Origin: Ktedonobacterales bacterium
Lineage (GTDB): Bacteria; Chloroflexota; Ktedonobacteria; Ktedonobacterales; DATBGS01
NCBI GenBank assembly: GCA_036557285.1
Contig: DATBHW010000020.1
Span: 62,001-126,000, forward strand
Reading direction: 5' to 3'
DNA: 64,000 nucleotides
Shown: piece by piece, positions 1 through 64,000 of the stretch
How positions within the stretch are numbered: position 1 is the first letter of the stretch
Layout of the letters: every line of letters begins with the position of its first letter
Program-made: the position numbers and the translations under genes
The notes under the pieces: generated by a model
What the model was told of the DNA's origin: nothing
Database searches by the model: none
Seen by the model: only the letters and a program-made list of their open reading frames with translations

Positions 1-1201
1 AGGGAAATCCTGGTGGTTGGTTTGCAAAGTTGGACCACATAATACCAATTAAGGCGTTCTCTGGACGGCTCAGGAGATCGTCACGCCAGTGGACGGTCAC
101 ATGGCGATTATCAAGGCCATAGAAAGGGTCTGTTTTGAGATCTTTATAACAGACAATCGTGCGATCCGCTCTGTCCATGCTGTCCGGCTCGAAGCGGATT
201 TGCCAGTACCCATCGTTCGCTCCGAGAAACGCCAGGCCCACGCCCGCGTTGCGGGCGCTTTCCACCCCATCGCGCATCGCTTCTGACCAATATTCATCGT
301 GACCGAGGTCGAGATAGGCGCGATGGTTGAGTAATTGTTGCGGGTCATCGTTCAGATCAACACTGCTGATGTATGAGAGGTCGTAGCCCTGGCGTTCCAT
401 CCAGCGAATAGCATCAATTTCGTAAGGCAGACCCTGCACACTAGCGCCCACAGATGCAGGCCGATCAAGAGAAACTTTACTGGCGCGCGTGGCGTCCGAA
501 CCATCAGGCCCGTGATACAGGCTATACCCTCCCCAGTCATTATAGGCTGCATAGGTTGTATCGGATGTAACGGCCACATACGTCGAATGCGGGTTGCCGC
601 GCACATCGAAAGTAAGGAACGTTTGCTTATCAGCCGCGCCAGTCAATTTAGCCAGGTAGACTCCTGTAATCCAATTATCTGGGATGCGCAGCTTAAACGA
701 GGGTTGCCAGCGAGCTTCGATCAGGCGTGTTTTGGGATCAACCAGGCAGGAATGACAATCAACAAGCTCCTTCTTACTGTAATCATAATACCCCTGTGCC
801 TGCCCGACTTGTTTGGTAGATTGCATCAGGCGCGCGCCTGCCCCCCCATACCAGCCCAGCCGGTAAATATCAATGGTATACGATGTCCCTGCTTGCTGGA
901 CACTGACATAAAACGTGACCGTTTGCCCTGGCAGCGCCGATAAGGCGCTGGCATATACTTGAATCTGTGTGGAAGCAGCCCGGTTTGTTGGAATGAGCCA
1001 GCTTGCTGAACCCTTTCGCGCGTTCTCTTGCGCGATGAGTGAACCTTTTCCCTCCCGCGTTGGTGGGGGGTCCGAGCCGAACAGCGCAGTACAGCTTGCC
1101 AGAATGATAGGAATGCTCATCAACAGGAGCAGTCGAGGTAGGCTCCAGAATGCCCACCACCCCTTGAAACGTGATAAATATGGATGAAAGGAACGAGCCA
1201 T
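1..1201 (-). CDS. N,N-dimethylformamidase beta-subunit-family lipoprotein, 3' end cut by window edge
   Basis: This minus-strand frame is open for 400 codons from the ATG at 1201 to the window edge, so only the N-terminal part is present. An AAGGAGAG ribosome site lies just upstream. Residues about 25-38 form a hydrophobic signal segment ending in a lipobox (ILASC), suggesting a secreted lipoprotein. Family landmarks are YRLGWYGG near residue 140, YNDWGGYSLY near 235 and LDLGHDEYWSEAMRD near 300, which match the C-terminal domain of the N,N-dimethylformamidase large subunit family. Members of that family in exopolysaccharide loci have no proven substrate, so amidase activity on formamides should not be assumed. 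It probably ends a minus-strand group with the methyltransferase and glycosyltransferase behind it. Confidence 0.8.
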   Translation of the reverse strand, partial: MARSFHPYLSRFKGWWAFWSLPRLLLLMSIPIILASCTALFGSDPPPTREGKGSLIAQENARKGSASWLIPTNRAASTQIQVYASALSALPGQTVTFYVSVQQAGTSYTIDIYRLGWYGGAGARLMQSTKQVGQAQGYYDYSKKELVDCHSCLVDPKTRLIEARWQPSFKLRIPDNWITGVYLAKLTGAADKQTFLTFDVRGNPHSTYVAVTSDTTYAAYNDWGGYSLYHGPDGSDATRASKVSLDRPASVGASVQGLPYEIDAIRWMERQGYDLSYISSVDLNDDPQQLLNHRAYLDLGHDEYWSEAMRDGVESARNAGVGLAFLGANDGYWQIRFEPDSMDRADRTIVCYKDLKTDPFYGLDNRHVTVHWRDDLLSRPENALIGIMWSNFANQPPGFP

Positions 1202-1285
1202 AGACACTCTCCTTCAGAGCCTGTATATGCGCCCATCTGCCCAACTGCGCGCCAGGCGTGTGAAGTCCCTTTGGAGCGTGCGCTG

Positions 1286-2122
1286 CTAGGATTCTTCTGC
1301 TTTCCGAAAGACATACTCATTACATCCATGCCCTTTGCCGCACGTCTTGAGTTGCTCCAGTATGAAGCCTCGTTTTCGGTAAAAGTCGAAAATCTCTTCG
1401 GGCTTAGCTACTTCAAAGGGGTATCCACCAGCCCAATCCACTAGATCCCGCCACGCCGACATTCCTCGATTTTTTTTGTAATTTTGCCATGAGGTAAATG
1501 GATTGCCATGTTGCAGCAGGTCGCGGAGCATGCGTGTTCCCCTCAACTGAATTGTTAGGGGGATTAAAATAAGAAATCTGAGATACCTGGGCAAGCGATT
1601 ATATGTTCGCTTCATTTGCCGCCACCGTCGGCTCGTACCGCCCTGGTCATTGTAAATGGAAATGAAGAGAAACCCTCCTGGCGCAACCAGCGTAAGGACA
1701 TATTCCAACGCTTGCCACATTGCTCCTGTATGGTGAAGTACACCCCAGGAATATACAATATCCGACTTCCCCAAAGTCTGGAGGTACGCTGCATCCAGCA
1801 CCGATCCCTGCTCAATCGTCCAGGTGGGATCGTTTGGGAAATAGCGCTGCCTGAGTTCAGCAGTACACTCCACTGCTACTGGGTCGTAGTCAAAGGAGCG
1901 GACCTTTGCGCCCAACCTTCTGGCAGCAAGAGAAAACAGGCCACTCCCAGACCCAATATCGAGAAACGTCTTGCCCTGTAAGTTCTCCACCGATAGCCGA
2001 CGTTTGAGCGATTTTTCAGCCTCGGTAATGCGCTCATCGTTGAGTGTTCTGAGGAATTGGCGCCAGTTCTTCCCAAATGCAAAGCGCTCGCCCGTAGCAA
2101 CTTCTTTTTCAGAGAGAATCAT
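1286..2122 (-). CDS. class I SAM-dependent methyltransferase
   Basis: The 278-residue protein has the Rossmann methyltransferase signature: motif I FLDIGSGSGLFSLAA at about residues 54-68, an acidic motif II (VRSFDYDP) and a post-motif SWGVLHHTGAMWQAL around residue 125. No membrane segment is visible. The start has an AAAGGGGG ribosome site. Its position between a glycosyltransferase and a secreted lipoprotein suggests methylation of a sugar or a lipid-linked glycan intermediate. That is an inference from context, because the sequence alone does not fix the acceptor. It is probably cotranscribed with the gene behind it at 2212-3339. Confidence 0.8.
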   Translation of the reverse strand: MILSEKEVATGERFAFGKNWRQFLRTLNDERITEAEKSLKRRLSVENLQGKTFLDIGSGSGLFSLAARRLGAKVRSFDYDPVAVECTAELRQRYFPNDPTWTIEQGSVLDAAYLQTLGKSDIVYSWGVLHHTGAMWQALEYVLTLVAPGGFLFISIYNDQGGTSRRWRQMKRTYNRLPRYLRFLILIPLTIQLRGTRMLRDLLQHGNPFTSWQNYKKNRGMSAWRDLVDWAGGYPFEVAKPEEIFDFYRKRGFILEQLKTCGKGHGCNEYVFRKAEES

Positions 2123-2183
2123 CTCGCCCCCTTTGGATTTCAGACTCAGGCATGTTCATCACAGCACAGACGAGGAGGATACG

Positions 2184-2201
2184 AAGGCGCCCTGGCGCCT
2201 T
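2184..2201 (-). terminator. short perfect hairpin between glycosyltransferase and methyltransferase
   Basis: Two 8-base arms (AAGGCGCC and GGCGCCTT) are separated by 2 bases just past the stop of the glycosyltransferase gene. There is no clear T-tract, so it may be an attenuating or RNA-stabilising hairpin rather than a true terminator. Confidence 0.35.
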
Positions 2202-2211
2202 ATCGCTGCGC

Positions 2212-3339
2212 TCACCTGTGGGCGCCTTTGTCTGGTGTTGTCAACGCCAGGCAAAGCTGCTCATAGTAATCGGCAACACGGTCCCAATTATACTGCTGTG
2301 CAATATGGGCGCGCGCTTGTCCTCGGCGCTCGGCAACAAGATCAGGATGGGCGAGCAGTTCGCCCAGCACACGGCATAAGTCGCTGGTATCTCCACTCTG
2401 AAAGAAGAAGCCAGATGGACCTGCTGCTTCGATATTGGCTGGGATAGTGCTTACCAGCACACAGTTATTAAATGCCAGGGCCTCAAGCAGGGTAAACGCT
2501 ATTCCTTCAGAGCTGCTGGGCAGAACATAGACGTAGGCATGGCTGTAGAGTTCTGCTAATTCGTCACCGTAGCGAAAGCCAAGAAAACGCACCCCAGGCG
2601 TTGCCAGAGAGCGTAGCTGATCCTGGTATTTCTTCTGATGTGGCGCATCACCGACGATTACCAGGGGCATGTCTGTCTGTAACTTACTATAGGCTTCCAA
2701 CAACAGGTGAACCCCTTTCTGGGGGACGAGCCTGCCGACGAAGAGGATGTAGCCACGCGATGTAAGTCCAAGTGTTTCCAGGTTTTTCATCGGTCGTAGT
2801 TCTGGGAGGGTGATGCCTTGAGAAGCGAATCCCGCCTCGCGCCCATAGCGCAGGCGCAGATTTTCCTGAAGCCACTGGGAAGTCACACAAACGTGGGTTG
2901 CCAGACTGAATGACACCCGCTCAGAAGCGCGGAGAAAGACCTGTGCTGTGGCGCCCTTCCATTTCTCCATGCGCCATTCCTCTGTATGCAGCACCAGGAT
3001 CGTAGGTATTCCTGCCAGACGCGGTAGAACGCTCATAAAGGCGTTGCCAAGGCTCTGGTAGATCACAGTATCAACATGTCGTTGGGTTATTACATCCAGT
3101 GTTGAAAGCAGAGTATGGCTCAACGTATCGGTGGTTTTCAGATTGAGGGAGGGCAAGCGCACCAACTGAATGCCTTGGTATGGCTTACGCGCAAGCTCCT
3201 TTGACGTATAATGGGTGCGCGCATAGACCAGGATTTCATGACCACGCGCTGCGAGGCGAGTCGCCAATTCCTCAGTGTAACGCTCGACACCTCCATAGGT
3301 TGCTGGAATGCCTTTCAGGCCCAGTATCGCAATCCGCAT
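2212..3339 (-). CDS. GT4-family glycosyltransferase
   Basis: This 375-residue enzyme has the two-domain GT-B layout. The N-terminus begins MRIAILGLKGIPATYGGVER, the acceptor-side glycine-rich motif of GT4 enzymes. The donor half carries LFVGRLVPQKGVHLLLEAY near residue 200 and an E-x7-E-like motif in SSSEGIAFTLLEALAF near residue 290. It would move a sugar from a nucleotide sugar to a lipid-linked acceptor at the inner face of the membrane. A GGAGGAG ribosome site supports the start. It is the first gene of the minus-strand group facing away from the plus-strand exopolysaccharide operon. Confidence 0.88.
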   Translation of the reverse strand: MRIAILGLKGIPATYGGVERYTEELATRLAARGHEILVYARTHYTSKELARKPYQGIQLVRLPSLNLKTTDTLSHTLLSTLDVITQRHVDTVIYQSLGNAFMSVLPRLAGIPTILVLHTEEWRMEKWKGATAQVFLRASERVSFSLATHVCVTSQWLQENLRLRYGREAGFASQGITLPELRPMKNLETLGLTSRGYILFVGRLVPQKGVHLLLEAYSKLQTDMPLVIVGDAPHQKKYQDQLRSLATPGVRFLGFRYGDELAELYSHAYVYVLPSSSEGIAFTLLEALAFNNCVLVSTIPANIEAAGPSGFFFQSGDTSDLCRVLGELLAHPDLVAERRGQARAHIAQQYNWDRVADYYEQLCLALTTPDKGAHR

Positions 3340-3724
3340 GATCGGACACTCCTCCGTGAATCAGTGATGCTCTTTTAGATGAGCATAGAACTACCTGCAT
3401 GCAGCGCGTGAGCGAGGTGCAGCAGGTTGTTATGATATTACTGGGCAGTCGTTTTCTTTCTCACCACTTCATCCATCTGCATATATGACAGTTAACCAGA
3501 CTAAAAGTAACTTGCTCGATTGAAGCGATGTGTCTGCGCACACTGCTTGCATAAGCGTAAGGATGTTACCAGAAGCTAGCTGGCTCGTCCTTATCTTGGA
3601 TAAAGTATGGGGTCGAATGCTATTACCTACAGCTTATGAGCTATACTGACACTTCCGCAGGCTTGAATCGAAGGCCGTCGCGCAATCAGTTGGCTAAGCG
3701 GCACTGGATCCAAGGCAGGTTCTG
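3340..3724. other. divergent intergenic region of the exopolysaccharide cluster
   Basis: These 385 bases separate divergent gene groups and are more AT-rich than their surroundings. A TATACT hexamer at 3642-3647 could be a -10 for the plus-strand operon, but the -35 at proper spacing is poor. No coding frame, RNA gene or repeat was recognised. Confidence 0.4.
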
Positions 3725-5329
3725 ATGAGATCTGACAATGCCTATTGGTTCGGCATGTTTTCGGGCATAAGGAAAGTGTTATGGGTATACAGGCTGGCCG
3801 TTCAGCGCGCCTACCTTATCATTCTCGGAATCCTTCTGGTAGCCAGCGCTGCTTATATCTGGTCCAGCCAGCAGATCATTACCTATCAAGCCTCGGCCTT
3901 CGTCATGGTTGCAGACCAGTCTCATGCCAGCCCTGATGCCCCACTAGAGGGTGTTGCTTATGCCGCCACCCTGGCCGCCCAGTATGCTGCAAGGCCCATC
4001 ACATCGGCGATGATTGGCCGCGCGCAAGCAAGTGTCCCCCGGCGCGGAGCCGCGCAAATTCGTGAGGAAGTGCATCTGGCTGCTGTCACCGGCCAGCCTC
4101 TTATTATGGTTACTGCTGTGGATACGGATGCCCCAACTGCGATGGCGCTTGCCAATAGTATGGCAGGTGTTCTGGCACAAGCTGATACCGATCTTGTCAG
4201 ACAAGCCGATGACCAGAAGGTTGCAACCCTTCAGTCTCAGGTCAACACCTTGTCGGTAGATGTTGGCAAGACCATCAACGCGATTGCTCTGGCTCGCCAT
4301 CGTGGTTCTTCTGGCGCCAGCCTCCAGGCGAAGTTACAACAGCAGCAAATGGAACTGGATCAATTGCAGATACAGCTAGCCCAGGCTCAGAGAAATGCCG
4401 CCAGTGTCCAGCCGATGTTCTGGGTCTCATCGCTCGCTCTAAGCGCTTCACAGAACGCGCCCAATCTCCTCTTGAATACATCCCTTGGGGCGCTTGCCGG
4501 AGCTTTGGGCGGTCTAGGGCTGGCTGAGATGGCCGATTTGCTAGGCGGTGTTGTGCGAGGTGTTGAGGATTTCTTGCGCTGGGAACAAGTGAGTCCGCTG
4601 GGCGAGGTTCCTGATGCTCCCGCCAATGAATCGCCATTTGTATTTACCGACGAAATGTACACGGCTGTGGCTCAGCCCTTCCGCCGGGTCTGGAAAAATC
4701 TCCAGTTTCTCAGCGGTCAGCAGACAGGGCAAGCGACGCTGGTCCTGCCGGTAGGTAGCGTGCCTTTCGATGGTTGGGTAGGGCTAAACCTCGCCGTAAC
4801 TTCTGCGCGATTGGGCCAGCGAACGCTACTTCTTGATACCAATTGGATACAACCAACGGTGGAGGGGTACTTTCAGTTACCAGTCTCTGAGCAGGGATTT
4901 TTTACAAGTCTGGCAGCCATGAACCCATCCTCCTTAGACCATTGGCTGGCTATCAAGCCAACAGATACCCCCCATCTATTTGTGTTGCCTGCTGGACCTC
5001 TTTCTTCGTACCCTGATGTCCTGGCGCAGCCACAATTGCTTGTCGAACTTTTTGGCATGCTGCGGCAGGACTTTGCCCAGATCATTGTTCTTCCGCCGCC
5101 TAAATCGCTCCAGCTTTCCGATGGAGTATTTATGGAACAAATGAATCATGTTTTGCTCGTCGCACGCAGCAAGCACACCACTATCGCAGAGATAAAGCCG
5201 GTGCTCGCTGAGCTGGAGAAGGCGGATAGTCCCTTCCTGGGAGCGGTTGTGTTGGTCAGTACATCTGGCTTGTTCAGCCACTTACCGCTTGGGGCGGCTC
5301 AAAGAACTGAAGAGACAGAGGAACCCTGA
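3725..5329 (+). CDS. Wzz/chain-length-determinant-like protein with degenerate BY-kinase domain
   Basis: The 534-residue protein resembles a fused polysaccharide copolymerase and BY-kinase. A membrane segment lies near residues 30-48, then a periplasmic-type region with a coiled coil (about 160-225), then a second hydrophobic segment near 250-275. The C-terminal half follows the P-loop tyrosine-kinase fold: LNLAVTSARLGQRTLLLDTN near residue 355 aligns with the NLA...A..G..vLLiDaD stretch. The Walker A lysine loop is missing, replaced by VGSVPFDGWVG, and no tyrosine-rich tail is present. It is therefore probably a structural or regulatory pseudokinase controlling chain length or export. The start has an AAGGCAGG site. 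It is followed 12 bases later by the flippase-polymerase-transferase fusion. Confidence 0.75.
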   Translation: MRSDNAYWFGMFSGIRKVLWVYRLAVQRAYLIILGILLVASAAYIWSSQQIITYQASAFVMVADQSHASPDAPLEGVAYAATLAAQYAARPITSAMIGRAQASVPRRGAAQIREEVHLAAVTGQPLIMVTAVDTDAPTAMALANSMAGVLAQADTDLVRQADDQKVATLQSQVNTLSVDVGKTINAIALARHRGSSGASLQAKLQQQQMELDQLQIQLAQAQRNAASVQPMFWVSSLALSASQNAPNLLLNTSLGALAGALGGLGLAEMADLLGGVVRGVEDFLRWEQVSPLGEVPDAPANESPFVFTDEMYTAVAQPFRRVWKNLQFLSGQQTGQATLVLPVGSVPFDGWVGLNLAVTSARLGQRTLLLDTNWIQPTVEGYFQLPVSEQGFFTSLAAMNPSSLDHWLAIKPTDTPHLFVLPAGPLSSYPDVLAQPQLLVELFGMLRQDFAQIIVLPPPKSLQLSDGVFMEQMNHVLLVARSKHTTIAEIKPVLAELEKADSPFLGAVVLVSTSGLFSHLPLGAAQRTEETEEP

Positions 5330-5341
5330 AGGATAGCATCC

Positions 5342-8300
5342 ATGCCTGATACGGTCTATTCCGCTCCTTTGGATTCGGAGGATGTGACGGAGGACTCCAG
5401 GGAAGTGGAAGTTTTCACCGACCCCCGGCTCGCCATCGCCAGCGTTACAACCGAACCTTTGCCAAGGGTGCAGGCTGCGAGCGAACGCTCGGTCAATGTG
5501 CGTATTCTGGCTGCTCTTATCAGTCTATCCGGGGCTTCTATTGCAGCGCGCGCGTTCGGAGTACTCAATCAGGTGGTGATTTCAGACCATTTTGGCGCGG
5601 GTGTCTCAATGGACGCCTATTTTGCTGTCCTTGCGTTGCCAACACTCCTGACCAACCTGATTGTGAGCGCGCTGCAAGCCTCGGTCATTCCCACCTATGT
5701 GCGTCTCACCAGGGCCAATCAAGAGCGGGAAGCATCGGACGTGTTGAGTACGCTCTTTAATCTCGTGATCTTGTTCCTTGCCGGTGTGCTGGCGCTGATG
5801 CTCTTCTTTCCACGATTTGCCATCAGTCTCTTTGCCCCCGGCGTCTCTTCTGCCACGGTTGATGTTGGGGTAACGCTGGCGCCCCTGATCTTTCCCACAT
5901 TACTGCTGAACATTTTTGTGGGCTTTATCACCAGCGTCTTTAATGCCTCCCGCCGCTTTGCCTTTCCAGCCTTTACGGCTATGCTGATGCCGTTAGGTAT
6001 TCTCGTTGCGACCATTTTGCTCAGTTCGCAGTTTGGCGTCTCAGCGTTGGCTATCGGCCAACTGGTAGGGACTGGCCTCCAATTCCTCATCATGCTGGCG
6101 CTGGTAAGGAAGGCTCGATTTTCCTACCGCCCCGTACTCCGTCTGGGCAGCCCTCATGTTCGTGTGGCGCTCGGCCAGCTCTGGCCGATGCTCTTCGGCG
6201 CTACGATTGGGCAAGCCAATCCGGTTATTGACCAGATAGTCGCCTCGACACTCGGTTCTGGCGCCATCTCTGCCCTCAACTATGCGTTGAAGGTTATCAG
6301 CATTCCGGTCACAATGATTTTTATGGCAACTTCGCAAGCGGTTCTGCCGTACTTTGCGAGCCAGGCGGCAGCGCGGGACTTTAGAAGCCTGAAAAAGACG
6401 CTCAACCTGTTTCTATGGGCCATTGGGATCATCACGCTTGTGGTAACGGTAGGATTCATTGTATTCGCCCAACCCATTATCACCTTGTTGTTTCGTCATG
6501 GAGCATTCACCGATGAGAGCGCCCAAAAAACATCTGCAACGCTCATCGGCCTGGCAGTGGGCCTTCTCCCGATGGCATGGGGCTTCATGATTCCGCGCGT
6601 CTTTAATTCCTTACACCGTAATGATGTCCTGTTAAGAATTGCTATCTTTACCCTGATAACCAATGTCGTGCTTGATATTGCGCTGGCGCGCTTCCTGGGC
6701 CTGCCGGGTATTGGTTTGGCAACATCACTCGCTTACCTGCTCACCACACTCATCCAGATCGCGGTGCTGCGTTTGCTCATTGGTCCGTTGGGTCTGCTGC
6801 GGGTTCCCCCACAGTTGCTGGAGTGGCTATCTCCTCAGCGTTGGATGGGCAGGACTCGCTTCTCGCGGGCCGGGCCACCGAGGAGATTCAACTCCTGGCG
6901 TATCCTCAGAAATGGCGCGCTGGTCTTGGGCGGATTCCTTGTTGTTGCTGTTATCGCCAGCCGCGATGCCATCCAAGGGGTACGTGTCTCGCTGGGTATG
7001 GCGCTGGCGTTTTTCTTCCTGCCCTCACCCTATCTGCTCTTGTTGACCTGGGCCGGTATGGGAGCGTTCTATGATGTCTATATCGGCGGGCATTCAATCG
7101 GGTTTGTGCTGGCCCTTGCCTCACTGCCTGCCTTTGCTCTGGCGTTCTGGCGCCAATGGCGCGGTCTGGCGCGCCAGACCTGGGCGATCTGGGCCTATGT
7201 GTTTTTCCTTGTCTGGCTGCTGCCTGGCGCGAGACTGTCGCCGCTGGGGTTGAGCGAATTCAGCGTTACGGTGTGGGGCCTGTTTGATTATCTGGCCCTG
7301 ATGGTGTTTACCGTCGCTATGCTGACAACTCGTGATCGCTTTGAGCGCTTTCTTTCTGTACTGCTGACGACCTCGACGCTCCTCTGCTTCGTTGGCCTTG
7401 CTGAATATGCGCTGCGCTTTGGCGGCTCTCAGCAGGAGGGCGTCATCTGGATTTATCGGGTGGGCGGCGTCTTTGGGTGGTACAACTCGTTTGGCTTTTA
7501 CCTTGATCTGCTGCTTCCTCTTTGCCTCTATCGCCTGTTGACGGCGCCGCGCGGGCGGCGACGGTTCTGGGGCGGCATTCTTGCGCTCCATGTGCTGGCG
7601 CTCGGCCTTACCTTTAGTCGCGCAGGGATGATTTCTGCCATCTTTATGGTGATTACGACAGCAATGCTCCTCAACGGCAGGCTGCGCTGGTGGATGTTAC
7701 GGGGCGTGTCAGGCGTCATTGCGCTGATCGCCGTACTGCTGCTGATCCCAGGGCTGGGGCTGAACCAGCGGCTGCTTGGTGATCATCTGCTGACGTTAGA
7801 TGACCGCACAGATGCCTGGGGATTGCTGTTAAGCCAGCTTGATCTGCGTAACCCGTTTGGGCATAGCTATTACGCCTCCTGGGCGCTCTTGCTGCGAGAC
7901 CACCCAGGTGGAGTTGCAGCGCCCCACAGCCTTTACCTACAAACGCTCTTTGATATGGGCATTCCCGGCCTGGCCTTTTTGCTTGCCACTTTTGCCCTGC
8001 TGCTCTGGGGGGGGACACGAAAAGCGCTTCGCAGCCAGGGAGAGGCGCGCATCGCGGCGGCGGTTGCCACCGGGGGAATCTTCGGCGCTGTGGTCAACAG
8101 TCTGGTGGGCAATGAATTTCTCGATTTTGCGCTGGGCCTCCACTTCTGGTTCCTGGCAGCCTTACCCTATCTGCCGCTCTTTGCGGCTGGGTCTGGGCGG
8201 CGAAAGGGCGCTGCTGCTCCAGCGCCAGCCCAGCAGAAAGATAGTCTTTCCGTCCAGTTTGTCACCTGGCAATTTTTTCCCTTCGTCGGGGGGGCTGAGG

Positions 8301-9622
8301 TGCGCGCGCTGCGCGAGGCCAGGGCGTTGCAGGCCAGAGGGCATCGGGTGCATGTGCTGACGCTGCGCCTGAAGCGCTCGCTGGCAGCGACGGAGGAGAT
8401 TGAGGGCGTGCCAGTACGGCGTATTGGCGGCCTGTTTGTGCGTGGTAGGCTGCGCCTGCGCTTTGGGGCGCAGTGGATTGCTGAGTGGTTGCTCTTCCGT
8501 GAACTGCTTCGCGCCCGAAATAGCTATCAAGTGGTTCATCTGCGTCAGCTCAGCGTGCTGGCTCGTCCGGCGGCGCTGGCGGCGCTCTTCACCGGCAAGC
8601 CGCTCTTCATTCGCCTGGCAAGTACCAGTCCTTCAGACGATCCCCTGGTTCGCATGAGCGCAAAGACAACGCTCTGCCTTGGGCCTCTTAATCCTTCGCT
8701 GCCGTTTCTCCAGGTTGAGGAGCATAGCTGGGCTGGCAGCGATCTTCAGACGCTCAGGCGTTCGCAGTGGCTGGCTGGCCTTACCCTCTGGCTGCTGAAA
8801 TATTGTGGCGCGGTCTTCATTGCCATCAGCACGCGCATTCAGACCACATTGCAAAAGATCGGTTTTCGCCCAAAACGGATTGCGCTGCTTCCCAATGGTA
8901 TTGACCTGGACCAATACAAAGAGTACGCGCTCGGCGTGAGCATGCGCCTGGCTGCCCAACCGACCGAAGCGCCAAAAGTGGTCTGTGCTGCGCGCTTTAA
9001 CTATGTTAAGGGTCTAGATGTCTTGATTCACGCATGGCGCGAGGTTCACGCGGCGCTGCCAGAGGCCAGGCTTCTGCTGGTTGGCGGTGGCACTTTGCGC
9101 TATCAGCTTGAAGCGCTGGCTGCTGCTCTTGATCTGAGCCAGAGTATTGAGTTTATTGATCTGACGCAGGATGTTCGCCCGTTTCTCGCTGAAGCCGATC
9201 TCTTCGTACTGCCATCGCGTTTTGAGGGGATGCCCAACGCGCTGCTGGAGGCGATGGCCTGCGGGCTGCCCTGTGTCGCTACCCGTGTCAGTGGCAGCGA
9301 GGATGCAATTGTTGATGGTGAATCTGGTTTGCTCGTGCCTCCCGGCGATCCGGAGAGCCTGGCAAAAGCGCTGCTGGCACTACTGATGGATCGGAATCGC
9401 GCGCGGGCCTGTGGCGCTGCTGCTTATATGCGCGTGCAGCAGCATTTTCAGGATGATACGCTGATTGATCAACTGCTTGGTCTCTATCACGAGGCTGTTG
9501 GGGGGAAACATCTTTTGCCAACTCCAGTGGGCCTTCAAGAGGCAGCGCCGTTCTCTGGCGCTCCTACGGAGACGCCCTCTCTGGCAAGGCCAATGAGCGC
9601 CAGAGCAAAAAGCGAGGAATAG
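5342..9622 (+). CDS. tripartite fusion: MurJ/MviN-like flippase, O-antigen polymerase/ligase-like domain, GT4 glycosyltransferase
   Basis: A single uninterrupted 1426-residue frame joins three normally separate proteins. Residues about 50-490 match MurJ/MviN lipid-linked-precursor flippases: ARAFGVLNQVVISDHFG near the start, then QANPVIDQIVAS and many membrane helices. Residues about 520-950 form another polytopic domain with O-antigen ligase/Wzy features, including LTFSRAGMISA near 760 and AAPHSLYLQTLFDMGIPG near 860. Residues about 968-1395 are a cytoplasmic GT4 glycosyltransferase, with FPFVGGAEVRALREARAL at its start and SRFEGMPNALLEAMACG near 1292. A GAAGGA site precedes the ATG and the next gene starts 4 bases after the stop. 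The fusion suggests physical coupling of sugar addition, translocation and polymerisation. The MurJ part may flip a polysaccharide unit rather than lipid II. Confidence 0.85.
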   Translation: MPDTVYSAPLDSEDVTEDSREVEVFTDPRLAIASVTTEPLPRVQAASERSVNVRILAALISLSGASIAARAFGVLNQVVISDHFGAGVSMDAYFAVLALPTLLTNLIVSALQASVIPTYVRLTRANQEREASDVLSTLFNLVILFLAGVLALMLFFPRFAISLFAPGVSSATVDVGVTLAPLIFPTLLLNIFVGFITSVFNASRRFAFPAFTAMLMPLGILVATILLSSQFGVSALAIGQLVGTGLQFLIMLALVRKARFSYRPVLRLGSPHVRVALGQLWPMLFGATIGQANPVIDQIVASTLGSGAISALNYALKVISIPVTMIFMATSQAVLPYFASQAAARDFRSLKKTLNLFLWAIGIITLVVTVGFIVFAQPIITLLFRHGAFTDESAQKTSATLIGLAVGLLPMAWGFMIPRVFNSLHRNDVLLRIAIFTLITNVVLDIALARFLGLPGIGLATSLAYLLTTLIQIAVLRLLIGPLGLLRVPPQLLEWLSPQRWMGRTRFSRAGPPRRFNSWRILRNGALVLGGFLVVAVIASRDAIQGVRVSLGMALAFFFLPSPYLLLLTWAGMGAFYDVYIGGHSIGFVLALASLPAFALAFWRQWRGLARQTWAIWAYVFFLVWLLPGARLSPLGLSEFSVTVWGLFDYLALMVFTVAMLTTRDRFERFLSVLLTTSTLLCFVGLAEYALRFGGSQQEGVIWIYRVGGVFGWYNSFGFYLDLLLPLCLYRLLTAPRGRRRFWGGILALHVLALGLTFSRAGMISAIFMVITTAMLLNGRLRWWMLRGVSGVIALIAVLLLIPGLGLNQRLLGDHLLTLDDRTDAWGLLLSQLDLRNPFGHSYYASWALLLRDHPGGVAAPHSLYLQTLFDMGIPGLAFLLATFALLLWGGTRKALRSQGEARIAAAVATGGIFGAVVNSLVGNEFLDFALGLHFWFLAALPYLPLFAAGSGRRKGAAAPAPAQQKDSLSVQFVTWQFFPFVGGAEVRALREARALQARGHRVHVLTLRLKRSLAATEEIEGVPVRRIGGLFVRGRLRLRFGAQWIAEWLLFRELLRARNSYQVVHLRQLSVLARPAALAALFTGKPLFIRLASTSPSDDPLVRMSAKTTLCLGPLNPSLPFLQVEEHSWAGSDLQTLRRSQWLAGLTLWLLKYCGAVFIAISTRIQTTLQKIGFRPKRIALLPNGIDLDQYKEYALGVSMRLAAQPTEAPKVVCAARFNYVKGLDVLIHAWREVHAALPEARLLLVGGGTLRYQLEALAAALDLSQSIEFIDLTQDVRPFLAEADLFVLPSRFEGMPNALLEAMACGLPCVATRVSGSEDAIVDGESGLLVPPGDPESLAKALLALLMDRNRARACGAAAYMRVQQHFQDDTLIDQLLGLYHEAVGGKHLLPTPVGLQEAAPFSGAPTETPSLARPMSARAKSEE

Positions 9623-9626
9623 GCAT

Positions 9627-11558
9627 ATGTGTGGGATCGCTGGTTTCGTCAACATTGGTCTGAATAACGAGGATGCTGGAGCATTATTAGCCAGCATGAC
9701 CGATATTATTCACCATCGTGGGCCTGATGACGAGGGACACTGGCTGAAGGATGGTGTCGGCCTGGGAATACGACGCCTGAGTATTATTGATCTCAGCGGC
9801 GGGAAACAGCCGATTACCAATGAAGATGGCTCCGTCATTGTGGTTTATAACGGGGAGATCTATAACTATCAGGCGCTCCGTCAGGAACTTGAGGCAGCCG
9901 GCCATCATTTCACCACCAACAGCGATACCGAAACGATTGTCCATGCCTATGAGGAGGATGGGCTTGATTTTACACGTCGACTGCGCGGAATGTTCGCTAT
10001 TGCCATTTGGGACCAGAAGCACAGGCGTCTGGTCCTGACACGCGACCGCTTTGGCAAAAAGCCGCTTTACTACTGCTTCGATGGGCAGCGTCTGCTCTTT
10101 GGATCAGAGATGAAGTCGCTGCTTCTGGCGCCCGGTCTCTCCAGAGAACTCGATCCCGTTGCTATCAACCAGTACTTCACCTACGGCTATATACCCGCGC
10201 CGCGAACGGCCCTGACGGGTATCTCTAAGCTAGCAGCCGCCCATACGCTCAGCTTTGAGAACGGCAGCATCGTGCTCCAGCGCTATTGGCAGCTCGATTT
10301 TACACCACGTTGTATGGATGATGAAGAGACGGCAGTGCAACGAGTGCGTGAATTGTTCGCCGAGGCGGTGCGCATCCGGCTGATGAGCGAAGTGCCGCTT
10401 GGCGCTTTCCTCAGCGGTGGCATAGATTCGAGCTGTGTTGTCGCCCTGATGAGCCAGGTCGCCACTGAACCGGTGAAGACGTTTTCCATCGGGTTTGAGG
10501 AGCAGGATTACAGCGAGGTGAAGTATGCCCGGCTCGTGGCGCAGCGCTATCAGACCGATCATCATGAATGTATCGTCCGGCTTGATCTGCTGGATGTGCT
10601 GCCGCGCCTGATCTGGGATTTTGACGAGCCATTTGCCGACGCTTCGATGGTGCCAACCTACTATGTCTCAAAGCTGGCGCGCCAGCATGTCACGGTGGCG
10701 CTTTCCGGGGATGGGGGGGATGAGTTGTTTGGTGGATATATGCGCTATGCCCGTATGATGGCCGATAATTGGGTGGATAGACTTGGCCCCCTCCGAAGAG
10801 TAGGGCCGCTGGTGAGCGCGCTCATGCCCGGTGGGATGAGGGGTAAAAATCGCCTGCGCGCCCTTGCTCTTGATCCTGAAGTGCGCTACATCGAGGGATC
10901 GTCTATCTTCCCTACGCCGCTTCGTCAGCGCCTGCTTCAGAGTGAGTTTCTCGTAGGAGGCGCGGCTGATTCCCAGCGTATACAGCTTGATCACTTTGCT
11001 GAAGCGCGGAGCCTCGATTTTTATACCCGAATGCAGCATGTAGATGTTGCCTGTTATCTGCCCTATGACATCCTGGTAAAAGTGGATAAAGCCAGCATGC
11101 TGACCTCGCTGGAGGCGCGCGCCCCGCTCCTCGATCATGTGCTGGGCGAGTATGTCGCTTCCCTACGGCATGAGGTGCGCAACCCCGGCGGGCAGCAAAA
11201 ATATCTCCTCAAGCGTGTAGCAGAGAGCCTGCTCCCTGATGAGATTCTTCATCGGCCAAAGAAAGGGTTTGGGCTTCCGATTGAACATTGGTTCCGGGGC
11301 GAACTGAAGGAACTCGCCTGGGATATTCTCCAGAGCCAGCAGGCTAGCAATCGTGGCGTCGTCAATACTGGGCAGGTGGAGCGGCTCCTCGCCGATCATC
11401 AAAGCCATCTGTATAATCATGACCGGCGCATCTGGGCGTGGCTCTGCTTTGAGTTGTGGTGTCGTCTGTATCTTGATGGAGCCGATCACTCAGCGTTCTG
11501 GCCGCTCAAGAGTCGCCCATCACTGGCAGCGTCTGGTGGAGAGAGGGGGATGCGTTAG
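9627..11558 (+). CDS. asnB: glutamine-dependent asparagine synthetase-family amidotransferase
   Basis: The 643-residue protein begins MCGIAGF, with Cys2 as the class II glutaminase nucleophile. Conserved stretches include HHRGPDDEG near residue 30, NGEIYNY near 76 and RDRFGKKPLYY near 140. The synthetase half has the PP-loop SGGIDSS near residue 264 and ALSGDGGDELFGGY near 358. The reaction known for the family is ATP- and glutamine-dependent amidation of a carboxylate. Inside a polysaccharide cluster with a UDP-sugar 6-dehydrogenase, the acceptor could be a uronic acid instead of aspartate, as known for WbpS-type enzymes; this is an inference. The downstream glycosyltransferase starts 2 bases after the stop, so translation is probably coupled. 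Confidence 0.9.
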   Translation: MCGIAGFVNIGLNNEDAGALLASMTDIIHHRGPDDEGHWLKDGVGLGIRRLSIIDLSGGKQPITNEDGSVIVVYNGEIYNYQALRQELEAAGHHFTTNSDTETIVHAYEEDGLDFTRRLRGMFAIAIWDQKHRRLVLTRDRFGKKPLYYCFDGQRLLFGSEMKSLLLAPGLSRELDPVAINQYFTYGYIPAPRTALTGISKLAAAHTLSFENGSIVLQRYWQLDFTPRCMDDEETAVQRVRELFAEAVRIRLMSEVPLGAFLSGGIDSSCVVALMSQVATEPVKTFSIGFEEQDYSEVKYARLVAQRYQTDHHECIVRLDLLDVLPRLIWDFDEPFADASMVPTYYVSKLARQHVTVALSGDGGDELFGGYMRYARMMADNWVDRLGPLRRVGPLVSALMPGGMRGKNRLRALALDPEVRYIEGSSIFPTPLRQRLLQSEFLVGGAADSQRIQLDHFAEARSLDFYTRMQHVDVACYLPYDILVKVDKASMLTSLEARAPLLDHVLGEYVASLRHEVRNPGGQQKYLLKRVAESLLPDEILHRPKKGFGLPIEHWFRGELKELAWDILQSQQASNRGVVNTGQVERLLADHQSHLYNHDRRIWAWLCFELWCRLYLDGADHSAFWPLKSRPSLAASGGERGMR

Positions 11559-11559
11559 C

Positions 11560-12765
11560 ATGGGGCAGAGCGACGGAGCGCTGGAACAGGCGCTTGCTAA
11601 CCCTCCGGCTGCTGCGAGACCCCTGCGCATCCTGTATCTTATGGAGCAGCTAGACATGGGCGGCGCTGAGCGGCGCTTTGTGCGCATGGCGCGGATGCTG
11701 AATCGGGATCAGATGCAGCTTGTTGTTGGCGTTTTGCGGCCAGGTGGGGCGCTCGAAGCTGATCTGCACTCGTTGGGCGTCGAGATCGTGCCCTTTACAC
11801 GTCATGGCCGCTTTGATCCCTCGCCCGTATGGCGCCTCGCGCATTATGTGCGCAAAGAGCGCATTGACGTTGTACACGCGATGCACTGGCTTTCTAGTCT
11901 GGTAGCAATGCTGGCTGCCTGGCAAATACCCCATCTCGCCGTGATTGGCTCAACCGTCAACCTGTTTTATGATAAGGCTCCTGCTGGGAAGTACCGCCTG
12001 ATGCTCGATCACCTGTTCTGGCGGCGAATGGACTACATGGCGGTCAATGCGCTGGCCCTGCGCGACTACCTTGTCCAGCGGCGCTTTCCTGAAAAACGTC
12101 TGATGGTCATTGCAAATGGCGTTGATATTCCTGATACGGCGCGCCTTTCTCCAGCCACCCGCGAGGCCGCGCGCGCTGCGCTCGGTGTTCCTCCGCATGC
12201 GCCGCTGATTGGGACCGTAGCCCGGCTTGAACCAGCTAAGAATCTCCAGATGTTGTTACATGCTGCCAGGGCAGTTTGTGCGCGCTTTCCTGATGCCCGC
12301 TTTGTCCTGGTTGGCAATGGCAGCGAGCGCGCGCCGTTAGAGGCATTGGCGGCCACATTGGGAATCAGTGAGAAGGTGCTGTTCACTGGCGAGGTCGCTC
12401 ACAGCGATCTGGTCCTGCCTGCGTTTGATGTGTTTGTCCTCTGCTCGCGCTTTGAGGGGATGCCCAATGTTTTGCTGGAGGCTGGCGCGTGGGGGCTGCC
12501 GTTGATCTCAACGCCGGTTGGGGGAACGGTGGAGATCGTTCTGGATGAGAAAACCGGCTTCCTGACCCCGATGGGGGACGCTCCCGCCCTGGCTGAGCGC
12601 ATCGGCGCCCTGCTGGAGCGTCCCGATCTGGCTGCTGCGTTCGGGCACGCTGCACGCGCGCACGTGATGAACCATTTCTCAAGCAGCACTATGATCCAAC
12701 GCTATGAAGCTCTGTATCGCATGGCCGCTGAAGCGCGAGCCATGAGAGGACGCTCAGGCTTATGA
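11560..12765 (+). CDS. GT4-family glycosyltransferase
   Basis: The frame is open from further upstream inside asnB, but the likely ATG is at 11560, two bases after the asnB stop and behind GAGAGGGGG. The resulting 401-residue protein has MEQLDMGGAERRFVRMA near residue 30, an N-terminal GT-B acceptor motif. It also has IGTVARLEPAKNLQMLLHAA near 220 and SRFEGMPNVLLEAGAWGLP near 300. It belongs to the GT4 transferases that build lipid-linked repeat units in the cytoplasm. Its last four bases overlap the start of the next glycosyltransferase (ATGA), which indicates one operon. Confidence 0.88.
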   Translation: MGQSDGALEQALANPPAAARPLRILYLMEQLDMGGAERRFVRMARMLNRDQMQLVVGVLRPGGALEADLHSLGVEIVPFTRHGRFDPSPVWRLAHYVRKERIDVVHAMHWLSSLVAMLAAWQIPHLAVIGSTVNLFYDKAPAGKYRLMLDHLFWRRMDYMAVNALALRDYLVQRRFPEKRLMVIANGVDIPDTARLSPATREAARAALGVPPHAPLIGTVARLEPAKNLQMLLHAARAVCARFPDARFVLVGNGSERAPLEALAATLGISEKVLFTGEVAHSDLVLPAFDVFVLCSRFEGMPNVLLEAGAWGLPLISTPVGGTVEIVLDEKTGFLTPMGDAPALAERIGALLERPDLAAAFGHAARAHVMNHFSSSTMIQRYEALYRMAAEARAMRGRSGL

Positions 12766-14105
12766 ATATTTTGATCTGTAACAATCGCTATTTCCCTTCA
12801 ACAGGGCCAGAACGCTATCTTTTTGCCATTACGGGTCTGCTAGAAAAGCATGGTCATGCAGTAGTTCCTCTCGCCGCCAATTATAGCCAGACAGTTGATA
12901 CCCCCTACCGGCGCTATTTTGTTCCGCCCCCGGTTGATGCTGAAAGCGTCTTCTTCCAGCAATACAAAGACAGGTTGACTCTGCGTAAGCAGGCGGGCCT
13001 GGTGGCGCGAGCAACGTACTATCCTGCTGCGCGTGAGGCGGCTCATCGCGCAATTGTTGAGCAGCAGATCGATCTGGTCTATCTGCTGAGTATGGTCAAT
13101 GTTCTCTCGCCAAGTATCATTGATGCCGCCTATGCGCATGGGATTCCTGTGGTGATGCGCCTCTCCGATTTCAACCTCCTCTGCCCCGCGTATGTGTTCA
13201 TGCGCGACGGGAAAGTCTGCCAGGATTGCCTGGGCGGCTATCATCACGCGCTGCGCCATCGCTGTCTTCAGGGGTCGGCGATGGTCACAGGCGCCAGGGT
13301 GGTTGCGATGATGGCTCACAATGCACTGGGCATTTACAAGAAAGTGGACGCCTTCATCGCCCCTTCACGCTTTATGGTGAGCCAGATGGAGCAGTATTTC
13401 AAGCCTGCGCGTGGACGCATCGTTCACATCCCTAGCTTTGTCGATCAGGCGCTGCTCGATGCGCGTCCAGGCCAAGCAAGTGCCGGAGATCACCAGATAA
13501 GCAATGGAGTGGGGAAACGGCCCTATATCCTCCAGTTCGGGCGTGTTTCGTCCGATAAAGGCGTTGCTATTACGCTCCGAGCATATGCTGGACTTGAGCG
13601 CGATGTTGATCTAGTGATCGCAGGCGAGAGCAGCAATGATTATCGCCTGCGTATGGAAGAGTTGGCGTTGTCTCTCGGAGAAACAGGTGTGCGCTTTACA
13701 GGCTTTGTGCAAGGTGAAGCACTCTCTTCACTCATTGCAGGAGCGTTGTGCGTTGTTGCGCCCTCTACCTGTCATGATAATGCCCCGATGAGCGTCTATG
13801 AGAGCCTGGCATATGGCAAGGCGGTGATTGGGAGTGACCTGGGTGGTATCAGCGAGCAGCTTGAGCATGGCTGCGGATTGCTTATCCCGCCAGGTGATGC
13901 AGAGGCGCTGCGCCACTCGCTGCGCCAGGTCATTGATGATCCGCTGCTGCGCGCGAGCCTGGAGCGCGCGGGGCAGCAGCGCGCGCTCAACGAGTACGCG
14001 CCGGAGCGCCATTATGCGCGCTTACTGGAGGTTTTCCAAAACGTCTGCGCTGGCGAGCGGCGCCTGGGAACGCATGCCAGGGATCGGCTCATAACGCATA
14101 AGTGA
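12762..14105 (+). CDS. GT4-family glycosyltransferase
   Basis: This 447-residue GT-B enzyme starts at an ATGA overlap with the preceding gene. Recognisable parts are the N-terminal CNNRYFPSTGPERYLF, a cysteine-containing segment near residues 146-165 (LLCPAYVFMRDGKVCQDC and later HHALRHRC) common in one GT4 subgroup, LQFGRVSSDKGVAITLRAYA near 260 and APSTCHDNAPMSVYESLAYG near 335. It should add a further sugar to the repeat unit. Its 3' end overlaps the convergent DUF4012 gene by 17 bases, marking the end of the plus-strand operon. Confidence 0.88.
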   Translation: MNILICNNRYFPSTGPERYLFAITGLLEKHGHAVVPLAANYSQTVDTPYRRYFVPPPVDAESVFFQQYKDRLTLRKQAGLVARATYYPAAREAAHRAIVEQQIDLVYLLSMVNVLSPSIIDAAYAHGIPVVMRLSDFNLLCPAYVFMRDGKVCQDCLGGYHHALRHRCLQGSAMVTGARVVAMMAHNALGIYKKVDAFIAPSRFMVSQMEQYFKPARGRIVHIPSFVDQALLDARPGQASAGDHQISNGVGKRPYILQFGRVSSDKGVAITLRAYAGLERDVDLVIAGESSNDYRLRMEELALSLGETGVRFTGFVQGEALSSLIAGALCVVAPSTCHDNAPMSVYESLAYGKAVIGSDLGGISEQLEHGCGLLIPPGDAEALRHSLRQVIDDPLLRASLERAGQQRALNEYAPERHYARLLEVFQNVCAGERRLGTHARDRLITHK

Positions 14106-16293
14106 TGTTGTACGTCTTATCCTTATCAATGGTCCCCTTATACGTCAGAATGGGCGCTCGCGCTCCTGGCGCTGTAACAGTCAGCGTCAATTGCTGGTTG
14201 GACCCCGACTGATGTTGGAAAATAAGCTGGTAATGCCAATGAGCAGAAGCGTCTGCTGTTGCGGCGTTTGGTACCGACCAGATCAGATGCAGCGAATAGC
14301 GTTTGCCGTCTTGCACGTTCACGTATCCTCCCCACATCTGGCGACCAGGCTCATCACTGTGATTGATTTGGTTCGAGCCACCGTTCAGCCCTTTCAAGCT
14401 CTTCAGTTTCGCGTTAGCGGGCGCGTAGACGCGCAGGTAGGTCAAATAACGATCTTGCCCAAAGAGCGTCTTGGGGTCTGTCACTTTGTAGTTGTAGGTG
14501 ATGGTGAGGTTGTGCGTTGCCGTCCCCTGGGCGTCCAGAGTCACGTTATCAGTATAACTGACGACAGTAAACTGACTCCCCTTGTTTACCCCCACATTGG
14601 AGTCAATGATGGTGACGCCATCTCCAGGCCCTTGGGTAATCGTCCCATCGAACTTGTGTTGAGCCAGCAGCGCCTCAGCATTTTTATCGCTTAGATAGAC
14701 CTGAATGTCCTTCGTCTCCAGACTGGTGATGGCTGCTCTGGCTATGTCAACGAGTTTGCTTGTTGGCAGGCCATGCAGCTTTTCTAAAAAGGCGCGCGCC
14801 AATAGAGCGGTGAAGCGTTTGCGCGGGGAACTGATTTGATCGCTTGGCGGTAAATTCGTTAGAGGGTCATTTTTTTTGGTCTGCTGGTAATAATGAATGA
14901 GCCGCTCCAAGTTCTGGTCGGTGACGGTCTCATGATAATCAGGCACGACGATTGGCCCAATGATTTTAATCACGCGCGCGATGGCTGGCGGAGTAAAAGC
15001 GATGACTCCTTGTACGGCAGGCCCGCCCTCCAGCTTGAGCATGCGCATCCCTGTTTGCGCGGCAGTTGGAAAATTGGCCGAGATATTAGAATCGCGTAGT
15101 CCGAAGCAGCAAAAGGGCCACCAGGGATAAATAGCTGGGTGATTACTATCATGCTTTTGTACATAGGGAAGATCGAGAAGATAGGTATCACTGAGCGTAA
15201 AGGGTTGCACCTGCCCATTCTTGATGGTCATCACACCGTAATTGCCGATAAATCCACCGGTTGAGCGTAGTTCGCTGCGATCCATGAGTTCTAGCAAGAA
15301 GCTCTCCGGGGTGGTGACTCCGAGCAGGCTGGGGGCCACGCTCAACCAGGCTTCCACCTCAGCAAATTTCGTTTGGATGCTGGGCCAGATAGTCAGTAGC
15401 TGGCGTACTTGATTGACTTGCTGGGGCTTGAGCAGCCCCGCAGGTATAGCAGATAAGTCAGCATGCTGCGCATACAGCACCGCGCTGTTGAGATGATGGA
15501 AAGCGTCTTCGAGGTTCTGCTGAAGTTGCTCCAGCAAGTGAGCATTTAACGATGGCGGCGGTGTTCCCGTCTGCGCTGGGGGTGAACTGCTAGCAAATAA
15601 CCCTGCCTTCAGGACGCCATTAAGCATCTGGAGACTCTTAACCAGATCAAGACCAGCAAAACAAGCCTGATTGGCGGCATCTACCAATGCGCCCAAGGAA
15701 GCAATGGTGGTGTTCGTTATCGGCAGATGCGCAGCAATGAAAAAACTGCCAGCAGGCTCTTCAAGATCGCTGTGCAGGAGCGTAAAGTCATGCTGAGCGG
15801 CGGTCATTTCTTGCTGAAGCTGCTGAAGGATAGCCGGGTCCAACAACTCCCCTAGATTGCCCTGTGACGGCATCAGCGCCTCGATGCGATGCAAGTGCAG
15901 CGCTGCATCGTTTGCCTCAGCGCGTGCGCGAGAGACACGCATCGCTGCGTCTATGGCGCCGGAGAGCGTACCAAGAAGAATCAATGTCAGGATTGCCAGG
16001 AGGATTGCCCGGTGTCTCAACTTCGAGATAACTTTGGGCGAAAGCCCCTGCCGGGTAGATCTAAAGATTCCACCCAGACCTGTTGCCCTTAACAGGTACC
16101 CGCGAAAGCCTCCCCCAAAATTAGGAAGCCGCTGTTTTCTCCTGGGGCGCTTTCCCTTCGGCTCTTGCTTCCGCGTGCCTGCGCTTATTTTACTCCGGGG
16201 GTCCACTGCCGGGAAATCCTCAGACGATCTGGTGTGTCCAGGTGGTGAAATAGGGCCAAAAGGATACGCAGCATCATCCCTTCTTCCAGGCAT
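14089..16293 (-). CDS. DUF4012 domain-containing membrane-anchored protein
   Basis: The first possible ATG is at 16314, but the ATG at 16293 has an AAGGAG site seven bases upstream and is preferred, giving 734 residues. A basic N-terminal tail of about 100 residues is followed by one membrane helix (LAILTLILLGTLSGAIDAAM) and a large extracytoplasmic region. The signature ESFLLELMDRSELRSTGGFI near residue 320 and the following GNYGVMTIKNGQ are typical of DUF4012. The family recurs in polysaccharide loci of Actinobacteria and Chloroflexota but has no established biochemical role. A surface function in glycan attachment or assembly is possible. It is the last gene of a minus-strand group with the sugar-nucleotide enzymes. 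Confidence 0.8.
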   Translation of the reverse strand: MPGRRDDAAYPFGPISPPGHTRSSEDFPAVDPRSKISAGTRKQEPKGKRPRRKQRLPNFGGGFRGYLLRATGLGGIFRSTRQGLSPKVISKLRHRAILLAILTLILLGTLSGAIDAAMRVSRARAEANDAALHLHRIEALMPSQGNLGELLDPAILQQLQQEMTAAQHDFTLLHSDLEEPAGSFFIAAHLPITNTTIASLGALVDAANQACFAGLDLVKSLQMLNGVLKAGLFASSSPPAQTGTPPPSLNAHLLEQLQQNLEDAFHHLNSAVLYAQHADLSAIPAGLLKPQQVNQVRQLLTIWPSIQTKFAEVEAWLSVAPSLLGVTTPESFLLELMDRSELRSTGGFIGNYGVMTIKNGQVQPFTLSDTYLLDLPYVQKHDSNHPAIYPWWPFCCFGLRDSNISANFPTAAQTGMRMLKLEGGPAVQGVIAFTPPAIARVIKIIGPIVVPDYHETVTDQNLERLIHYYQQTKKNDPLTNLPPSDQISSPRKRFTALLARAFLEKLHGLPTSKLVDIARAAITSLETKDIQVYLSDKNAEALLAQHKFDGTITQGPGDGVTIIDSNVGVNKGSQFTVVSYTDNVTLDAQGTATHNLTITYNYKVTDPKTLFGQDRYLTYLRVYAPANAKLKSLKGLNGGSNQINHSDEPGRQMWGGYVNVQDGKRYSLHLIWSVPNAATADASAHWHYQLIFQHQSGSNQQLTLTVTAPGARAPILTYKGTIDKDKTYNITYAL

Positions 16294-16365
16294 TGAATAT
16301 CTCCTTTGTAACACATCCCTTTTTCGTACCTGCCGTGTATGCCAAAACCAGGGCTGTGCTGATTC

Positions 16366-17718
16366 CTAAGCGTGAAGAGCAACTTTGCCAGGCCGCACCA
16401 GCCTCCAGACATGACTATCAACCGAGAGATGACCAGTGGCATTACGTGTATCTACAACAAGCGAGGCCGAGCGCACGACACGTTCATAATCAATAGTACT
16501 GTGGTCTGTGACAATGACGACCCCATCAACAGAGGTCAATAGCTCGTCAGTCAACGGCTCTGTCGAGAGCGTATGGTCGCCCAGGCGCAGTTCAGGCACA
16601 TACGGGTCCGAGTAGATCACGGCTGCATGTCGGTCTTGCAGCAATTCTATAATATCCAGCGCGGGTGACTCACGCACATCGCTGACATCGCGTTTATAAG
16701 CAACCCCAAGGATGAGCAGGCGCGCGCCATTCAGACATTTCCCGTGTTCGTTGAGCGCCAGGGTGATCTGCTCCACGACGAAGCGAGGCATTTCAGCGTT
16801 TACCTCACTCGCCAGTTCAATGAAGCGCGCTCGATAGTTCAATGATCGCAGCTTCCACGCGAGGTAGTGCGGATCGATGGGGATACAATGGCCGCCTAGC
16901 CCTGGACCTGGATAGAAGGGCAAAAAACCAAATGGTTTCGTTGCCGCCGCCTGAATAATCTCCCACACATCAACGCCCAGGATATTTGCCATTTGCGCCA
17001 GTTCGTTGACCATCCCGATATTCACAGCCCGAAATGTATTTTCAAGCAGCTTCACCAACTCAGCCGCTTTCGGCGAACTGACAGGAACGATGCTCTCTAC
17101 GATTGTGCTATACAAGGCGCTGGCGAGTCGAGTGCATTGCTCGGTTACTCCACCGATCACCTTCGGGGTATTGCGGAGGTTAAAGTGGGGATTACCGGGA
17201 TCGATGCGCTCTGGCGAGAATGCCAGAAAGAAATCATGCCCCACGGAAAGTCCTGTTTTTTCCAACATCGGCAGCAGGAGTTCTTCGGTTGTCCCTGGAT
17301 AGGTGGTGCTTTCTAGCACGATCAGTTGACCAGGATGAAGTGTTCGTGCGATGTGTTCTGCGGCGCTCATCACAGAGGAGATGTCGGGGTCTCTTGTCTT
17401 TCGGAGGGGCGTTGGTACGCAAATACTGACTGTATCTACCTCGGCGAGCCGCCCAAAATCACTCGTTGCCGAGAACTTGCCCGCTCTGACCAACTCCTGA
17501 AGCAACGCGCCATTCACATCGGCAATATGGCAGATACCCTGGTTGAGCGCGGCGACACGATGCTGGTCAATATCAAAACCAATGACCTGAAAGCCCGCTT
17601 GTGCAAGGCCAGTCGCTAAAGGCAGGCCAACATACCCCAGGCCAATGACGCCGACAACTGCGTGTCGTTGCTCTATCCGGGTGAGCAGGCTGATCAATAA
17701 GATACTCCATTCATCCAT
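16366..17718 (-). CDS. UDP-N-acetylglucosamine/UDP-sugar 6-dehydrogenase (WbpA-like)
   Basis: This 450-residue enzyme belongs to the UDP-glucose/GDP-mannose dehydrogenase family. It has the NAD-binding GVIGLGYVGLPLA near residue 25, LVVLES-like LIVLESTTYPGTTEE near 150, and the catalytic region FYPGPGLGGHCIPIDPHYLAWK near 265 with the nucleophile cysteine. The PGLGGHCIPIDP form is typical of UDP-GlcNAc 6-dehydrogenases such as WbpA, although the exact substrate cannot be fixed from sequence. It would oxidise C6 of the sugar twice to give a UDP-uronic acid for the exopolysaccharide. It sits 23 bases behind the 4-epimerase gene in the same direction. Confidence 0.87.
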   Translation of the reverse strand: MDEWSILLISLLTRIEQRHAVVGVIGLGYVGLPLATGLAQAGFQVIGFDIDQHRVAALNQGICHIADVNGALLQELVRAGKFSATSDFGRLAEVDTVSICVPTPLRKTRDPDISSVMSAAEHIARTLHPGQLIVLESTTYPGTTEELLLPMLEKTGLSVGHDFFLAFSPERIDPGNPHFNLRNTPKVIGGVTEQCTRLASALYSTIVESIVPVSSPKAAELVKLLENTFRAVNIGMVNELAQMANILGVDVWEIIQAAATKPFGFLPFYPGPGLGGHCIPIDPHYLAWKLRSLNYRARFIELASEVNAEMPRFVVEQITLALNEHGKCLNGARLLILGVAYKRDVSDVRESPALDIIELLQDRHAAVIYSDPYVPELRLGDHTLSTEPLTDELLTSVDGVVIVTDHSTIDYERVVRSASLVVDTRNATGHLSVDSHVWRLVRPGKVALHA

Positions 17719-17741
17719 ACTTCTTGCCGGAAGTAGGAACT

Positions 17742-18683
17742 TCAGCGGGCGCTGCTGAGCGCTTCCAGCGTGCGCGCCAATCCATCAGCGAATCGGACCG
17801 TTGGTTCATAGCCCAGCAGGTGTTGAGCTAACTGAATGTCTGCCAGGCTATCATGGACATCCCCGGCGCGGGCCTCCTGATACTCGGCCTCGACAGTCTG
17901 TCCCAGGAGCGCCCCGGCCAGGCGTAGTAGCTTATTCAACGAAATCTGCTCCCCACAGCCGATATTGATTGCCTGGCCTGCTGCTTCAGTCGCTTCAGCA
18001 GCGAGCAAATTAGCCTCAACGACATTAGCGATATAGGTGAAGTCGCGGGTCTGCTCGCCGTCACCAAAGACAATGGGCGTCTGTCCGGCAAGCAAGGCTT
18101 GCAAAAAGCGCGGGATCACAGCAGCATATTGTGAAGTCGGGTCTTGTCGCGGGCCGAAGACATTAAAATAGCGCAAGGCCACCGTTTCCAGACCATACAC
18201 CTGGGTGAACAAGCGACAGAGATGCTCCCCGGTGAGCTTATGCAGGGCATAGGGAGACATGGGCGATGGAGGCATCGTTTCCCGTTTGGGTAACGTCGGG
18301 GTGTTCCCGTAGACTGAGGAAGAGCTGGCATAGACGACCCGCCGCACTCTGGCATCACGCGCCGCCAGCAAGACATGTTGTGTCCCAGTGACGTTCACTT
18401 CCAGGGTGGTACGTGGATCAGCGATAGAGCGCGGGACCGAGGCAAGGGCCGCCTGGTGAAATACGACCTCGACCCCTTCAACAGCGGCGCGCACGGCGGC
18501 AAAATCGCGCAGATCGCCCTGTACGATCTCGGCCTGCCGCTCAAGAGGAGTAATATTGCCTTCCTTGCCGGTTGAGAAGTCATCAAAAATACGCACAGCT
18601 TTTCCCTGCTTCACCAGCGCCTGAGCAAGATGGGAACCGATAAAGCCCGCGCCACCCGTCACAAGATATTGTGCAGGTTTCAT
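17742..18683 (-). CDS. NAD-dependent UDP-sugar 4-epimerase (UDP-GlcNAc/UDP-Glc epimerase family)
   Basis: The 313-residue protein is an extended short-chain dehydrogenase. It has TGGAGFIGSHLAQAL at residues 9-23 for NAD binding, the catalytic serine region YASSSSVYGN near 118, the YALHK catalytic pair near 143, and RYFNVFGPRQDP followed by YAAVIPRF near 170-185. The RQDP...YAAVIP combination is seen in WbpP/Gne-like UDP-N-acetylglucosamine 4-epimerases. It probably interconverts UDP-GlcNAc and UDP-GalNAc, or the glucose pair, ahead of the dehydrogenase encoded next. It is the first gene of this minus-strand group, diverging from the Trp T-box leader. Confidence 0.85.
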   Translation of the reverse strand: MKPAQYLVTGGAGFIGSHLAQALVKQGKAVRIFDDFSTGKEGNITPLERQAEIVQGDLRDFAAVRAAVEGVEVVFHQAALASVPRSIADPRTTLEVNVTGTQHVLLAARDARVRRVVYASSSSVYGNTPTLPKRETMPPSPMSPYALHKLTGEHLCRLFTQVYGLETVALRYFNVFGPRQDPTSQYAAVIPRFLQALLAGQTPIVFGDGEQTRDFTYIANVVEANLLAAEATEAAGQAINIGCGEQISLNKLLRLAGALLGQTVEAEYQEARAGDVHDSLADIQLAQHLLGYEPTVRFADGLARTLEALSSAR

Positions 18684-18828
18684 ATTCTGCCTCGGTGATG
18701 TTCTAAACTCTACCGCAGCGCCCTACCATCATAACGAACCATTCAGGGATTCAGTATCATTCCAGCGTTTTGATGTGTTGGCATCGCTCCTCTTTTCTGC
18801 GTGCCGCTTGTCGTCATCGAACCTGGGC

Positions 18829-18857
18829 TTGACTTTAGGGCGAGTCCAGGTTATACT
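18829..18857 (+). promoter_or_regulatory. sigma70-type promoter of the trp T-box transcript
   Basis: TTGACT at 18829-18834 and TATACT at 18852-18857 are separated by exactly 17 bases. The predicted start is a few bases further on, directly ahead of the T-box leader, which supports its role in transcribing trpS and the trp genes. Confidence 0.8.
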
Positions 18858-18861
18858 CTCT

Positions 18862-19212
18862 TCAGTCATTGTTGAAGAGAACATGGTGTCGAACAGGAAA
18901 AGTAAGCGATAGCGCGCAGAACAGAGAGTCGGGCCAGGTGAGAGCCGATGCTGGCGCAGCGTTGAATGGTCCTGGGAGCCGCGAACCAAACGCGCCGGGC
19001 GCACGCCCCGCCAGTAGGAACTCGCCGGAAGAGCCAACCGTTATCGTGGCAGGGTATCAACTGCGCGGCAGGTCTGCCAGTTCGTACCCGAAATGAGGAG
19101 CAGTGCAGCCGCGCCACAAGCCGGGGGCATTGCTCGAAGTGGGGTGGCACCACGAAGGCTCTGTTGATTCAGCCTCTCGTCCCGTTGGGGATGAGAGGCT
19201 TTTTGTTTTAGT
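18862..19212 (+). ncRNA. tryptophan T-box leader with intrinsic terminator
   Basis: The untranslated leader ahead of trpS has the parts of a T-box. They are a stem I region with GGTGAGAGCC near 18938, a specifier-loop candidate GAATGG whose TGG (18967-18969) is the tryptophan codon, and the antiterminator box GGTGGCACCACG at 19143-19154. The intrinsic terminator stem AGCCTCTC...GAGAGGCT at 19171-19200 is followed by a T-rich run. Uncharged tRNA-Trp should pair with the specifier and the T-box to favour readthrough. The specifier assignment comes from reading the primary sequence, since I did not fold it. The leader probably controls trpS and, by readthrough, the trpEGDCF genes. Confidence 0.9.
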
Positions 19213-19265
19213 TCTGGTTTCACGATTGTCTGCGAAACCAGAGGTTGAGGAGGTGAAGCAACGAT

Positions 19266-20267
19266 ATGGCTGAGCGGAAGCAACGGGTTTTTTCGGGTAT
19301 CCAACCATCAGGAAACCTGCACATCGGCAATTACCTGGGGGCCATTCGCAACTGGGTGGCCTCACTGGATGAGTATGACAACATCTTCTGCATTGTGGAC
19401 CTGCACGCGCTGACTGTTGAGCCGGAGGAGCGCGCGGCGGAACTGCGTGGGCTTACGACACAGTTGGCGGCGCTCTATCTCGCCTGTGGGCTGGACCCCA
19501 ACAAGTGTGCGCTCTTTGTGCAATCGCATCTGCACGAGCATGCCGAACTGGCCTGGATGCTGAGCTGCGTGACGCCAACCGGCTGGCTGAACCGCATGAC
19601 GCAGTTTAAGTCGAAGGCGGGCGAGCATAAAGAACAGGCAAGCACTGGCCTCTACACCTATCCAGTGCTGATGGCCGCCGACATCTTGCTCTATCAGACG
19701 GATGCGGTGCCGGTGGGCGATGACCAGCGCCAGCATGTAGAACTGACACGCGACATTGCCGAGCGCTTTAACTACCTTTTCGGGCCGACGTTTACGGTGC
19801 CGCAGCCGCTGATTCGAGAGGTGGGCGCGCGCATCATGGCGCTGGACGATCCAACCGAGAAGATGAGTAAGAGCGCGCCAAATGAGTTCTCACGCGTTGC
19901 GCTGTTCGATCTGCCGGATGTCATTCGCAAGAAGCTGGCGCGCGCGACGACGGATTCGGAACGCTCGATTCGCTTCGATGAGTCGCGGCCAGGTGTCTAT
20001 AACCTGCTCACGATCTACGAACTGCTGAGCGGGCAGACACGGGCGGCGATTGAGGCGCATTTCGAGGGCAAGGGTTACAGGGAGTTGAAGGCCGAGGTGG
20101 CCGAGGCGCTGGTTGCTGAACTGGAGCCAATCCAGCAGCGTTATTACGCGCTGATGGCTGAACCGGCGCGGGTACAGGCGATTCTGGGTGAAGGCGCGGC
20201 GCGCGTGCGCCCGCTGGCCCAGGCGACGCTGCGAACAGCTATGTCCAGAATGGGCCTGCGTTCTTAA
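19266..20267 (+). CDS. trpS: tryptophanyl-tRNA synthetase
   Basis: The 333-residue class I synthetase charges tRNA-Trp. The HIGH-type signature is HIGN at residues 19-22 and the KMSKS loop is at about 199-203. TPTGWLNRMTQFKSKAG near 105 and VPVGDDQRQHVELTRDIA near 150 are characteristic of bacterial TrpRS. The length is normal. A GAGGAGGTG site precedes the ATG. It is the first gene after the Trp T-box, and trpE begins 20 bases after its stop, so charging and synthesis of tryptophan appear to share one tRNA-responsive control. Confidence 0.97.
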   Translation: MAERKQRVFSGIQPSGNLHIGNYLGAIRNWVASLDEYDNIFCIVDLHALTVEPEERAAELRGLTTQLAALYLACGLDPNKCALFVQSHLHEHAELAWMLSCVTPTGWLNRMTQFKSKAGEHKEQASTGLYTYPVLMAADILLYQTDAVPVGDDQRQHVELTRDIAERFNYLFGPTFTVPQPLIREVGARIMALDDPTEKMSKSAPNEFSRVALFDLPDVIRKKLARATTDSERSIRFDESRPGVYNLLTIYELLSGQTRAAIEAHFEGKGYRELKAEVAEALVAELEPIQQRYYALMAEPARVQAILGEGAARVRPLAQATLRTAMSRMGLRS

Positions 20268-20287
20268 ACAAGAAGTGGAGCGAGTGT

Positions 20288-21835
20288 ATGTATCAGCCGA
20301 CATTGGAAGAAGCGCGGCGCTTGCGCGACGCCGCCCGCGCGGGTGAGCCGGGCGCGGGAAATCTGCTGCCGGTTTCCTGCGAGGTATTTGCCGATGTGGA
20401 GACGCCCGTCTCGGTCTATCTCAAGCTGGCGGGCGGCCCCTATACCTTTTTGCTGGAAAGCGTGGAGGGCGGCGAGCGCATCGCGCGCTACTCCTTTGTC
20501 GGCCTGGACCCGTATCTGGTGATGACGGTGCGCGGGCGCTCTGCCGCGCTCACCTGGCGCAGCGGCCCCAAAGCCGGAACCTGCGAAACAGTGCCCTGCG
20601 ACGACCCGCTGCGGCTGATCGAAGCTGAACTGCGACGCTCGCGGCTGGTGAAGCTGCCGGGGATGCCGCGCTTTCATGGCGGCGCGGTTGGCTACCTGGG
20701 CTATGAGACGGCTGCCCGCTTTGAGCGCCTGCCGGTGCCGGAGGACGATCCGCTGGGTCTGCCGGAAGCGGTCTTTTGCTTTACCGAGACGATGCTGGTC
20801 TTCGATCACCTGCGGCGCAGCCTGCGCATCATCACCCATGTGCGCCTGGATGATGCGCTTGAGGCGAACTATCAGCGCGCCGTGGAGGCGATCACCTGCC
20901 TGCTCAAACGCTTGCGCGAGTCGTCCCCCTCGGCGAATTCATTCTCCGCTGGGGAGGGCGCGGCTTCAACCGCCAGTGCTCCATTTCTCACCTCGCGGGA
21001 TCGCTTTGAGGCGATGGTCGAGCGCGCCAGGGAGTATATCCAGGCGGGCGACATCTTTCAGGTGGTGCTGTCGCAGCGCTTTGCGCGCCCGGCGCAGACC
21101 CATCCGTTCAGCGTGTATCGCGCGCTGCGCTCGATCAATCCTTCGCCCTATCTCTACTATCTCGACCTGGGCGAGCTAACGGTAGTGGGAGCTTCGCCAG
21201 AGTTACTGGTGCGCGTCGAAGATGGCGAAGTCATCATACGACCCCTGGCGGGCACGCGCCCGCGTGGCAAAGACGCGGAAGCTGATCTGGCGCTGGAGCA
21301 AGAGTTGCGCGCCGATGAAAAAGAGCGCGCCGAGCATCTGATGCTGGTGGACCTGGGACGCAACGATGTGGGCCGCGTCGCCGCGCCCGGAAGCGTGCGC
21401 GTCACGGAGTTTATGAAGGTGGAGCGTTATTCCCATGTGATGCACCTGATGTCGCATGTGACCGGGTGGCTGCGCACTGATCTTTCGCCCTATGACGCGC
21501 TGCGCGCCGCCTTCCCGGCGGGGACGCTCTCTGGCGCGCCAAAGGTGCGGGCAATGGAGATTATCGCCGAACTGGAGGGCGAGCGGCGCGGCGTCTATGG
21601 CGGCGCGGTTGGCTATTTCAGCCACAGCGGCAATCTGGATATGGCGATTGGGCTGCGCACGCTGGTGCTCAAGGATGGCGTGGCTTACGGGCAGTCGGGC
21701 GCGGGCATTGTCGCCGATTCTATTCCGGCCAAAGAATACGAAGAGACGTGTCATAAGGCGGAGGCGCTCTTGCGGGCGCTGGAGCAGGCTGAAGCCCTGG
21801 AGCGAGGAGATATGTATGCTGCTGCTGCTCGATAA
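20288..21835 (+). CDS. trpE: anthranilate synthase component I
   Basis: This 515-residue protein converts chorismate to anthranilate using ammonia from TrpG. The N-terminal [17 protein letters not shown] near residue 55 is the tryptophan feedback-binding region. The chorismate-binding half includes [11 protein letters not shown] near 255, [11 protein letters not shown] near 285, [10 protein letters not shown] near 320, [19 protein letters not shown] near 345 and [17 protein letters not shown] near 413. The length is standard. The trpG start codon lies inside its last 20 bases, a usual arrangement for coupled subunit synthesis. Confidence 0.97.
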
Positions 21836-22406
21836 CTATGACAGTTTCACCTATAACCTGTATCAGTATCTTTGGGGGTTAGGCGCTGAAGTGATCGTGC
21901 GGCGCAACGATCAGATCACGCTGGAAGAGATTGCGGCGCTGGCCCCGGCAGGCATCGTCATCTCGCCCGGACCCTGCACACCCAACGAAGCGGGCATCTG
22001 CAACGAAGTCATCCGCACGTTTGGGCCGACAACGCCCCTCCTGGGCGTGTGCCTGGGGCATCAGTGCATCGGGCAGGTGTATGGCGGGCGCGTGATTCGC
22101 GCGCCAGTTCCCATGCATGGGAAACTCTCGCGCATCACGCATCAGGGGCAGGGTGTGCTGGCAGGTCTGCCGCAGCCGTTCGAGGCGGTGCGCTATCATA
22201 GCCTGATTGTTGAGCGTGCCACACTGCCTGCCGAGTTGGAGATCACTGCCGAGACGGACGATAAGCTCATTATGGCCTTGCGCCATCGAGAATATCCGGT
22301 AGAGGGGTTGCAGTTTCATCCAGAATCCATCCTGACGAGCCAGGGGAAAGACCTGCTGCGCAATTTTCTGGCGCAAGTGCATGCGCGGGCGTATGCAGGC
22401 GTCTGA
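21816..22406 (+). CDS. trpG: anthranilate synthase glutaminase component II
   Basis: The frame is open further upstream inside trpE, but the conserved N-terminus [19 protein letters not shown] starts at the ATG at 21816, behind GAGGAGAT. The 196-residue class I glutamine amidotransferase has the oxyanion region [12 protein letters not shown] near residue 50, the nucleophile Cys79 in GVCLGHQ, and the His-Glu pair in LQFHPES near residue 170. It supplies ammonia to TrpE. The 20-base overlap with trpE and a 23-base gap to trpD place it in the middle of one operon. Confidence 0.96.
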
Positions 22407-22429
22407 ATGTCTGAAGAGGAGGCAGGACC

Positions 22430-23455
22430 ATGATTAAAGAGGCTATTGCGCATGTTGCGGCGGGCCAGTCGCTCTCGGAGCAAGAGGCTGTCGCGGTGAT
22501 GGAAGAGATTATGACGGGCGAGGCGACGCCCTCGCAGCTTGGGGCATTTCTGATGGCCTTGCGCCTGAAGGGAGAGACGGTTGAGGAGATAGCCGGGCTG
22601 GCGCGGGTGATGCGCGAAAAAGCCCTGCATGTGCCTATTCCGGCGGGCATGTCGCCGATGGATACCTGCGGGACCGGCGGCGACGGCGCGGGTACGTTTA
22701 ACGTTTCGACAACGGCGGCGCTGGTGGTGGCGGCCTGTGGGCAGCCGGTTGCCAAGCATGGCAATCGCGCGGCCACCAGCCGCTGCGGCAGCGCCGATGT
22801 GCTGGAGGCGCTGGGGGTGAAGATCGATCTCAAGCCAGAGCAGGTGGCGCGCTGCGTGGCTGAAGCAGGCTTTGGCTTTATGTTCGCGCCCGCCTATCAT
22901 CCGGCGATGAAGCACGTCGGCCCGACGCGGCGCGAGATTGGGATTCGCACCGTCTTTAACATTCTGGGGCCGCTGACGAATCCGGCGGGCGCTGCCTATC
23001 AGGTGCTGGGCGTGCCAGAGGCGAGCCTGGCGCGTAAGATGGGCGAGGCGCTGCTGCGCCTGGGCTGCAAGCGCGCGCTGGTGGTCTATGGCGAGGATGG
23101 GATGGATGAATTGTCGCTGGGCGCGCCGACGCTGATCTGCGAAGTCCTGGGCAGCCAGGGTGATCTGCGCGAGTATCGCGTGACGCCTGAAGACGTTGGC
23201 CTGACGCGCCAGAGCCGCGATGCTGTGCGCGGCGGCGACGCGGCCTTTAACGCCGATCTGCTGCGCGATACGCTGGCGGGGAAGCTCAACGACGCGCACG
23301 CCGATATGGTCGGCCTCAACGCTGGCGCGGCGCTGCTGGCCTGCGAGCGCGTGAGTACATTGGCCGAGGGCGTGAAGCTGGCGCAGGAGACGCTGCGCGC
23401 TGGCCGGGCGACAGAGACGCTGGCGGCGGTGGCCGCGCTGAGCCAGATAGCCTGA
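22430..23455 (+). CDS. trpD: anthranilate phosphoribosyltransferase
   Basis: The 341-residue enzyme joins anthranilate and PRPP to give phosphoribosylanthranilate. It carries the PRPP-binding DTCGTGGDGAGTFNVST near residue 80, KHGNRAATSRCGSADVLEALG near 108 and GPTRREIGIRTVFNILGPLTNP near 163. The helical N-terminal domain is intact and the length is normal. It has a strong GAGGAGG ribosome site and lies 11 bases ahead of trpCF. Confidence 0.97.
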   Translation: MIKEAIAHVAAGQSLSEQEAVAVMEEIMTGEATPSQLGAFLMALRLKGETVEEIAGLARVMREKALHVPIPAGMSPMDTCGTGGDGAGTFNVSTTAALVVAACGQPVAKHGNRAATSRCGSADVLEALGVKIDLKPEQVARCVAEAGFGFMFAPAYHPAMKHVGPTRREIGIRTVFNILGPLTNPAGAAYQVLGVPEASLARKMGEALLRLGCKRALVVYGEDGMDELSLGAPTLICEVLGSQGDLREYRVTPEDVGLTRQSRDAVRGGDAAFNADLLRDTLAGKLNDAHADMVGLNAGAALLACERVSTLAEGVKLAQETLRAGRATETLAAVAALSQIA

Positions 23456-23466
23456 GCGGGGAAACT

Positions 23467-24975
23467 ATGGGAACTATTCTCGATACCATTGTGGCGCGGG
23501 TGCGCGCTGATCTCGAAGAAGAGAAGCAGCGCGTGTCGCTGGAGGAGATGCGCCGTCGGGCCGAGGCAGCGCCGCAGCCGCGCGATTTTTTGGGCGCGCT
23601 CCAGGGCGCGTCGGTGATGACGACCCAGCACGAGGCGAAGCTGATTGCTGAGGTGAAGAAAGCGTCGCCTTCTAAGGGTGTGCTGGTCGCGGATTTTGAT
23701 CCGGTGGCTCTGGCGCGCACGTATGAGGCGGGCGGCGCTTCGGCCATCTCTGTGCTGACGGAGCGACATTTCTTCCAGGGGTCGCTGGAGTATCTGGCGG
23801 CGGTGCGCGCGGCAGTGGCGCTGCCGACGCTGCGCAAAGATTTTATCGTTGACCCCTATCAGGTCTATCAGGCGCGCGCCTCTGGGGCCGATGCGGTCTT
23901 GCTGATCTGCGCCATTCTGGATGACGCGGACCTGGCGCTGCTGCTGGGTCTGGCGCGCCAGTTGGGCATGCGCTGTCTGGTTGAGGTCCATGACGAAGAG
24001 GAGACAAAACGAGCCGTTGCCAGCGGGGCGGAGATCATCGGCATCAATAACCGCGACCTGCGCGATTTTCATGTGGACACTGAGACGACGCGCCGCCTGG
24101 GCAGGCTGATCCCCAAAGATCGCGTGGTGGTCAGCGAGAGCGGGCTGCATACCGGCTCGGACGTGCAATCGGCGGCGCTGATGGGCGCGCAGGCTGTGTT
24201 GATCGGTGAGGCGCTGGTAACGGCCAGCGATCCGCTTGAGAAGGTGCGCGAACTTTCGTCGCTGCGCATCAAAATCTGTGGGCTGCGCAGCGATGAGCAG
24301 GCGCGCGCTGCCCTCGATAGTGGCGCGCACTATATCGGGCTGGTCTTTTATCCGCCAAGCCCCCGCTGCGTGACGCCAGAAGAGGCCGCATCGATCACCC
24401 GCGCGGCGCGCATGCGCGCCGACATGGGGATGTACGCGCCGAAAACGGTGGGCGTGTTTGTGAACGAGCCGCCGGAAACGATCAACACGCTGGCCCGCGA
24501 GGTGGGGCTGGATATGGTCCAACTGAGCGGCGACGAGTCGCCAGAAGTCTGCCGGGCGATTGAGGTTCCGGTGATGAAGGCGGTGCGCCCGCAGCGGCCC
24601 AAAGACCTCGACGCGCTGGAGGCGTATCGCCCCGGTGTGCTGGCTTTTCTGCTGGATACTAAAATAGATGGGATGTGGGGCGGGACCGGTGCGGTGGGCA
24701 ACTGGTCGCTGGCGCGGGAGATGGCCCGGCGCTATCCGACCTTGCTGGCCGGAGGCTTGACACCCGAAAACGTGCGCGAGGCGGTGGAGGCGGCGCAGCC
24801 CTGGGGCGTGGATGTGAGCAGCGGCGTGGAGACGAACGGCCAGAAAGACTTGAGTAAGATTGCCCGCTTCGCCGATCAAGCCAGGCTGGCAAGGCGCGGG
24901 CGTCCGATCCCGCCATCGCGCCAGAAAGACTCATTGGCGGCCTTCAAGCAGCAGATGCGGGCGAGGACATCCTAG
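23467..24975 (+). CDS. trpCF: bifunctional indole-3-glycerol-phosphate synthase / phosphoribosylanthranilate isomerase
   Basis: The 502-residue protein is a TrpC-TrpF fusion. The TrpC half (about 1-260) has LIAEVKKASPSKGVL near residue 60, VLTERHFFQGS near 98, LRKDFIVDPYQVYQARA near 123 and INNRDL near 196. The TrpF half begins at IKICGLRSDEQA near 266 and contains GLVFYPPSPRCVTPEEA near 297, VGVFVN near 335 and LAGGLTPENV near 425. It performs two successive steps of the pathway. The domain order is the same as in Escherichia coli TrpCF. A tail of about 35 residues follows the TrpF barrel and has no assigned role. Confidence 0.95.
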   Translation: MGTILDTIVARVRADLEEEKQRVSLEEMRRRAEAAPQPRDFLGALQGASVMTTQHEAKLIAEVKKASPSKGVLVADFDPVALARTYEAGGASAISVLTERHFFQGSLEYLAAVRAAVALPTLRKDFIVDPYQVYQARASGADAVLLICAILDDADLALLLGLARQLGMRCLVEVHDEEETKRAVASGAEIIGINNRDLRDFHVDTETTRRLGRLIPKDRVVVSESGLHTGSDVQSAALMGAQAVLIGEALVTASDPLEKVRELSSLRIKICGLRSDEQARAALDSGAHYIGLVFYPPSPRCVTPEEAASITRAARMRADMGMYAPKTVGVFVNEPPETINTLAREVGLDMVQLSGDESPEVCRAIEVPVMKAVRPQRPKDLDALEAYRPGVLAFLLDTKIDGMWGGTGAVGNWSLAREMARRYPTLLAGGLTPENVREAVEAAQPWGVDVSSGVETNGQKDLSKIARFADQARLARRGRPIPPSRQKDSLAAFKQQMRARTS

Positions 24976-25045
24976 ATGCTGACGTTTGCGATTGTAGAGG
25001 TTATCGAACGCTTTGCGGATTTTCGTAAAGGAGCAATCAGCCTCA

Positions 25046-25747
25046 ATGACCACCTTTCGCTATCATCCTGACATTCTGGCGCGCTACCCCAACGTGGTGG
25101 GCGGCGTGATCCTGGCCGAAGGGATGATCAATGGCCCGACGCCTGACGCGCTGCGCGAGGCGTTTCTGGCCGAGCAGCAGGCCGTTTTGCGGCGCGTTGG
25201 CGAGACGCCGCTCAGCCAGATTCCGCAGCTTTCGGCGTGGCGCGGCGCGTTTCGCGGCTTTGGGCTGGACCCGACGCAGTATCGCAGCGCCGCCGAGGCG
25301 TTGCTGCGGCGATTGACCAAGAAAGGCGATATTCCCAGCATCAATACGCTGGTAGACCTGGGGAATCTGGTCAGCATTCGCTACGCGCTGCCCGTTGCAG
25401 TCTTCGATACGCGGGCGCTGCGGGGGACGGTGCATTACGCCGATGGCTCGGAGCGTTATAGGACGCTGGGCGAGAACGAGGAAGATCATCCAGAGCCGGG
25501 CGAGGTGGTCTTTTCGGATGAGACAAAGCTGGTGATTGCGCGGCGCTGGTGCTGGCGGCAGAGTGAGCTAAGCGCGGCGCAGGCGGATACGACGCGGGCG
25601 CTGATAACGGTTGAGGGACATCACGTGGAGGCGCGCAGCGATGTGCAGGCGGCGCTCGCTGATCTGCTGGAGCTATTGCGAACGTATGCGGGCGGAACCT
25701 TCACTTCAGCGGTTCTGGATGCCACGCATCCGGCGCTGGCCCGGTGA
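25046..25747 (+). CDS. B3/B4 tRNA-binding domain protein
   Basis: A TTG at 25013 would extend the frame, but the ATG at 25046 behind AAAGGAG is preferred, giving 233 residues. The protein matches the B3/B4 domain also found in the phenylalanyl-tRNA synthetase beta chain. It has WRGAFRGFGLDPTQYRSAAEALLRR near residue 65, followed by SINTLVDLGNLVSIRYALPV and EVVFSDE. Stand-alone members are thought to have tRNA- or amino-acid-related roles, possibly editing, but this is not established. It sits at the end of the trpEGDCF operon and may be cotranscribed with it, though its link to tryptophan is only positional. Confidence 0.8.
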   Translation: MTTFRYHPDILARYPNVVGGVILAEGMINGPTPDALREAFLAEQQAVLRRVGETPLSQIPQLSAWRGAFRGFGLDPTQYRSAAEALLRRLTKKGDIPSINTLVDLGNLVSIRYALPVAVFDTRALRGTVHYADGSERYRTLGENEEDHPEPGEVVFSDETKLVIARRWCWRQSELSAAQADTTRALITVEGHHVEARSDVQAALADLLELLRTYAGGTFTSAVLDATHPALAR

Positions 25748-25762
25748 AATGAGGGCGCGTTA

Positions 25763-25975
25763 TCAAGAAGTTGCCGGATTTGCTGACTGTTCCTGCTGTT
25801 TGGGCGGGCATGGGCTGCTGCCATAGGAACAGAAGACACAGCAATCGCCCGGTTTGGGGCGAAGGAGATGGCCGCAGGCGGAACATTGATACACGATCTG
25901 GCAGGCGTCAAGAGGCATCGTTTCTTCTTGCGCGAAATGGCACTGGGGGCAGCGAATCTGAGAAGTCAATTGCAT
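25763..25975 (-). CDS. GDCC-motif small zinc-ribbon-like protein
   Basis: The 70-residue protein has two Cys pairs of zinc-ribbon type (CPQC near residue 9 and CSAC near 31). They are followed by the hallmark GDCCVFCSYGSSPCPP near residues 43-58, which defines the GDCCVxC family of small proteins, some of which carry selenocysteine at this motif. Here all positions are ordinary Cys. The start has a strong AGGAGGAG site on the minus strand. Its function is unknown; redox or metal handling is plausible. It is encoded opposite to the trp genes and separates the B3/B4 gene from trpB. Confidence 0.8.
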   Translation of the reverse strand: MQLTSQIRCPQCHFAQEETMPLDACQIVYQCSACGHLLRPKPGDCCVFCSYGSSPCPPKQQEQSANPATS

Positions 25976-26052
25976 ACCTCTCCTCCTGGCTCTTTAATAT
26001 TGTCTCAAGAATACATTGTAGTCCCTCCGATTGCTGGATTTCTAGAGAAGGG

Positions 26053-26294
26053 GGCAAATAGGTTCCACCAACTATTGGGGTTGCCACTTGTAGCGCCGCC
26101 TTCCAGGCGGCCAGCCCGTAGCGCCGCCGGCGCGGCGGCCAGCGTTGGCCTGCTGGTCCGCTGGCCTGGAGGGGGAAGGCTCGCTCTGGCGCAGCGTTGA
26201 GCCGCCTGGAAGGCGGCGCTACAAGTGGGCGTTCGTTGCCAGGGATGGCGGCGGTACGAGCGGCAACCCCGATAATTAGTGGGAGGGGCAAATA
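26053..26294. mobile_element. MITE-like element with terminal and internal inverted repeats
   Basis: Imperfect 23-base inverted repeats (26063-26085 and 26262-26284, 19 of 23 matching) enclose perfect 26-base inverted arms at 26086-26111 and 26201-26226 with the GCCGCCTTCCAGGCGGC core. The 10-mer GGGGCAAATA flanks the whole unit as a direct repeat at 26051-26060 and 26285-26294, which could be a target duplication. There is no transposase frame. It fills the gap between the GDCC gene and trpB and could weaken transcription into trpB. Confidence 0.65.
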
Positions 26295-26406
26295 ATGAGC
26301 GAGACGATCATCCGATGAAGGGTGATCCAGGCGAAAGGGCTGAACAACTTCCTATAGCCGCATTGTAGGGCAATGAAATTGATATTTACAAGGAGGTCGC
26401 GGGCCA

Positions 26407-27651
26407 ATGCAAACGATCAATTCTGAACAAACAGCCACACCGCTTGCCTATCAACATGGCGTCTATCCCGATGCGCGCGGGCGCTTCGGGCCGTTTGGCG
26501 GGCGCTATGTGCCGGAAAGTCTGATGCACGCGCTTGGCGAACTGGAGCAGGCGTATGTGGAGATGCAGGCCGATCCGCGCTTTCACCAGCAGATTGCGGG
26601 GCTGATGAAAACGTATGTAGGGCGGCCCACGCCGCTCTATCGCGCCGAACGGCTCGCGGCGAGGCTGGGCATTCCGGTTTATCTGAAGCGCGAAGATCTG
26701 GCGCATACCGGCGCGCATAAGATTAATAACGCGCTGGGGCAGGGCTTGCTGGCGCAGCGCATGGGCAAGCGGCGCATCATCGCCGAAACGGGCGCGGGGC
26801 AGCATGGCGTGGCGACGGCGACGGTCTGCGCCATGCTGGGGCTGGAGTGTATTGTCTATATGGGCGAGGAGGATATCCACCGCCAATCGCTGAATGTCTT
26901 CCGCATGAAGCTGCTGGGCGCGGAGGTGCGCCCGGTGATCTCCGGCAGCAAGACGCTCAAAGATGCGATCAATGAGGCGATTCGTGATTGGGTGACGAAC
27001 GTCGAGACGACGCATTATCTGATCGGCTCGGTGGTTGGCCCGCATCCCTATCCGCGCCTGGTACGCGATTTCCAGTCGGTGATTGGCGCGGAGGCGCGCG
27101 AGCAAATCCTGGCCGCCGAAGGCCGCCTGCCTACTTATGCACTGGCCTGCGTGGGCGGCGGCAGCAACGCGATTGGCCTGTTTTATCCGTTCGCAGGCGA
27201 TCCGGCAGTGCAGTTGATCGGCGTGGAGGCGGGCGGCAAGGGCGCGGCCCTTGGCGAACACGCGGCGACGCTGGTTGGCGGGCGCGTGGGTGTGCTGCAT
27301 GGCGCGATGAGCTATCTGTTGCAGGACGACGCCGGGCAGGTGGCGACGACGCACAGCATTTCCGCCGGACTGGATTATCCAGGCGTTGGCCCGGAGCATA
27401 GCTATCTGAAGGAAACGGGCCGGGCGGTGTATGTTGCTGTAGATGACGCGGCGGCCTTGCGCGGCTTGCAGGTCTTGAGCCAGACGGAAGGGATTATCCC
27501 GGCGCTGGAGTCGGCGCACGCGATTGCCTACGCGCTCCAGATGGCTGAAGAGGGTCGGCTGCGCGCTGGCGAGATGATGCTCATCAATCTGTCCGGGCGC
27601 GGCGACAAAGATATGGGTACGGTGGCGGGCGCGCTGGGCGTGACCTTGTAG
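26407..27651 (+). CDS. trpB: tryptophan synthase beta chain
   Basis: The 414-residue PLP enzyme condenses indole with serine. The PLP lysine is Lys105 in [26 protein letters not shown] near residue 127 and the phosphate-binding [10 protein letters not shown] near 240 are intact, and the N-terminal [13 protein letters not shown] is typical of TrpB1. A strong AAGGAGG site precedes the ATG. It is separated from trpCF by about 1.4 kb of inserted sequence, and trpA follows after 26 bases. It may therefore depend on its own promoter, although none is clear. Confidence 0.97.
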
Positions 27652-27677
27652 CTGCGCCTCAATCTGGAAGGAGAGAG

Positions 27678-28571
27678 ATGATGCCGGATGAGAAACTCAA
27701 TGCGCCTGATGCTGCTGCTGGCGCTGATCTGCCTGCATCGAGCGGGCTGAGGCTGGCGGCTGCGATTGATCGCACGTTTGAGCAAGCAAACGCTGAGGGG
27801 CGCATCTGCCTGCTCCCCTATGTGATGGCTGGCTATCCTGACGCGGCGACCAGCGAGGCGCTGGCGCTGGGCCTGGCGCACGCGGGCGCGGATGTGTTGG
27901 AACTGGGGATACCGTTTTCTGATCCGCTGGCGGATGGCGCGACGATTCAACACGCCGGGCAGGTGGCCTTGCAGGGCAGCATGACGCCCGCCGGGGCGCT
28001 GGAACTGGCGGAAAGGATTCATCGCCAGGTTGCCACGCCGCTGGTGCTGATGGGCTACTATAACCCGATTCTGGCGTTCGGGCTGGAGCATTATTGTGAA
28101 GCGGCGGCGCTGGCGGGCGTCTCCGGCCTGATTGTGCCTGATCTGCCGCCAGAAGAGGCTGAGCCGCTGCTGCGCTCGGCCAATCGCGCCGGGATGTGCC
28201 TGATCTTTCTGGTGACGCCGACCAGCACGACAGAACGGCTGGCGCAGGTGGCGGCGGCGGTACACAGGCAGAACAGCGGCTTTGTCTATTGCGTTTCCCT
28301 CAGCGGCGTGACCGGCGCGCGCGGCGAACTGTCGGCGTATCTGCCGGAGTTTCTGGCGCGGGTGCGCGAGCAGATACGTTTGCCGCTGGCGGTGGGCTTT
28401 GGCATCTCCACGCCAGCGCATGTGGCGGCGCTGACCGAGATAGCCGATGGGGTCGTGATCGCCAGCAAGCTGATTGACACGCATGATCGCGCGACGCCAG
28501 GCCAGGGGGTGGCCGAGACCATACGCTATTTCGAGACGCTGCGCGCTGCCGCTGTGCGCGCTCATGTGTAG
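27678..28571 (+). CDS. trpA: tryptophan synthase alpha chain
   Basis: The 297-residue barrel protein cleaves indole-3-glycerol phosphate to indole. It has the catalytic glutamate in DVLELGIPFSDPLADG near residue 75 and the catalytic aspartate in LIVPDLPPEE near 155. GVTGARGEL near 212 and AVGFGIS near 240 bind phosphate. An N-terminal extension of about 30 residues precedes the usual start of the fold. ATG codons at 27678 and 27681 are both possible behind GGAGAG. A terminator-like hairpin follows the stop. Confidence 0.96.
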   Translation: MMPDEKLNAPDAAAGADLPASSGLRLAAAIDRTFEQANAEGRICLLPYVMAGYPDAATSEALALGLAHAGADVLELGIPFSDPLADGATIQHAGQVALQGSMTPAGALELAERIHRQVATPLVLMGYYNPILAFGLEHYCEAAALAGVSGLIVPDLPPEEAEPLLRSANRAGMCLIFLVTPTSTTERLAQVAAAVHRQNSGFVYCVSLSGVTGARGELSAYLPEFLARVREQIRLPLAVGFGISTPAHVAALTEIADGVVIASKLIDTHDRATPGQGVAETIRYFETLRAAAVRAHV

Positions 28572-28580
28572 GAAAACCGG

Positions 28581-28617
28581 GGGCGCTGCCACGCTCTTTG
28601 AGGTGGCGGCGCCCTTT
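28581..28617 (+). terminator. intrinsic terminator after trpA
   Basis: Arms GGGCGCTGCCAC (28581-28592) and GTGGCGGCGCCC (28603-28614) pair with one G-T mismatch and are followed by TTT. It lies 9 bases past the trpA stop. Confidence 0.6.
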
Positions 28618-28896
28618 CTCTGCAAATCGCTCCCTTCCGCGCTCGCTTTATCGGTCTCGCTATGTTACAATTGAGACAAGGGCCAGGGGAAATAGCATAC
28701 GCTTCTCTTTTGCCACGATGCTGTGGTACTGCTCTTATCCATTCTCTTTCTCCAACAGCGGGTCCAATGATGGGCGCGCGCCTGCTTCCTCCTGCATGGT
28801 CCATATTTTTACGACAGAAGTCATTGGAGCGACACACAGCGATGCCAGGCTGCAATTTCGCCAGGAGGTGTCGTTTTCAGAGACGGAAGGAGCTAC
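28618..28896 (+). promoter_or_regulatory. fabH promoter candidate and long leader
   Basis: An extended -10 (TGTTACAAT, 28663-28671) without a good -35 could start a transcript with a leader of about 215 bases. The leader holds an exact 8-base inverted pair (TCCAATGA 28763-28770, TCATTGGA 28821-28828) and, close to the ribosome site, CGACAC/GTGTCG arms. No known riboswitch was recognised and no coding frame is convincing. Confidence 0.4.
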
Positions 28897-29943
28897 ATGA
28901 GCGGTTATAGTACAATCACCGGCTGGGGCAAGTATGTGCCTGCCAAAGTCCTCTCCAATGCCGACCTGGAGAAGATGGTCGAGACTTCGGATGAGTGGAT
29001 TGTTTCGCGCACGGGCATTCGAGAGCGGCGCATTGCCGGACCAGAAGAGACGGCCTCGACGATGGGGCTGGCCGCCGCGCGCGACGCGCTGAAGGTAGCC
29101 GGGATCGAAGGCAAAGACCTGGGCATGATTATCGTCGCTACGGTCTGCCCGGATTATCACTTCCCCAGTGTGGGCTGCATCGTGCAGGCGCAGCTTGGTG
29201 CGCAGTGCGGAGCGTTCGATCTTGAGGCGGCGTGCAGTGGGTTTCTCTATGCCCTTTCGATTGCTCAGCAGTTCACCAGCAGCGGCGCGGCTAAACATGT
29301 GCTGGTGATTGGCGTGGAAAAGCTCTCGATGTATGTTGATTATACCGACCGCGCGACCTGTGTCCTCTTTGGGGACGGCGCGGGCGCGGCGGTGGTCAGC
29401 GCCAGCGATACTCCTGGCGGCTTCCACTCCTTCACGCTTGGGTCGGATGGCGCGCGTCCCGAACTGCTGTATGTCCCCACTGGCGGCAGCGCCGAGCCGA
29501 TTACCGAAGAAAGTCTCCGTCAGGGGCGGCACTGCATCAAGATGATCGGGTCTGAGGTCTTCAAGTTTGCTACCCGCGCGATGGACTCCGCGACGGATAA
29601 GGTGATCGGCGAAGCGGGCATTACGCCTGACGAGATCGATCTGTTTTTGCCGCATCAGGCGAACCAGCGCATTATCGAGGCGACGGCGAAGCGGCTGGGC
29701 CTGCCGTCGGAAAAGGTCTTTCTCAATATTGATCGCTACGGTAATACCTCGGCGGCGTCGATCCCCATTGCGCTGTGCGAGGCGATTGAGCAAGGGAAGG
29801 TCTGGCCGGGCGCGAAGGTGGTCTTCGCGGCCTTTGGCGGCGGCCTGACCTGGGGCGCGGCAGCCATGACCTGGACGGCTCCTGTTCCAGGGACGCTGAG
29901 CGCGGCTGCATCGCGCAGCAGCGCGGCAGCCAGCAGCCGCTGA
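28897..29943 (+). CDS. fabH: beta-ketoacyl-ACP synthase III
   Basis: The 348-residue thiolase-fold enzyme starts fatty-acid synthesis by condensing an acyl-CoA with malonyl-ACP. The triad is visible: Cys113 in EAACSGF, His in LPHQANQRI near residue 250 and Asn in YGNTSAASIP near 280. SDEWIVSRTGIRERRIA near residue 31 and GDGAGAAVV near 160 are also typical. A GAAGGAG site supports the ATG. The last 25 residues are an Ala/Ser-rich tail beyond the usual end. It is not next to other fab genes. Confidence 0.95.
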   Translation: MSGYSTITGWGKYVPAKVLSNADLEKMVETSDEWIVSRTGIRERRIAGPEETASTMGLAAARDALKVAGIEGKDLGMIIVATVCPDYHFPSVGCIVQAQLGAQCGAFDLEAACSGFLYALSIAQQFTSSGAAKHVLVIGVEKLSMYVDYTDRATCVLFGDGAGAAVVSASDTPGGFHSFTLGSDGARPELLYVPTGGSAEPITEESLRQGRHCIKMIGSEVFKFATRAMDSATDKVIGEAGITPDEIDLFLPHQANQRIIEATAKRLGLPSEKVFLNIDRYGNTSAASIPIALCEAIEQGKVWPGAKVVFAAFGGGLTWGAAAMTWTAPVPGTLSAAASRSSAAASSR

Positions 29944-29962
29944 TAACAGCCGGAGCGTTGGT

Positions 29963-30022
29963 CCTGTAACGCCGCCTTCCAGGTGGATCGCCGATTGGTC
30001 GCCTGGAAGGCGGCGCTGTAAT
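29963..30022. repeat. palindromic intergenic repeat, copy 2
   Basis: The sequence TGTAACGCCGCCTTCCAGG is followed about 20 bases later by its near-exact inverse CCTGGAAGGCGGCGCTGTA. It shares the GCCGCCTTCCAGG core with the copies near 26.1, 51.2 and 63.2 kb and lies between the convergent fabH and deacetylase genes. Confidence 0.75.
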
Positions 30023-30025
30023 TGG

Positions 30026-31612
30026 TTATGATGCGTCCGGCCCGTCATGTATCGGCCCGACCCCCTGGATTTTGAGCAGGTAGATGAAGCCATCGAGCGT
30101 CTCGCCGCCAGCAACCCGGATGCGCGGAAGCTCATAGGGATGCCGGGCCTTCTGCATGACGGACTCAGCCCCTGGGTCAAGCAGCGCGCCGATATAGCCA
30201 TCCTGGCGGAGCAGCGAGGTAATGAACTGCTGTCGTTCGAGGCTGCCGTGATGGAACGGTTCGCCGGAGGGATAGCAGAAGAACTGGATGGGGGCGCTAA
30301 GCTGTTGTTCCAATGTGGCCTGGGAGTCCAGCAGTTCTGTCCTGGCTGTTTGGGGCGACGCCGAGGCCAGGCTGATGTGATGAATGGTATGGGAGCCGAT
30401 CTCCATACCTGCTGCGGCCATCTGGCGAATCTGGTCCCAGGTCAGGTAGCGCCCGCCAATCATGCCGGTGATAATGTTCATTTCAGCGACAAAATGATGC
30501 TGCTGGAGGATGGGGAAGGCGTCGGTGTAGGTATCCTCGTAGCCATCATCAAAGCTGATGACGATAGGCTGCCTGGGCAGCGGCAGACCATAGTAGAGGC
30601 TGTCGAAGATGTCGGTGAGTGTAATGGGATGGTAGTCGTTCTTTGCCAGGTAATTCATCTGAGCCGCGAAGTCGGGCGTTGTGACGGTCAGGCCGAAGTC
30701 CAGAGCATTTTTTGTGGGCCTGGCTGAGACGTGGTGGTACATCAGGATCGGAACCCTGGCGCTTGTAGACATGGCTTTCGCTGGCGCCAGGATCGGCGCG
30801 TCCTGGTCGAGCGGCCCGGCCAGCAGCACGCGCCAGAGGCCCCTGCTTTTCACTTCGGCAAACGCCAGATGGTTGAAGAGGCAGTTGACCGCGGCTTGCT
30901 CTGAAGGCGAACTCAGGATGCCTTTGGACGCGCCGAGGACCAGCGAGACGGGCAGTACAGCCGCGATGTTGTAAAGCCCTGTGGTGTCGGGATCGATCCA
31001 GGGGGCGAGGATTTTTGCCTGGCCGATATGGTAGGACAGGCGTGGTAATGACCCGAACTTGCGCGTCAGGAAGCTGACGAAGGCGGCCTCGGAACCCCAG
31101 AGCGCCTGAGCATCGGGATGCGTCATATTCCAGAGTCGGTTATCGTTCTGCTGCATGAAGGCGTTCATATACCGCCGGGCGGTCTCGCTGGGATCGGGCA
31201 CGAGTTTGATGGTCAGCGCCCGGCCAGGAGTGATGGGCTGCGCGTCGTAATTGAGTGCGCTGATTATCAACTGGCTCGAATGGGGGGCGCGCAGTGAAAA
31301 ATGTCCCTGCGCGTCAGTAGTTGTCTGTGTGTGGAAGCTAGATATTCGTGCCGTAATGGGGAGATCGCTAAGCGGCTGTCCGGTCTGCGCGTCCTCAATG
31401 GCGCCATCAACCAGCGCCATTGTCAGGGTGGAGGTGATCTGTGACCGGATGCATGAGATCAGCCCAAACTGTGTCAGGCATATAGCAGCCAGAGCGGAGA
31501 GCAAGACGGCGCTGCCAGAGACAAAGATTCGCTGACGCTCAGGGTACCTGGGGGATGGGCGCGATTTCACTGACTGGCTTGCCTTGCCTTGCCGGGTCTC
31601 AAGCATGCTCAT
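30026..31612 (-). CDS. membrane-anchored polysaccharide deacetylase (NodB domain)
   Basis: A GTG at 31675 would add 21 residues, but the ATG at 31612 behind AAGGA is preferred, giving 528 residues. A membrane anchor near residues 30-50 is followed by a carboxypeptidase-regulatory-like beta domain (GAIEDAQTGQPL, with TTDAQGHFSLRAP) and a globular spacer. The C-terminal NodB domain has VPILMYHHVS near 300, the metal and base aspartates in VISFDDGYEDTY near 350, and the metal histidines in GSHTIHH near 408. It should de-N-acetylate surface glycans outside the cell. It may modify the exopolysaccharide encoded at the start of the window. Confidence 0.88.
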   Translation of the reverse strand: MSMLETRQGKASQSVKSRPSPRYPERQRIFVSGSAVLLSALAAICLTQFGLISCIRSQITSTLTMALVDGAIEDAQTGQPLSDLPITARISSFHTQTTTDAQGHFSLRAPHSSQLIISALNYDAQPITPGRALTIKLVPDPSETARRYMNAFMQQNDNRLWNMTHPDAQALWGSEAAFVSFLTRKFGSLPRLSYHIGQAKILAPWIDPDTTGLYNIAAVLPVSLVLGASKGILSSPSEQAAVNCLFNHLAFAEVKSRGLWRVLLAGPLDQDAPILAPAKAMSTSARVPILMYHHVSARPTKNALDFGLTVTTPDFAAQMNYLAKNDYHPITLTDIFDSLYYGLPLPRQPIVISFDDGYEDTYTDAFPILQQHHFVAEMNIITGMIGGRYLTWDQIRQMAAAGMEIGSHTIHHISLASASPQTARTELLDSQATLEQQLSAPIQFFCYPSGEPFHHGSLERQQFITSLLRQDGYIGALLDPGAESVMQKARHPYELPRIRVAGGETLDGFIYLLKIQGVGPIHDGPDAS

Positions 31613-31637
31613 CTGCTGCCATCCTTGATGGAGTGTT

Positions 31638-31660
31638 GTGGGCAGCAGCCTGCTGCCCAC
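31638..31660. promoter_or_regulatory. perfect 11-base palindrome in the deacetylase leader
   Basis: Arms GTGGGCAGCAG and CTGCTGCCCAC flank a single central base, 26 bases upstream of the preferred deacetylase start. It could be an operator or an RNA hairpin. A GTG-initiated protein would translate through it. Confidence 0.4.
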
Positions 31661-31702
31661 AGAGAGGATTTTCACAGAGGGAAAACGACTAACCTGATAA
31701 AA

Positions 31703-32752
31703 TCAGGTTTCGGGCAGAATTGCATATTTAATGCCACGATGCTGTAATAGTTGCCCAAATGCTTCGTTTAATTGGCGCAGCGGAAATGCGCCGCTTACAA
31801 GCTGTTCAACTGGAATCCGGCGCTGCGCGATCAATTGCAGGGCGGTTGAGAAGTAATGCGGGGTATGGTGAAACACGCCCTTGAGGGTGATCTCGTCGTA
31901 GTGCAGCGGCTGGGTTGCCAGGGAGATGGTCGTTCCGGCGGCGCAGCCACCAAAGAAGTTGACCAACCCGCCGCGTCTGACCATCCGTGTGGCTGCCTCC
32001 CAGAGCGCGGGGTCGCCGACGGCTTCAATGACGACATCAGCGCCGCGCTGCCCATCGGTGAGCGCGCGGACGGCGGCCACTTCGGCTGCGGTGTCTGGAA
32101 GCTGATGCGCATCAATGATGGCATCGGCCCCCAGGGCGCGGGCCAGGGCCAGCCGTTCATTGCCACGTCCGCAGAGAATGACACGCGCGCCCTTCATTTT
32201 CGCCACTGCCAGCAGGAGCAATCCCAGCGGGCCACCGCCGATAATGGCGACGCTCTCGCCAGGGTGGATGTTGCTCTCCTCGATGCCATGCAGCGCGCAG
32301 GCCAGCGGCTCGGCGAGGGCCGCGCTGGTGAACGGGAGATCGGGAGGTAATTCCCAGAGGTTCTGTTCTACAATGCGAGCGGGGACCAGCAGATAGTCGG
32401 CATACGCGCCGTTGAGCAAGAGCAGGTCTTCGCAAAGGCTCTGGCGGCCTCGCTGACAGAAGAAGCAGCGGTTGCATGGCGCGGAGTTTGCCACGACGAC
32501 CCGCATGCCAGGCTGGAATCGCTCCACCTGCGCGCCAACCTCAGCCACCGTTCCGGCGACTTCGTGCCCAAAGAGGGAGGGCAGGGTTTTCATCAAGACC
32601 GGATGGCCGCGCTGGTAGGCTTTGAGATCGGTGCCGCAGGTGGTGGCTGCGGCCACTTTGACCAGAGCTTCTCCGGGTCCGGGGTGTGGGGCTTCTATTT
32701 CTTCGAGGCGCACGTCCAGCGGGGCATAGAAGCGGGCTGCCAGCATCTTCAT
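31703..32752 (-). CDS. zinc-dependent alcohol/polyol dehydrogenase (MDR family)
   Basis: The ATG at 32752 behind AGGGAGG gives a 349-residue medium-chain dehydrogenase, ten residues shorter than the open frame. Catalytic zinc ligands are Cys39 in TTCGTD and His62-Glu63 in FGHEVAG. The structural zinc cluster is CNRCFFCQRGRQSLC near 90-105. The NAD(P)-binding loop IIGGGPLGLLLLA lies near 170. Its closest well-known relatives include sorbitol and threonine dehydrogenases. The substrate cannot be told from sequence. It precedes the deacetylase in the same direction with a gap of 90 bases. Confidence 0.88.
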   Translation of the reverse strand: MKMLAARFYAPLDVRLEEIEAPHPGPGEALVKVAAATTCGTDLKAYQRGHPVLMKTLPSLFGHEVAGTVAEVGAQVERFQPGMRVVVANSAPCNRCFFCQRGRQSLCEDLLLLNGAYADYLLVPARIVEQNLWELPPDLPFTSAALAEPLACALHGIEESNIHPGESVAIIGGGPLGLLLLAVAKMKGARVILCGRGNERLALARALGADAIIDAHQLPDTAAEVAAVRALTDGQRGADVVIEAVGDPALWEAATRMVRRGGLVNFFGGCAAGTTISLATQPLHYDEITLKGVFHHTPHYFSTALQLIAQRRIPVEQLVSGAFPLRQLNEAFGQLLQHRGIKYAILPET

Positions 32753-32893
32753 AGCTCGCCTCCCTTCGTCTGCTGGCTGCAAACGCGGCCCATTTCTGAG
32801 GTTTGCAGCCAGGACTATAGCATAGTGGCCGGGCGAACGTCAATCTCTGCGGGCGGTTCAGGCTAAGCAAGCGTAAGTATGCTCAGCAAGGTC

Positions 32894-32922
32894 TCGACGC
32901 TTCAGGAGACTTATGGTACAAT
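32894..32922 (+). promoter_or_regulatory. candidate promoter of rdgB
   Basis: TCGACG at 32894-32899 and TACAAT at 32917-32922 are 17 bases apart. They lie 38 bases ahead of the rdgB GTG start, between divergent genes. Confidence 0.5.
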
Positions 32923-32959
32923 GTGGAGCAAATCTATCTTTCTGCTAAGGAGCGCCTTT

Positions 32960-33571
32960 GTGTCCACTCTCCTTCTCGCAACCACGAATCCAGGCAAGTT
33001 GCGTGAATATCGAGAGATTTTTGCGGAGCTTCCCTTGCGCCTGACTACGCTGGAGGAGCAGGGGATTGATCTGGATGTAGAGGAAACTGGCGCGACCTTT
33101 GTCGAGAACGCGCTGCTCAAGGCGCGGGCCTACAGCCAGGCCAGCGGTTTGCTGACCCTGGCGGATGATTCCGGGCTGGAGATTGATGCCCTTGGAGGCG
33201 AGCCAGGCGTGCGCTCGGCCCGTTGGCCCACTGCCGATACCTCTTATCCTGAGCGTTTCAGGCTGATTTTCCAGCGCCTCGCCGGTCTGTCTCCTGAACA
33301 CCGCACCGCGCGTTTTCGCTGTGTGATTGCGCTTGCCCGGCCCGATGGATGGCAAGAGACGGTGGAAGGGGTGGTAGAAGGCGTCATTACCGATGGTCCA
33401 CGCGGCGAAAACGGCTTTGGTTATGATCCCATTTTCTCGGTGCCTGCGCTTGGTTCTACGACTGCGGAACTCTCCCCCGAAGAAAAACATCGCATCAGCC
33501 ATCGGGGGCGTGCGGCCAGGGCCGCGCGTGACGTGCTGCTGCGCCTGAATGCGGGGTCCGCTCATCGCTAA
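32960..33571 (+). CDS. rdgB: XTP/dITP diphosphatase (HAM1/RdgB family)
   Basis: The frame is open from 32879, but the conserved N-terminus (STLLLATTNPGKLREY) begins right after a GTG at 32960 behind AAGGAG, giving 203 residues of normal length. DDSGLEIDAL near residue 70, GFGYDPIF near 155 and SHRGRA near 183 are the family motifs. The enzyme cleaves non-canonical purine triphosphates such as dITP and XTP to the monophosphates, keeping them out of DNA. The next gene, encoding an exonuclease domain, follows closely, which fits a shared nucleic-acid maintenance context. Confidence 0.95.
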   Translation: MSTLLLATTNPGKLREYREIFAELPLRLTTLEEQGIDLDVEETGATFVENALLKARAYSQASGLLTLADDSGLEIDALGGEPGVRSARWPTADTSYPERFRLIFQRLAGLSPEHRTARFRCVIALARPDGWQETVEGVVEGVITDGPRGENGFGYDPIFSVPALGSTTAELSPEEKHRISHRGRAARAARDVLLRLNAGSAHR

Positions 33572-33593
33572 TACGCCTGGGAAACCCTCTGGA

Positions 33594-36500
33594 ATGAGCG
33601 CGGTTGGCCTGAAAAAGCCGATGCCGCGCGGCGCGCCCATCCGTGTCTCTATTGATCTGGAGACGACGGGGCTGCAAGCTGAAACCGACAACATTATCGA
33701 GATCGCCGCCGTTAAATTTCGTGGCGCAGAGGTTCTTGGGCGTTTTCAGACGTTTGTTGCCACCAATCGCTCCATCCCCTTTCGCGTGCAGCGTCTGACG
33801 GGCATCACCGCGACTGACCTGCAAGATGCCCCACGTTTCGAGGCGGTTGCGCCGTCACTGAGCGCCTTTCTTGGCAAGGCTCCACTGGTGGGGCATAGCG
33901 TGCCGTTTGACGCGGCCTTTCTGCGTCGGCGCGGATTGGTTCAGGAAAATCCGCTGATTGATACGTTTGAGTTGGCAACTGTCCTGCTGCCTGCTCTGCC
34001 CAGCTATACGCTGGAGCGCGTGGCCGAGGCGCTGGATGTGCAAAGCGATGTTTTTCATCGGGCAATGGCTGATGCGGTGCTGGCGAAAGATGTCTTGCTG
34101 GCGCTGCTGGCGCGTATCGAGCAGTTAGAGTCGTCGGTGCTGGAGGAACTGGCGAGGCTGAGCGGACGCCTGAGTTGGCCGCTGCTCTCGCTCTTTGCCG
34201 ATGAGCGCCGCGCACGTGGCGCGGGGCGTTCCACCTCAAAAGGTGGGGCGTCGGTTGGCGAGCAGTGGGCCGCCAAGCTGGGACTCAACCCACAGGTTTT
34301 TGCGCTGGGCATCGCGCGCCCCGCCAGCGTGGCCTCCAATAGCCCTGCTTCCTCCGACCAGCCCTCAGCCCTTCCCAGCCCTGGATTGACCGAGGTTGCG
34401 CCTGATGAGCGCGCCAAAAATGAACCTCCGCGCGCTCAGACGGCTCTTGATGCGGCGCTGGCTGGCGCATTTGAGGCGACACGGCCCTTGCTGCTGGAGA
34501 TCGAGCCGGATGCCGAAAGCCTGTCTTCGAGCTTGTTGAGCGCGATCTGCTGGGCGCAGGAGCAGCGCCGCCCGCTGGTGATTGCGGCGGCCAATGCCGG
34601 GACGTGTCGGCGGCTAATGCAAGAAACGCTGCCGACTCTCCAGGCCAACCTGCCCCGGCCACCCAGGGTGGAGTTTCTGGTTGAGCCGGAGAAATATCTA
34701 TGCCTGCATCGCTGGTTTGGCGGGGGACGCCTGCCGCGCAACGGACGCCTGCCTGCCGATATTACGCGCGGCCTGGCGAAGCTGACCCTCTGGCTGCATT
34801 ACAGCGCCAGCGGTATCCGCGATGATCTGGTTTTGATGCCCCAGGAGCAGGCGGCCTGGGAGATGGTGCGCGCCGGGCCAGAATATCTGAACGATCTGTC
34901 GGGCTGCCACTATGCCCGACATGGCTACTGTTTCTACAAACGCGCCCGCGACGCGGCGGCGACAGCCGATGTGTTGGTGACGACGCATGCCGCGCTGCTG
35001 GCCTATCTCTCCAGTGATGCGGCGGTGCTGGCGAAAGCCAACCATCTGCTTATCCTTGACGCGCACCTGCTGGAAGAGGAGGCGCTGCGCCAGGACGGCT
35101 ATGATCTGAATCAGCCAGGCATTGCCCGGCTGCTGGATGACCTGCTGACCGGGCCAGCCGAAAGCGGCTCAAGTGGGCTGCTGGCGCTGGCAGCGCGCTC
35201 GTTGGGACAGGGGCTGGCGGCTGCCGCCGGGCGTGGCGCGCTGCCAGCGGAAGCTCGTCCTGGCTGGTGGTACGGGCCGGTCAACGAGGCCAGGCAGGCG
35301 CTGGATCGCTTCTTCAACGCGCTGGCGCTCCTGCTGGCCGAGTATCAGGCGCAGCATCATGGCGGCCCACGCTCCTGGTCAGAAGGAGTCGAGCCATCGC
35401 TGCGGCTTCAGCCGAAGATTCGCAACGCTCCGGCCTGGAAAGGCGTTGAGCAGACCTGGGACGAACTAGAAAAGGCGCTGCTGCCGCTCATTTCACGCCT
35501 TGAGCGACTGATAACGCTGCTGGGTGGTTCGGTCACTGCGGCGAACGGCCAGCAGCGCGCATCCCATTCTCGTAAAACTTCTCAGGCTTCCAGGCTGGTC
35601 GATCTTCAGCAAACGCCTTCTGATGAGTCTATGGCGCTGGCGGAGGAGATCAACGGCGTCTATTTCCGTTTGCGCGAATGGGCCGAACAGGGCAGGCTGG
35701 CGATTACTCAGCCGCGCGGCGGAATGGTCTATTGGGTCAGACCGCCACTGCCTCCGCCTCCGCCGCGCGCGGCTTCAGGCATTTCAGCTACCCCGCCTGA
35801 CGATGCTCCACCAGCGCGGCCCACCTTGCACGCCGCGCCGGTACATGCAGGGCCGCTGCTCCAGCGCACCGTGTTTCGCGCTGATCGCGCGGCGGCGCTG
35901 GTGTCTTCGGCGCTGAGGGTAAATGGGGAGTTTGATTATATCGCCGAGCGCCTGGGCCTGGCTGCCGGGCGCGCAACGACACTTTCCGTGGCCCCGGAAA
36001 ATCAGCCGCACTCGCTGCTCTATCTGCCGGACGATGTCGCTGAACCTAATACCCATCACTATCAGCGCAATCTTGACGCTATGCTGATTCAGCTTGCTAC
36101 CGCGCTGAATGGCGAGACGGTGGCGCTCTTTGCCTCGCACGCGGCCCTGCGCGCGGGCTATGCTGGCGTGAAAGCGGCGCTGGAGGAGCGCGGGATTCTG
36201 GTGCTGGCCCAGGGGATTGATGGCTCGCTGCGCCAGCTCTGGCAGACGTTCCGCTCACAGGAGCGCGTGGCGCTGCTGGGCGCGGTGAACTCCTGGGATA
36301 CCGTTGAGTTACCAGGAGAGCGTCCGGCCTGCGTGGTGGTCACAAGACTGCCATTTCCGGCGCTCAGCGACCCTCCGCTGGCAGGGCGCGCCGAATTGTA
36401 TCACGATCAGTTGCACCAGTATGTCATCCCTCAGGCGTCGCTGCGGCTGCGCCAGGCGCTGAACCGGCTCTCGTGGAGCGGCGCGGGCGCGCGAGCGACC

Positions 36501-36743
36501 AACGGGAGCGAGAGTGCGGGAATCCAGTTCCCGCAAGGGTCGCTCCCCACAGGGGTTCCGCAAGCACCCGCTGCCGCAGGCGCGCGCCGCAACGCGATTG
36601 TGTTGTTTGATAAGCGGGTGCAGGCCAAGGATTACGGCGCGGTCTTTTTAAGCTCTATGCCCCACTGCACAGTGCGCCAGGGCAGCGTTTCGGTCCTGCC
36701 GGAACATGTGGCGGGCTGGATTCGCGGTGAGAACGGTGAGTGA
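33594..36743 (+). CDS. DEDDh exonuclease fused to a degenerate DinG-like helicase
   Basis: Starts at 33549 (overlapping rdgB) and 33594 are both possible; 33594 gives 1049 residues. The first 165 residues are a DnaQ-type exonuclease with intact catalytic residues: SIDLETTGL, VGHSVPFDAAF and HRAMADAVL (DEDDh set). The remainder follows the DinG/XPD layout but has lost its ATPase motifs. The Walker A region reads LLLEIEPDAESLSSSLL, the DEAH box reads LLILDAHLLEEEA, and motif VI reads LRLRQALNRLSWSG. Three possible iron-sulfur cysteines remain (KYLC, SGC, HGYC) where DinG has four. It is probably an active nuclease with a non-translocating DNA-binding scaffold. The 3' end overlaps thiL by 38 bases. 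Confidence 0.8.
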   Translation: MSAVGLKKPMPRGAPIRVSIDLETTGLQAETDNIIEIAAVKFRGAEVLGRFQTFVATNRSIPFRVQRLTGITATDLQDAPRFEAVAPSLSAFLGKAPLVGHSVPFDAAFLRRRGLVQENPLIDTFELATVLLPALPSYTLERVAEALDVQSDVFHRAMADAVLAKDVLLALLARIEQLESSVLEELARLSGRLSWPLLSLFADERRARGAGRSTSKGGASVGEQWAAKLGLNPQVFALGIARPASVASNSPASSDQPSALPSPGLTEVAPDERAKNEPPRAQTALDAALAGAFEATRPLLLEIEPDAESLSSSLLSAICWAQEQRRPLVIAAANAGTCRRLMQETLPTLQANLPRPPRVEFLVEPEKYLCLHRWFGGGRLPRNGRLPADITRGLAKLTLWLHYSASGIRDDLVLMPQEQAAWEMVRAGPEYLNDLSGCHYARHGYCFYKRARDAAATADVLVTTHAALLAYLSSDAAVLAKANHLLILDAHLLEEEALRQDGYDLNQPGIARLLDDLLTGPAESGSSGLLALAARSLGQGLAAAAGRGALPAEARPGWWYGPVNEARQALDRFFNALALLLAEYQAQHHGGPRSWSEGVEPSLRLQPKIRNAPAWKGVEQTWDELEKALLPLISRLERLITLLGGSVTAANGQQRASHSRKTSQASRLVDLQQTPSDESMALAEEINGVYFRLREWAEQGRLAITQPRGGMVYWVRPPLPPPPPRAASGISATPPDDAPPARPTLHAAPVHAGPLLQRTVFRADRAAALVSSALRVNGEFDYIAERLGLAAGRATTLSVAPENQPHSLLYLPDDVAEPNTHHYQRNLDAMLIQLATALNGETVALFASHAALRAGYAGVKAALEERGILVLAQGIDGSLRQLWQTFRSQERVALLGAVNSWDTVELPGERPACVVVTRLPFPALSDPPLAGRAELYHDQLHQYVIPQASLRLRQALNRLSWSGAGARATNGSESAGIQFPQGSLPTGVPQAPAAAGARRNAIVLFDKRVQAKDYGAVFLSSMPHCTVRQGSVSVLPEHVAGWIRGENGE

Positions 36744-37791
36744 GTCTGACCTGGAAGCGTCCGAGACGATCAGGGCGCTGGGGGAGTTTGGCCTGATTGC
36801 GCGCCTTACGGCGGGGTTGACGACGCGCCCGGATGTGCTGGTGGGTGTCGGCGATGATTGCGCGGCGCTTGATCTAGGGGGCGAACTGGTCTTGCTGGCG
36901 ACGTGCGACGCGCTGCTGGATGGTGAGCAGTTTCTGCGCCGCGCTGCCACGCCAGAACAGATTGGGCGGCGGGCGATGGCGGTCAACCTGAGCGATATTG
37001 CCAGCATGGGTGGCTGGCCGCGCTACGCATTGGTTTCGCTGCTGCTGCCTGCCGATCTGCCCACGACGTTTATGGATGGCGTCTATCGTGGGCTGCGTGC
37101 CGAGGCAGAGCAGTATGGCGCGGTGATTGTCGGCGGTAATATCACCGGCTCCTCTACATTTGGCATTGATATGACACTGCTCGGCCAGGCGCGGCGCGGG
37201 CAGATGCTCTTGCGCAGCGGCGCGCGCCCCGGCGATGCGCTGCTGATGACGGGGACATTGGGTGAGGCGGCGGCGGGCCTGCATCTGCTGCTGCATCCAG
37301 AACTGAAGGTTTCTGATGTTCCCGCGTCGAGCGCGGCGCGGCTGGAAGCAGCCCTGCTTGCGCCCGTTCCGCGTGTGCCGGAGGGCCGTCTGCTGGCGAG
37401 GTTGGGCGCGGCGTCGGCGATGATGGACATTAGCGATGGGCTGGCGGCTGATCTGTGGCATCTCTGCGAGCGCAGCGGTGTGGGGGCGTGTCTCGATGGG
37501 GCGGCGCTGCCTATCCCTGATGCTGTGCATACGGCTGCTCATTTTGTGGGGCAGAGCGCCCTGGACTGGGGACTTTTTGGCGGCGAAGATTATCAACTGC
37601 TCTTTACCGCGCCGCCCGCTGCTGTGGCGCGCATCAGGGACACGCTCTGGATTGCTACCGGCACGCCCGTCACGGTGATTGGCGACATGTTGCCCCCGGA
37701 GGCCGGATTAACCCTGCGCGCCCGCGACGGCTCTATCAGGCCGCTGCCCCGGCGCGGCTGGGACCACCTGCGCAGCAGCGCCCGCTCGTAG
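36706..37791 (+). CDS. thiL: thiamine-monophosphate kinase
   Basis: The 361-residue protein belongs to the PurM/ThiL fold and phosphorylates thiamine monophosphate to the active diphosphate. It shows LGEFGLIARL near residue 25, the metal-binding VGVGDDCAAL near 47, RRAMAVNLSDIASMGGWP near 88, VGGNITGSS near 143 and MDISDGLAADL near 245. The ATG at 36706 lies inside the preceding gene; GTG codons at 36727 and 36736 are other possible starts, and none has a clear ribosome site. The overlap suggests cotranscription with rdgB and the exonuclease. Confidence 0.93.
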   Translation: MWRAGFAVRTVSESDLEASETIRALGEFGLIARLTAGLTTRPDVLVGVGDDCAALDLGGELVLLATCDALLDGEQFLRRAATPEQIGRRAMAVNLSDIASMGGWPRYALVSLLLPADLPTTFMDGVYRGLRAEAEQYGAVIVGGNITGSSTFGIDMTLLGQARRGQMLLRSGARPGDALLMTGTLGEAAAGLHLLLHPELKVSDVPASSAARLEAALLAPVPRVPEGRLLARLGAASAMMDISDGLAADLWHLCERSGVGACLDGAALPIPDAVHTAAHFVGQSALDWGLFGGEDYQLLFTAPPAAVARIRDTLWIATGTPVTVIGDMLPPEAGLTLRARDGSIRPLPRRGWDHLRSSARS

Positions 37792-37799
37792 CGCCAGGC

Positions 37800-37932
37800 T
37801 TCGCCCGCAGCCGCTTGCCTCGGCTATGCCTCTGCACTCTCGGCTGCGCCTCCGTACTGGCGAACGGTTCGCCGCCAGGGACGGCGGCGGTACACGCGCC
37901 GCCGCCCCTCTTCAAGCGGATTTGCTATTATT
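37800..37932. repeat. degenerate copy of intergenic repeat material
   Basis: This gap carries CGCCGCCAGGGACGGCGGCGGTAC, similar to a stretch near 26235 inside the MITE-like element. It is followed by TTCAAGCGGATTTG at 37911-37924, identical to a 14-mer beside the repeat at 51225. It lies just ahead of the antitoxin-like gene. Sequence identity is partial. Confidence 0.45.
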
Positions 37933-37960
37933 ATCAGAAGCAAAAGGCAGGTGAATCAGA

Positions 37961-38149
37961 ATGACCCAGCAGCAAGAGCAACAAAAGAGCGAGCAGCATC
38001 CCAGCCGGATTCCTCACTTTGCCAGCCGTGAGGAAGAGGCGGCGTTTTGGGATACGCATGACATCACCGAGTTTGAGGACGAGCTAGAGCCGGTCAAGGT
38101 TCGCTTCGGCAAACATCTCTCTGAGGAGGTGAAGAAACCCTGGCATTGA
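37961..38149 (+). CDS. CopG-type antitoxin-like small protein
   Basis: The 62-residue protein contains IPHFASREEEAAFWDTHDITEF near residues 17-38, the signature of CopG_antitoxin (PF12441-like) proteins, but ends soon after VKVRFGKHL without a long ribbon-helix-helix C-terminus. Known relatives act as antitoxins and autoregulators paired with a small RNase-like toxin. No toxin gene lies on either side here, as PhoU follows after 84 bases. It may be an orphan, or it may regulate other loci. AGGCAGGTG upstream serves as ribosome site. Confidence 0.7.
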   Translation: MTQQQEQQKSEQHPSRIPHFASREEEAAFWDTHDITEFEDELEPVKVRFGKHLSEEVKKPWH

Positions 38150-38233
38150 TCTTGCTAACGTTGTACCAGTTACGCTATCGGGTTGCCTGTCAGTGCTGGT
38201 CCCATCGGCGCCTGTTCCAAGGAGAGTGCGTAT

Positions 38234-38953
38234 ATGGTACAGAAGAAAGGGTCGCAGCGGCTCTTTCAGCGGGAGCTTCGCCAGTTGATTGAGGAGTTGA
38301 CCGAAATGGCGCTGGTGGCCGAAGAGTTGTTCAGCGCCAGCGCACGCGCGCTCGTTGGGCGTGATCGTTATCTGGCGCGCCGGGTTGCCGAGAGCGCGGG
38401 GGTTGGTCCTGCTGAGTTTGGCGAGACGGTACACGCGCGCACGCTGGAACTGCTGCAAGAGTGGGCCAACGTGGTTGGCAACGTGCGCAGCCTGATGATG
38501 ATTCAGCAATCGGCGACGGAGTTGGAGCGCATCGGCGACCATGCCCGGCGAGTCGCCACGCACGCTTTGGCGTTGACTGACGGGGCAGGCCCACACCTGC
38601 CCTCGCTTGGGCGCGAGATTGGCGGTGATCTGCTGGCGCTCATTCGCGCTGTGTCGGGTCAGCTTCGCGGCTGCGCCGAGATGCTCGCTGCGCCCGACAC
38701 TGAAGGCGCGCAGGGGCTTGCGGCGGCTGATGCTGAGGTTGATCGCGTCTATCTGCGGCTGGTAGCGGAACTTCAGGAGGCGATGTCGCATACGCCGGAA
38801 TGGGCGCTGCTGCTCACGCGCCTGCTCTTTGCGGCGCACGAGATGGAGTGTATCGGCAACCGCGTTGGCAATATCTGCGAGAATATCAGTTATATGCTGG
38901 CTTATTGGGAGCCAGCCGCTTCATCGAAGGGCGGCTCGCGCGCGGCAATCTGA
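38234..38953 (+). CDS. phoU: PhoU-like phosphate-signalling protein
   Basis: The ATG at 38234 behind AAGGAG gives 239 residues with the two tandem three-helix PhoU repeats. The first repeat keeps the metal-binding signature in ATELERIGDHARRVATHA near residue 98. In the second repeat the matching stretch reads AAHEMECIGNRVGNICENISYM, so the usual Arg and Asp are replaced. PhoU normally links the Pst transporter to the PhoR kinase, but no pst or pho genes are adjacent. The 3' end overlaps the convergent DUF402 gene by 52 bases. Confidence 0.88.
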   Translation: MVQKKGSQRLFQRELRQLIEELTEMALVAEELFSASARALVGRDRYLARRVAESAGVGPAEFGETVHARTLELLQEWANVVGNVRSLMMIQQSATELERIGDHARRVATHALALTDGAGPHLPSLGREIGGDLLALIRAVSGQLRGCAEMLAAPDTEGAQGLAAADAEVDRVYLRLVAELQEAMSHTPEWALLLTRLLFAAHEMECIGNRVGNICENISYMLAYWEPAASSKGGSRAAI

Positions 38954-39381
38954 GCCAGCAGGAGACCCAGCGCCTTCAGCGCAGCCTCGCGGGTTGGCTG
39001 GTCGAGGGTGTGGTCGGCGGCAAACTCGTCTTCGTCAAGAATCTGCCAGGTTCCGTCTGGAGCCACCCAAACATCCAGGAAGAGGTCTTCGGCAGCAACG
39101 ATGTTTTCACTCATGGTCGCCGGGCGGGTGATATTGCAATACCAGCCCTTGAGCCTGCCGCTGTGAACGGAGTGGATGACGCAGATGTTGTGCCAGCGAT
39201 CTGTGTAGTGATACTCGGTGAAGTGATCGCCGGTTTCAAAAATGGCGTAGCCCAAATCGCGGGTTGCCCAGGTCCAGGTGGCGTCCAGGACGACACCATT
39301 GGGCAGGCGTTCGGCAATTTGGGCTGGGTAGCTGAGGACCACCTGCCCCTGGCTGTTCAATTTCTCGACTTTGATGCTCAT
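38902..39381 (-). CDS. DUF402 domain protein
   Basis: The 159-residue protein matches the DUF402 fold (FAU-1/YgaC-like). It has WYCNITRPA near residue 80, AAEDLFLDVWVAPDGTWQILDEDEF near 95-120 and the acidic metal-binding residues around DLFLD and LDEDEF. Characterised relatives hydrolyse nucleoside di- and triphosphates or act on RNA, so a nucleotide phosphatase role is possible but unproven. It begins 6 bases after the stop of the zinc-ribbon gene and probably ends an operon with that gene and the acyl-CoA synthetase. Confidence 0.82.
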   Translation of the reverse strand: MSIKVEKLNSQGQVVLSYPAQIAERLPNGVVLDATWTWATRDLGYAIFETGDHFTEYHYTDRWHNICVIHSVHSGRLKGWYCNITRPATMSENIVAAEDLFLDVWVAPDGTWQILDEDEFAADHTLDQPTREAALKALGLLLAQIAAREPPFDEAAGSQ

Positions 39382-39387
39382 GACTGT

Positions 39388-39735
39388 TTATATGGGCTGG
39401 CTTTCCAGCGCCAGGATTTGTTCCTCCAGGCGAAAGATGTGCTGCTGAAGCGCCTGCTTGCGCTGCTGCGGCTGGAGCAGTTGAAGATTCTCCATTTCGC
39501 GTAGTTCCAGCTTCAGGCGCTTGAGTTCCAGCTTGAGCGCCTGAAGCTGCTGTTTGCGGGTGGGTGCGCTCGCTGGCGTGGCTGACTGGTCAGGGTGAAC
39601 CACACTCGCTCCCACGCTCATCGGGGTGGTAGCGCGATTGCCGCTGGTCACGTCCTCGGCCAGCAGGGACGCGCCACATTGACCACAAAAGTGGCTGCCA
39701 GCCTGCGCCGCTGTGCCACACTGCGAGCAAAACAT
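39388..39735 (-). CDS. zinc-ribbon and coiled-coil protein
   Basis: A longer frame runs upstream into the acyl-CoA synthetase gene, but the ATG at 39735 behind GAGGAGAG is the real start, giving 115 residues. The N-terminus is a double-Cys zinc ribbon (MFCSQCG and HFCGQCGA). A low-complexity linker follows, then a basic Gln/Leu-rich coiled coil over residues 55-112. Its function is unknown. The combination suggests a small adaptor binding protein or nucleic acid. It lies between the acyl-CoA synthetase and DUF402 genes with gaps of 13 and 6 bases. Confidence 0.75.
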   Translation of the reverse strand: MFCSQCGTAAQAGSHFCGQCGASLLAEDVTSGNRATTPMSVGASVVHPDQSATPASAPTRKQQLQALKLELKRLKLELREMENLQLLQPQQRKQALQQHIFRLEEQILALESQPI

Positions 39736-39748
39736 GGCCTCTCTCCTC

Positions 39749-41395
39749 TTATTTGCCGGACTTGCGAGCGCGCTCGCGCTCGCGCAGTTCCACGCGGCGA
39801 ATCTTGCCGCTGATCGTCTTGGGCAGCTCGGTGACAAATTCGATCTCGCGCGGGTACTTATAGGGCGCGGTGACTTTTTTGACGTACTCTTGCAGCTCTT
39901 CGGCCAAGTGGTCCGAGGCGGTGTGGCCGGGGGCCAGGATGACAAACGCCTTGACGATTTCGCCGCGCATTTCGTCGGGGCTGGCGACAACGGCGGACTC
40001 GGCTACCGCTGGATGCTCGACCAGCGCGCTTTCCACCTCGAACGGCCCGATGCGATAGCCAGCGGAGATGATGACATCATCGGCGCGGCCCACGAACCAG
40101 AAGTAGCCGTCCTCATCTTTATAGGCGCGGTCCCCGGTGATATACCAGTCGCCCTTGAAGGAGCGGGTCATCGCGTCGGGGTTATTCCAATATTCTTGAA
40201 AGAGTCCCAGCGGGCGGTTCGGCTTGATCTTGATGGCAATATCCCCCTCTTTGTGAGGTGGCAGTTCGTTGCCCGCGTCGTCAATGACCGAAAGATAAAA
40301 GCCGGGCGAGGGCTTGCCCATTGACCCCGGCTTCACCGGCAGCGGCGGGAAGTTGCCGCAAAGCAGCACTGTTTCGGTCTGGCCGTAGCCGTCGCGGATC
40401 GTCAGGCCGGTGGCCTCTTGCCAGGTGGCAATGACTTCGGGGTTCAGCGGCTCGCCCGCGCCGACGCAGTGGCGCAGCGCCTTGAGCGGGTAGGCTTTCA
40501 GGTCTTCCAGAACGAGCAGGCGATAGACGGTGGGCGGGGCGCAGAAGGTGCTAATAGGGTACTTTGCCAGGAAGGTCAAGGTCTCTTTGGGGTTGAACTT
40601 GCCGCGCGCGTCCTGAATGAACATGGAGGCGCCCTGGCTCCAGGGGCCAAACAGGTTGCTCCAGGCGGCTTTGGCCCAGCCCATCTCCGACACGTTCCAG
40701 TGCAGATCGTCGGGGCGTAGGTCCAGCCAGTATTTGCCGGTGACGTTGTGTCCGATGCCGTAGGAGGCGTGGGTGTGCAGGACCATCTTGGGATAGCCGA
40801 CGGTGCCGCTCGTAAAGTAGATCAGGCAGGGGTCGGTGCTTTTCGTTGGCGTCGGCTTGAAGGTGGGTGAACCCTCGGCGACGACCTCGGCGTAGGAGGT
40901 CCAGCGTGGCCGGAAGGAGCCGATGATGATCGCGCCGCGTATGGAGGGACATTGGTCGCGCACTTCGTCGTACTTGGGCGCGTTGTCGTGATCGGTGATA
41001 ATGGCAACAGGTCTGGCGGTTTCGGCGCGAAACTGAATATCTTTGGGTGTCAGCAGGACGGTGCAGGGAATAGGCACAGCGCCCAGCTTCATCAAGCCCA
41101 GCACGCTTTCCCACCATTCCACCAGACGCGGCAGCATGACCAGCACCCGGTCGCCTTTCTGGATGCCCAGCTTGCTGAAGGCATCGGCGGCTTGATTGGA
41201 GCGCCGGGCAAACTCGGCAAAGGTGACGTGGCGCTCCTGTCCATCGGGGCCGACCCACCACATCGCCTCTTTCTTCGGATCATCGGCCCATTTGCCGACC
41301 ACATCCACCGCGAAGTTGAACTCGTCGGGCGCTTCCCAGCGAAAATGCTGGCGCTCGGCCTCGTAATCGGTCATGTTGGCTCTGGCAGTTGCCAT
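39749..41395 (-). CDS. acyl-CoA synthetase (medium-chain/acetyl type, AMP-forming)
   Basis: The 548-residue enzyme is an ANL-superfamily adenylating ligase. Motif A3 reads YFTSGTVGYPKM near residue 200, with valine where TTG is usual. YGQTET near 345, GDWYITGDRAY near 420, GRADDVIISAGYRIGP near 440 and the catalytic lysine in TISGKIRRVELR near 530 are present. It activates a carboxylic acid to acyl-AMP and then acyl-CoA, and the overall pattern is closest to medium-chain ACSM-like enzymes. The start has AAGGAGG. It leads the operon that continues with the zinc-ribbon and DUF402 genes. Confidence 0.9.
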   Translation of the reverse strand: MATARANMTDYEAERQHFRWEAPDEFNFAVDVVGKWADDPKKEAMWWVGPDGQERHVTFAEFARRSNQAADAFSKLGIQKGDRVLVMLPRLVEWWESVLGLMKLGAVPIPCTVLLTPKDIQFRAETARPVAIITDHDNAPKYDEVRDQCPSIRGAIIIGSFRPRWTSYAEVVAEGSPTFKPTPTKSTDPCLIYFTSGTVGYPKMVLHTHASYGIGHNVTGKYWLDLRPDDLHWNVSEMGWAKAAWSNLFGPWSQGASMFIQDARGKFNPKETLTFLAKYPISTFCAPPTVYRLLVLEDLKAYPLKALRHCVGAGEPLNPEVIATWQEATGLTIRDGYGQTETVLLCGNFPPLPVKPGSMGKPSPGFYLSVIDDAGNELPPHKEGDIAIKIKPNRPLGLFQEYWNNPDAMTRSFKGDWYITGDRAYKDEDGYFWFVGRADDVIISAGYRIGPFEVESALVEHPAVAESAVVASPDEMRGEIVKAFVILAPGHTASDHLAEELQEYVKKVTAPYKYPREIEFVTELPKTISGKIRRVELRERERARKSGK

Positions 41396-41534
41396 CTCGT
41401 GTTATCCTCCTTCTTACGAATCCGCTGTCTGCTGCGCCGCGTCGTGCGGTCTGTTTCTGTCGTGAAGGGATATACCTAAGTATAGCGTGCCTTCTGCCGC
41501 TCGGCAACCGTTTTGTAGAGGGAAGGAGTATGCT

Positions 41535-42107
41535 ATGCCAGGAGCATTGCTGGTTCTGATCTCCGGGCCGCCGGGCGCTGGAAAAACGACGCTGGGAGCG
41601 AGGATTGCCAGGGAGCTTGGCGTCCCTTTTTTCAACAAAGATGGCATCAAGGAGCTATTATTCGATACGCTGGGCTGGAAAGATCGGGAGTGGTCCAGGC
41701 AGCTTGGGATTGCCAGCACTGTGCTGCTCTTTCATGTGATCGAGCGTCAGCTTGCTGCGGGGTGTTCGCTCGTGGCCGAGAGCGCCTTTCAGATTGAATT
41801 TGATGTACCCAGGCTGAAGCGGTTGCAGGAACTGTATCAGTTTCAGACAGTGGAGGCGCATTGTACGGCAGAGACCGACGCGCTGCTGGCGCGCTTTGTC
41901 CGGCGCGGTCAATTGGGCGAGCGCCACCCTGGGCATGGAGATCAGACCGAGACGGCGGAACTGCGCGCCAATCTGGAGCGCGGCGTTTATGGACCGCTCA
42001 GCCCGCCTGGCGAGGCGCTGATCGTTGATACGACTGACTTTGCCAGCCTTGATGATCGGGGGCTGATGCAGCGCCTTGCTGCGAAAGCTGGCTGGCCGCG
42101 CGGATGA
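41535..42107 (+). CDS. P-loop kinase/AAA-type small ATPase (zeta-toxin-like fold)
   Basis: The ATG at 41535 behind GAAGGAG gives 190 residues. The Walker A loop is ISGPPGAGKTTLGARIA near residue 8, followed by FFNKDGIKELLFD, a region typical of small kinases and chloramphenicol/zeta-type phosphotransferases. A second conserved block SLVAESAF near residue 75 could carry the acceptor-side acid. The substrate is unknown. The gene ends 4 bases from the convergent stress-domain gene. Confidence 0.8.
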   Translation: MPGALLVLISGPPGAGKTTLGARIARELGVPFFNKDGIKELLFDTLGWKDREWSRQLGIASTVLLFHVIERQLAAGCSLVAESAFQIEFDVPRLKRLQELYQFQTVEAHCTAETDALLARFVRRGQLGERHPGHGDQTETAELRANLERGVYGPLSPPGEALIVDTTDFASLDDRGLMQRLAAKAGWPRG

Positions 42108-42110
42108 GAC

Positions 42111-42686
42111 CTATTTGCTGGCGCCGCCTGCGCCTTCGATGCCTGCGCCGCCATGCTGCGCCAGAATGGCGCGCGCCCGCGCAATGTCGGCGTCAGAGCT
42201 GCGTCTGCTGAAGCGCATGCCTATCGCTGCCTGCTGGCGCAGGGTGTCGAGTCGGCGTTTCCACGCGCGCCATTCCAGCGACCCCACGACAATGCCCCCG
42301 GCGGCGCCTGCGGCGCCCAGGATGAGCATCCAGAACCAGAGCGGCCCGATATTGGGCGCGTTCAGAAAGAGGGCTACCAGCCAGCCGACCACTACGCCCG
42401 CCAGCGCGCCCACCGCAAACTCGGTGGAGACGATGATCCAGATAGCAACGACCTGATCGGAGAGCAGGTCAGCGGTTGGGAGCCTGATCTGCCCATCGGG
42501 CGAGATCAGGTGAGCCGATGGGGATGGTTCTTCCGGGCGCAGCAAGATCGCCTGGTCAGGGCCAAAACCAGCGGCGCGCAGGTCGGCGAGCGCCTGACGG
42601 GCCTGCGTCTCATCTGGAAAAGCGGCGATCATGTCAAGGCGCTCTCTGGACATCCGCTCTGAGAGATGCCGTTCAGGGCCGTTCAT
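42111..42686 (-). CDS. membrane protein with general-stress (YflT-like) domain
   Basis: The ATG at 42686 behind AGGGAG gives 191 residues. Residues about 15-50 (MIAAFPDETQARQALADLRAAGFGPDQ) resemble the YflT/general stress 17M-like alpha-beta domain. Two adjacent hydrophobic segments near residues 85-135 (AVGALAGVVVGWLVALF and FWMLILGAAGAAGGIVVG) form a glycine-rich hairpin in the membrane. The C-terminal tail is basic and low-complexity. Its role is unknown. It is convergent with the kinase gene and is preceded on the same strand by the cysteine desulfurase. Confidence 0.65.
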   Translation of the reverse strand: MNGPERHLSERMSRERLDMIAAFPDETQARQALADLRAAGFGPDQAILLRPEEPSPSAHLISPDGQIRLPTADLLSDQVVAIWIIVSTEFAVGALAGVVVGWLVALFLNAPNIGPLWFWMLILGAAGAAGGIVVGSLEWRAWKRRLDTLRQQAAIGMRFSRRSSDADIARARAILAQHGGAGIEGAGGASK

Positions 42687-42789
42687 GGGGATGCTCCCTG
42701 CCTGAATGCTGGCTGGTGTCGTCAGGGAGGACACTTGCAACTGGCGGGCCAAGAAGGTTTCACGGGCAAGAGGTTCGGGAACAGCAGAA

Positions 42790-43959
42790 TCAGCCTGCCA
42801 CTGAGAGCGGCGAGAGCGCGCGCAGTTTTTCGATGATGCCGGGGAGCGCCTGAGCGATGGCGTCTACATCATCCTGGGTGTTTTCTTTGCCCAGTGTGAG
42901 CCGCAGGCTGCCGTGAGCGAGTTCCGTCGGAATGCCCATTGCCAGCAAGACGTGCGACGGGTCGAGCGAGGCGGAGGTGCAGGCCGAGCCGCTGGAGGCG
43001 GCAATGCCCAGCATATCCAGGCTCAGCAAGACCGATTCGCCCTCGATGCGCTCGAAGCAAAAGCTGGCGTTGTTGGGCAGCCGCTCGGTTGGATGGCCGG
43101 TGAGATGCGTGCCGGGGATCGTCAGCAGCCGCGCGATCAATTGATCGCGCTGGGCGCGCAGGCGTGTGTTGGTCGTTTCCAGTTCGGCGTAGGCCAGACG
43201 CAGGGCTTCGCCAGCGCCGACGATGCCCGGCACGTTTTCGGTGCCAGCGCGGCGGTTGCGCTCCTGCGAGCCGCCCTGCAACTGCGGCAGGATGCGCGTC
43301 CCCTGGCGGATGTAAAGGATGCCTACGCCCTTGGGGCCATAGAACTTGTGGGCCGAAAGCGAGAGCATATCCACGCTCAGCCGGTTGACGTTGAGATCGA
43401 GCGCGCCGCCCGCCTGCACAGCGTCGGTATGGAAGGGGATGCGCCGCGCCCGGCATATCTGGCCGATCTCGCTGATCGGCTGGATCGTGCCAACCTCGTT
43501 GTTGGCGTACATGATCGACACGAGGATGGTCTTATCGGTGATGGCTCGTTCGACAGCGGCAGGAGCGACCCGCCCGTAGCGATCGACTGGGAGATACGTG
43601 ACCTCGTAGCCGAACTTTTCGAGATACTGGCAGGTATGCAGGATGGCGTGATGCTCGATGGCCGAGGTGATGATATGGTTGCCCTTTTTCTGGTTCGCCT
43701 GGGCAGCGCCCTTGACGGCCAGGTTATCGCTCTCGGAGCCGCAGCCGGTGAAGATCAGTTCGGTGGGTCGGCAATCGAGGATCGCGGCGATCTGCTCGCG
43801 CGCTTCGTCGAGGGCTTTCTGCGCCGCGCGACCCAGCGCGTAAATGCTGCTGGCGTTGCCATACGCCTGCGAGAAATAGGGCAGCATGGCCTCGACCACA
43901 CGCGGATCGGTGGGGGTCGTGGCGGCATGGTCAAGATAGGTTATGCGGTCTGAGGCCAT
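42790..43959 (-). CDS. cysteine desulfurase (NifS/IscS family)
   Basis: A TTG at 43983 would add eight residues; the ATG at 43959 gives 389 residues, the usual length. The PLP enzyme takes sulfur from cysteine for Fe-S cluster and thio-cofactor synthesis. It has [14 protein letters not shown] at the start, [17 protein letters not shown] near 95, the PLP lysine in [17 protein letters not shown] near 205 and the active cysteine in [15 protein letters not shown] near 330. No iscU or sufU gene is adjacent. It is transcribed from a consensus promoter with an overlapping inverted repeat. Confidence 0.93.
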
Positions 43960-43989
43960 TACGGGCGCTTCTTTCTCTTTCAAGCGTAT

Positions 43990-44031
43990 CTATACTACAA
44001 AAAGTATAGCATGCGACATGGGGGGTGTCAA
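43990..44031 (-). promoter_or_regulatory. consensus promoter of the cysteine desulfurase gene with overlapping inverted repeat
   Basis: On the minus strand, TTGACA (44031-44026) and TATACT (44008-44003) are 17 bases apart. The -10 is embedded in an inverted repeat CTATACT-N6-AGTATAG (43990-44009). A regulator bound there would block the promoter directly. An Rrf2/IscR-type regulator is a possibility by analogy, but none is encoded nearby. Confidence 0.75.
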
Positions 44032-44208
44032 AGCGCGGCGGCGAGAGCAAGATGCCGCTCTCATCAGCTTGTCCCTGTGTAGTGGCCCCCACAGAGTTTT
44101 GCCCTCTGTCATGCTACATCCATCCCCAGGGAGACACTTCCAGCGTCCCCCTGATAACATTCACCCAGCCTCCTGGCGCCAGGCTATCTGATAGAAAGGG
44201 CCATATTC

Positions 44209-44382
44209 ATGTGGAAAGTTTGGAGTCTGTTCATCGGCCTCTTCCTCTGGGCCGCGTTGTGGTTTACCGGGAATGGTTCCTCTGACCTCCTGGCGCTCGC
44301 CGCTCTGCTGATTTTTCTGCCGCTGTTCTGGTGGGCGGTGGCGCTCCTGGCAGCCTTCCTGATCTGGATGAAATTTTTCTGA
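44209..44382 (+). CDS. 57-residue hydrophobic membrane protein
   Basis: A short frame starts with MWKVWSLFIGLFLWAALWF and carries two membrane segments, ending IWMKFF. AAAGGG 10 bases upstream could be a ribosome site. The stop falls one base before the end of the convergent histidine kinase gene, which fits a real gene boundary. Function unknown. Coding status rests on composition, start context and position only. Confidence 0.5.
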   Translation: MWKVWSLFIGLFLWAALWFTGNGSSDLLALAALLIFLPLFWWAVALLAAFLIWMKFF

Positions 44383-46275
44383 TCAGCGCCTCTGCCCCTC
44401 CGCTGGAGGCGCCAGCGGGAGGGTAAACCAGAACGTTGCCCCTTGCGCCAGGACGCTCTGGACCCCGACCTGCCCACCATGATGTTCGATGATGGTCTTG
44501 CTGAGATAGAGGCCAATCCCCAGCCCGGCGCCTGAGCCGCTCTGGACCTCAATCCCCGGCGCGCGATGAAACCGTTCCCATATGCGCTCTTGTTCCTCTT
44601 GCGGCAGCCCTGGCCCCTGGTCGCGTACCCAGACGCGCGCGTGCTGCGACTCTCCCTGCACGCCCAGTTCCACCGGGCGATCTTCCTGGGAGTAACGCAG
44701 CGCATTGGTCAGGTAATTGGTGACGACCTGCTCAATCCGGTCAGGGTCGGCGGAGATCAGCGTGGACTCTCCTGCTGGCAGGTGAAGCTGAATGCTGCGC
44801 TCCGGCCAGGCTTCGCGCTGCTCCTCGACCACTGCCCGCGCAATAGTTGCCAGATCGGTTGGCTCCAGGTGGAGTTCCAGCCGTCCAGCCCGAATGCGGG
44901 AGACATCCAGAAGTTCGTTGATTAATCGCTTTTGCTGCCGGAGCAGCGCCTCGGTCTTCAACAGGTGGGTATCCAGCAGGTGAAATGCCCGCTCCTCTTT
45001 AGAGAAGCTGCCTGCCTCATGGAGCTTGAGATGTTGGATGCGCCGCCGCGCCAGTTGGATATGCAGGGTGATGGAGGTCAGGGGGGTTCTCAGTTCGTGG
45101 CTTGCCATGCCCAAAAAGGTCTCCATTTGTCGGTTGGCTTCGTGCAGCGCCAGTTCGTTGGCGCGCGTCGCTTCGCGTTCACGCAGCAGCCGTGCATGGT
45201 CCAGGAAGACGACGCCCTGGCGAGCCAGCGCCAGCAGCAGCAGCGCCAGCATAACCAGATAGATCGTCAGCGCCCTTACGAATGGTTGTGGCGCGAACAG
45301 GAGGTGGGCTTCCAGCCCCAGACTCGCCAGCAGCACTGCCGCGAAGGGCAAAAGAAAACGGATGCTTTCCAGCACATCTTTCCGCTTGAAGCCCACAGCG
45401 GCGTGGGTCTCTCTCTGCGCTGTTGTTGTGACCGGCTCGCGCCGGGCAAAGCGAAATTGCATCAGCGCAGCCAGGGGAAGCAGGAGCGAGGCGATCAAAA
45501 ACAACAGATCGGGAAGACGGCCCGGATCGTTTCTGACATACAGATGCAGCCAGGCTGCCCAGGAATCGGCGATGATCAAGCAGAGGGCAACCAGGATCAG
45601 CAGGCTCAGGATGGCGCCGCGCCCGTAGCGGCGTCCTGAGCGCAAGAGCAGCACGCTCAGCACAAAGATGCCAGCGAGGTCTCCAACGGGATAGGCGAGA
45701 TTGACGGCCTTCCCCAGCCAGGGGGTTGCGCTCCTCATGAAGATTGGGGCCAGGAGTAAATCCCAGGAGAGCGCCGCTGCCGCGCCGATTACGAGGAGAG
45801 TATCTAAGGCCAATTTCGCGCGGTTCAGCCTTGAGTGGCGATACACGCGCACGCCGGGCCAGAAGAAGGGGGCCAGAAAAAAACAGGGGAATGTGAGGAG
45901 ATAGAAGAAATCGGACCACCAGGGAAAAGGCGGCGGGTTCTGAAAGACGAGGTTGGTGAACACTACCAGCAGGGTCTTCCCAATCGCGTAGCCCAGCATC
46001 GCTATACTCAACAGCCACCAGGTCAGCGCCTCTGGACGGTGGGCGCGCGTGAGCCACAGACTGAGCAGCAGCAGCAGAAAGACTTCCGGCCAGGCGAGGG
46101 ACGCGCGGAACCAGCCTGTAACTGTATCTGCCCAACTGGGGGCGAGCAGGATCACCCCCAGTTGGTAAGCGACTAACAGACCGGCCACCAGGAAAACATA
46201 GCGCAGCAGTCGATCCTGTCCGCGTAGCTGGCTCTGACCCGGATGTGGCGAGGGCAACTGAGCATCATACGGCAT
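44383..46275 (-). CDS. membrane sensor histidine kinase
   Basis: The 630-residue protein has about nine to ten membrane segments over residues 25-350, forming a MASE-like sensor region. A short linker helix follows. The HisKA domain carries the phosphorylatable His393 in FLGMASHELRTPLTSI, and the HATPase domain has the N box VTNYLTNALRYS near 515, DQGPGLP near 548 and GAGLGIGLYLSKTII near 585. No response-regulator gene is next to it, so it is an orphan kinase. The membrane region suggests sensing within the bilayer or of a hydrophobic signal. It is divergent from the first Ser/Thr kinase gene. Confidence 0.88.
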   Translation of the reverse strand: MPYDAQLPSPHPGQSQLRGQDRLLRYVFLVAGLLVAYQLGVILLAPSWADTVTGWFRASLAWPEVFLLLLLSLWLTRAHRPEALTWWLLSIAMLGYAIGKTLLVVFTNLVFQNPPPFPWWSDFFYLLTFPCFFLAPFFWPGVRVYRHSRLNRAKLALDTLLVIGAAAALSWDLLLAPIFMRSATPWLGKAVNLAYPVGDLAGIFVLSVLLLRSGRRYGRGAILSLLILVALCLIIADSWAAWLHLYVRNDPGRLPDLLFLIASLLLPLAALMQFRFARREPVTTTAQRETHAAVGFKRKDVLESIRFLLPFAAVLLASLGLEAHLLFAPQPFVRALTIYLVMLALLLLALARQGVVFLDHARLLREREATRANELALHEANRQMETFLGMASHELRTPLTSITLHIQLARRRIQHLKLHEAGSFSKEERAFHLLDTHLLKTEALLRQQKRLINELLDVSRIRAGRLELHLEPTDLATIARAVVEEQREAWPERSIQLHLPAGESTLISADPDRIEQVVTNYLTNALRYSQEDRPVELGVQGESQHARVWVRDQGPGLPQEEQERIWERFHRAPGIEVQSGSGAGLGIGLYLSKTIIEHHGGQVGVQSVLAQGATFWFTLPLAPPAEGQRR

Positions 46276-46472
46276 GGCGGTCTCTCTTGCTCAATGGGTC
46301 ACTGCCCGTATATCCTGCTGGGGAGCTGTTCTCGAAGCTGCTCTCAAGATGGAAGCTGGGCAAGCGCGCCCTTCGCACAGTCTGCGCTGTGCGCTGTTTT
46401 CCGCCTCAGTCATGCCAGTGGCGTTGCAGATTCCAGACCAACCACCATCCTGGCCTGATGGTACTAATTTTC

Positions 46473-46502
46473 TTGTGTAAGATCAGCTCTGCCTTTTATA
46501 CT
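46473..46502 (+). promoter_or_regulatory. candidate promoter of the first Ser/Thr kinase gene
   Basis: TTGTGT at 46473-46478 and TATACT at 46497-46502 are 18 bases apart, about 50 bases ahead of the kinase ATG. Confidence 0.5.
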
Positions 46503-46554
46503 TCTGAAGACGTGTGCGAGGTACACAAGTAAGCAGAAAGAGAAAAGAGGCAAG

Positions 46555-48345
46555 ATGAGCAATCTGACGCTCTCAACTCTTGGCCCCTATCGGCTGCTCT
46601 CGCTGCTGGGTGTCGGCGGCATGGCCGAAATCTATCGCGCCCACGACCCCCGCCTGGATCGAGAGGTGGCGATGAAAGTGCTGCCGTTTGATCTGGCAAA
46701 GCAGCCTGGCTTTTTAGAACGATTTCGCCGTGAGGCTCGTGTGGTCGCCAGGCTAGATCACCCCAATATTATGCCGATCTATGATTTTGGCGAAGAGGGC
46801 GGCGTGATGTATGTGGTGATGCCGTTGATCGAGGGCGGCACGTTGCGCGACCGTATTGTTGAGCGTGGCGCTTGCTCGCTGCGTGAGGCGGCGGCGATTC
46901 TGTATCAGGTGGCCCAGGCGCTGCACGAGGCGCATCAACACGCGCTGGTGCATCGAGACGTGAAACCCGCCAATATTCTGCTGGCGCCGGGCGGACGCGC
47001 GGTGCTGGCTGATTTTGGCATTGCTTTTGCGCTGGCCGATCAGCGCGAAAAGGGCCTGACACAAGTGGGCATGGGCATTGGCACTGCGGAATATATGTCG
47101 CCAGAGCAGGCGCGCGGCGAGCAGGTCGATCACCGCGCCGATGTCTATGCCCTGGGAATCGTCTTGTTTCAGGCGCTCACCGGGCGCGTACCCTTTACGG
47201 CTACCGATCATTTTTCGACGGCGCTCAAGCAGATCCATGAGCCGCCACCCGCGCCGCGCAGCCTGAACCCCGACATTCCGCCTGCGGTTGAGGCGGTCAT
47301 TCTGAAGGCGCTGGCGAAAGAGCCAGATCGGCGCTTTCAGAGCGCAGCCGCCTTTGGCGCGGCGCTGGCCGAAGCGATACCAGGAGCGCATCTCGCTGGC
47401 GCACCGCCGGGCAGGCGCGCGGCTGCGCAGGTGCGCAGAGCGCCCTGGAGCGCCTGGGGAGATACGGTAAACGGCGAATCCATGACCATACCCTGGCTGC
47501 CCAGGAATGGCGCGGCGCGGGGCGCGTTTCGGCCTGCGGGCGTAGCCGCTTCTGGCTATCAAGCAAGTGGGTCTGGGAGCGGGAGCAGGAGCAAGGGCTG
47601 GGTGGTTCTCTTTACGCTGGCGCTGGCGCTGCTGGTGGTTGGTGGCGCATTTGCCACGGTTGGGGGGCTGCGCGCCCTTCATAATAGGGCGTCCGTTAAT
47701 AGGGCGTCTTCTCCACCGACACTTGCCAGGCAGCAGCCAACCACTGCGCCCGCCACCAGCCCAACGGCGACGGCAACGGAAGCTCCCAACCCGGCTGCCG
47801 TGTATTATATGGCGCAGTTCTTTCAACTGATACAAGCCGACCTGTTCCAGGGCGATCAATTGGGCGACCAGATGAGCGTCTCCAATGATGAGTATCAGGC
47901 GTTGGAAGGCTCGAAGGGAACACTCTACCAGAGCGGCGACGCCGATCAATTTGGCCGCGCCTTTGGCACCGGGACCATGATAAGCGATCAGGTGGGCACG
48001 ACGCGCTTTGTGGCACTGGTTGATCGCTTTTATACCCCCGCCCAGGCCCGGCAGTATTATCAGCACGAGGCTGGTATGCTCTCCCAGTCGGTCTCGCTGT
48101 CGGTCGGGGAACAGGCATTGGCCGGGCTGGCGCGGATAAAAGAGGATCGGGCGTCGTATCGCCTGATCGTGCAGGACCGCAATGTGGTCGTGACCTTTGC
48201 TACCCCGCGCACGGCCACGCCACAGGCGTTTCAGGAGTACTTTGCGAAGTTGGGGCAGATCATCGATCAGCGCGGCCATCGCTGCCAGTTCACAGCCAAC
48301 CTCGCGCCTGTGCCTGGCTCTCCGGCTCTTTGTACCCAACCATAA
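46555..48345 (+). CDS. PknB-type Ser/Thr protein kinase with extracytoplasmic domain
   Basis: The 596-residue receptor kinase has a cytoplasmic kinase domain over residues 12-275: GVGGMAEIYRAHD, the ATP-lysine in VAMKVL, HRDVKPANILL near 140, DFGIAFA and MSPEQARG. An Ala/Pro-rich linker leads to one membrane helix near 349-372. The outer part (about 410-596) has a threonine-rich stalk and an alpha/beta-looking domain without a match I recognise, and ends with a Cys near VPGSPALC. It probably senses an external cue and phosphorylates cytoplasmic proteins. It is the first of three tandem kinase genes, each separately promoted. Confidence 0.92.
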   Translation: MSNLTLSTLGPYRLLSLLGVGGMAEIYRAHDPRLDREVAMKVLPFDLAKQPGFLERFRREARVVARLDHPNIMPIYDFGEEGGVMYVVMPLIEGGTLRDRIVERGACSLREAAAILYQVAQALHEAHQHALVHRDVKPANILLAPGGRAVLADFGIAFALADQREKGLTQVGMGIGTAEYMSPEQARGEQVDHRADVYALGIVLFQALTGRVPFTATDHFSTALKQIHEPPPAPRSLNPDIPPAVEAVILKALAKEPDRRFQSAAAFGAALAEAIPGAHLAGAPPGRRAAAQVRRAPWSAWGDTVNGESMTIPWLPRNGAARGAFRPAGVAASGYQASGSGSGSRSKGWVVLFTLALALLVVGGAFATVGGLRALHNRASVNRASSPPTLARQQPTTAPATSPTATATEAPNPAAVYYMAQFFQLIQADLFQGDQLGDQMSVSNDEYQALEGSKGTLYQSGDADQFGRAFGTGTMISDQVGTTRFVALVDRFYTPAQARQYYQHEAGMLSQSVSLSVGEQALAGLARIKEDRASYRLIVQDRNVVVTFATPRTATPQAFQEYFAKLGQIIDQRGHRCQFTANLAPVPGSPALCTQP

Positions 48346-48774
48346 CAGGCGCTGCCTCCGCAGCGTTCGTCATTCCGGTGACGCTCGCCCTTCCAGCGCG
48401 AGGTCAGGAGTGAGTCTGGCTGCCCCCTCGATGAGGACGAGCAGAGCCTGATTGGTGAACTCTTCTGCTGATGTCGTCTTGTTCCCGGCGCTGGCATGTG
48501 CTTGAGTCAGGCCAAGGGCATCTCACCTGTGCAAGAACCTCTTATGCTGCGGCTTGAAACGCTTGAGCCGCAGCGTTTGTGTCTGGCGGATACTGCTGGC
48601 GCAGCCCAGCGTGTTCGTTTAACAGCCGTTGTGTTGCCAATTTCATAGCGCCAACGGGGGGCTTATCTGGTATAATGGAAGCCAGCAGCTATGGTGTAGT
48701 TTCGTGGGAGACTTGCTCCATGCGCATGCCATCGCCCGTTCGCCTGCTCTGCGGGTGAGGTTAGGAGGCTTCTC
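48346..48774 (+). promoter_or_regulatory. intergenic hairpin and extended -10 promoter ahead of the second kinase gene
   Basis: A 9-base hairpin (GCTGCGGCT 48546-48554, AGCCGCAGC 48566-48574) followed by GTTTGTGT could end the first kinase transcript. An extended -10, TGGTATAAT (48668-48676), with no good -35, lies about 100 bases ahead of the next GTG start. No coding frame or RNA gene was seen. Confidence 0.45.
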
Positions 48775-51039
48775 GTGGCTGGTTTGGAGGGGACTAACAT
48801 TGGCCCCTATGAGATTCAAGGTTTGCTCGGCGCTGGCGGCATGGGCCAGGTCTATCGTGCCCGCGACCCGCGCTTGGAGCGCGAAGTAGCAGTTAAAGTG
48901 CTGACGGCTGCGCTGGCCCAAGAGTCGGGGTATCTGGATCGCTTTCGCCGCGAGGCGCGCGCGGTGGCGAAATTGAATCATCCGAATGTGGTCCAGGTCT
49001 ATGATTTTGGCGAGCAGGGCGATCTGACCTATCTGGTGATGCCGCTGATCTCTGGCGGCACGCTGCGCGATTATCTTGCCCACCGCCACATTCTGCCACT
49101 TGCTGAGGCGGCCTCTATTATTGAGCAGGTGGCGAGTGCTCTTCAGTATGCCCACGAGCGCGGCCTGGTGCATCGTGATGTGAAGCCGGCCAATATTTTG
49201 ATGAGCGGCGAGGGCCGGGTGCTGCTCTCCGATTTCGGGATTGTGCGGCTGGTGCAGAAGGACGATAGCTCTGCGACGCTGACACGCATGGGGGCATTTG
49301 TCGGCAGCCCGGAGTATGCCGCGCCGGAGATGATTCTGGGCCAGGGGGCCGATCATCGGGCCGATGTCTACGCGCTGGGTGTGGTACTCTTTCAGATGCT
49401 CACGGGGAAGCTGCCCTTTTCCGGCGCGACGCCGGTCTCGCTGATGATGATGCAGGCGCAGCAGCCGCCTCCACCTCCGCGCAGTCTCAACCAGGATATT
49501 CCGCCAGCGGTGGAAGCGGTGGTGCTGAAGACGCTGGCGAAGAAGCCCGAAGAACGCTATCAAACAGCAGCGGAGTTTCTGGCAGCCCTGCGCGCCGCTA
49601 CCGCTGCATCTACGGCTGGGACGAGATATGGGCAAACATCCGCCGCGGGAACCATCGGTGATCTGCCAACCCTATCGTCCACTGGTATGCCGCCAGCGCC
49701 GGGAAGCGGCCCGGCGATCTACTCGCCTGCGGGGCCGGGTTCTGGACCGCCGCCCATGTGGGGTGGGCCTGGCGGCGGCCCATCTGTGATGTCGCCTATG
49801 TCGCCGACGCCGCAGGCGGGCTGGGCTGCGCCAGGCAGCGGCCCGGCTGGTTGGGCGACGCCAGGGAGCGGCCCTGCCGCTGCGCCGCCATTGCCGCCAA
49901 CCTATGCGACAGGAGTATCGGCGCTGCCTTATCAGCCGCCGATCAGTCCTCCTCCTTCACCAGCGCCACGGCGCCGCTGGCTCCTGTCGGTGCTGCTGCT
50001 GGCGCTGGCGGTGGCGCTGGTGGCTGGCGGTGGCGCTACGCTGGCGCTGGCGGGCTTCTTCAATGGCAAGGCAACGCCCACTCCGATTGTGCAGAGGTCG
50101 CCGGGCACAACGCCTACCGCTGCGCCATCGCCAACGCCCACAAAGCCCGCCGGAACCATCACCGAAGTTAAGACACTAGCCGCTAGAAGTACCCCTGTCG
50201 ACATTACGCTGGGGCCGGATAACAACCTCTGGTTCACGGAGCGGAATGGCAACCAGATTGGGCGCATTACTCCGCAAGGCAGCCTCAGGGAATATGGTGT
50301 GCCCACCGCTGAGAGTTCTCCGCAGGGAATTACGGTTGGGCCAGATAACAACCTCTGGTTTACAGAGTATGCTGGCAATCAGATCGGGCGCATTACTCCG
50401 CAAGGCGGCATCACCGAGTACCCTGTGCCAACCGCTAACAGCCAGCCCTGGGGGATTACGCTGGGGCCGGATAACAACCTCTGGTTCACGGAGCGGGATG
50501 GCAACCGGATCGGTCGCATTACCCCGCAAGGTGACATCACCGAGTACCCTGTGCCAACCGCTAACGGCGACCCGCTTGAGATTATTACCGGGCCAGATGG
50601 CGCTCTCTGGTTTACGGGGTATCATAGCAGTCAGATAGGGCGCATCACTCCGCAAGGTGACATCACCGAGTACCCTGTGCCGACCGCTAACAGCAAGCCC
50701 TGGGGGATTACGGCTGGGCCGGATAACAACCTCTGGTTTGTCGAGGATGATGGCAATCGGGTTGGGCGCATCAGCACGCAAGGGGTCTTCAAGGAGTATC
50801 GTTTGCCAACCGCTAACAGTCACCCTGTTGATATTACGCTGGGGCCGGATAACAACCTCTGGTTTACGGAGCAGATTGGCAACCGGATAGGGCGCATCAG
50901 CACGCAAGGGGTCTTCAAGGAGTATCGTTTGCCAACCGCTAATGACGCTCCCTGGGGGATTACCGTGGGGCCAGATAACAATCTCTGGTTTGTAGATGCC
51001 ACGAGTAGTAAGATCGGGCGCATTACCAGCGGGAAGTGA
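48775..51039 (+). CDS. PknB-type Ser/Thr kinase with seven-blade Vgb-like propeller ectodomain
   Basis: The GTG at 48775 sits behind AGGAGG and gives 754 residues. The kinase domain (8-275) has GAGGMGQVYRARD, HRDVKPANILM near 139 and DFGIVRL. Residues about 300-395 are a Gly/Pro/Ser-rich linker with repeated GSGP units, followed by one membrane helix at about 400-425. The outer part (about 465-754) consists of seven tandem 42-residue units of the form GPDNNLWFTE..GN.IGRITPQG, the streptogramin-lyase (Vgb) propeller repeat. The period is exactly 126 bases and the DNA copies are very similar, indicating recent duplication or homogenisation. The propeller may bind a ligand or cell-wall component; lyase activity is not implied. 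Confidence 0.93.
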   Translation: MAGLEGTNIGPYEIQGLLGAGGMGQVYRARDPRLEREVAVKVLTAALAQESGYLDRFRREARAVAKLNHPNVVQVYDFGEQGDLTYLVMPLISGGTLRDYLAHRHILPLAEAASIIEQVASALQYAHERGLVHRDVKPANILMSGEGRVLLSDFGIVRLVQKDDSSATLTRMGAFVGSPEYAAPEMILGQGADHRADVYALGVVLFQMLTGKLPFSGATPVSLMMMQAQQPPPPPRSLNQDIPPAVEAVVLKTLAKKPEERYQTAAEFLAALRAATAASTAGTRYGQTSAAGTIGDLPTLSSTGMPPAPGSGPAIYSPAGPGSGPPPMWGGPGGGPSVMSPMSPTPQAGWAAPGSGPAGWATPGSGPAAAPPLPPTYATGVSALPYQPPISPPPSPAPRRRWLLSVLLLALAVALVAGGGATLALAGFFNGKATPTPIVQRSPGTTPTAAPSPTPTKPAGTITEVKTLAARSTPVDITLGPDNNLWFTERNGNQIGRITPQGSLREYGVPTAESSPQGITVGPDNNLWFTEYAGNQIGRITPQGGITEYPVPTANSQPWGITLGPDNNLWFTERDGNRIGRITPQGDITEYPVPTANGDPLEIITGPDGALWFTGYHSSQIGRITPQGDITEYPVPTANSKPWGITAGPDNNLWFVEDDGNRVGRISTQGVFKEYRLPTANSHPVDITLGPDNNLWFTEQIGNRIGRISTQGVFKEYRLPTANDAPWGITVGPDNNLWFVDATSSKIGRITSGK
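50196..51034 (+). repeat. tandem 126-base repeats encoding the propeller blades
   Basis: Seven in-frame copies begin with a GATAACAACCTCTGG-type core near 50217, 50343, 50469, 50595, 50721, 50847 and 50973. Copy 4 diverges most (GATGGCGCTCTCTGG). Confidence 0.85.
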
Positions 51040-51151
51040 CCAGCAAGCCCGATTTTCGTCTTTCATGAGAGTGAACGGGCTTTGACTCGTAATCCGTTTG
51101 TATGAGGAAGCTTGCCTCCTGCGTCATTGCTCGCTGGTTGGAATACATACC

Positions 51152-51246
51152 ACCTGTAGCGCCACCTGCCAGGCGGACCAGCGTTGAGTTGTCTGGCAGG
51201 TGGCGCTATAAAGAACCGCCAGGGTTCAAGCGGATTTGGCATCATA
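51152..51246. repeat. palindromic intergenic repeat, copy 3, with flanking 22-base motif
   Basis: The arms CTGTAGCGCCACCTGCCAG and CTGGCAGGTGGCGCTATA enclose about 25 bases. Downstream lies TTCAAGCGGATTTGGCATCATA (51225-51246), 18 of 22 matching a motif at 63339-63360 and sharing 14 bases with 37911-37924. The surrounding gap 51040-51403 holds no other feature that I can see. Confidence 0.6.
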
Positions 51247-51403
51247 CCCGTGAGGCGCTGCACTGGCATACATCTTGTTGTTTGGCGTATGCTCAAGGTG
51301 GAACCATTCTGCTCTGCACCCTACTAACCAGTCTCTTTGCTGAAGAAGCTGGCGGCGTAGCCTATTGCAGGGCAGCAACATCTTGAATAAAGCAGGTGGC
51401 AGC

Positions 51404-52564
51404 ATGGCTGGCGCAAGTGATCTGATTGGGCAGCGAGTTGGCCCTTATTTTATTCAGGGGCTGCTGGGAACCGGGGGCATGGGCGCCGTCTATCGCGCCC
51501 AGGACTTGCGATTGGCGCGCGCGGTTGCCATCAAGGTGATTGATGCCAGCAAGGGCAACGGATTGCACTTCGCGGCGCGTTTTCAGCGCGAAGCGCGCCT
51601 GCTGGCCCATCTCGATCACCCCAATATTTTGCCGTTGTGGGATGTCGGCCAGGCGGGCCAGATGCTCTATCTGGTGACGCCTGTGGTGGAGGGCGGCTCG
51701 CTGCGCGATCTGCGCCTGCGGCTGGGGGGCAGCGTACCACCGCAGCAGGCGCTGGGGCTGGCGATTCAGGTCGCCGACGCCTTGCAGCACGCCCACGAGC
51801 GCGGCATCATTCATCGTGATGTGAAGCCGGGCAACTTGCTGCTGCACCCCGATGGCCGGGTGATGCTGGCCGATTTTGGCATTGCCCGCCTGGTAGGGGA
51901 TCGCCCGGAGGTGAGCGCCAACGATCTGGCGATTGGCACGCCGCATTATATTTCGCCAGAGCAGGCGCTGGGCGATCAGGTTGATGGTCGCGCCGACGTT
52001 TACAGCCTGGGCGCGGTGTTGTATGAACTGCTCAGCGGACGCCCACCCTATACCGGCGAATCAACGACGCGCGTGCTGGTGCAGATGCTGGATGGCCCGC
52101 CGCCGCCGCTGCTTCAGATCAATCCGGCGCTTTCTCCGGCGGTGCAGACGGTGGTGATGCACGCGCTCACCAGTCAACCCGGCGAGCGTTACGCAACCGC
52201 TGGCGCTTTTGCCGCCGATCTGCGCAAGCTGCTGACGCTGGGCGTGATCTTTATCGGTCAGCCATCGTCTGGCCCTGGAGCGCGAGTTACCAGGAGGTTG
52301 CCGTCTGCTGGAATCGCTGTTGCCCCCCAACAGATTCCGGGCAACCCCAAGGGCACGGTTCCAGACGAGCGCCCTTCGCGCCAGCGTCCCCTGGAAGCGG
52401 CTATGTCTGCTGCCCCGGCGAATACAACAAGCCGCCCGATCTGGAAACCCGTGATTACAGAGCAACCTCCGCCGCGTTCATCCTACCTGGCGGTGATCTT
52501 GACGATTCTGGTGATCCTCTTTTTAGGCGCCGTCATCATTACAGCCCTCATTATTAATCATTAA
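51404..52564 (+). CDS. PknB-type Ser/Thr kinase, tail-anchored
   Basis: The ATG at 51404 is preferred over an upstream TTG and gives 386 residues. The kinase domain occupies about 10-275: GTGGMGAVYRAQD, VAIKVIDA, HRDVKPGNLLL near 136, DFGIARL and ISPEQALGDQ. A Pro-rich linker leads to one membrane helix at the extreme C-terminus (LAVILTILVILFLGAVIIT), leaving only four or five residues outside. Unlike its two upstream paralogues it has no sensory ectodomain. It may be regulated by partners or by cross-phosphorylation from the neighbouring kinases. Confidence 0.92.
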   Translation: MAGASDLIGQRVGPYFIQGLLGTGGMGAVYRAQDLRLARAVAIKVIDASKGNGLHFAARFQREARLLAHLDHPNILPLWDVGQAGQMLYLVTPVVEGGSLRDLRLRLGGSVPPQQALGLAIQVADALQHAHERGIIHRDVKPGNLLLHPDGRVMLADFGIARLVGDRPEVSANDLAIGTPHYISPEQALGDQVDGRADVYSLGAVLYELLSGRPPYTGESTTRVLVQMLDGPPPPLLQINPALSPAVQTVVMHALTSQPGERYATAGAFAADLRKLLTLGVIFIGQPSSGPGARVTRRLPSAGIAVAPQQIPGNPKGTVPDERPSRQRPLEAAMSAAPANTTSRPIWKPVITEQPPPRSSYLAVILTILVILFLGAVIITALIINH

Positions 52565-52588
52565 GCGCCGCCAGATGCCACCTGCGCC

Positions 52589-52617
52589 TTGACACTTGCC
52601 GATCTCGTCTGTATAGT
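52589..52617 (+). promoter_or_regulatory. consensus promoter of galU
   Basis: TTGACA at 52589-52594 and TATAGT at 52612-52617 are 17 bases apart, about 180 bases ahead of galU, leaving a long untranslated leader. Confidence 0.75.
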
Positions 52618-52800
52618 GGGCGCGTTTAGCAGCATACTTTCTGCACAAATGCGGCTCTGTAAAGAGTAGTTCTATAAAAACCTGAGAGAGAATGATGGCC
52701 CACTCTTTGTAGTTGTGCTGGGAGAATCGGCAGTTCACGGCTGTTAATGTGATAGGGCGCCATCAGCGCCAGATAGCTCTTATGGAAGAAAGAGATCGTT

Positions 52801-53673
52801 ATGAAAATACGCAAAGCAGTAATCCCAGCGGCTGGCCTGGGGACGCGGCTCTTGCCAGCGACCAAAGCAACCCCCAAGGAGATGCTTCCGCTGGCGGATA
52901 AGCCCTCCATCCAATATATCATCGAGGAGGCGGTGGCTTCTGGTATCGAGCATGTCATCGTGATTACCAGCCGCACCAAGCGTATCATCGAAGACCATTT
53001 TGATTCGTCGCCCGAACTGGAGCGCATGCTGGAGCAAAAAGGCGACTATAAAACGCTTGAGATGCTCAGGCAGATTGAGGATATGGCCCAGGTGACGTTT
53101 ACCCGCCAGCCAACGCCACGCGGCCTGGGACACGCGATCTTGCAGGCCAAAGATCTGGTGGGCCATGAGCCGTTTGGTGTGATGCTCCCCGATGATCTCA
53201 TTGATACCAACGGCCAGACACCTTGCTTGCGCCAATTGATGGATGTGTATGAGCGGCACGAGGGGTCGGTGCTGGCGGTGATGCACGTGCCGCGTGAACA
53301 CGTCTCGCGCTATGGCGTGATTGCCGGGGAGCAGATTGCTGAGCGCGCCTGGCGCGTGACTAATACAGTGGAAAAGCCGCCTGTGGAGCGCGCGCCCTCC
53401 GACCTGGCGATTGTGGGGCGCTATGTGCTGACGCCGGAAATCTTTGATCTGCTGGAGCGAACAGAGCCGGGGCGCGGCGGAGAGGTGCAGGTCACTGATG
53501 CGATTGACGCTCTGCTGGGCATTCAGCCGGTCTTCGCCTATGAGTTTTCAGGGACACGTTACGATATGGGCGATAAGCTGGGCTGGCTGACGACCTCGAT
53601 TGCCTACGCGCTTAAACGACCAGACCTGGCGCCAGGGATGAAAGCGTTCCTGCGCGATCTGAAGCTGGATTAG
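52801..53673 (+). CDS. galU: UTP-glucose-1-phosphate uridylyltransferase
   Basis: The 290-residue enzyme makes UDP-glucose from UTP and glucose-1-phosphate. It has AVIPAAGLGTRLLPATKATPKE at the start for nucleotide binding, QPTPRGLGHAILQAK near residue 100, VMLPDDLID near 128, the sugar-binding VEKPP near 198, and GEVQVTDAIDAL near 230. The length is normal. UDP-glucose feeds glycan synthesis, so it links functionally to the exopolysaccharide cluster at the start of the window. It has its own consensus promoter and is closed by a strong hairpin. Confidence 0.96.
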   Translation: MKIRKAVIPAAGLGTRLLPATKATPKEMLPLADKPSIQYIIEEAVASGIEHVIVITSRTKRIIEDHFDSSPELERMLEQKGDYKTLEMLRQIEDMAQVTFTRQPTPRGLGHAILQAKDLVGHEPFGVMLPDDLIDTNGQTPCLRQLMDVYERHEGSVLAVMHVPREHVSRYGVIAGEQIAERAWRVTNTVEKPPVERAPSDLAIVGRYVLTPEIFDLLERTEPGRGGEVQVTDAIDALLGIQPVFAYEFSGTRYDMGDKLGWLTTSIAYALKRPDLAPGMKAFLRDLKLD

Positions 53674-53684
53674 ATTCTTATGGA

Positions 53685-53727
53685 GGAGGGTATCTCAGGC
53701 CAACGAAGCTGGCCTGAGATACCCTCC
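53685..53727. terminator. strong hairpin between convergent galU and URO-D family gene
   Basis: Two exactly complementary 17-base arms (53685-53701 and 53711-53727) flank a 9-base loop. There is no long T-run, but the position between convergent stops supports a bidirectional terminator. Confidence 0.7.
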
Positions 53728-53739
53728 ACTATGAAGAGA

Positions 53740-54729
53740 TTAACCCCGGACGACCTGCGTCACCGCTTCCAGATTGGCTTTCGGCGTGGCAGGCGGGATC
53801 GAGCAGCCGGGAGCCAGCAATAAGCGCAGGCCGCCTGTGAGTTCCAGGGCTGCGTTCGCCTCGTCGGCCACCTGCTGTGGGGAGCCGTTCAGGAGGGTCG
53901 TTTTTTCGCTGATGCCGCCCATCACGGCCTTGCTGGCGCGTGTTTTGCCTTCAGCCAGGTTGGGGTTGCCTGGCAAGGTGGCTGCCCAACTGATGGCATG
54001 GATGGGGTAGTCGGCCAGCAGATCGAACATGATACGCTGGCCGCAGTTGTGCAAGACGTTGAACGGCGCGTGCTTGAAGGCGTCGATCACGCGCAGGTCA
54101 TATTCGACGCCGAAGGCGCGGTACTGGTCCTCGGTGAGCTTATCCGTGCTGGCCCAGCCGGTGGTGGCGTAGAAGATGCCGCTGGTTCCGGCTTCGAGCG
54201 TGGCCTGGGCGTAGGCGATGAAGGTTTCGGTGATGACCTCCAGCGCCTGACGGAGCGCGCCAGGGTTGTCCTCAATTGAGGTTTGCACTGGCTCAAACGT
54301 GTTGCCGACCAGGTATTTGGCGATGGAGAGTGGGCTAAAGATAGTGTGGATGAAATACGCCTGCCCCTTCAGGTTGTCGCCGATGATGCGCAGTGCTTGA
54401 AGCTGCTCGCCCAGCGCGCCCCTGGTCGGCTCCAGCGGGCGCAGCCGTCGCCAGTCGCCCTGCTCTCGTACAGGGATGTCGGTAAATATCGGCCCCCGAT
54501 TGGCGTCGCCGGATGGCTTGAGCTTCGCGCCCCAGTCTTCCACATGATAGGAGGCGCGCGGGTTGAACTTCATGTAGTCCCAATCGTAGCTCTGGTAGTT
54601 TTCCAGCATGGCTGCGGCGACCCCTTCGGGGGACCATTCCCGCAGGTAGTCGTGGCCCCACATGCTGACCGGGACGCGATCAACCGGCTGGCCTCGCACA
54701 GCGGCGTTCACACGCTCGATTTTGTTCAT
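53740..54729 (-). CDS. uroporphyrinogen decarboxylase (URO-D) family protein
   Basis: The ATG at 54729 behind AGAAGGA gives 329 residues. The fold matches the URO-D family, but the N-terminal Arg-rich MRQAGR motif of true HemE is absent. The C-terminal half has NVLHNCGQRIMFDLL and LLLAPGCSIPPATPKANLEAV, whose His-x-Cys and Cys could bind zinc as in MtaA/corrinoid methyltransferase relatives. A methyltransferase-like role is therefore more likely than haem synthesis. No corrinoid-binding protein gene is adjacent. The substrate is unknown. Confidence 0.82.
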   Translation of the reverse strand: MNKIERVNAAVRGQPVDRVPVSMWGHDYLREWSPEGVAAAMLENYQSYDWDYMKFNPRASYHVEDWGAKLKPSGDANRGPIFTDIPVREQGDWRRLRPLEPTRGALGEQLQALRIIGDNLKGQAYFIHTIFSPLSIAKYLVGNTFEPVQTSIEDNPGALRQALEVITETFIAYAQATLEAGTSGIFYATTGWASTDKLTEDQYRAFGVEYDLRVIDAFKHAPFNVLHNCGQRIMFDLLADYPIHAISWAATLPGNPNLAEGKTRASKAVMGGISEKTTLLNGSPQQVADEANAALELTGGLRLLLAPGCSIPPATPKANLEAVTQVVRG

Positions 54730-54872
54730 TGTGTTTTCCTTCTCTCGCTTTGGTTCTTCGCTACATCCCCCTTGAAACCAGCCCCTTGTAAAGCATATCA
54801 TCATAGGCGAGGTTTCCGCTGTGAATAGGAAGAAGGAGCGCGGAGCAGAAGTTTTGCTGCAAAGGTGGTTGC

Positions 54873-55475
54873 ATGGCTACAAAGAGGCAGGCGACGGCGC
54901 TGCGTGTCGCCAAATGGGTATCCCTGGCCGGTAGCCCCTTCTTGCTGGCGGCATTGCTCTTGCTGATTGTCTCCTGGCACGCGACGCATCGCGTCTGGCC
55001 CGCGCTGGGCTGGGCCGCGCTGACGGCGACTTTTGTCACCGTAGGGCCGCTGGTCATACTCTCGCTCGCCGTCTGCGCGGGGCGGGTGCGCAACCTCGAT
55101 CTGGACCTGCGCCACGAGCGCCCCTGGCCGATGGTGATCGCCCTGGGGATCACCATCGTGGGGCTGACAGTCTTGTGGATACTCGGCGCGCCGCGCCTGC
55201 TGCTGATCCTGCTTGTCTCGACTCTGGCTGGCGGAGCCATCGCCCTGCTGATTACGCTGCGCTGGAAGATCAGCATTCACGCGGGCGGCGCGGCTGGGGC
55301 GGCGACGGTGATGGCGCTGCTCTATGGCGCGCAGGCGCTGCCGCTGCTGATTGGCGTGGCGCTGATAGGCTGGTCGCGGGTGGCGCTGGGCAAGCATACC
55401 TGGCCGCAGGTGGTGGCCGGAGCCGCTGTTTCAGCCGTCATTACGGTGCTGGTCTTTGGTATTGGATTAGCCTGA
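54873..55475 (+). CDS. PAP2-superfamily-like membrane protein
   Basis: The 200-residue protein has about five to six membrane segments. [12 protein letters not shown] near residue 80, [14 protein letters not shown] near 130 and [19 protein letters not shown] near 165 follow the order of the PAP2 phosphatase motifs C1-C3. C2 lacks the usual PSGH and reads SIHA, and C1 is loose. It could dephosphorylate a lipid phosphate such as undecaprenyl or phosphatidyl phosphates, or it may have lost activity. It is divergent from the URO-D gene, with coaBC 134 bases downstream. Confidence 0.72.
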
Positions 55476-55609
55476 GCGAGTAGGGAACGGTACGCTTGCC
55501 TGTGCTGTGTCCCCTGTGCACATCTGAGTTCTGGCTTTCATAGTGAGAAAGCTGCTCGTTTTGTTTCTTGGTACGCTGTTTGCTCATACTACGGGAAGCG
55601 TGGGATGCT

Positions 55610-56923
55610 ATGTCAGAGATACTCCGCAGCAAACACATTGTCGTGGGGGTGTGCGGAGGGATTGCCGCGTTCAAGGCGGTGGCGCTGGTAAGCCAGCTAC
55701 AGAAAGCGGGCGCGCTGGTGGATGTGGTCATGACCGAGCGGGCCAGCGAGTTTGTCAGCGCGCTTTCGTTGAGTTCGCTCAGCCATCGGCCTGTCTACGC
55801 TGATTTGTGGGAGCCAACGGGCCAGGCAGCGGCGCGGCATATCGAACTGGGCCGCGAGGCCGATCTGCTGGTGATCGTTCCGGCAACGGCAAACACGATT
55901 GCGAAGCTGGCGCATGGCCTGGCGGATACGATGCTGGGGGCGGTGGCCCTGGTATCCACAGCGCCGCTGTTGCTTGCGCCCGCGATGGAGCAGGCGATGT
56001 ATCGGCATCCGGCGACGCAGGCAAATCTAGCCCTGCTGCGCGAGCGCGGCGCGATCATCGTCGAGCCGGAAGTGGGCGTGCTGGCGTCGGGTGAGGTCGG
56101 CGCGGGACGCCTGCCCGAGCCGGAAACGCTGGCGCAGGCGATTCGCCAGGCGCTGGGCCGCAGCGGGCCACTGGCGCATCGGCGGGTGGTCGTGACCGCT
56201 GGCGGCACGCAGGAGCCAATTGATCCGGTGCGCTTTATTGGCAATCGGTCATCGGGCCTGATGGGCTACGCGCTGGCGGAGGCGGCGCGTGATCGCGGAG
56301 CCGATGTCACCTTGATTTCGGGGCCGGTCAGCCTGGCCGCACCCTATGGCGTCGAGGTGACGCGCGTGCGGACGGCGCTGGAGATGCGCGGCGCGGTGCT
56401 GGCCGCGCTCGGCCTGGAAGAACCTGGCGCTGAACATGCAGGCCAGCGCAGCGAGTCGGGCGCGGCTGCGCGCGCCCGCGAAGTGGCTGCCGACGCGCTG
56501 GTGATGGCGGCGGCAGTGGCCGATTATCGGGTGGAGCATCCGGCAGCGGAGAAGATGAAGAAGGAGCCGGGCGGCGGCGGGATCGCGCTGACACTCGTAC
56601 GCAATCCTGATATTTTAGCGGATGTGGACGCGGCGCTCAAGTTGGCGGGGCAGGAGGCTGAGCGCCCAATCAGGCGGTTAGTGCGCGTAGGCTTCGCGGC
56701 GGAAACGACGAACCTGGAAGTCTATGCCCGCGCCAAACTGGCATCCAAGGGACTTGATCTGCTGGTAGCGAACGATGTCAGCCGGACAGACAGCGGCTTT
56801 GGCACAGCCACCAACAAGGTCTGGCTGCTCCACCGCAGCGGGCAGATGGAGGATCTGGCGGTTTTGCCCAAAGCGGCGGTGGCTGGAGTCATCTGGGATC
56901 GCGTGCAGGCGCTGTTAGACTAA
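55610..56923 (+). CDS. coaBC: bifunctional phosphopantothenoylcysteine decarboxylase / phosphopantothenate-cysteine ligase
   Basis: The ATG at 55610 gives 437 residues. The CoaC flavoprotein half has [20 protein letters not shown] near residue 10, [20 protein letters not shown] near 75 and [11 protein letters not shown] near 125. The CoaB half begins at [22 protein letters not shown] near 190 and has [13 protein letters not shown] and [11 protein letters not shown]. It makes phosphopantetheine for coenzyme A. At the CoaC proton-donor loop it reads [13 protein letters not shown], so serine stands where Escherichia coli Dfp has cysteine (ACGE). Confidence 0.94.
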
Positions 56924-57087
56924 GCGCGCTCCCGCCAGAAGAAGGGTTAGATGGTCGGCTGGTCTAGTACTTCTGGACTATGGGCCATTGCTCCGAAGCG
57001 ATTGATGACGTACAATATGCTCAGTTAGCGATGGAAAGATGCAATGAAGTGATCAAGGTCGGTGTGCTGGTACAGGTGGCGTGGAGG

Positions 57088-57098
57088 GGTGGTATGAT
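57088..57098 (+). promoter_or_regulatory. candidate extended -10 promoter
   Basis: TGGTATGAT at 57090-57098 lies about 55 bases before the coiled-coil gene. A second possibility is TTGCTC/TACAAT (56988-57016, 17-base spacing). Neither is certain. Confidence 0.35.
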
Positions 57099-57151
57099 TT
57101 CCCTCACACACTATGACATGGTAAAGAGCAGATATGCAGGAGGGGTTGAAC

Positions 57152-57577
57152 ATGGATCGCGCAAGCGCAGGTTTTGAGAGCATTGCTGAGATGCTGTTGC
57201 AGCAAAAGAAGCTGATGGACGCGCTGGAGGCTGAGAATCGGGAGCTGCGGCGTCAACTAGCAGAACTCCGTCGTGGCATTGGTATCGCTGTGGTCATTGA
57301 AGGCAAGACCATTCAGCTTGCCGGCGGCGTATCAGACCCGGCTTTTCAGAATGGCCTGGCAGCCCTGGGCCAGTCTCCCGCAGCCAACCAGATTAGCCAG
57401 CTCAACAACCAGATTAGCCAGTTAAACCTGGGAGCAGTTTCTGGAAGCTTCTCCGGTATGACGCCGCCACCCTCGCCAGCTACCAGTTCGCCTCTGTTCG
57501 CGCCAGAGAAGCCAGCCCCCAACGGAAGCGGGACAAATAATGGGCGCAATCCGCTGGCCGATAGCTTTGTGCTATAA
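57152..57577 (+). CDS. small coiled-coil protein of unknown function
   Basis: The ATG at 57152 behind AGGAGGGG gives 141 residues. An N-terminal coiled coil (about 10-45, with LLQQKKLMDALEAENRELRR) is followed by a short beta-like segment (IGIAVVIEGKTIQLAGG). A tandem repeat then encodes NQISQLN twice, and the C-terminal third is a Pro/Ser-rich, probably disordered tail. No known domain was recognised. It may be a scaffold or regulator. It is followed by the AIM24-type gene in the same direction. Confidence 0.65.
   Translation: MDRASAGFESIAEMLLQQKKLMDALEAENRELRRQLAELRRGIGIAVVIEGKTIQLAGGVSDPAFQNGLAALGQSPAANQISQLNNQISQLNLGAVSGSFSGMTPPPSPATSSPLFAPEKPAPNGSGTNNGRNPLADSFVL
57386..57427 (+). repeat. 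tandem 21-base repeat inside the coiled-coil gene
   Basis: Two adjacent copies of an AACCAGATTAGCCAG-led unit (57386-57406 and 57407-57427) differ at two positions and encode NQISQLN twice. Confidence 0.8.
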
Positions 57578-57645
57578 GCTGGCAGCGGAAGCCCCCTTCC
57601 TCTCAGGCGAGCGGTATGATATGATGAATACAGGCACAAGAGTGC

Positions 57646-57667
57646 AGCCGACCACCAATGGTCGGCT
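57646..57667 (+). terminator. hairpin after the coiled-coil gene
   Basis: Arms AGCCGACCA and TGGTCGGCT with a 4-base loop are followed by ATCTGTTT. It is a possible weak terminator or a leader hairpin of the AIM24 gene. Confidence 0.45.
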
Positions 57668-57717
57668 ATCTGTTTAGGGGTCTGGCCTGGCTTTCAGGCG
57701 AATAAGGGAGGCGCGTC

Positions 57718-58680
57718 GTGATTTGTCCGAATTGTCGAAATCAGATGGCTGATAATGCGCGATTTTGTGGAATCTGTGGCAATCCTAACCCGTCGCCTGG
57801 AGGAGCGCAGCCGTCGGGAGGCTACGCAGCGCCGCCGCCGGGGGGAGGCTATGGAGCGCCTCCAGGGCCGGTAGGCGCAGGCCAGTATCAAGCGGCGTAT
57901 GGCGGCGGTCTGGCCGTCAGCGAGCCGCAGCCCGAATTGCATAACCCCAAAGACCCGATTGTCATTGGGGATATGCGCATCAAAATCGAGGGCGAAGTGG
58001 TGCCAGCGGTGAGCGTCGAACTGGGTCAGCAGCAGACGGTCTATTTCGAGCATCATATCTTGCTGTGGAAGCATCCGGGCGTCAACATTGGCTTCATGAG
58101 CCTGAAGGGCGCGGCCAAACGCTTCTTTGCCGGATTGCAAATCTTTATCAGCACTGCGCAGGGTCCGGGCAACATCGCTTTCTCGCGCGAGGCGCCGGGG
58201 CAGGTGGTCGCTCTGCGTTTGCAGCCAGGGCAGATTATTGACGTGCGCGAACACCAATTTTTGTGCGCTTCCAGCAATGTCGGCTATGGCTTTACCTTTG
58301 TGCGCGGCGCGGCGAATGTCCTTTTCAGCCGGACGGGGCTGTTCGTGGATCAATTTACCGGCCAGCAGGGCGAGGGCGTCGTGGTGGTGCATGCCTATGG
58401 CAATCACTTTGAGAAGCAGCTTGCGCCAGGCGAGACGCTGGACGTGGAGCCTGGCGCGTGGCTGTGGAAGGATGCCTCGGTGCAGATGACCACGACTTCG
58501 ATTGCCAGTTCGACACGCGGCGGCCTCTTTGGGGCGCTGGGCAATCTGGTGGCAGGCGCTTCGATTACCTTGAACCGCTTTACCGGGCCGGGGCGCATCG
58601 GTATTCAATCAATGACCTATCATCCGCCAACCGCCGAGGGCGCGACGCAAGTGGGCGGCCAGGGCAATTTCAACTTCTAG
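57718..58680 (+). CDS. zinc-ribbon AIM24-family protein
   Basis: The GTG at 57718 behind AGGGAGG gives 320 residues. The N-terminus is a zinc ribbon (CPNC...FCGICGN), followed by a Gly/Pro-rich linker (about 27-70). The rest (about 85-310) is the AIM24/TRAP-like beta domain, with VYFEHHILLWKHPGVNIG, PGQIIDVREHQFLCASSNVGYGFTF, NVLFSRTGLFVDQFTG and ETLDVEPGAWLWKDASVQM. AIM24 proteins are widespread in bacteria, and their biochemical role is not settled. A strong terminator follows. The ribbon suggests binding to a partner. Confidence 0.88.
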   Translation: MICPNCRNQMADNARFCGICGNPNPSPGGAQPSGGYAAPPPGGGYGAPPGPVGAGQYQAAYGGGLAVSEPQPELHNPKDPIVIGDMRIKIEGEVVPAVSVELGQQQTVYFEHHILLWKHPGVNIGFMSLKGAAKRFFAGLQIFISTAQGPGNIAFSREAPGQVVALRLQPGQIIDVREHQFLCASSNVGYGFTFVRGAANVLFSRTGLFVDQFTGQQGEGVVVVHAYGNHFEKQLAPGETLDVEPGAWLWKDASVQMTTTSIASSTRGGLFGALGNLVAGASITLNRFTGPGRIGIQSMTYHPPTAEGATQVGGQGNFNF

Positions 58681-58703
58681 CCCGGCATCCTTTGGTAGTG
58701 AGC

Positions 58704-58742
58704 GGCGACCCTGCTCCGCAGTTGGGAGCAGGGTCGCCTTTT
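58704..58742 (+). terminator. intrinsic terminator after the AIM24 gene
   Basis: Perfect 14-base arms GGCGACCCTGCTCC (58704-58717) and GGAGCAGGGTCGCC (58725-58738) are followed by TTTT. It also lies at the end of the convergent membrane-protein gene. Confidence 0.85.
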
Positions 58743-58770
58743 CGTTGCACAGCGCCTGTTTCCACAGGCG

Positions 58771-60531
58771 CTAATGGCGAGGGCCGCTTGCCTCATGCTC
58801 GGCTTGCCCCAATGGCGTCTGCCAGGGTTCCGGCTTCTCCGGGGCGCGGCTTGGTGGCGACAGCGGCCCGGTGAAACGGCGGGGCAGCGCGTCGGCTGTT
58901 CGCAGCGCGCCGCTGGCTGGGCGCATGGGCGCAGGAGCCACCGGAGACCCACTATCAGGGGTTGGGGGAGGGACATTGATGGGGCGGAGCTGCGCGCCAG
59001 GGGCCGCCATATCAACGAGCGACGCGCCTGGCTGTTCGGGGCGTGCCGGGCGCGTTCCCCTGGTGATCTGCTCCATGTTTTCAGCCACGCGCCGCAATTC
59101 GTTCTCGATGGTCTCCATTTGGGAGCCGATATGCCCCAGCCGGGCGCGAAGTAACTCTAATCCGACGCCCTGCTGGCGGACGCGCAGTTCCATTTCTCTC
59201 AGGAAAGGCCGTTCAGTGGAGCGGTTCTCGTTACGGCTCCCTTCCCCTTCGAGCATTGTGTGCAGATGAACTGCGCTCTGCTCAGCGCGCGCTTGCAGTT
59301 CGTGGAGCGCGCTATCGGTATTGCTCAGCGTCTGGTGTACCATTGAGAGGTCGGAACTAATGCCCATCACCGCAGTGAATCCCCCGGCAGTATATTGAAG
59401 GGATTGCTGCAATAAGATGAGTTGCCGACCTGTGCGTGCCAGGGCCAGCGTCAGCCCATCCAATGAGGTTCCGCTGGGGCCGTTCAACGATTGCAGCGCG
59501 GCAGGATCGCCATTGCTCAAGCGGCCAAGCGCCAGTGTCAGTTCACTGATGCGTTCTTCCATGCGGGCGCGCACCGCCGCAGTACGCGCTAGCCGCTCCA
59601 TCTGTTCCAACAGGGTGTTGAGGAGATGGGCAGCCAGGGCCAGCGAGCCGTTGGGCACCGGGGCGCGTATCTCGGTATCACCCGCCATAAAGCGTACATA
59701 GGTATTGCTCAGGCTCTCCATTTCCTCCTGTATCTGCTCTTGTTGTTCGGTCACGTCCCTGCGTGTCAGGAGTAATTCATCCTTCTGGCGGTTCGTTGTG
59801 GCAATGAAGCGATCAAGATTGAGGCTAAAGAGCCGGGCGACATAGGCGATCAGCCCCAGCGCCAGCACCGTTGACACAATGGTAAACGTAATCTGTGCCT
59901 CAAGTGGCAGCGTAATGGCAGGCATGATCTGATCTTGATATTGTCCCAGGCTAATCGCCAGGATCGTCGCGCCAGCGATTCCGGCCAGAGCGATGGCATG
60001 GCGGCTGCCCAGCAGCAGGGCCGCGCTCACGACCACGTAGGCGTAGAAGAGGACAATCGCCCCGCTTACGCTGAACAGGAGCAGCCAGAGGCCCACGATC
60101 ACAAAGTCGGCGTATGGCAACAGGTAAAACGCCAGCGGCGATTGGCTGACGCGCTGGCGGTTGGCGGCCAGCAGGGTAATCAAACCACAGACGCCGAGCA
60201 TTCCTCCGCTGGCGGCCAGGCCAAAGAAAGCAGGTTCATGAAACACGGCTTCCAGAATCATGCCGATTGGGGCCAGCGCCACTCCCAGCGAGAGATGGCC
60301 GATTGACATAGAACGCAGGATAGAGGTAATATGCGCCTCCTGAAGCCCGACTGGCTGCCCCGCTTCTTCGGGGGCGGCGCCGGTGGAGATGAATGCTGGT
60401 GTGTGTGAGTTCTGGAATGGAGAACTTGCTGATATAGCTGGCGTATAGTCAGGTTTCTGTATGGTTGATTGTCCAGCAGTACGCTCGGTTGCTGTATAAG
60501 GGGAGATAATGCGCTCTTCTTGCGGACGCAT
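58771..60531 (-). CDS. multi-pass membrane protein with long cytoplasmic coiled coil
   Basis: A longer frame runs upstream, but the part beyond 60531 is shadow sequence opposite the sigma factor. The ATG at 60531 behind GAGAGG gives 586 residues. About six membrane segments span residues 75-250. A coiled coil (QKDELLLTRRDVTEQQEQIQ) leads into a HAMP-like helical section and repeated heptads, interrupted by LDGLTLALARTGRQL, and the Pro-rich C-terminus is low-complexity. No kinase, cyclase or MCP signature was found. It may be a membrane sensor or scaffold. It is divergent from the ECF sigma gene. Confidence 0.75.
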   Translation of the reverse strand: MRPQEERIISPYTATERTAGQSTIQKPDYTPAISASSPFQNSHTPAFISTGAAPEEAGQPVGLQEAHITSILRSMSIGHLSLGVALAPIGMILEAVFHEPAFFGLAASGGMLGVCGLITLLAANRQRVSQSPLAFYLLPYADFVIVGLWLLLFSVSGAIVLFYAYVVVSAALLLGSRHAIALAGIAGATILAISLGQYQDQIMPAITLPLEAQITFTIVSTVLALGLIAYVARLFSLNLDRFIATTNRQKDELLLTRRDVTEQQEQIQEEMESLSNTYVRFMAGDTEIRAPVPNGSLALAAHLLNTLLEQMERLARTAAVRARMEERISELTLALGRLSNGDPAALQSLNGPSGTSLDGLTLALARTGRQLILLQQSLQYTAGGFTAVMGISSDLSMVHQTLSNTDSALHELQARAEQSAVHLHTMLEGEGSRNENRSTERPFLREMELRVRQQGVGLELLRARLGHIGSQMETIENELRRVAENMEQITRGTRPARPEQPGASLVDMAAPGAQLRPINVPPPTPDSGSPVAPAPMRPASGALRTADALPRRFTGPLSPPSRAPEKPEPWQTPLGQAEHEASGPRH

Positions 60532-60861
60532 GTTTGTTCGCCTCTCTTTCTCCCAGCAACACTTCCCTTTTGCTGTTATGCCTGGAGGGGAGATGTGTCT
60601 GTCAAAGCCGCTTGCTCTGAGCTGTGGAGTAGCAATTCTTGTGCCGCGAACATGTCCCACGCGCCCACAATCCGCGCGGCCTTCTCTTTGCTCCCCGTTC
60701 ATCTGCCCCCAGGCCGTTTGGGCGCCAGAAAACACTTTACTGCTCCCGCTTCGTCTTGTTTTATGGATGACATCCACCCGGCGCTGGGAAGCATTCAGAA
60801 AAGGAGCAAGGATGGAGAGGCGGTGCAGCGCGTGCAAATCCAACGGTCGAGTGTGCAGACG
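60532..60861. other. divergent intergenic region between membrane protein and ECF sigma gene
   Basis: This 330-base gap probably carries the promoters for both directions. The plus-strand frame that covers it is open but not conserved-looking and lacks ribosome sites. No repeat, RNA gene or confident promoter was seen. Confidence 0.4.
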
Positions 60862-61422
60862 ATGAGCAATCCGAGCGATTGCGTTGATTTTGCGGCCCTG
60901 GCGCCGCTGCACATAGCGACGATGCTGCGGGTCGCGGCGGCGCTCGTGGGAGTGGCCGATGCCGAAGACGCCGCACAGGAAGCACTGATGCGCGCCTGGC
61001 AAGGACGGTCCAGTCTGCGCGATGCAGCGGCCTTTCGTCCCTGGCTCTTGCGAATTACGGTCAATGTCTGTCGGGACTGGCAGCGCGGGCGCTTTGGTAC
61101 CAGCCGCCGCCTGCTGGAGCCGCTCGATACTTCTGAAACTGTCGGCCTGGCCGCCGCTCTTGGCAGCGACCCCGGCGCAAGTGATCACACGGCGGCGCTC
61201 GATTTGCGCGCGGCCATTACCCGCCTGGACCCCGATTACCGGGTCGTGGTGGCCCTGCGCTACTACGTGGGCATGGACGCTACCGAGGCGGGGGCGGCGC
61301 TGGGCGTTCCTGCTGCCACTATTCGCACCCGTTTGCGCCGGGCGCTGGCCTTGCTGCGCGAGCATCTTAGCGCGTCAGGAGACCTACCCTCCTTCCAAGA
61401 TAGGAAGGGAGCATCTTCATGA
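60862..61422 (+). CDS. ECF-type RNA polymerase sigma factor
   Basis: The frame is open from 60469, but the ECF region starts only around the ATG at 60862, giving 186 residues. Region 2 has ADAEDAAQEALMRAWQGRSS and FRPWLLRITVNVCRDWQRGR. Region 4 has LDPDYRVVVALRYYVGMDATEAGAALGVPAATIRTRLRRAL, with the helix-turn-helix. It would direct RNA polymerase to a specific promoter set. Its stop overlaps the next start (ATGA), so it is cotranscribed with the Asp-box protein, the likely anti-sigma or sensor. The exact start is uncertain because no strong ribosome site was found. Confidence 0.9.
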   Translation: MSNPSDCVDFAALAPLHIATMLRVAAALVGVADAEDAAQEALMRAWQGRSSLRDAAAFRPWLLRITVNVCRDWQRGRFGTSRRLLEPLDTSETVGLAAALGSDPGASDHTAALDLRAAITRLDPDYRVVVALRYYVGMDATEAGAALGVPAATIRTRLRRALALLREHLSASGDLPSFQDRKGASS

Positions 61423-63092
61423 CTGACGAACAGGAGCGGCCTGACAAGATGGAGCCGCTGGGGCCAGCCTATGAGGCGCTGCAACGGCGTCTGCTGGACG
61501 ACGGCGCGCGCTGGCGCGCGGGGCTGCCATCAACCGAACGTCTTGAACAACGGCTGCATGCGTTGAAGAACCAGGAGCGCGCCGCCCATTTTCGCGCCGC
61601 TGGCGTGAAGCGGAGCGGCGGATTACGGGTGATACATCGGATTAAGGGAGGATATAACGTGTTTCATGGACGTGTAAAAGCGGCGCTGGGGGGAATCGCC
61701 CTTGCTGCGGTGGTTGGGCTGTTTGCCGTGTTATTCTACGGCTTTGCCGGCCATAGGGCCGGAACGGCTGCTAACCCTGGCGGCGCTCGCACTGCCAGCC
61801 CTACCTGGATAGTAACGAGCTTTCCAACATCCCCTCAATATAACAGCTACGCGCCGATGGTTGCGCCCAGCAACCCCAGCGTGGTCTATAAACTTGCGCC
61901 AGCGGACGGTGCAGCGGATCAAACGGTGCTGGCGCGCAGCACCGATGGCGGCGCTACCTGGCGCACGTTCGCGCTGCCATCGGTAAACGGGGGCAATGCT
62001 GTGCCTGTGGTGGTCTTCGTCAGCCCGCTGAACCCGCAGGATGTCTTTCTGACGGTGCGCGTCGAGCTTCCCTTCACGACGCCTGGGTTCCAGCCATGCC
62101 CGCAGTCTGTAACAGTCGGCGGGCTGAGCAGCTACGCGGCTTTGTCTGGCGGCCCTTCGCTCTGCGCTGTGGAGTTTGTGAGCAAGGACGGCGGGGAGCA
62201 TTGGAGCCAGGCGCATCTGCCAGCGTCGGCTGCTCCTGCCGCGCTGGGGGATAGCTCTGGTTATATTTTCTTAGACTCTGTTCTGTTTAGCAACGGCGCG
62301 ACGGTCTTCCAGGTGCAAGGGAACCGCCTCTATTCAGCGACCAATGTTGAGCCGGGCGCTTCTCCGAACGCTCCTGAGGCTCAATCTACCGGGACCATCC
62401 GTATTGTTGTCAGCACCGATGGCGGCCTTAACTGGAGTTACGCAGATAAGGCGCTGGCGTCAAGGGGGCAGAGCATTTGCGATTATACTGCGGCCCCCAC
62501 TGGCTCAACCCTGTTCGCCGTTACTTCTGCTGGCTGCAACAGTGAAATCGCGTCGCCCCCGTTCCTCTGGCGCAGCGATGACGCTGGCGCGCATTGGACA
62601 GAGGTGGGAAAGCTTCCTGGTGATGTGGAGATGGGGATGATCGCCGTCAGTCGTGGCAATGGACAAATGCCCCTGCTCTATGTCAACACGGCCCAGGAGA
62701 CCTGCACCGTCAGCCCGTACCTCTCCAGGCCAAAAGCAGGTGGGTGTAGTATTGATACCTCGCCCGCCAATTTGCGGGTCAGCGCCGATGGCGGCAAGAC
62801 CTGGAGGGCTGCGCCCACAAAGGGCTTCCCGACGACGCAGCCAGGCGACAGGCTCCAGAATCCCGGCGCGCCGCTGGGGGCGCTGGGCGATGGGTCTGTC
62901 CTCTTCCTTGCTCGCTCTGCGCAGGGTTTCGACAGCTTTTATACCTGGAAATCTGGTGATGCTTCCTGGCATCAGGTGGGGCCGGGCTTCAACAACGTCA
63001 GCAGCGCCTTTGTGGTCCCTGGCACGCGGAATACTGTTTGTGTGGTGACGGGGTATCAATCTGACTACACGGTTCACACGTTTACCATCTAG
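61419..63092 (+). CDS. single-pass membrane protein with Asp-box (BNR-like) propeller, likely sensor or anti-sigma
   Basis: The 557-residue protein starts inside the sigma stop. Residues 1-85 are cytoplasmic, charged and helical, resembling the short anti-sigma tails next to ECF genes, but lack the zinc HxxxCxxC motif. One membrane helix lies at about 88-110 (LGGIALAAVVGLFAVLFYGF). The outer region (about 125-557) has five Asp-box repeats of S-x-D-G-G-x-x-W type: STDGGATW, SKDGGEHW, STDGGLNW, SDDAGAHW and SADGGKTW. Asp-boxes mark beta-propellers of the sialidase/Vps10 type. It may hold the sigma factor and release it on an external signal; this is an inference from the operon. Confidence 0.85.
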   Translation: MTDEQERPDKMEPLGPAYEALQRRLLDDGARWRAGLPSTERLEQRLHALKNQERAAHFRAAGVKRSGGLRVIHRIKGGYNVFHGRVKAALGGIALAAVVGLFAVLFYGFAGHRAGTAANPGGARTASPTWIVTSFPTSPQYNSYAPMVAPSNPSVVYKLAPADGAADQTVLARSTDGGATWRTFALPSVNGGNAVPVVVFVSPLNPQDVFLTVRVELPFTTPGFQPCPQSVTVGGLSSYAALSGGPSLCAVEFVSKDGGEHWSQAHLPASAAPAALGDSSGYIFLDSVLFSNGATVFQVQGNRLYSATNVEPGASPNAPEAQSTGTIRIVVSTDGGLNWSYADKALASRGQSICDYTAAPTGSTLFAVTSAGCNSEIASPPFLWRSDDAGAHWTEVGKLPGDVEMGMIAVSRGNGQMPLLYVNTAQETCTVSPYLSRPKAGGCSIDTSPANLRVSADGGKTWRAAPTKGFPTTQPGDRLQNPGAPLGALGDGSVLFLARSAQGFDSFYTWKSGDASWHQVGPGFNNVSSAFVVPGTRNTVCVVTGYQSDYTVHTFTI

Positions 63093-63120
63093 CCCTCTGC
63101 GCGCGCAGCGCGGGCAAGGG

Positions 63121-63358
63121 TAATGCCATATCCGCTTACAGAGCAGCGTTTTACTGGCTGCGCCGCCTTCCAGGCGGCTAAGAACGCCTCGCAAAACGCT
63201 GACGGCGCAGCAGTGTTCACTTGTAGCGCCGCCTTCCAGGCGGCGCTACAAGGAGGCGCCTGGCCCACTGAGGTTGTATGAGGCGCTCTAAGCGTCAGGC
63301 CGCCTGGAAGGCGGCGCTGTGTGTGGCGTCCGCGAGCATTCAACGGGATATGGTATCA
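63121..63358. mobile_element. MITE-like element with three palindromic cores
   Basis: The imperfect ends TAATGCCATATCC (63121-63133) and GGATATGGTATCA (63346-63358) are inverted, 11 of 13 matching. Inside are 19-base perfect inverted arms (63160-63178, 63299-63317) and a central perfect palindrome with 13-base arms (63221-63233, 63239-63251). No transposase frame was found. Its right end reads TATGGTATCATAAT, which resembles a promoter -10 pointing at the lipoprotein gene. Confidence 0.6.
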
Positions 63359-63436
63359 TAATCAATCATACATGCTGCCATGAGAGTCTACTACCGACAT
63401 ACTCACCATAGGGAATAGAAAGCAAAGAGGTTATTG

Positions 63437-64000
63437 ATGGGGTATGTTGCTCAAAAACTCGCGCGTGGCTTCTGCCTGATTGGCCTGTTTCTTCTGCCCC
63501 TGGTTATTGGCGCTTGCGCTCCGTACCAGTCAGGGAACGCGACGGCAGCGAACGCCACAGGTACGGCTTCAGCAAACAAAGCAGATTGTAAACAATGGAG
63601 CAAGGTTGCCAATCCGGTCCTGCCGGGCAAGCAGAACCAATTCAATGCCGTGGCGGCTGTCTCGGCACAGAATATCTGGGTGGTGGGCAGCGGCGCGAGT
63701 ACCCATCAAGATCAGGCGCTCATTGAGCATTGGAACGGTACGCGCTGGAGTGTCGTTGTCAACCCGGAGGTGGGATCGGTCGCGCTGAATGGGATTGCTG
63801 CGCTTTCAGCGAAGGACATCTGGGCCGTGGGCAGCGCCTCAGCCCAGCCGTTCATCGAGCATTGGAACGGCTCGGCCTGGCAGGTAGTCCAGAGCGCCTC
63901 AGTTCCTGGGACGCAAAGTACCCTGAGCGCAGTGGCTGCGCTCTCTGCTGCGAATGCCTGGGCCGTGGGACATTTCTTTGCCTCCCAGGATAGCCCTTCT
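63437..64000 (+). CDS. WAVG-repeat propeller lipoprotein, 3' end cut by window edge
   Basis: The ATG at 63437 behind AAAGAGG opens a frame of 188 codons to the window edge. The signal peptide ends in a lipobox (LVIGAC) near residue 27. After a Thr/Ala-rich stretch come repeats of the form ALSAKDIWAVGS followed by IEHWNGSAWQVV, at about residues 75-110, 118-150 and 165 onward. Such repeats build secreted beta-propellers that are numerous in Ktedonobacteria-like genomes; their ligands are unknown. It follows the sigma/Asp-box pair in the same direction, but a repeat element lies between. Confidence 0.85.
   Translation, partial: MGYVAQKLARGFCLIGLFLLPLVIGACAPYQSGNATAANATGTASANKADCKQWSKVANPVLPGKQNQFNAVAAVSAQNIWVVGSGASTHQDQALIEHWNGTRWSVVVNPEVGSVALNGIAALSAKDIWAVGSASAQPFIEHWNGSAWQVVQSASVPGTQSTLSAVAALSAANAWAVGHFFASQDSPS

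Follow-up and report, generated by a model that had tools for sequence, protein, structure and literature searches.

A MurJ-type flippase fused to a Wzy/WaaL-like domain in Ktedonobacterales, extended by a GT4 glycosyltransferase in one genome

In most bacteria, the glycosyltransferases, flippase and polymerase that make surface sugar chains are separate proteins. The Wzx/Wzy-dependent route of polysaccharide assembly relies on the flippase Wzx, the polymerase Wzy and the co-polymerase Wzz. By which route a lipid-linked sugar unit, once flipped, reaches the polymerase, and what stoichiometry the machinery has, is the wider question on which this locus bears; full-length structures of Wzx, Wzy and Wzz and their stoichiometry are named as the main gaps in a 2025 review (PMC12004945). 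The locus lies in a 64,000-nucleotide stretch of a Ktedonobacterales genome (the window; contig DATBHW010000020.1), where a single gene joins a flippase, a polymerase/ligase-like domain and a glycosyltransferase.

The gene (Table 1) is one open frame that begins with ATG and contains no internal stop. Its reverse strand was rejected as coding, being interrupted by stops and holding nothing else. Pfam and NCBIfam profiles place the MurJ, Wzy_C and GT4 domains in the order proposed by a first-pass annotation, whose continuous frame of 1426 residues also stands, and both junctions that it had set at about 6830 and 8220 fall inside linkers. Profile searches found no domain in the C-terminal tail.

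Table 1. Coordinates of the fusion gene, its parts and its neighbours in the window.
Feature	Position	Strand	Remarks
Wzz-type co-polymerase with BY-kinase-like domain	3725..5329	+	ends 12 nt upstream of the fusion
Whole fusion gene	5342..9622	+	1426 aa: MurJ-type flippase, Wzy_C polymerase/ligase, GT4 glycosyltransferase
MurJ-family flippase domain	5489..6781	+	residues ~50-480
Arg-rich linker, flippase/polymerase	6782..6892	+	residues 481-517; low pLDDT; predicted cytoplasmic
O-antigen polymerase/ligase-like membrane domain	6893..8185	+	residues 518-948; WaaL-like fold
Ala/Pro/Gln/Lys-rich linker, polymerase/GT4	8186..8254	+	residues 949-971; site where the neighbouring GT4 gene joined
GT4 glycosyltransferase domain	8255..9499	+	residues 972-1386 (about)
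C-terminal tail	9500..9619	+	residues 1387-1426
Asparagine-synthase-type amidotransferase	9627..11558	+	TIGR03108-like, below cut-off; starts 5 nt past the fusion's stop
GT4 glycosyltransferase	11560..12765	+	longest ORF from 11353; ATG 11560 likelier start
GT4 glycosyltransferase	12762..14105	+	second of the two downstream GT4 genes
UDP-glucose/GDP-mannose dehydrogenase	16366..17718	-	in many relatives, the orthologue immediately precedes MurJ-Wzy
NAD-dependent sugar epimerase/dehydratase	17742..18683	-	sugar-nucleotide gene

The fusion consists of two layers that differ in distribution. A two-domain MurJ-Wzy gene is present, in one copy per genome, in 16 of the 47 sampled species of the order, with Dictyobacter and Ktedonosporobacter among the named carriers; it was not found in the other 31 sampled genomes of the order, nor in the other Chloroflexota sampled. 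Since the gene recurs in independent genomes, including the complete chromosomes CP126532.1, NZ_CP035758.1 and AP024096.1, the first junction, for which a check in independent assemblies had been suggested, is not an error. The relatives encode orthologues by sequence of about 956-1058 aa. Their gene order is similar, with a GT4 and then an amidotransferase downstream, but the GT4 is encoded apart; it is fused in the window's genome only. The earlier picture of one unusual fusion event thus gives way to an order-level MurJ-Wzy gene with a genome-specific GT4 addition, and the remark that such proteins are normally separate holds for the GT4 but not for MurJ and Wzy, which are often fused in Ktedonobacterales. 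Three other long frames were set aside, none being MurJ-Wzy: L127 is a MurJ carrying TPR, L154 an N-extended MurJ, and L156 combines a Wzx-type flippase and a hexapeptide domain. The open-access papers searched contained no description of a MurJ-Wzy fusion, experimental or other.

The surroundings of the gene bear out a context of polysaccharide assembly. Of the neighbours first reported, the Wzz-like protein and two GT4 enzymes are indeed present, but the amidotransferase lies directly downstream and the GT4 pair comes after it; the Wzz-like protein is a co-polymerase that also carries a BY-kinase-like domain, in which the Walker A motif is absent. By family, the locus resembles Wzx/Wzy-dependent assembly in its flippase, Wzy_C protein, Wzz-type co-polymerase with BY-kinase-like domain, GT4 and sugar-nucleotide enzymes. 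It differs in that flippase and polymerase, and here the GT4 as well, form one polypeptide, and in that the flippase belongs to the MurJ branch and not to the Wzx (Polysacc_synt) branch. The cluster holds the co-polymerase and glycosyltransferases of such a system. A PF02397 search found no initiating phosphoglycosyl transferase beside the fusion, the genome's three such genes being on contigs C44, C73 and C81; this absence counts against the function that we propose below. A search with a defence-system library gave no match.

We consider it probable that the protein sits in the membrane and assembles a lipid-linked surface polysaccharide by a Wzx/Wzy-type route, and that it consists of an ancestral MurJ-Wzy protein with a joined GT4. 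Before flipping, the C-terminal GT4 domain would attach a sugar to the unit at the cytoplasmic side. The N-terminal MurJ-family domain would then flip an undecaprenyl-pyrophosphate-linked sugar unit other than lipid II, and on the outer face the middle Wzy/WaaL-like domain would polymerise the units. The evolutionary core would be the ancestral MurJ-Wzy fusion in Ktedonobacterales, which in the window's species would have gained its third domain through loss of the stop and start that separated it from the GT4 gene next downstream.

The GT4 domain matches Glyco_transf_4 and Glycos_transf_1 at residues 982-1362 (Pfam PF13439; PF00534/PF13692). Its E-x7-E motif is intact (EGMPNALLE, 1295-1303), which argues that the domain is not decaying. 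In one relative (G084), the GT4 gene next to MurJ-Wzy is the sister of the fused GT4. Triple fusions were found neither elsewhere among the 47 class genomes nor among 400 phylum genomes, so the suggested search for full-length homologues in other Chloroflexota came back empty, and a search of genome contigs returned no named close relative of the full triple fusion. It is quite conceivable, at a little under an even chance, that the joining makes no difference to function: the short gap between the neighbouring genes was lost, and the domains would work equally well apart. Both genes are already adjacent in the relatives, at distances from a 4-nt overlap up to ~160 nt, and a single species has the triple form; the intact active-site motif weighs on the other side, and nothing speaks directly against this possibility. 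It is compatible with an assembly enzyme and touches only the advantage of the fusion.

The middle domain matches Wzy_C (PF04932) at residues 747-881 (E 1.1e-11, 45.2 bits; cut-off 31.7). Because a sequence search of the PDB with the Wzy profile gave nothing significant, a comparison by fold was needed. With an AlphaFold model of the domain, Foldseek returned the WaaL structure 7tpg as the sole significant match (E 1.4e-5) and FtsW as a weak second (E 0.08). The structure models are of moderate quality (pLDDT 71; pTM 0.49 and 0.76), which counts against the proposed function. Residues R706, R810, R822 and W826 are conserved and H865 mostly so, and the loop residues agree with those of standalone Wzy_C proteins. 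The polymerase/ligase similarity first noted in residues 520-950 is thus present in both profile and fold. With WaaL O-antigen ligases and Wzy polymerases the domain shares the fold and the loop motif (R, RT..W, and H in most members); unlike them, it is embedded in a larger polypeptide. The Wzy_C profile takes in polymerases and ligases and does not discriminate between the two, and with the WaaL ligase as the only significant structural match, the domain could be a ligase, transferring the glycan after flipping to an acceptor in the wall or on a protein. We regard this as unlikely. WaaL as the lone solved match may simply mirror which structures exist, and the Wzz-type co-polymerase gene, immediately upstream here and close upstream in most relatives, indicates chain-length-controlled polymerisation. 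From this context we infer a polymerase rather than a ligase.

The second junction contains no in-frame stop, and from 8105 to 8300 there is no ATG, GTG or TTG that could serve as an in-frame start of the GT4. Judged by the sequence, the GT4 fusion, known from one assembly, is therefore likely to be real. For the GT4 to be a separate, overlapping gene, the assembly would have to miss one base between ~8181 and 8242; the flippase-polymerase would then terminate at a frame +2 TAG (8242) and the GT4 would start upstream in another frame, while MurJ-Wzy would stay real. Such an artefact would agree with the separate GT4 in 15 of 15 other MurJ-Wzy genomes, where it is the next gene, and with a triple fusion that rests on a single assembly, and frame +1 does offer a TTG at 8181 and codon scores across the linker slightly above those of the true frame. 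It would, however, require a sequencing error, with either initiation at TTG or an extensive overlap, as well as reading in frame +2 with very poor scores (-10 to -18 bits), in a linker that has no long homopolymer. We consider it very improbable.

The flippase domain matches MurJ in Pfam (PF03023, residues 80-476, E 8.5e-69, 232.7 bits; cut-off 27.4) and NCBIfam (TIGR01695, 239.4 bits; cut-off 235.55). MurJ structures, 7wax (TMt 0.80, E 8e-14) among them, take Foldseek ranks 1-15 for its AlphaFold model, with WzxE lower by E-value at a comparable TM-score. The Wzx-branch profiles PF01943 (Polysacc_synt) and PF13440 gave no match. Profile, fold and tree are thus concordant with the initial call of a MurJ-type rather than a Wzx-type flippase. 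The MurJ profile match ends at position 399 of 451 and TM13-14 are not recognised by it; a hairpin at 518-559, modelled with low confidence, may be a remnant of TM13-14 or part of the next domain.

Of the essential cavity residues of T. africanus MurJ (R18, R24 with D25, R255), the fusion protein retains R18 alone, as R70, and the R24-D25-R255 triad reads N76-Q77-K317. Thermosipho MurJ is inactivated by R24A and by R255A (PMC6465408). Across the fused clade, the R24 equivalent is N in 14 of 16 proteins and the R255 equivalent K in all 16; the order's unfused MurJ proteins are likewise missing some of these residues, yet 20 of 21 keep R24. The D39 equivalent is kept as well, whereas R52 is replaced by T and the E-G-A motif is lost. 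The fused domains group in a single clade (99% SH-aLRT), to which none of the 21 further MurJ proteins tested from the order belongs, and are distinguished from the lipid II flippase MurJ (MviN) by their attachment to a Wzy domain. Since most of the lipid II triad is lost and the domains form a clade of their own, the fused MurJ is probably not a peptidoglycan flippase, and "MurJ" here denotes a family, not a function in peptidoglycan synthesis. A role in peptidoglycan synthesis, with a SEDS-like polymerase attached to a lipid II flippase, would suit the MurJ-family membership and the weak FtsW match, but is highly improbable given the largely missing triad, the two further MurJ genes of the window's genome, the 31 of 47 order genomes in which MurJ-Wzy was not found and the polysaccharide genes of the cluster.

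That flippase and polymerase were fused early and have been kept in the lineage argues that both act together, and MurJ-Wzy offers a single-chain construct for structural work in cultured organisms, Dictyobacter and Ktedonosporobacter. If the proposed function is right, the protein would also exemplify a MurJ-branch flippase whose lipid II residues have mostly been exchanged to suit a different substrate. More tentatively, and with some doubt on our part, the protein may work as an assembly line within one chain: the GT4 would complete a repeat unit and pass it straight to a repurposed, non-lipid-II MurJ-type flippase, from which it would go on to the attached polymerase. The GT4 would then perform the last cytoplasmic transfer in a fixed 1:1:1 hand-off, and the MurJ-Wzy proteins of Ktedonobacterales would form a family of natural complexes in which flippase and polymerase have a fixed stoichiometry.

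The frame encoding the window protein runs for 1426 codons from its ATG without a stop, and GC content by codon position marks no break at either the MurJ-Wzy (~6830) or the Wzy-GT4 (~8220) junction. The open frame and the Pfam and NCBIfam matches agree with the coordinates and domain order given in the first-pass annotation, which are correct.

Coordinates of the fused protein, its domains, its neighbours and other flippase loci
Feature	Position	Remarks
MurJ-Wzy-GT4 fusion	5342-9622 (+)	
MurJ-family flippase	residues 80-476	E 8.5e-69; Pfam/NCBIfam
Wzy_C polymerase/ligase domain	residues 747-881	E 1.1e-11; Pfam/NCBIfam
GT4 glycosyltransferase, both halves	residues 982-1362	Pfam/NCBIfam
Wzz-type co-polymerase	3725-5329	12 nt upstream of fusion; BY-kinase-like domain without Walker A
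Asparagine-synthase-type amidotransferase	9627-11558	5 nt downstream of fusion
DUF4012 protein	14089-16314	convergent, 17-nt overlap with end of last GT4 gene; homologue nearby in closest relative (G084)
Unfused MurJ (685 aa), then separate Wzy_C gene (519 aa)	L134, 2933-6697	same genome (G000, contig C44); phosphoglycosyl transferase and GT4-like genes beyond the pair
Wzx-type flippase (Polysacc_synt) with C-terminal hexapeptide acyltransferase-like domain	L156, 1350-4166	genome G164; 939-residue frame
MurJ protein with long C-terminal extension	L127, 4729-7326	genome G108; weak TPR matches in extension

A query with the middle third of the protein returned matches in 15 other genomes, in the same order and each within a frame of 966-1059 residues. 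By full-length alignment all 15 are MurJ-Wzy proteins (28-51% identity to the window protein), and a profile derived from this alignment finds them in exactly the same 16 of 47 genomes of the class, one copy each. Among the matches listed to this profile in a phylum sample of 400 genomes, all others cover MurJ only. Named carriers include Dictyobacter aurantiacus, D. kobayashii, D. arantiisoli, Ktedonosporobacter rubrisoli, Ktedonobacteria bacterium brp13 and Ktedonobacterales MAGs. The first junction is thus present in independent genomes, three of the named records being complete chromosomes, which makes the MurJ-Wzy fusion a feature at the level of the order rather than an error in sequencing. 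The 31 of the 47 genomes that lack it may do so through loss, patchy gain or incomplete assemblies. The open-access papers searched yielded no description of a MurJ-Wzy fusion.

In each of the 15 other genomes, a relative of the fused GT4 comes directly after MurJ-Wzy in the same orientation, the usual order being MurJ-Wzy, GT4, a second GT4 and then the amidotransferase. In G084, the GT4 starts ~100 nt past the flippase-polymerase stop, and it forms one group with the fused GT4 (97% support). This separation would fit an assembly artefact in the window, as would codon scores inside the Wzy-GT4 linker, where frame +1 lies slightly above the true frame, which scores best on either side. However, frame +2 scores very poorly there, and between 8105 and 8300 there is no in-frame ATG, GTG or TTG able to open the GT4. 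The second junction likewise holds no in-frame stop. We consider an artefact very unlikely, leaving it a small chance because a single base lost from the assembly, combined with a TTG start, could mimic the fusion. The E-x7-E motif of the fused GT4 is intact, and the domain is predicted to sit on the cytoplasmic side because of the model's helix counts and the positive charge of both linkers.

Residues 1-967, modelled with AlphaFold from 14 sequences (pLDDT 71.5, pTM 0.49), match MurJ structures first (7wax, TMt 0.80), with MATE transporters and WzxE after. In a tree, all 16 fused MurJ domains cluster together (99% SH-aLRT), apart from the order's 21 other MurJ proteins; the E. coli and Thermosipho rows sit on long branches there and are placed unsurely. 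The window's genome holds two further MurJ genes. In MurJ, the R24-D25-R255 triad contacts pyrophosphate (PMC11706664; PMC9973255), and R24A and R255A inactivate the Thermosipho protein (PMC6465408). The window protein aligns N-Q-K at these sites and has also lost R52 and the E-G-A motif; R18 and D39 are retained. Unfused MurJ proteins of the order also diverge at several such sites, with R24 retained in 20 of 21. Not one of the 21 aligned (L120-L139) combines all four residues, R24, D25, R52 and R255, found in MurJ of E. coli and Thermosipho. The alignment suggests that the fused flippase would carry something other than lipid II.

Modelled on its own (pLDDT 71.3, pTM 0.76), the middle domain has one significant structural match, the O-antigen ligase WaaL (7tpg, E 1.4e-5, TMq 0.53), and a weak second one, FtsW. 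R706, R810, R822 and W826 are conserved and H865 mostly so, with counterparts in standalone Wzy_C motifs of the same genome. Wzy_C membership fits polymerase and ligase alike; we favour a polymerase because a co-polymerase gene lies upstream. Walker A is also missing from the co-polymerase homologues in G084 and G041, while a GEGKS-type motif is still present in most of those from Ktedonobacteraceae. Myxococcus EcpK is a BY pseudokinase that serves as a scaffold (PMC12004946). The amidotransferase resembles XrtA/PEP-CTERM amidotransferase TIGR03108 (656.5 bits, under the 816.9 cut-off), and almost every related locus has a homologue just 3' of its GT4 gene or genes. In the window it is followed by two GT4 genes and, beyond them on the opposite strand, a dehydrogenase and an epimerase, both for sugar nucleotides.

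A recent review calls for structures of Wzx, Wzy and Wzz in complex and for their stoichiometry (2025; PMC12004945). The observation in the first-pass annotation is confirmed, and its interpretation, in which the fixed 1:1:1 hand-off is hypothetical, is partly supported: what is both unusual and robust here is the conserved MurJ-Wzy fusion, whereas the GT4 fusion is a trait of one genome.

Follow-up and report, generated by a model that had tools for sequence, protein, structure and literature searches.

The closest described systems are CnrY/CnrH of Cupriavidus metallidurans, in which the class II ECF anti-sigma factor CnrY is membrane-bound, and RsgI/SigI of Clostridium thermocellum, in which SigI is not an ECF sigma factor. 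CnrY consists of two helices wrapped around a sigma in its closed form and relies on a separate sensor, CnrX (as described in part of PMC4598750). RsgI proteins, as presented in a portion of PMC12203970, combine one inner head and one membrane helix with outer sensors that diverge across paralogues, and they work by a scheme like the one proposed below with other parts. In class I anti-sigma factors, the attached domains are typically well conserved within a group, which Casas-Pastor et al. took to mean shared input cues (from a section of PMC7406223). Titles and the opening lines of abstracts in the literature yielded no description of an anti-sigma factor with a propeller or Asp boxes.

Here we describe a sigma/membrane protein pair in a window of 64,000 nucleotides (i.e., the whole stretch of DNA that was analysed) from a Ktedonobacterales bacterium. 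We put at roughly three in four the probability that this pair represents a new family of two-helix membrane anti-sigma proteins with swappable sensors, in which the cytoplasmic head would bind the sigma. As in CnrY/CnrH, the cytoplasmic part is short and predicted to be two-helical and the sigma, in a model of a relative, is closed; the presumed sensor, however, is the protein's own ectodomain rather than a separate protein. No sequence relation between CnrY and the head was found, and CnrY was absent among PDB matches of the head up to E 10, though the domain is short and such an absence says little. The RsgI head is another domain than the head in the window.

Layout of the pair and its neighbourhood

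The first gene (60862..61422, plus strand) encodes an ECF sigma factor of 186 aa, in which Sigma70 regions 2 and 4, and these regions only, both score above the Pfam cut-offs (Sigma70_r2, 44.7 bits; Sigma70_r4_2, 44.3 bits) and which scores 289 bits against the profile of the sigma clade treated below. The open frame extends back to a TTG at 60469, with 60862 the likeliest start codon. The second gene (61419..63092, plus strand), overlapping the first by ATGA at 61419–61422, encodes a single-pass membrane protein of 557 aa, the putative anti-sigma factor. The earlier note had proposed this 4-base overlap and, for the protein, a short cytoplasmic helical part (given as residues 1–85), one membrane helix, and five Asp boxes, with no zinc anti-sigma motif; structure model, motif count, and Pfam agree with that layout, the extent of the inner part alone being corrected to about residues 1–84.

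In the AlphaFold2 model of the window protein (mean pLDDT 69), two helices are followed by a membrane helix and then a propeller. Head helix 1 (residues 16–35; 61464..61523, plus strand), which carries a conserved L-x2-D-G-x2-W, and head helix 2 (residues 39–61; 61533..61601, plus strand) precede the membrane helix (residues 85–110; 61671..61748, plus strand). Basic residues are more numerous on the N side of this helix than on its C side, as they are in 14 of 15 proteins, with one tie, so the N-terminus would lie inside. Hx3Cx2C has no match in the window protein and residues 1–110 hold no cysteine, which sets the head apart from zinc anti-sigma domains (ZAS, zf-HC2). Nor does the protein belong with the RsgI family, as it has no RsgI Pfam match and its partner is an ECF sigma.

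The outer part (residues 120–557; 61776..63089, plus strand) is an Asp-box (BNR) beta-propeller: BNR is the Pfam match of the protein, fold comparison by VIA-align gives a single propeller fold over residues of about 120–557, and SxDxGxxW occurs five times, at residues 174 (STDGGATW, 61938..61961), 255 (SKDGGEHW, 62181..62204), 332 (STDGGLNW, 62412..62435), 386 (SDDAGAHW, 62574..62597), and 455 (SADGGKTW, 62781..62804; all plus strand), vs. a mean of 0.028 and a maximum of 1 in 2000 ectodomain shuffles. Fold and Asp boxes are shared with GH74 xyloglucanases, sortilin, sialidases, and DAIP; unlike these, the window propeller is joined to a sigma-linked head. The RIP motif, a mark of sialidases, is absent from the protein, which is thus not classed as a sialidase.

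The suggestion that two neighbouring genes belong to the same system did not survive comparison, and both were rejected as members because they are not conserved. The divergent gene (58771–60531, minus strand) encodes a membrane and coiled-coil protein of no known family with weak relatives in 17 of 47 genomes, its own included, and by coordinates none of these relatives lies beside a clade sigma in the 47 genomes; upstream flanks reach only 10–930 bases before the sigma domain, and this gene was judged by the coordinates of its genome-wide relatives. The downstream gene (63434 to beyond the window end; L047:5435–6703) encodes a lipoprotein of 422 aa with repeats of the IWAVG kind. In 24 other loci the downstream flank spans ≥1 kb, and no relative of this lipoprotein lies in it; 13 of these flanks hold <1.5 kb, so that a more distant lipoprotein would escape.

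Other features were observed in this neighbourhood. A REP-like palindrome, GCCGCCTTCCAGGCGGC, has six copies in the window, five exact and one with a mismatch (63162–63315, 26095–26217, and 29998–30014), vs. 0 in 100 shuffles, and three of the copies lie just 3' of the propeller gene. An AIM24-domain protein with an N-terminal zinc ribbon is encoded at 57718–58680 on the plus strand. The propeller type of the downstream lipoprotein is also the ectodomain type of some clade anti-sigma proteins (L090 and L093).

A head module that tracks one sigma clade

A profile (A2) built from 15 clade sigmas gave 36 matches at 193–294 bits in 15 of the 47 genomes of the order, with nothing between 193 bits and the next best match at 130 bits. 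The class consists of the same 47 genomes, and a scan of the phylum (seven candidates scored per genome) returned the same 15 genomes among 400; one genome, G018, holds seven clade sigmas, and an ECF group number may already exist for the clade. An initial search with the propeller protein had found relatives in 14 of 101 genomes, its own genome included, while a scan of named genomes gave six loci, all weak propeller matches, with no sigma pair among the frames listed.

Sought in other genomes, the pair recurs: the partner adjoining the clade sigma starts with the same inner module in all 34 readable loci (33 loci plus G017:C581; the remaining two, G006:C104 and G018:C22, sit at contig ends). 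This head is a 40-residue motif built on L-x2-D-G-x2-W, with W conserved in 31, L in 31, G in 27, and D in 25 of 33 sequences, and none of the 33 clade partners has Hx3Cx2C in its first 140 residues. When the 47 genomes were scanned with a head profile (at most 143 candidates scored per genome), at least 33 matches reached E ≤ 1e-3, 30 of 33 adjoining a clade sigma by coordinates, two lying at contig edges, and one containing an internal stop codon; among the candidates scored in the sister family f2 there was no match. The head tracks the sigma clade and occurs almost nowhere else in the order. The heads have no Pfam family in common (3 of 15 members gave single chance-level matches), and the PDB holds no related sequence (best E 0.21).

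How such a head might engage its sigma was modelled with AlphaFold on a relative of the window pair, L009, chosen among loci with the sigma and partner genes in one frame, the stop between them being read as serine (alignment of 58 rows: 8 fused, 25 sigma alone, 25 head alone). In the resulting model (pLDDT 85.1, pTM 0.79), the sigma is closed, and the two main head helices, 215–234 and 239–258, which would wrap it, have pLDDT of about 90–95. That sigma fits sigmas bound by wrap-around inhibitors: CnrH of CnrH/CnrY (4cxf_A) over 143 residues at 3.5 Å, SigW of SigW/RsiW (5wuq_A) over 146 residues at 4.6 Å, and RpoE of RpoE/NepR (5uxx_C) over 162 residues at 4.9 Å, and its full-length fits to polymerase-bound ECF sigmas are 20.6–27.2 Å. 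The model thus supports a closed sigma form, though SigG1 alone also fits (5.9 Å), so a closed sigma is no proof of an inhibitor, and the form may be AlphaFold's default.

Some FecR-like regulators are needed for the activity of their sigma. A window protein that likewise tethered the sigma to the membrane or activated it would be expected in an identical gene arrangement; however, the closed sigma of the model is the form known with inhibitors, and we hold this role to be the least probable of those considered. A derivation from class I, by which the head would be a worn-down domain of the RskA/RseA kind inserted without zinc between sigma domains 2 and 4, is better placed yet still unlikely. 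The zinc motif is missing from about 44% of class I domains, and zinc-headed proteins with related ectodomains occur in the same family of genomes, but the head, at about 45–60 residues with two long predicted helices, compares with 101 ± 33 residues in class I (both class I values from part of PMC7406223). Furthermore, no Pfam anti-sigma family matches the window protein or the clade heads, and the closed sigma of the model fits the sandwiched sigma of SigK/RskA (4nqw), whole chain, at 10.8 Å. A two-helix head of its own kind, probably holding the sigma inactive, remains our preferred reading.

Exchange of the outer parts

The earlier note had read the protein as a new type of anti-sigma sensor that uses a sialidase-like propeller. 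The putative anti-sigma role and a non-zinc head of undescribed sequence type are retained, but the propeller is rejected as the defining part, since the same head bears other ectodomains and related Asp-box ectodomains are also found on zinc heads; that is, the sigma goes with the head, not with the propeller.

An Asp-box propeller (three or more Asp boxes) forms the outer part of 15 of the 33 partners. A Pfam scan of outer parts that took in 10 of the 33 assigned the propeller families PQQ_2 (L028) and Vgb_lyase (L089) as well as Germane (L085) and SecDF_P1_head (L095), and found no family in L018, L082, L084, L088, L093, or L096. The ectodomains of L090 and L093 resemble the propeller of the window's downstream lipoprotein (E 7.5e-18 and 1e-8, respectively). 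The ectodomain could not be judged in L079 and L080 (short open frames) or in L083, L091, and L097 (truncated at contig ends), and the sequence of L027 breaks off inside its ectodomain. The sigma tree joins two sigmas of genome G003 as sisters at 98/95, L012 with an Asp-box ectodomain and L090 with another propeller, and at 97/89 it pairs L085 (Germane) with L088 (no family). Such differences in ectodomain between sister sigmas indicate that outer parts were replaced while sigma and head stayed. Distance co-evolution is not discriminating here: distance matrices of sigma and head correlate at r = 0.52 over 33 pairs, and within the 15 Asp-box pairs sigma–head reaches 0.56 and sigma–ectodomain 0.65, all in or near the 0.5–0.6 reached by non-interacting controls (Casas-Pastor et al., as given in part of PMC7406223).

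Related ectodomains likewise occur on other heads. Class I zinc anti-sigma factors (zf-HC2) of the same order also combine a related Asp-box ectodomain, a membrane helix, and an adjoining ECF gene, but they differ in their Hx3Cx2C head and in having sigmas of other clades. Seven propeller relatives (L013, L014, L021, L025, L026, L030, and L032) start with Hx3Cx2C as judged by eye, Pfam zf-HC2 being weak and below cut-off in L025 and L026, while most of the propeller relatives have a short non-zinc start and are preceded by a sigma close to that of the window. Where present in sequence, the sigmas of zinc-headed loci fall outside the clade (e.g., 38–53 bits against the clade profile for L025, L026, and L030). 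Head labels placed on the ectodomain tree need four changes, yet support is low (3 of 19 inner branches starred) and the starred branches force only one, so the case for mixed heads among related ectodomains is suggestive but not proven. As a separate observation, the genome of the window also encodes a second sigma-linked Asp-box protein (L037:3236–5390, contig C21), which matches the Sortilin and YCF48 families; its N-terminus (VDEQIDQL...) is again non-zinc but differs from the clade head, which brings the head types seen on Asp-box proteins to three.

A common promoter, a proposed mechanism, and its implications

A dyad count that started from no preset motif picked out AACAC-N17-TCT (spacing ± one), present in 21 of 32 clade upstream regions, vs. 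at most 11 for the best dyad in any of 20 shuffled sets. The shared promoter, AAACACTT-N14/15-GTCTT, was scored as AAACACTT-N13-17-GTCTT, a consensus derived from the same set of upstream regions that it scores; 24 of 33 clade regions match it at ≥11 of 13 bases, vs. 9 of 660 shuffles and 1 of 19 other ECF genes (a control of 21 loci, 19 with a located sigma). In the window, the predicted autoregulatory ECF promoter (AAACACTT-15 bases-GTCTT; 60730..60757, plus strand) matches it at 13 of 13 bases, and the sole other site at ≥11 bases is far off, at 2777 on the minus strand. Strict sites number 8 in the own genome, vs. 6 for a reversed-pattern control, and 24 in four relatives, vs. 8; by coordinates, 9 of these 32 precede clade sigmas, leaving 23 vs. 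14 control sites, and no regulon beyond the sigma/partner pair was found in these five genomes. Among the paralogous sigmas of G018, the promoter is nearly the same, with slight variation in the second box (GTCTT, ATCCT, and ATCTT).

As this promoter precedes both genes, and as sigma–head binding is a prediction, one could take the propeller protein for a surface protein that is co-transcribed with and controlled by the sigma and is no anti-sigma factor. Against this, all 34 loci retain the cytoplasmic head while the supposed outer cargo changes completely, and we think such an arrangement very improbable.

We therefore return to the anti-sigma reading, under which a mechanism can be sketched. 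That the head holds the sigma at the membrane is well supported by comparison across loci. Its two cytoplasmic helices would wrap the sigma and hold domains 2 and 4 closed without zinc, and the closed sigma would be unable to bind RNA polymerase, as with CnrY on CnrH. We infer the sensing and release steps: the outer propeller would bind a ligand or a surface partner, and either regulated cleavage or a change of conformation would pass the signal on through the membrane helix. Once free, the sigma would act at AAACACTT-N15-GTCTT to transcribe the operon that encodes it and perhaps the genes of a small regulon. In relatives, head, membrane anchor, sigma, and promoter are kept, and the sensor outside appears to have been exchanged.

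With one head, one sigma clade, one promoter type, and many outer parts, the clade breaks the rule of conserved attached domains. As a natural set of chimaeras, it would let one ask how outer domains of whatever fold can act through a single helix to free a sigma, and its parts could serve to build engineered sensors. We lean, with slightly better than even confidence, towards a broader view: that the two-helix head is an undescribed class of its own and, in this order, a general adaptor that has received at least six types of outer sensor by grafting, and that, with similar sigmas and an almost unchanged promoter among paralogues, one promoter type in G018 may answer to many signals from outside.
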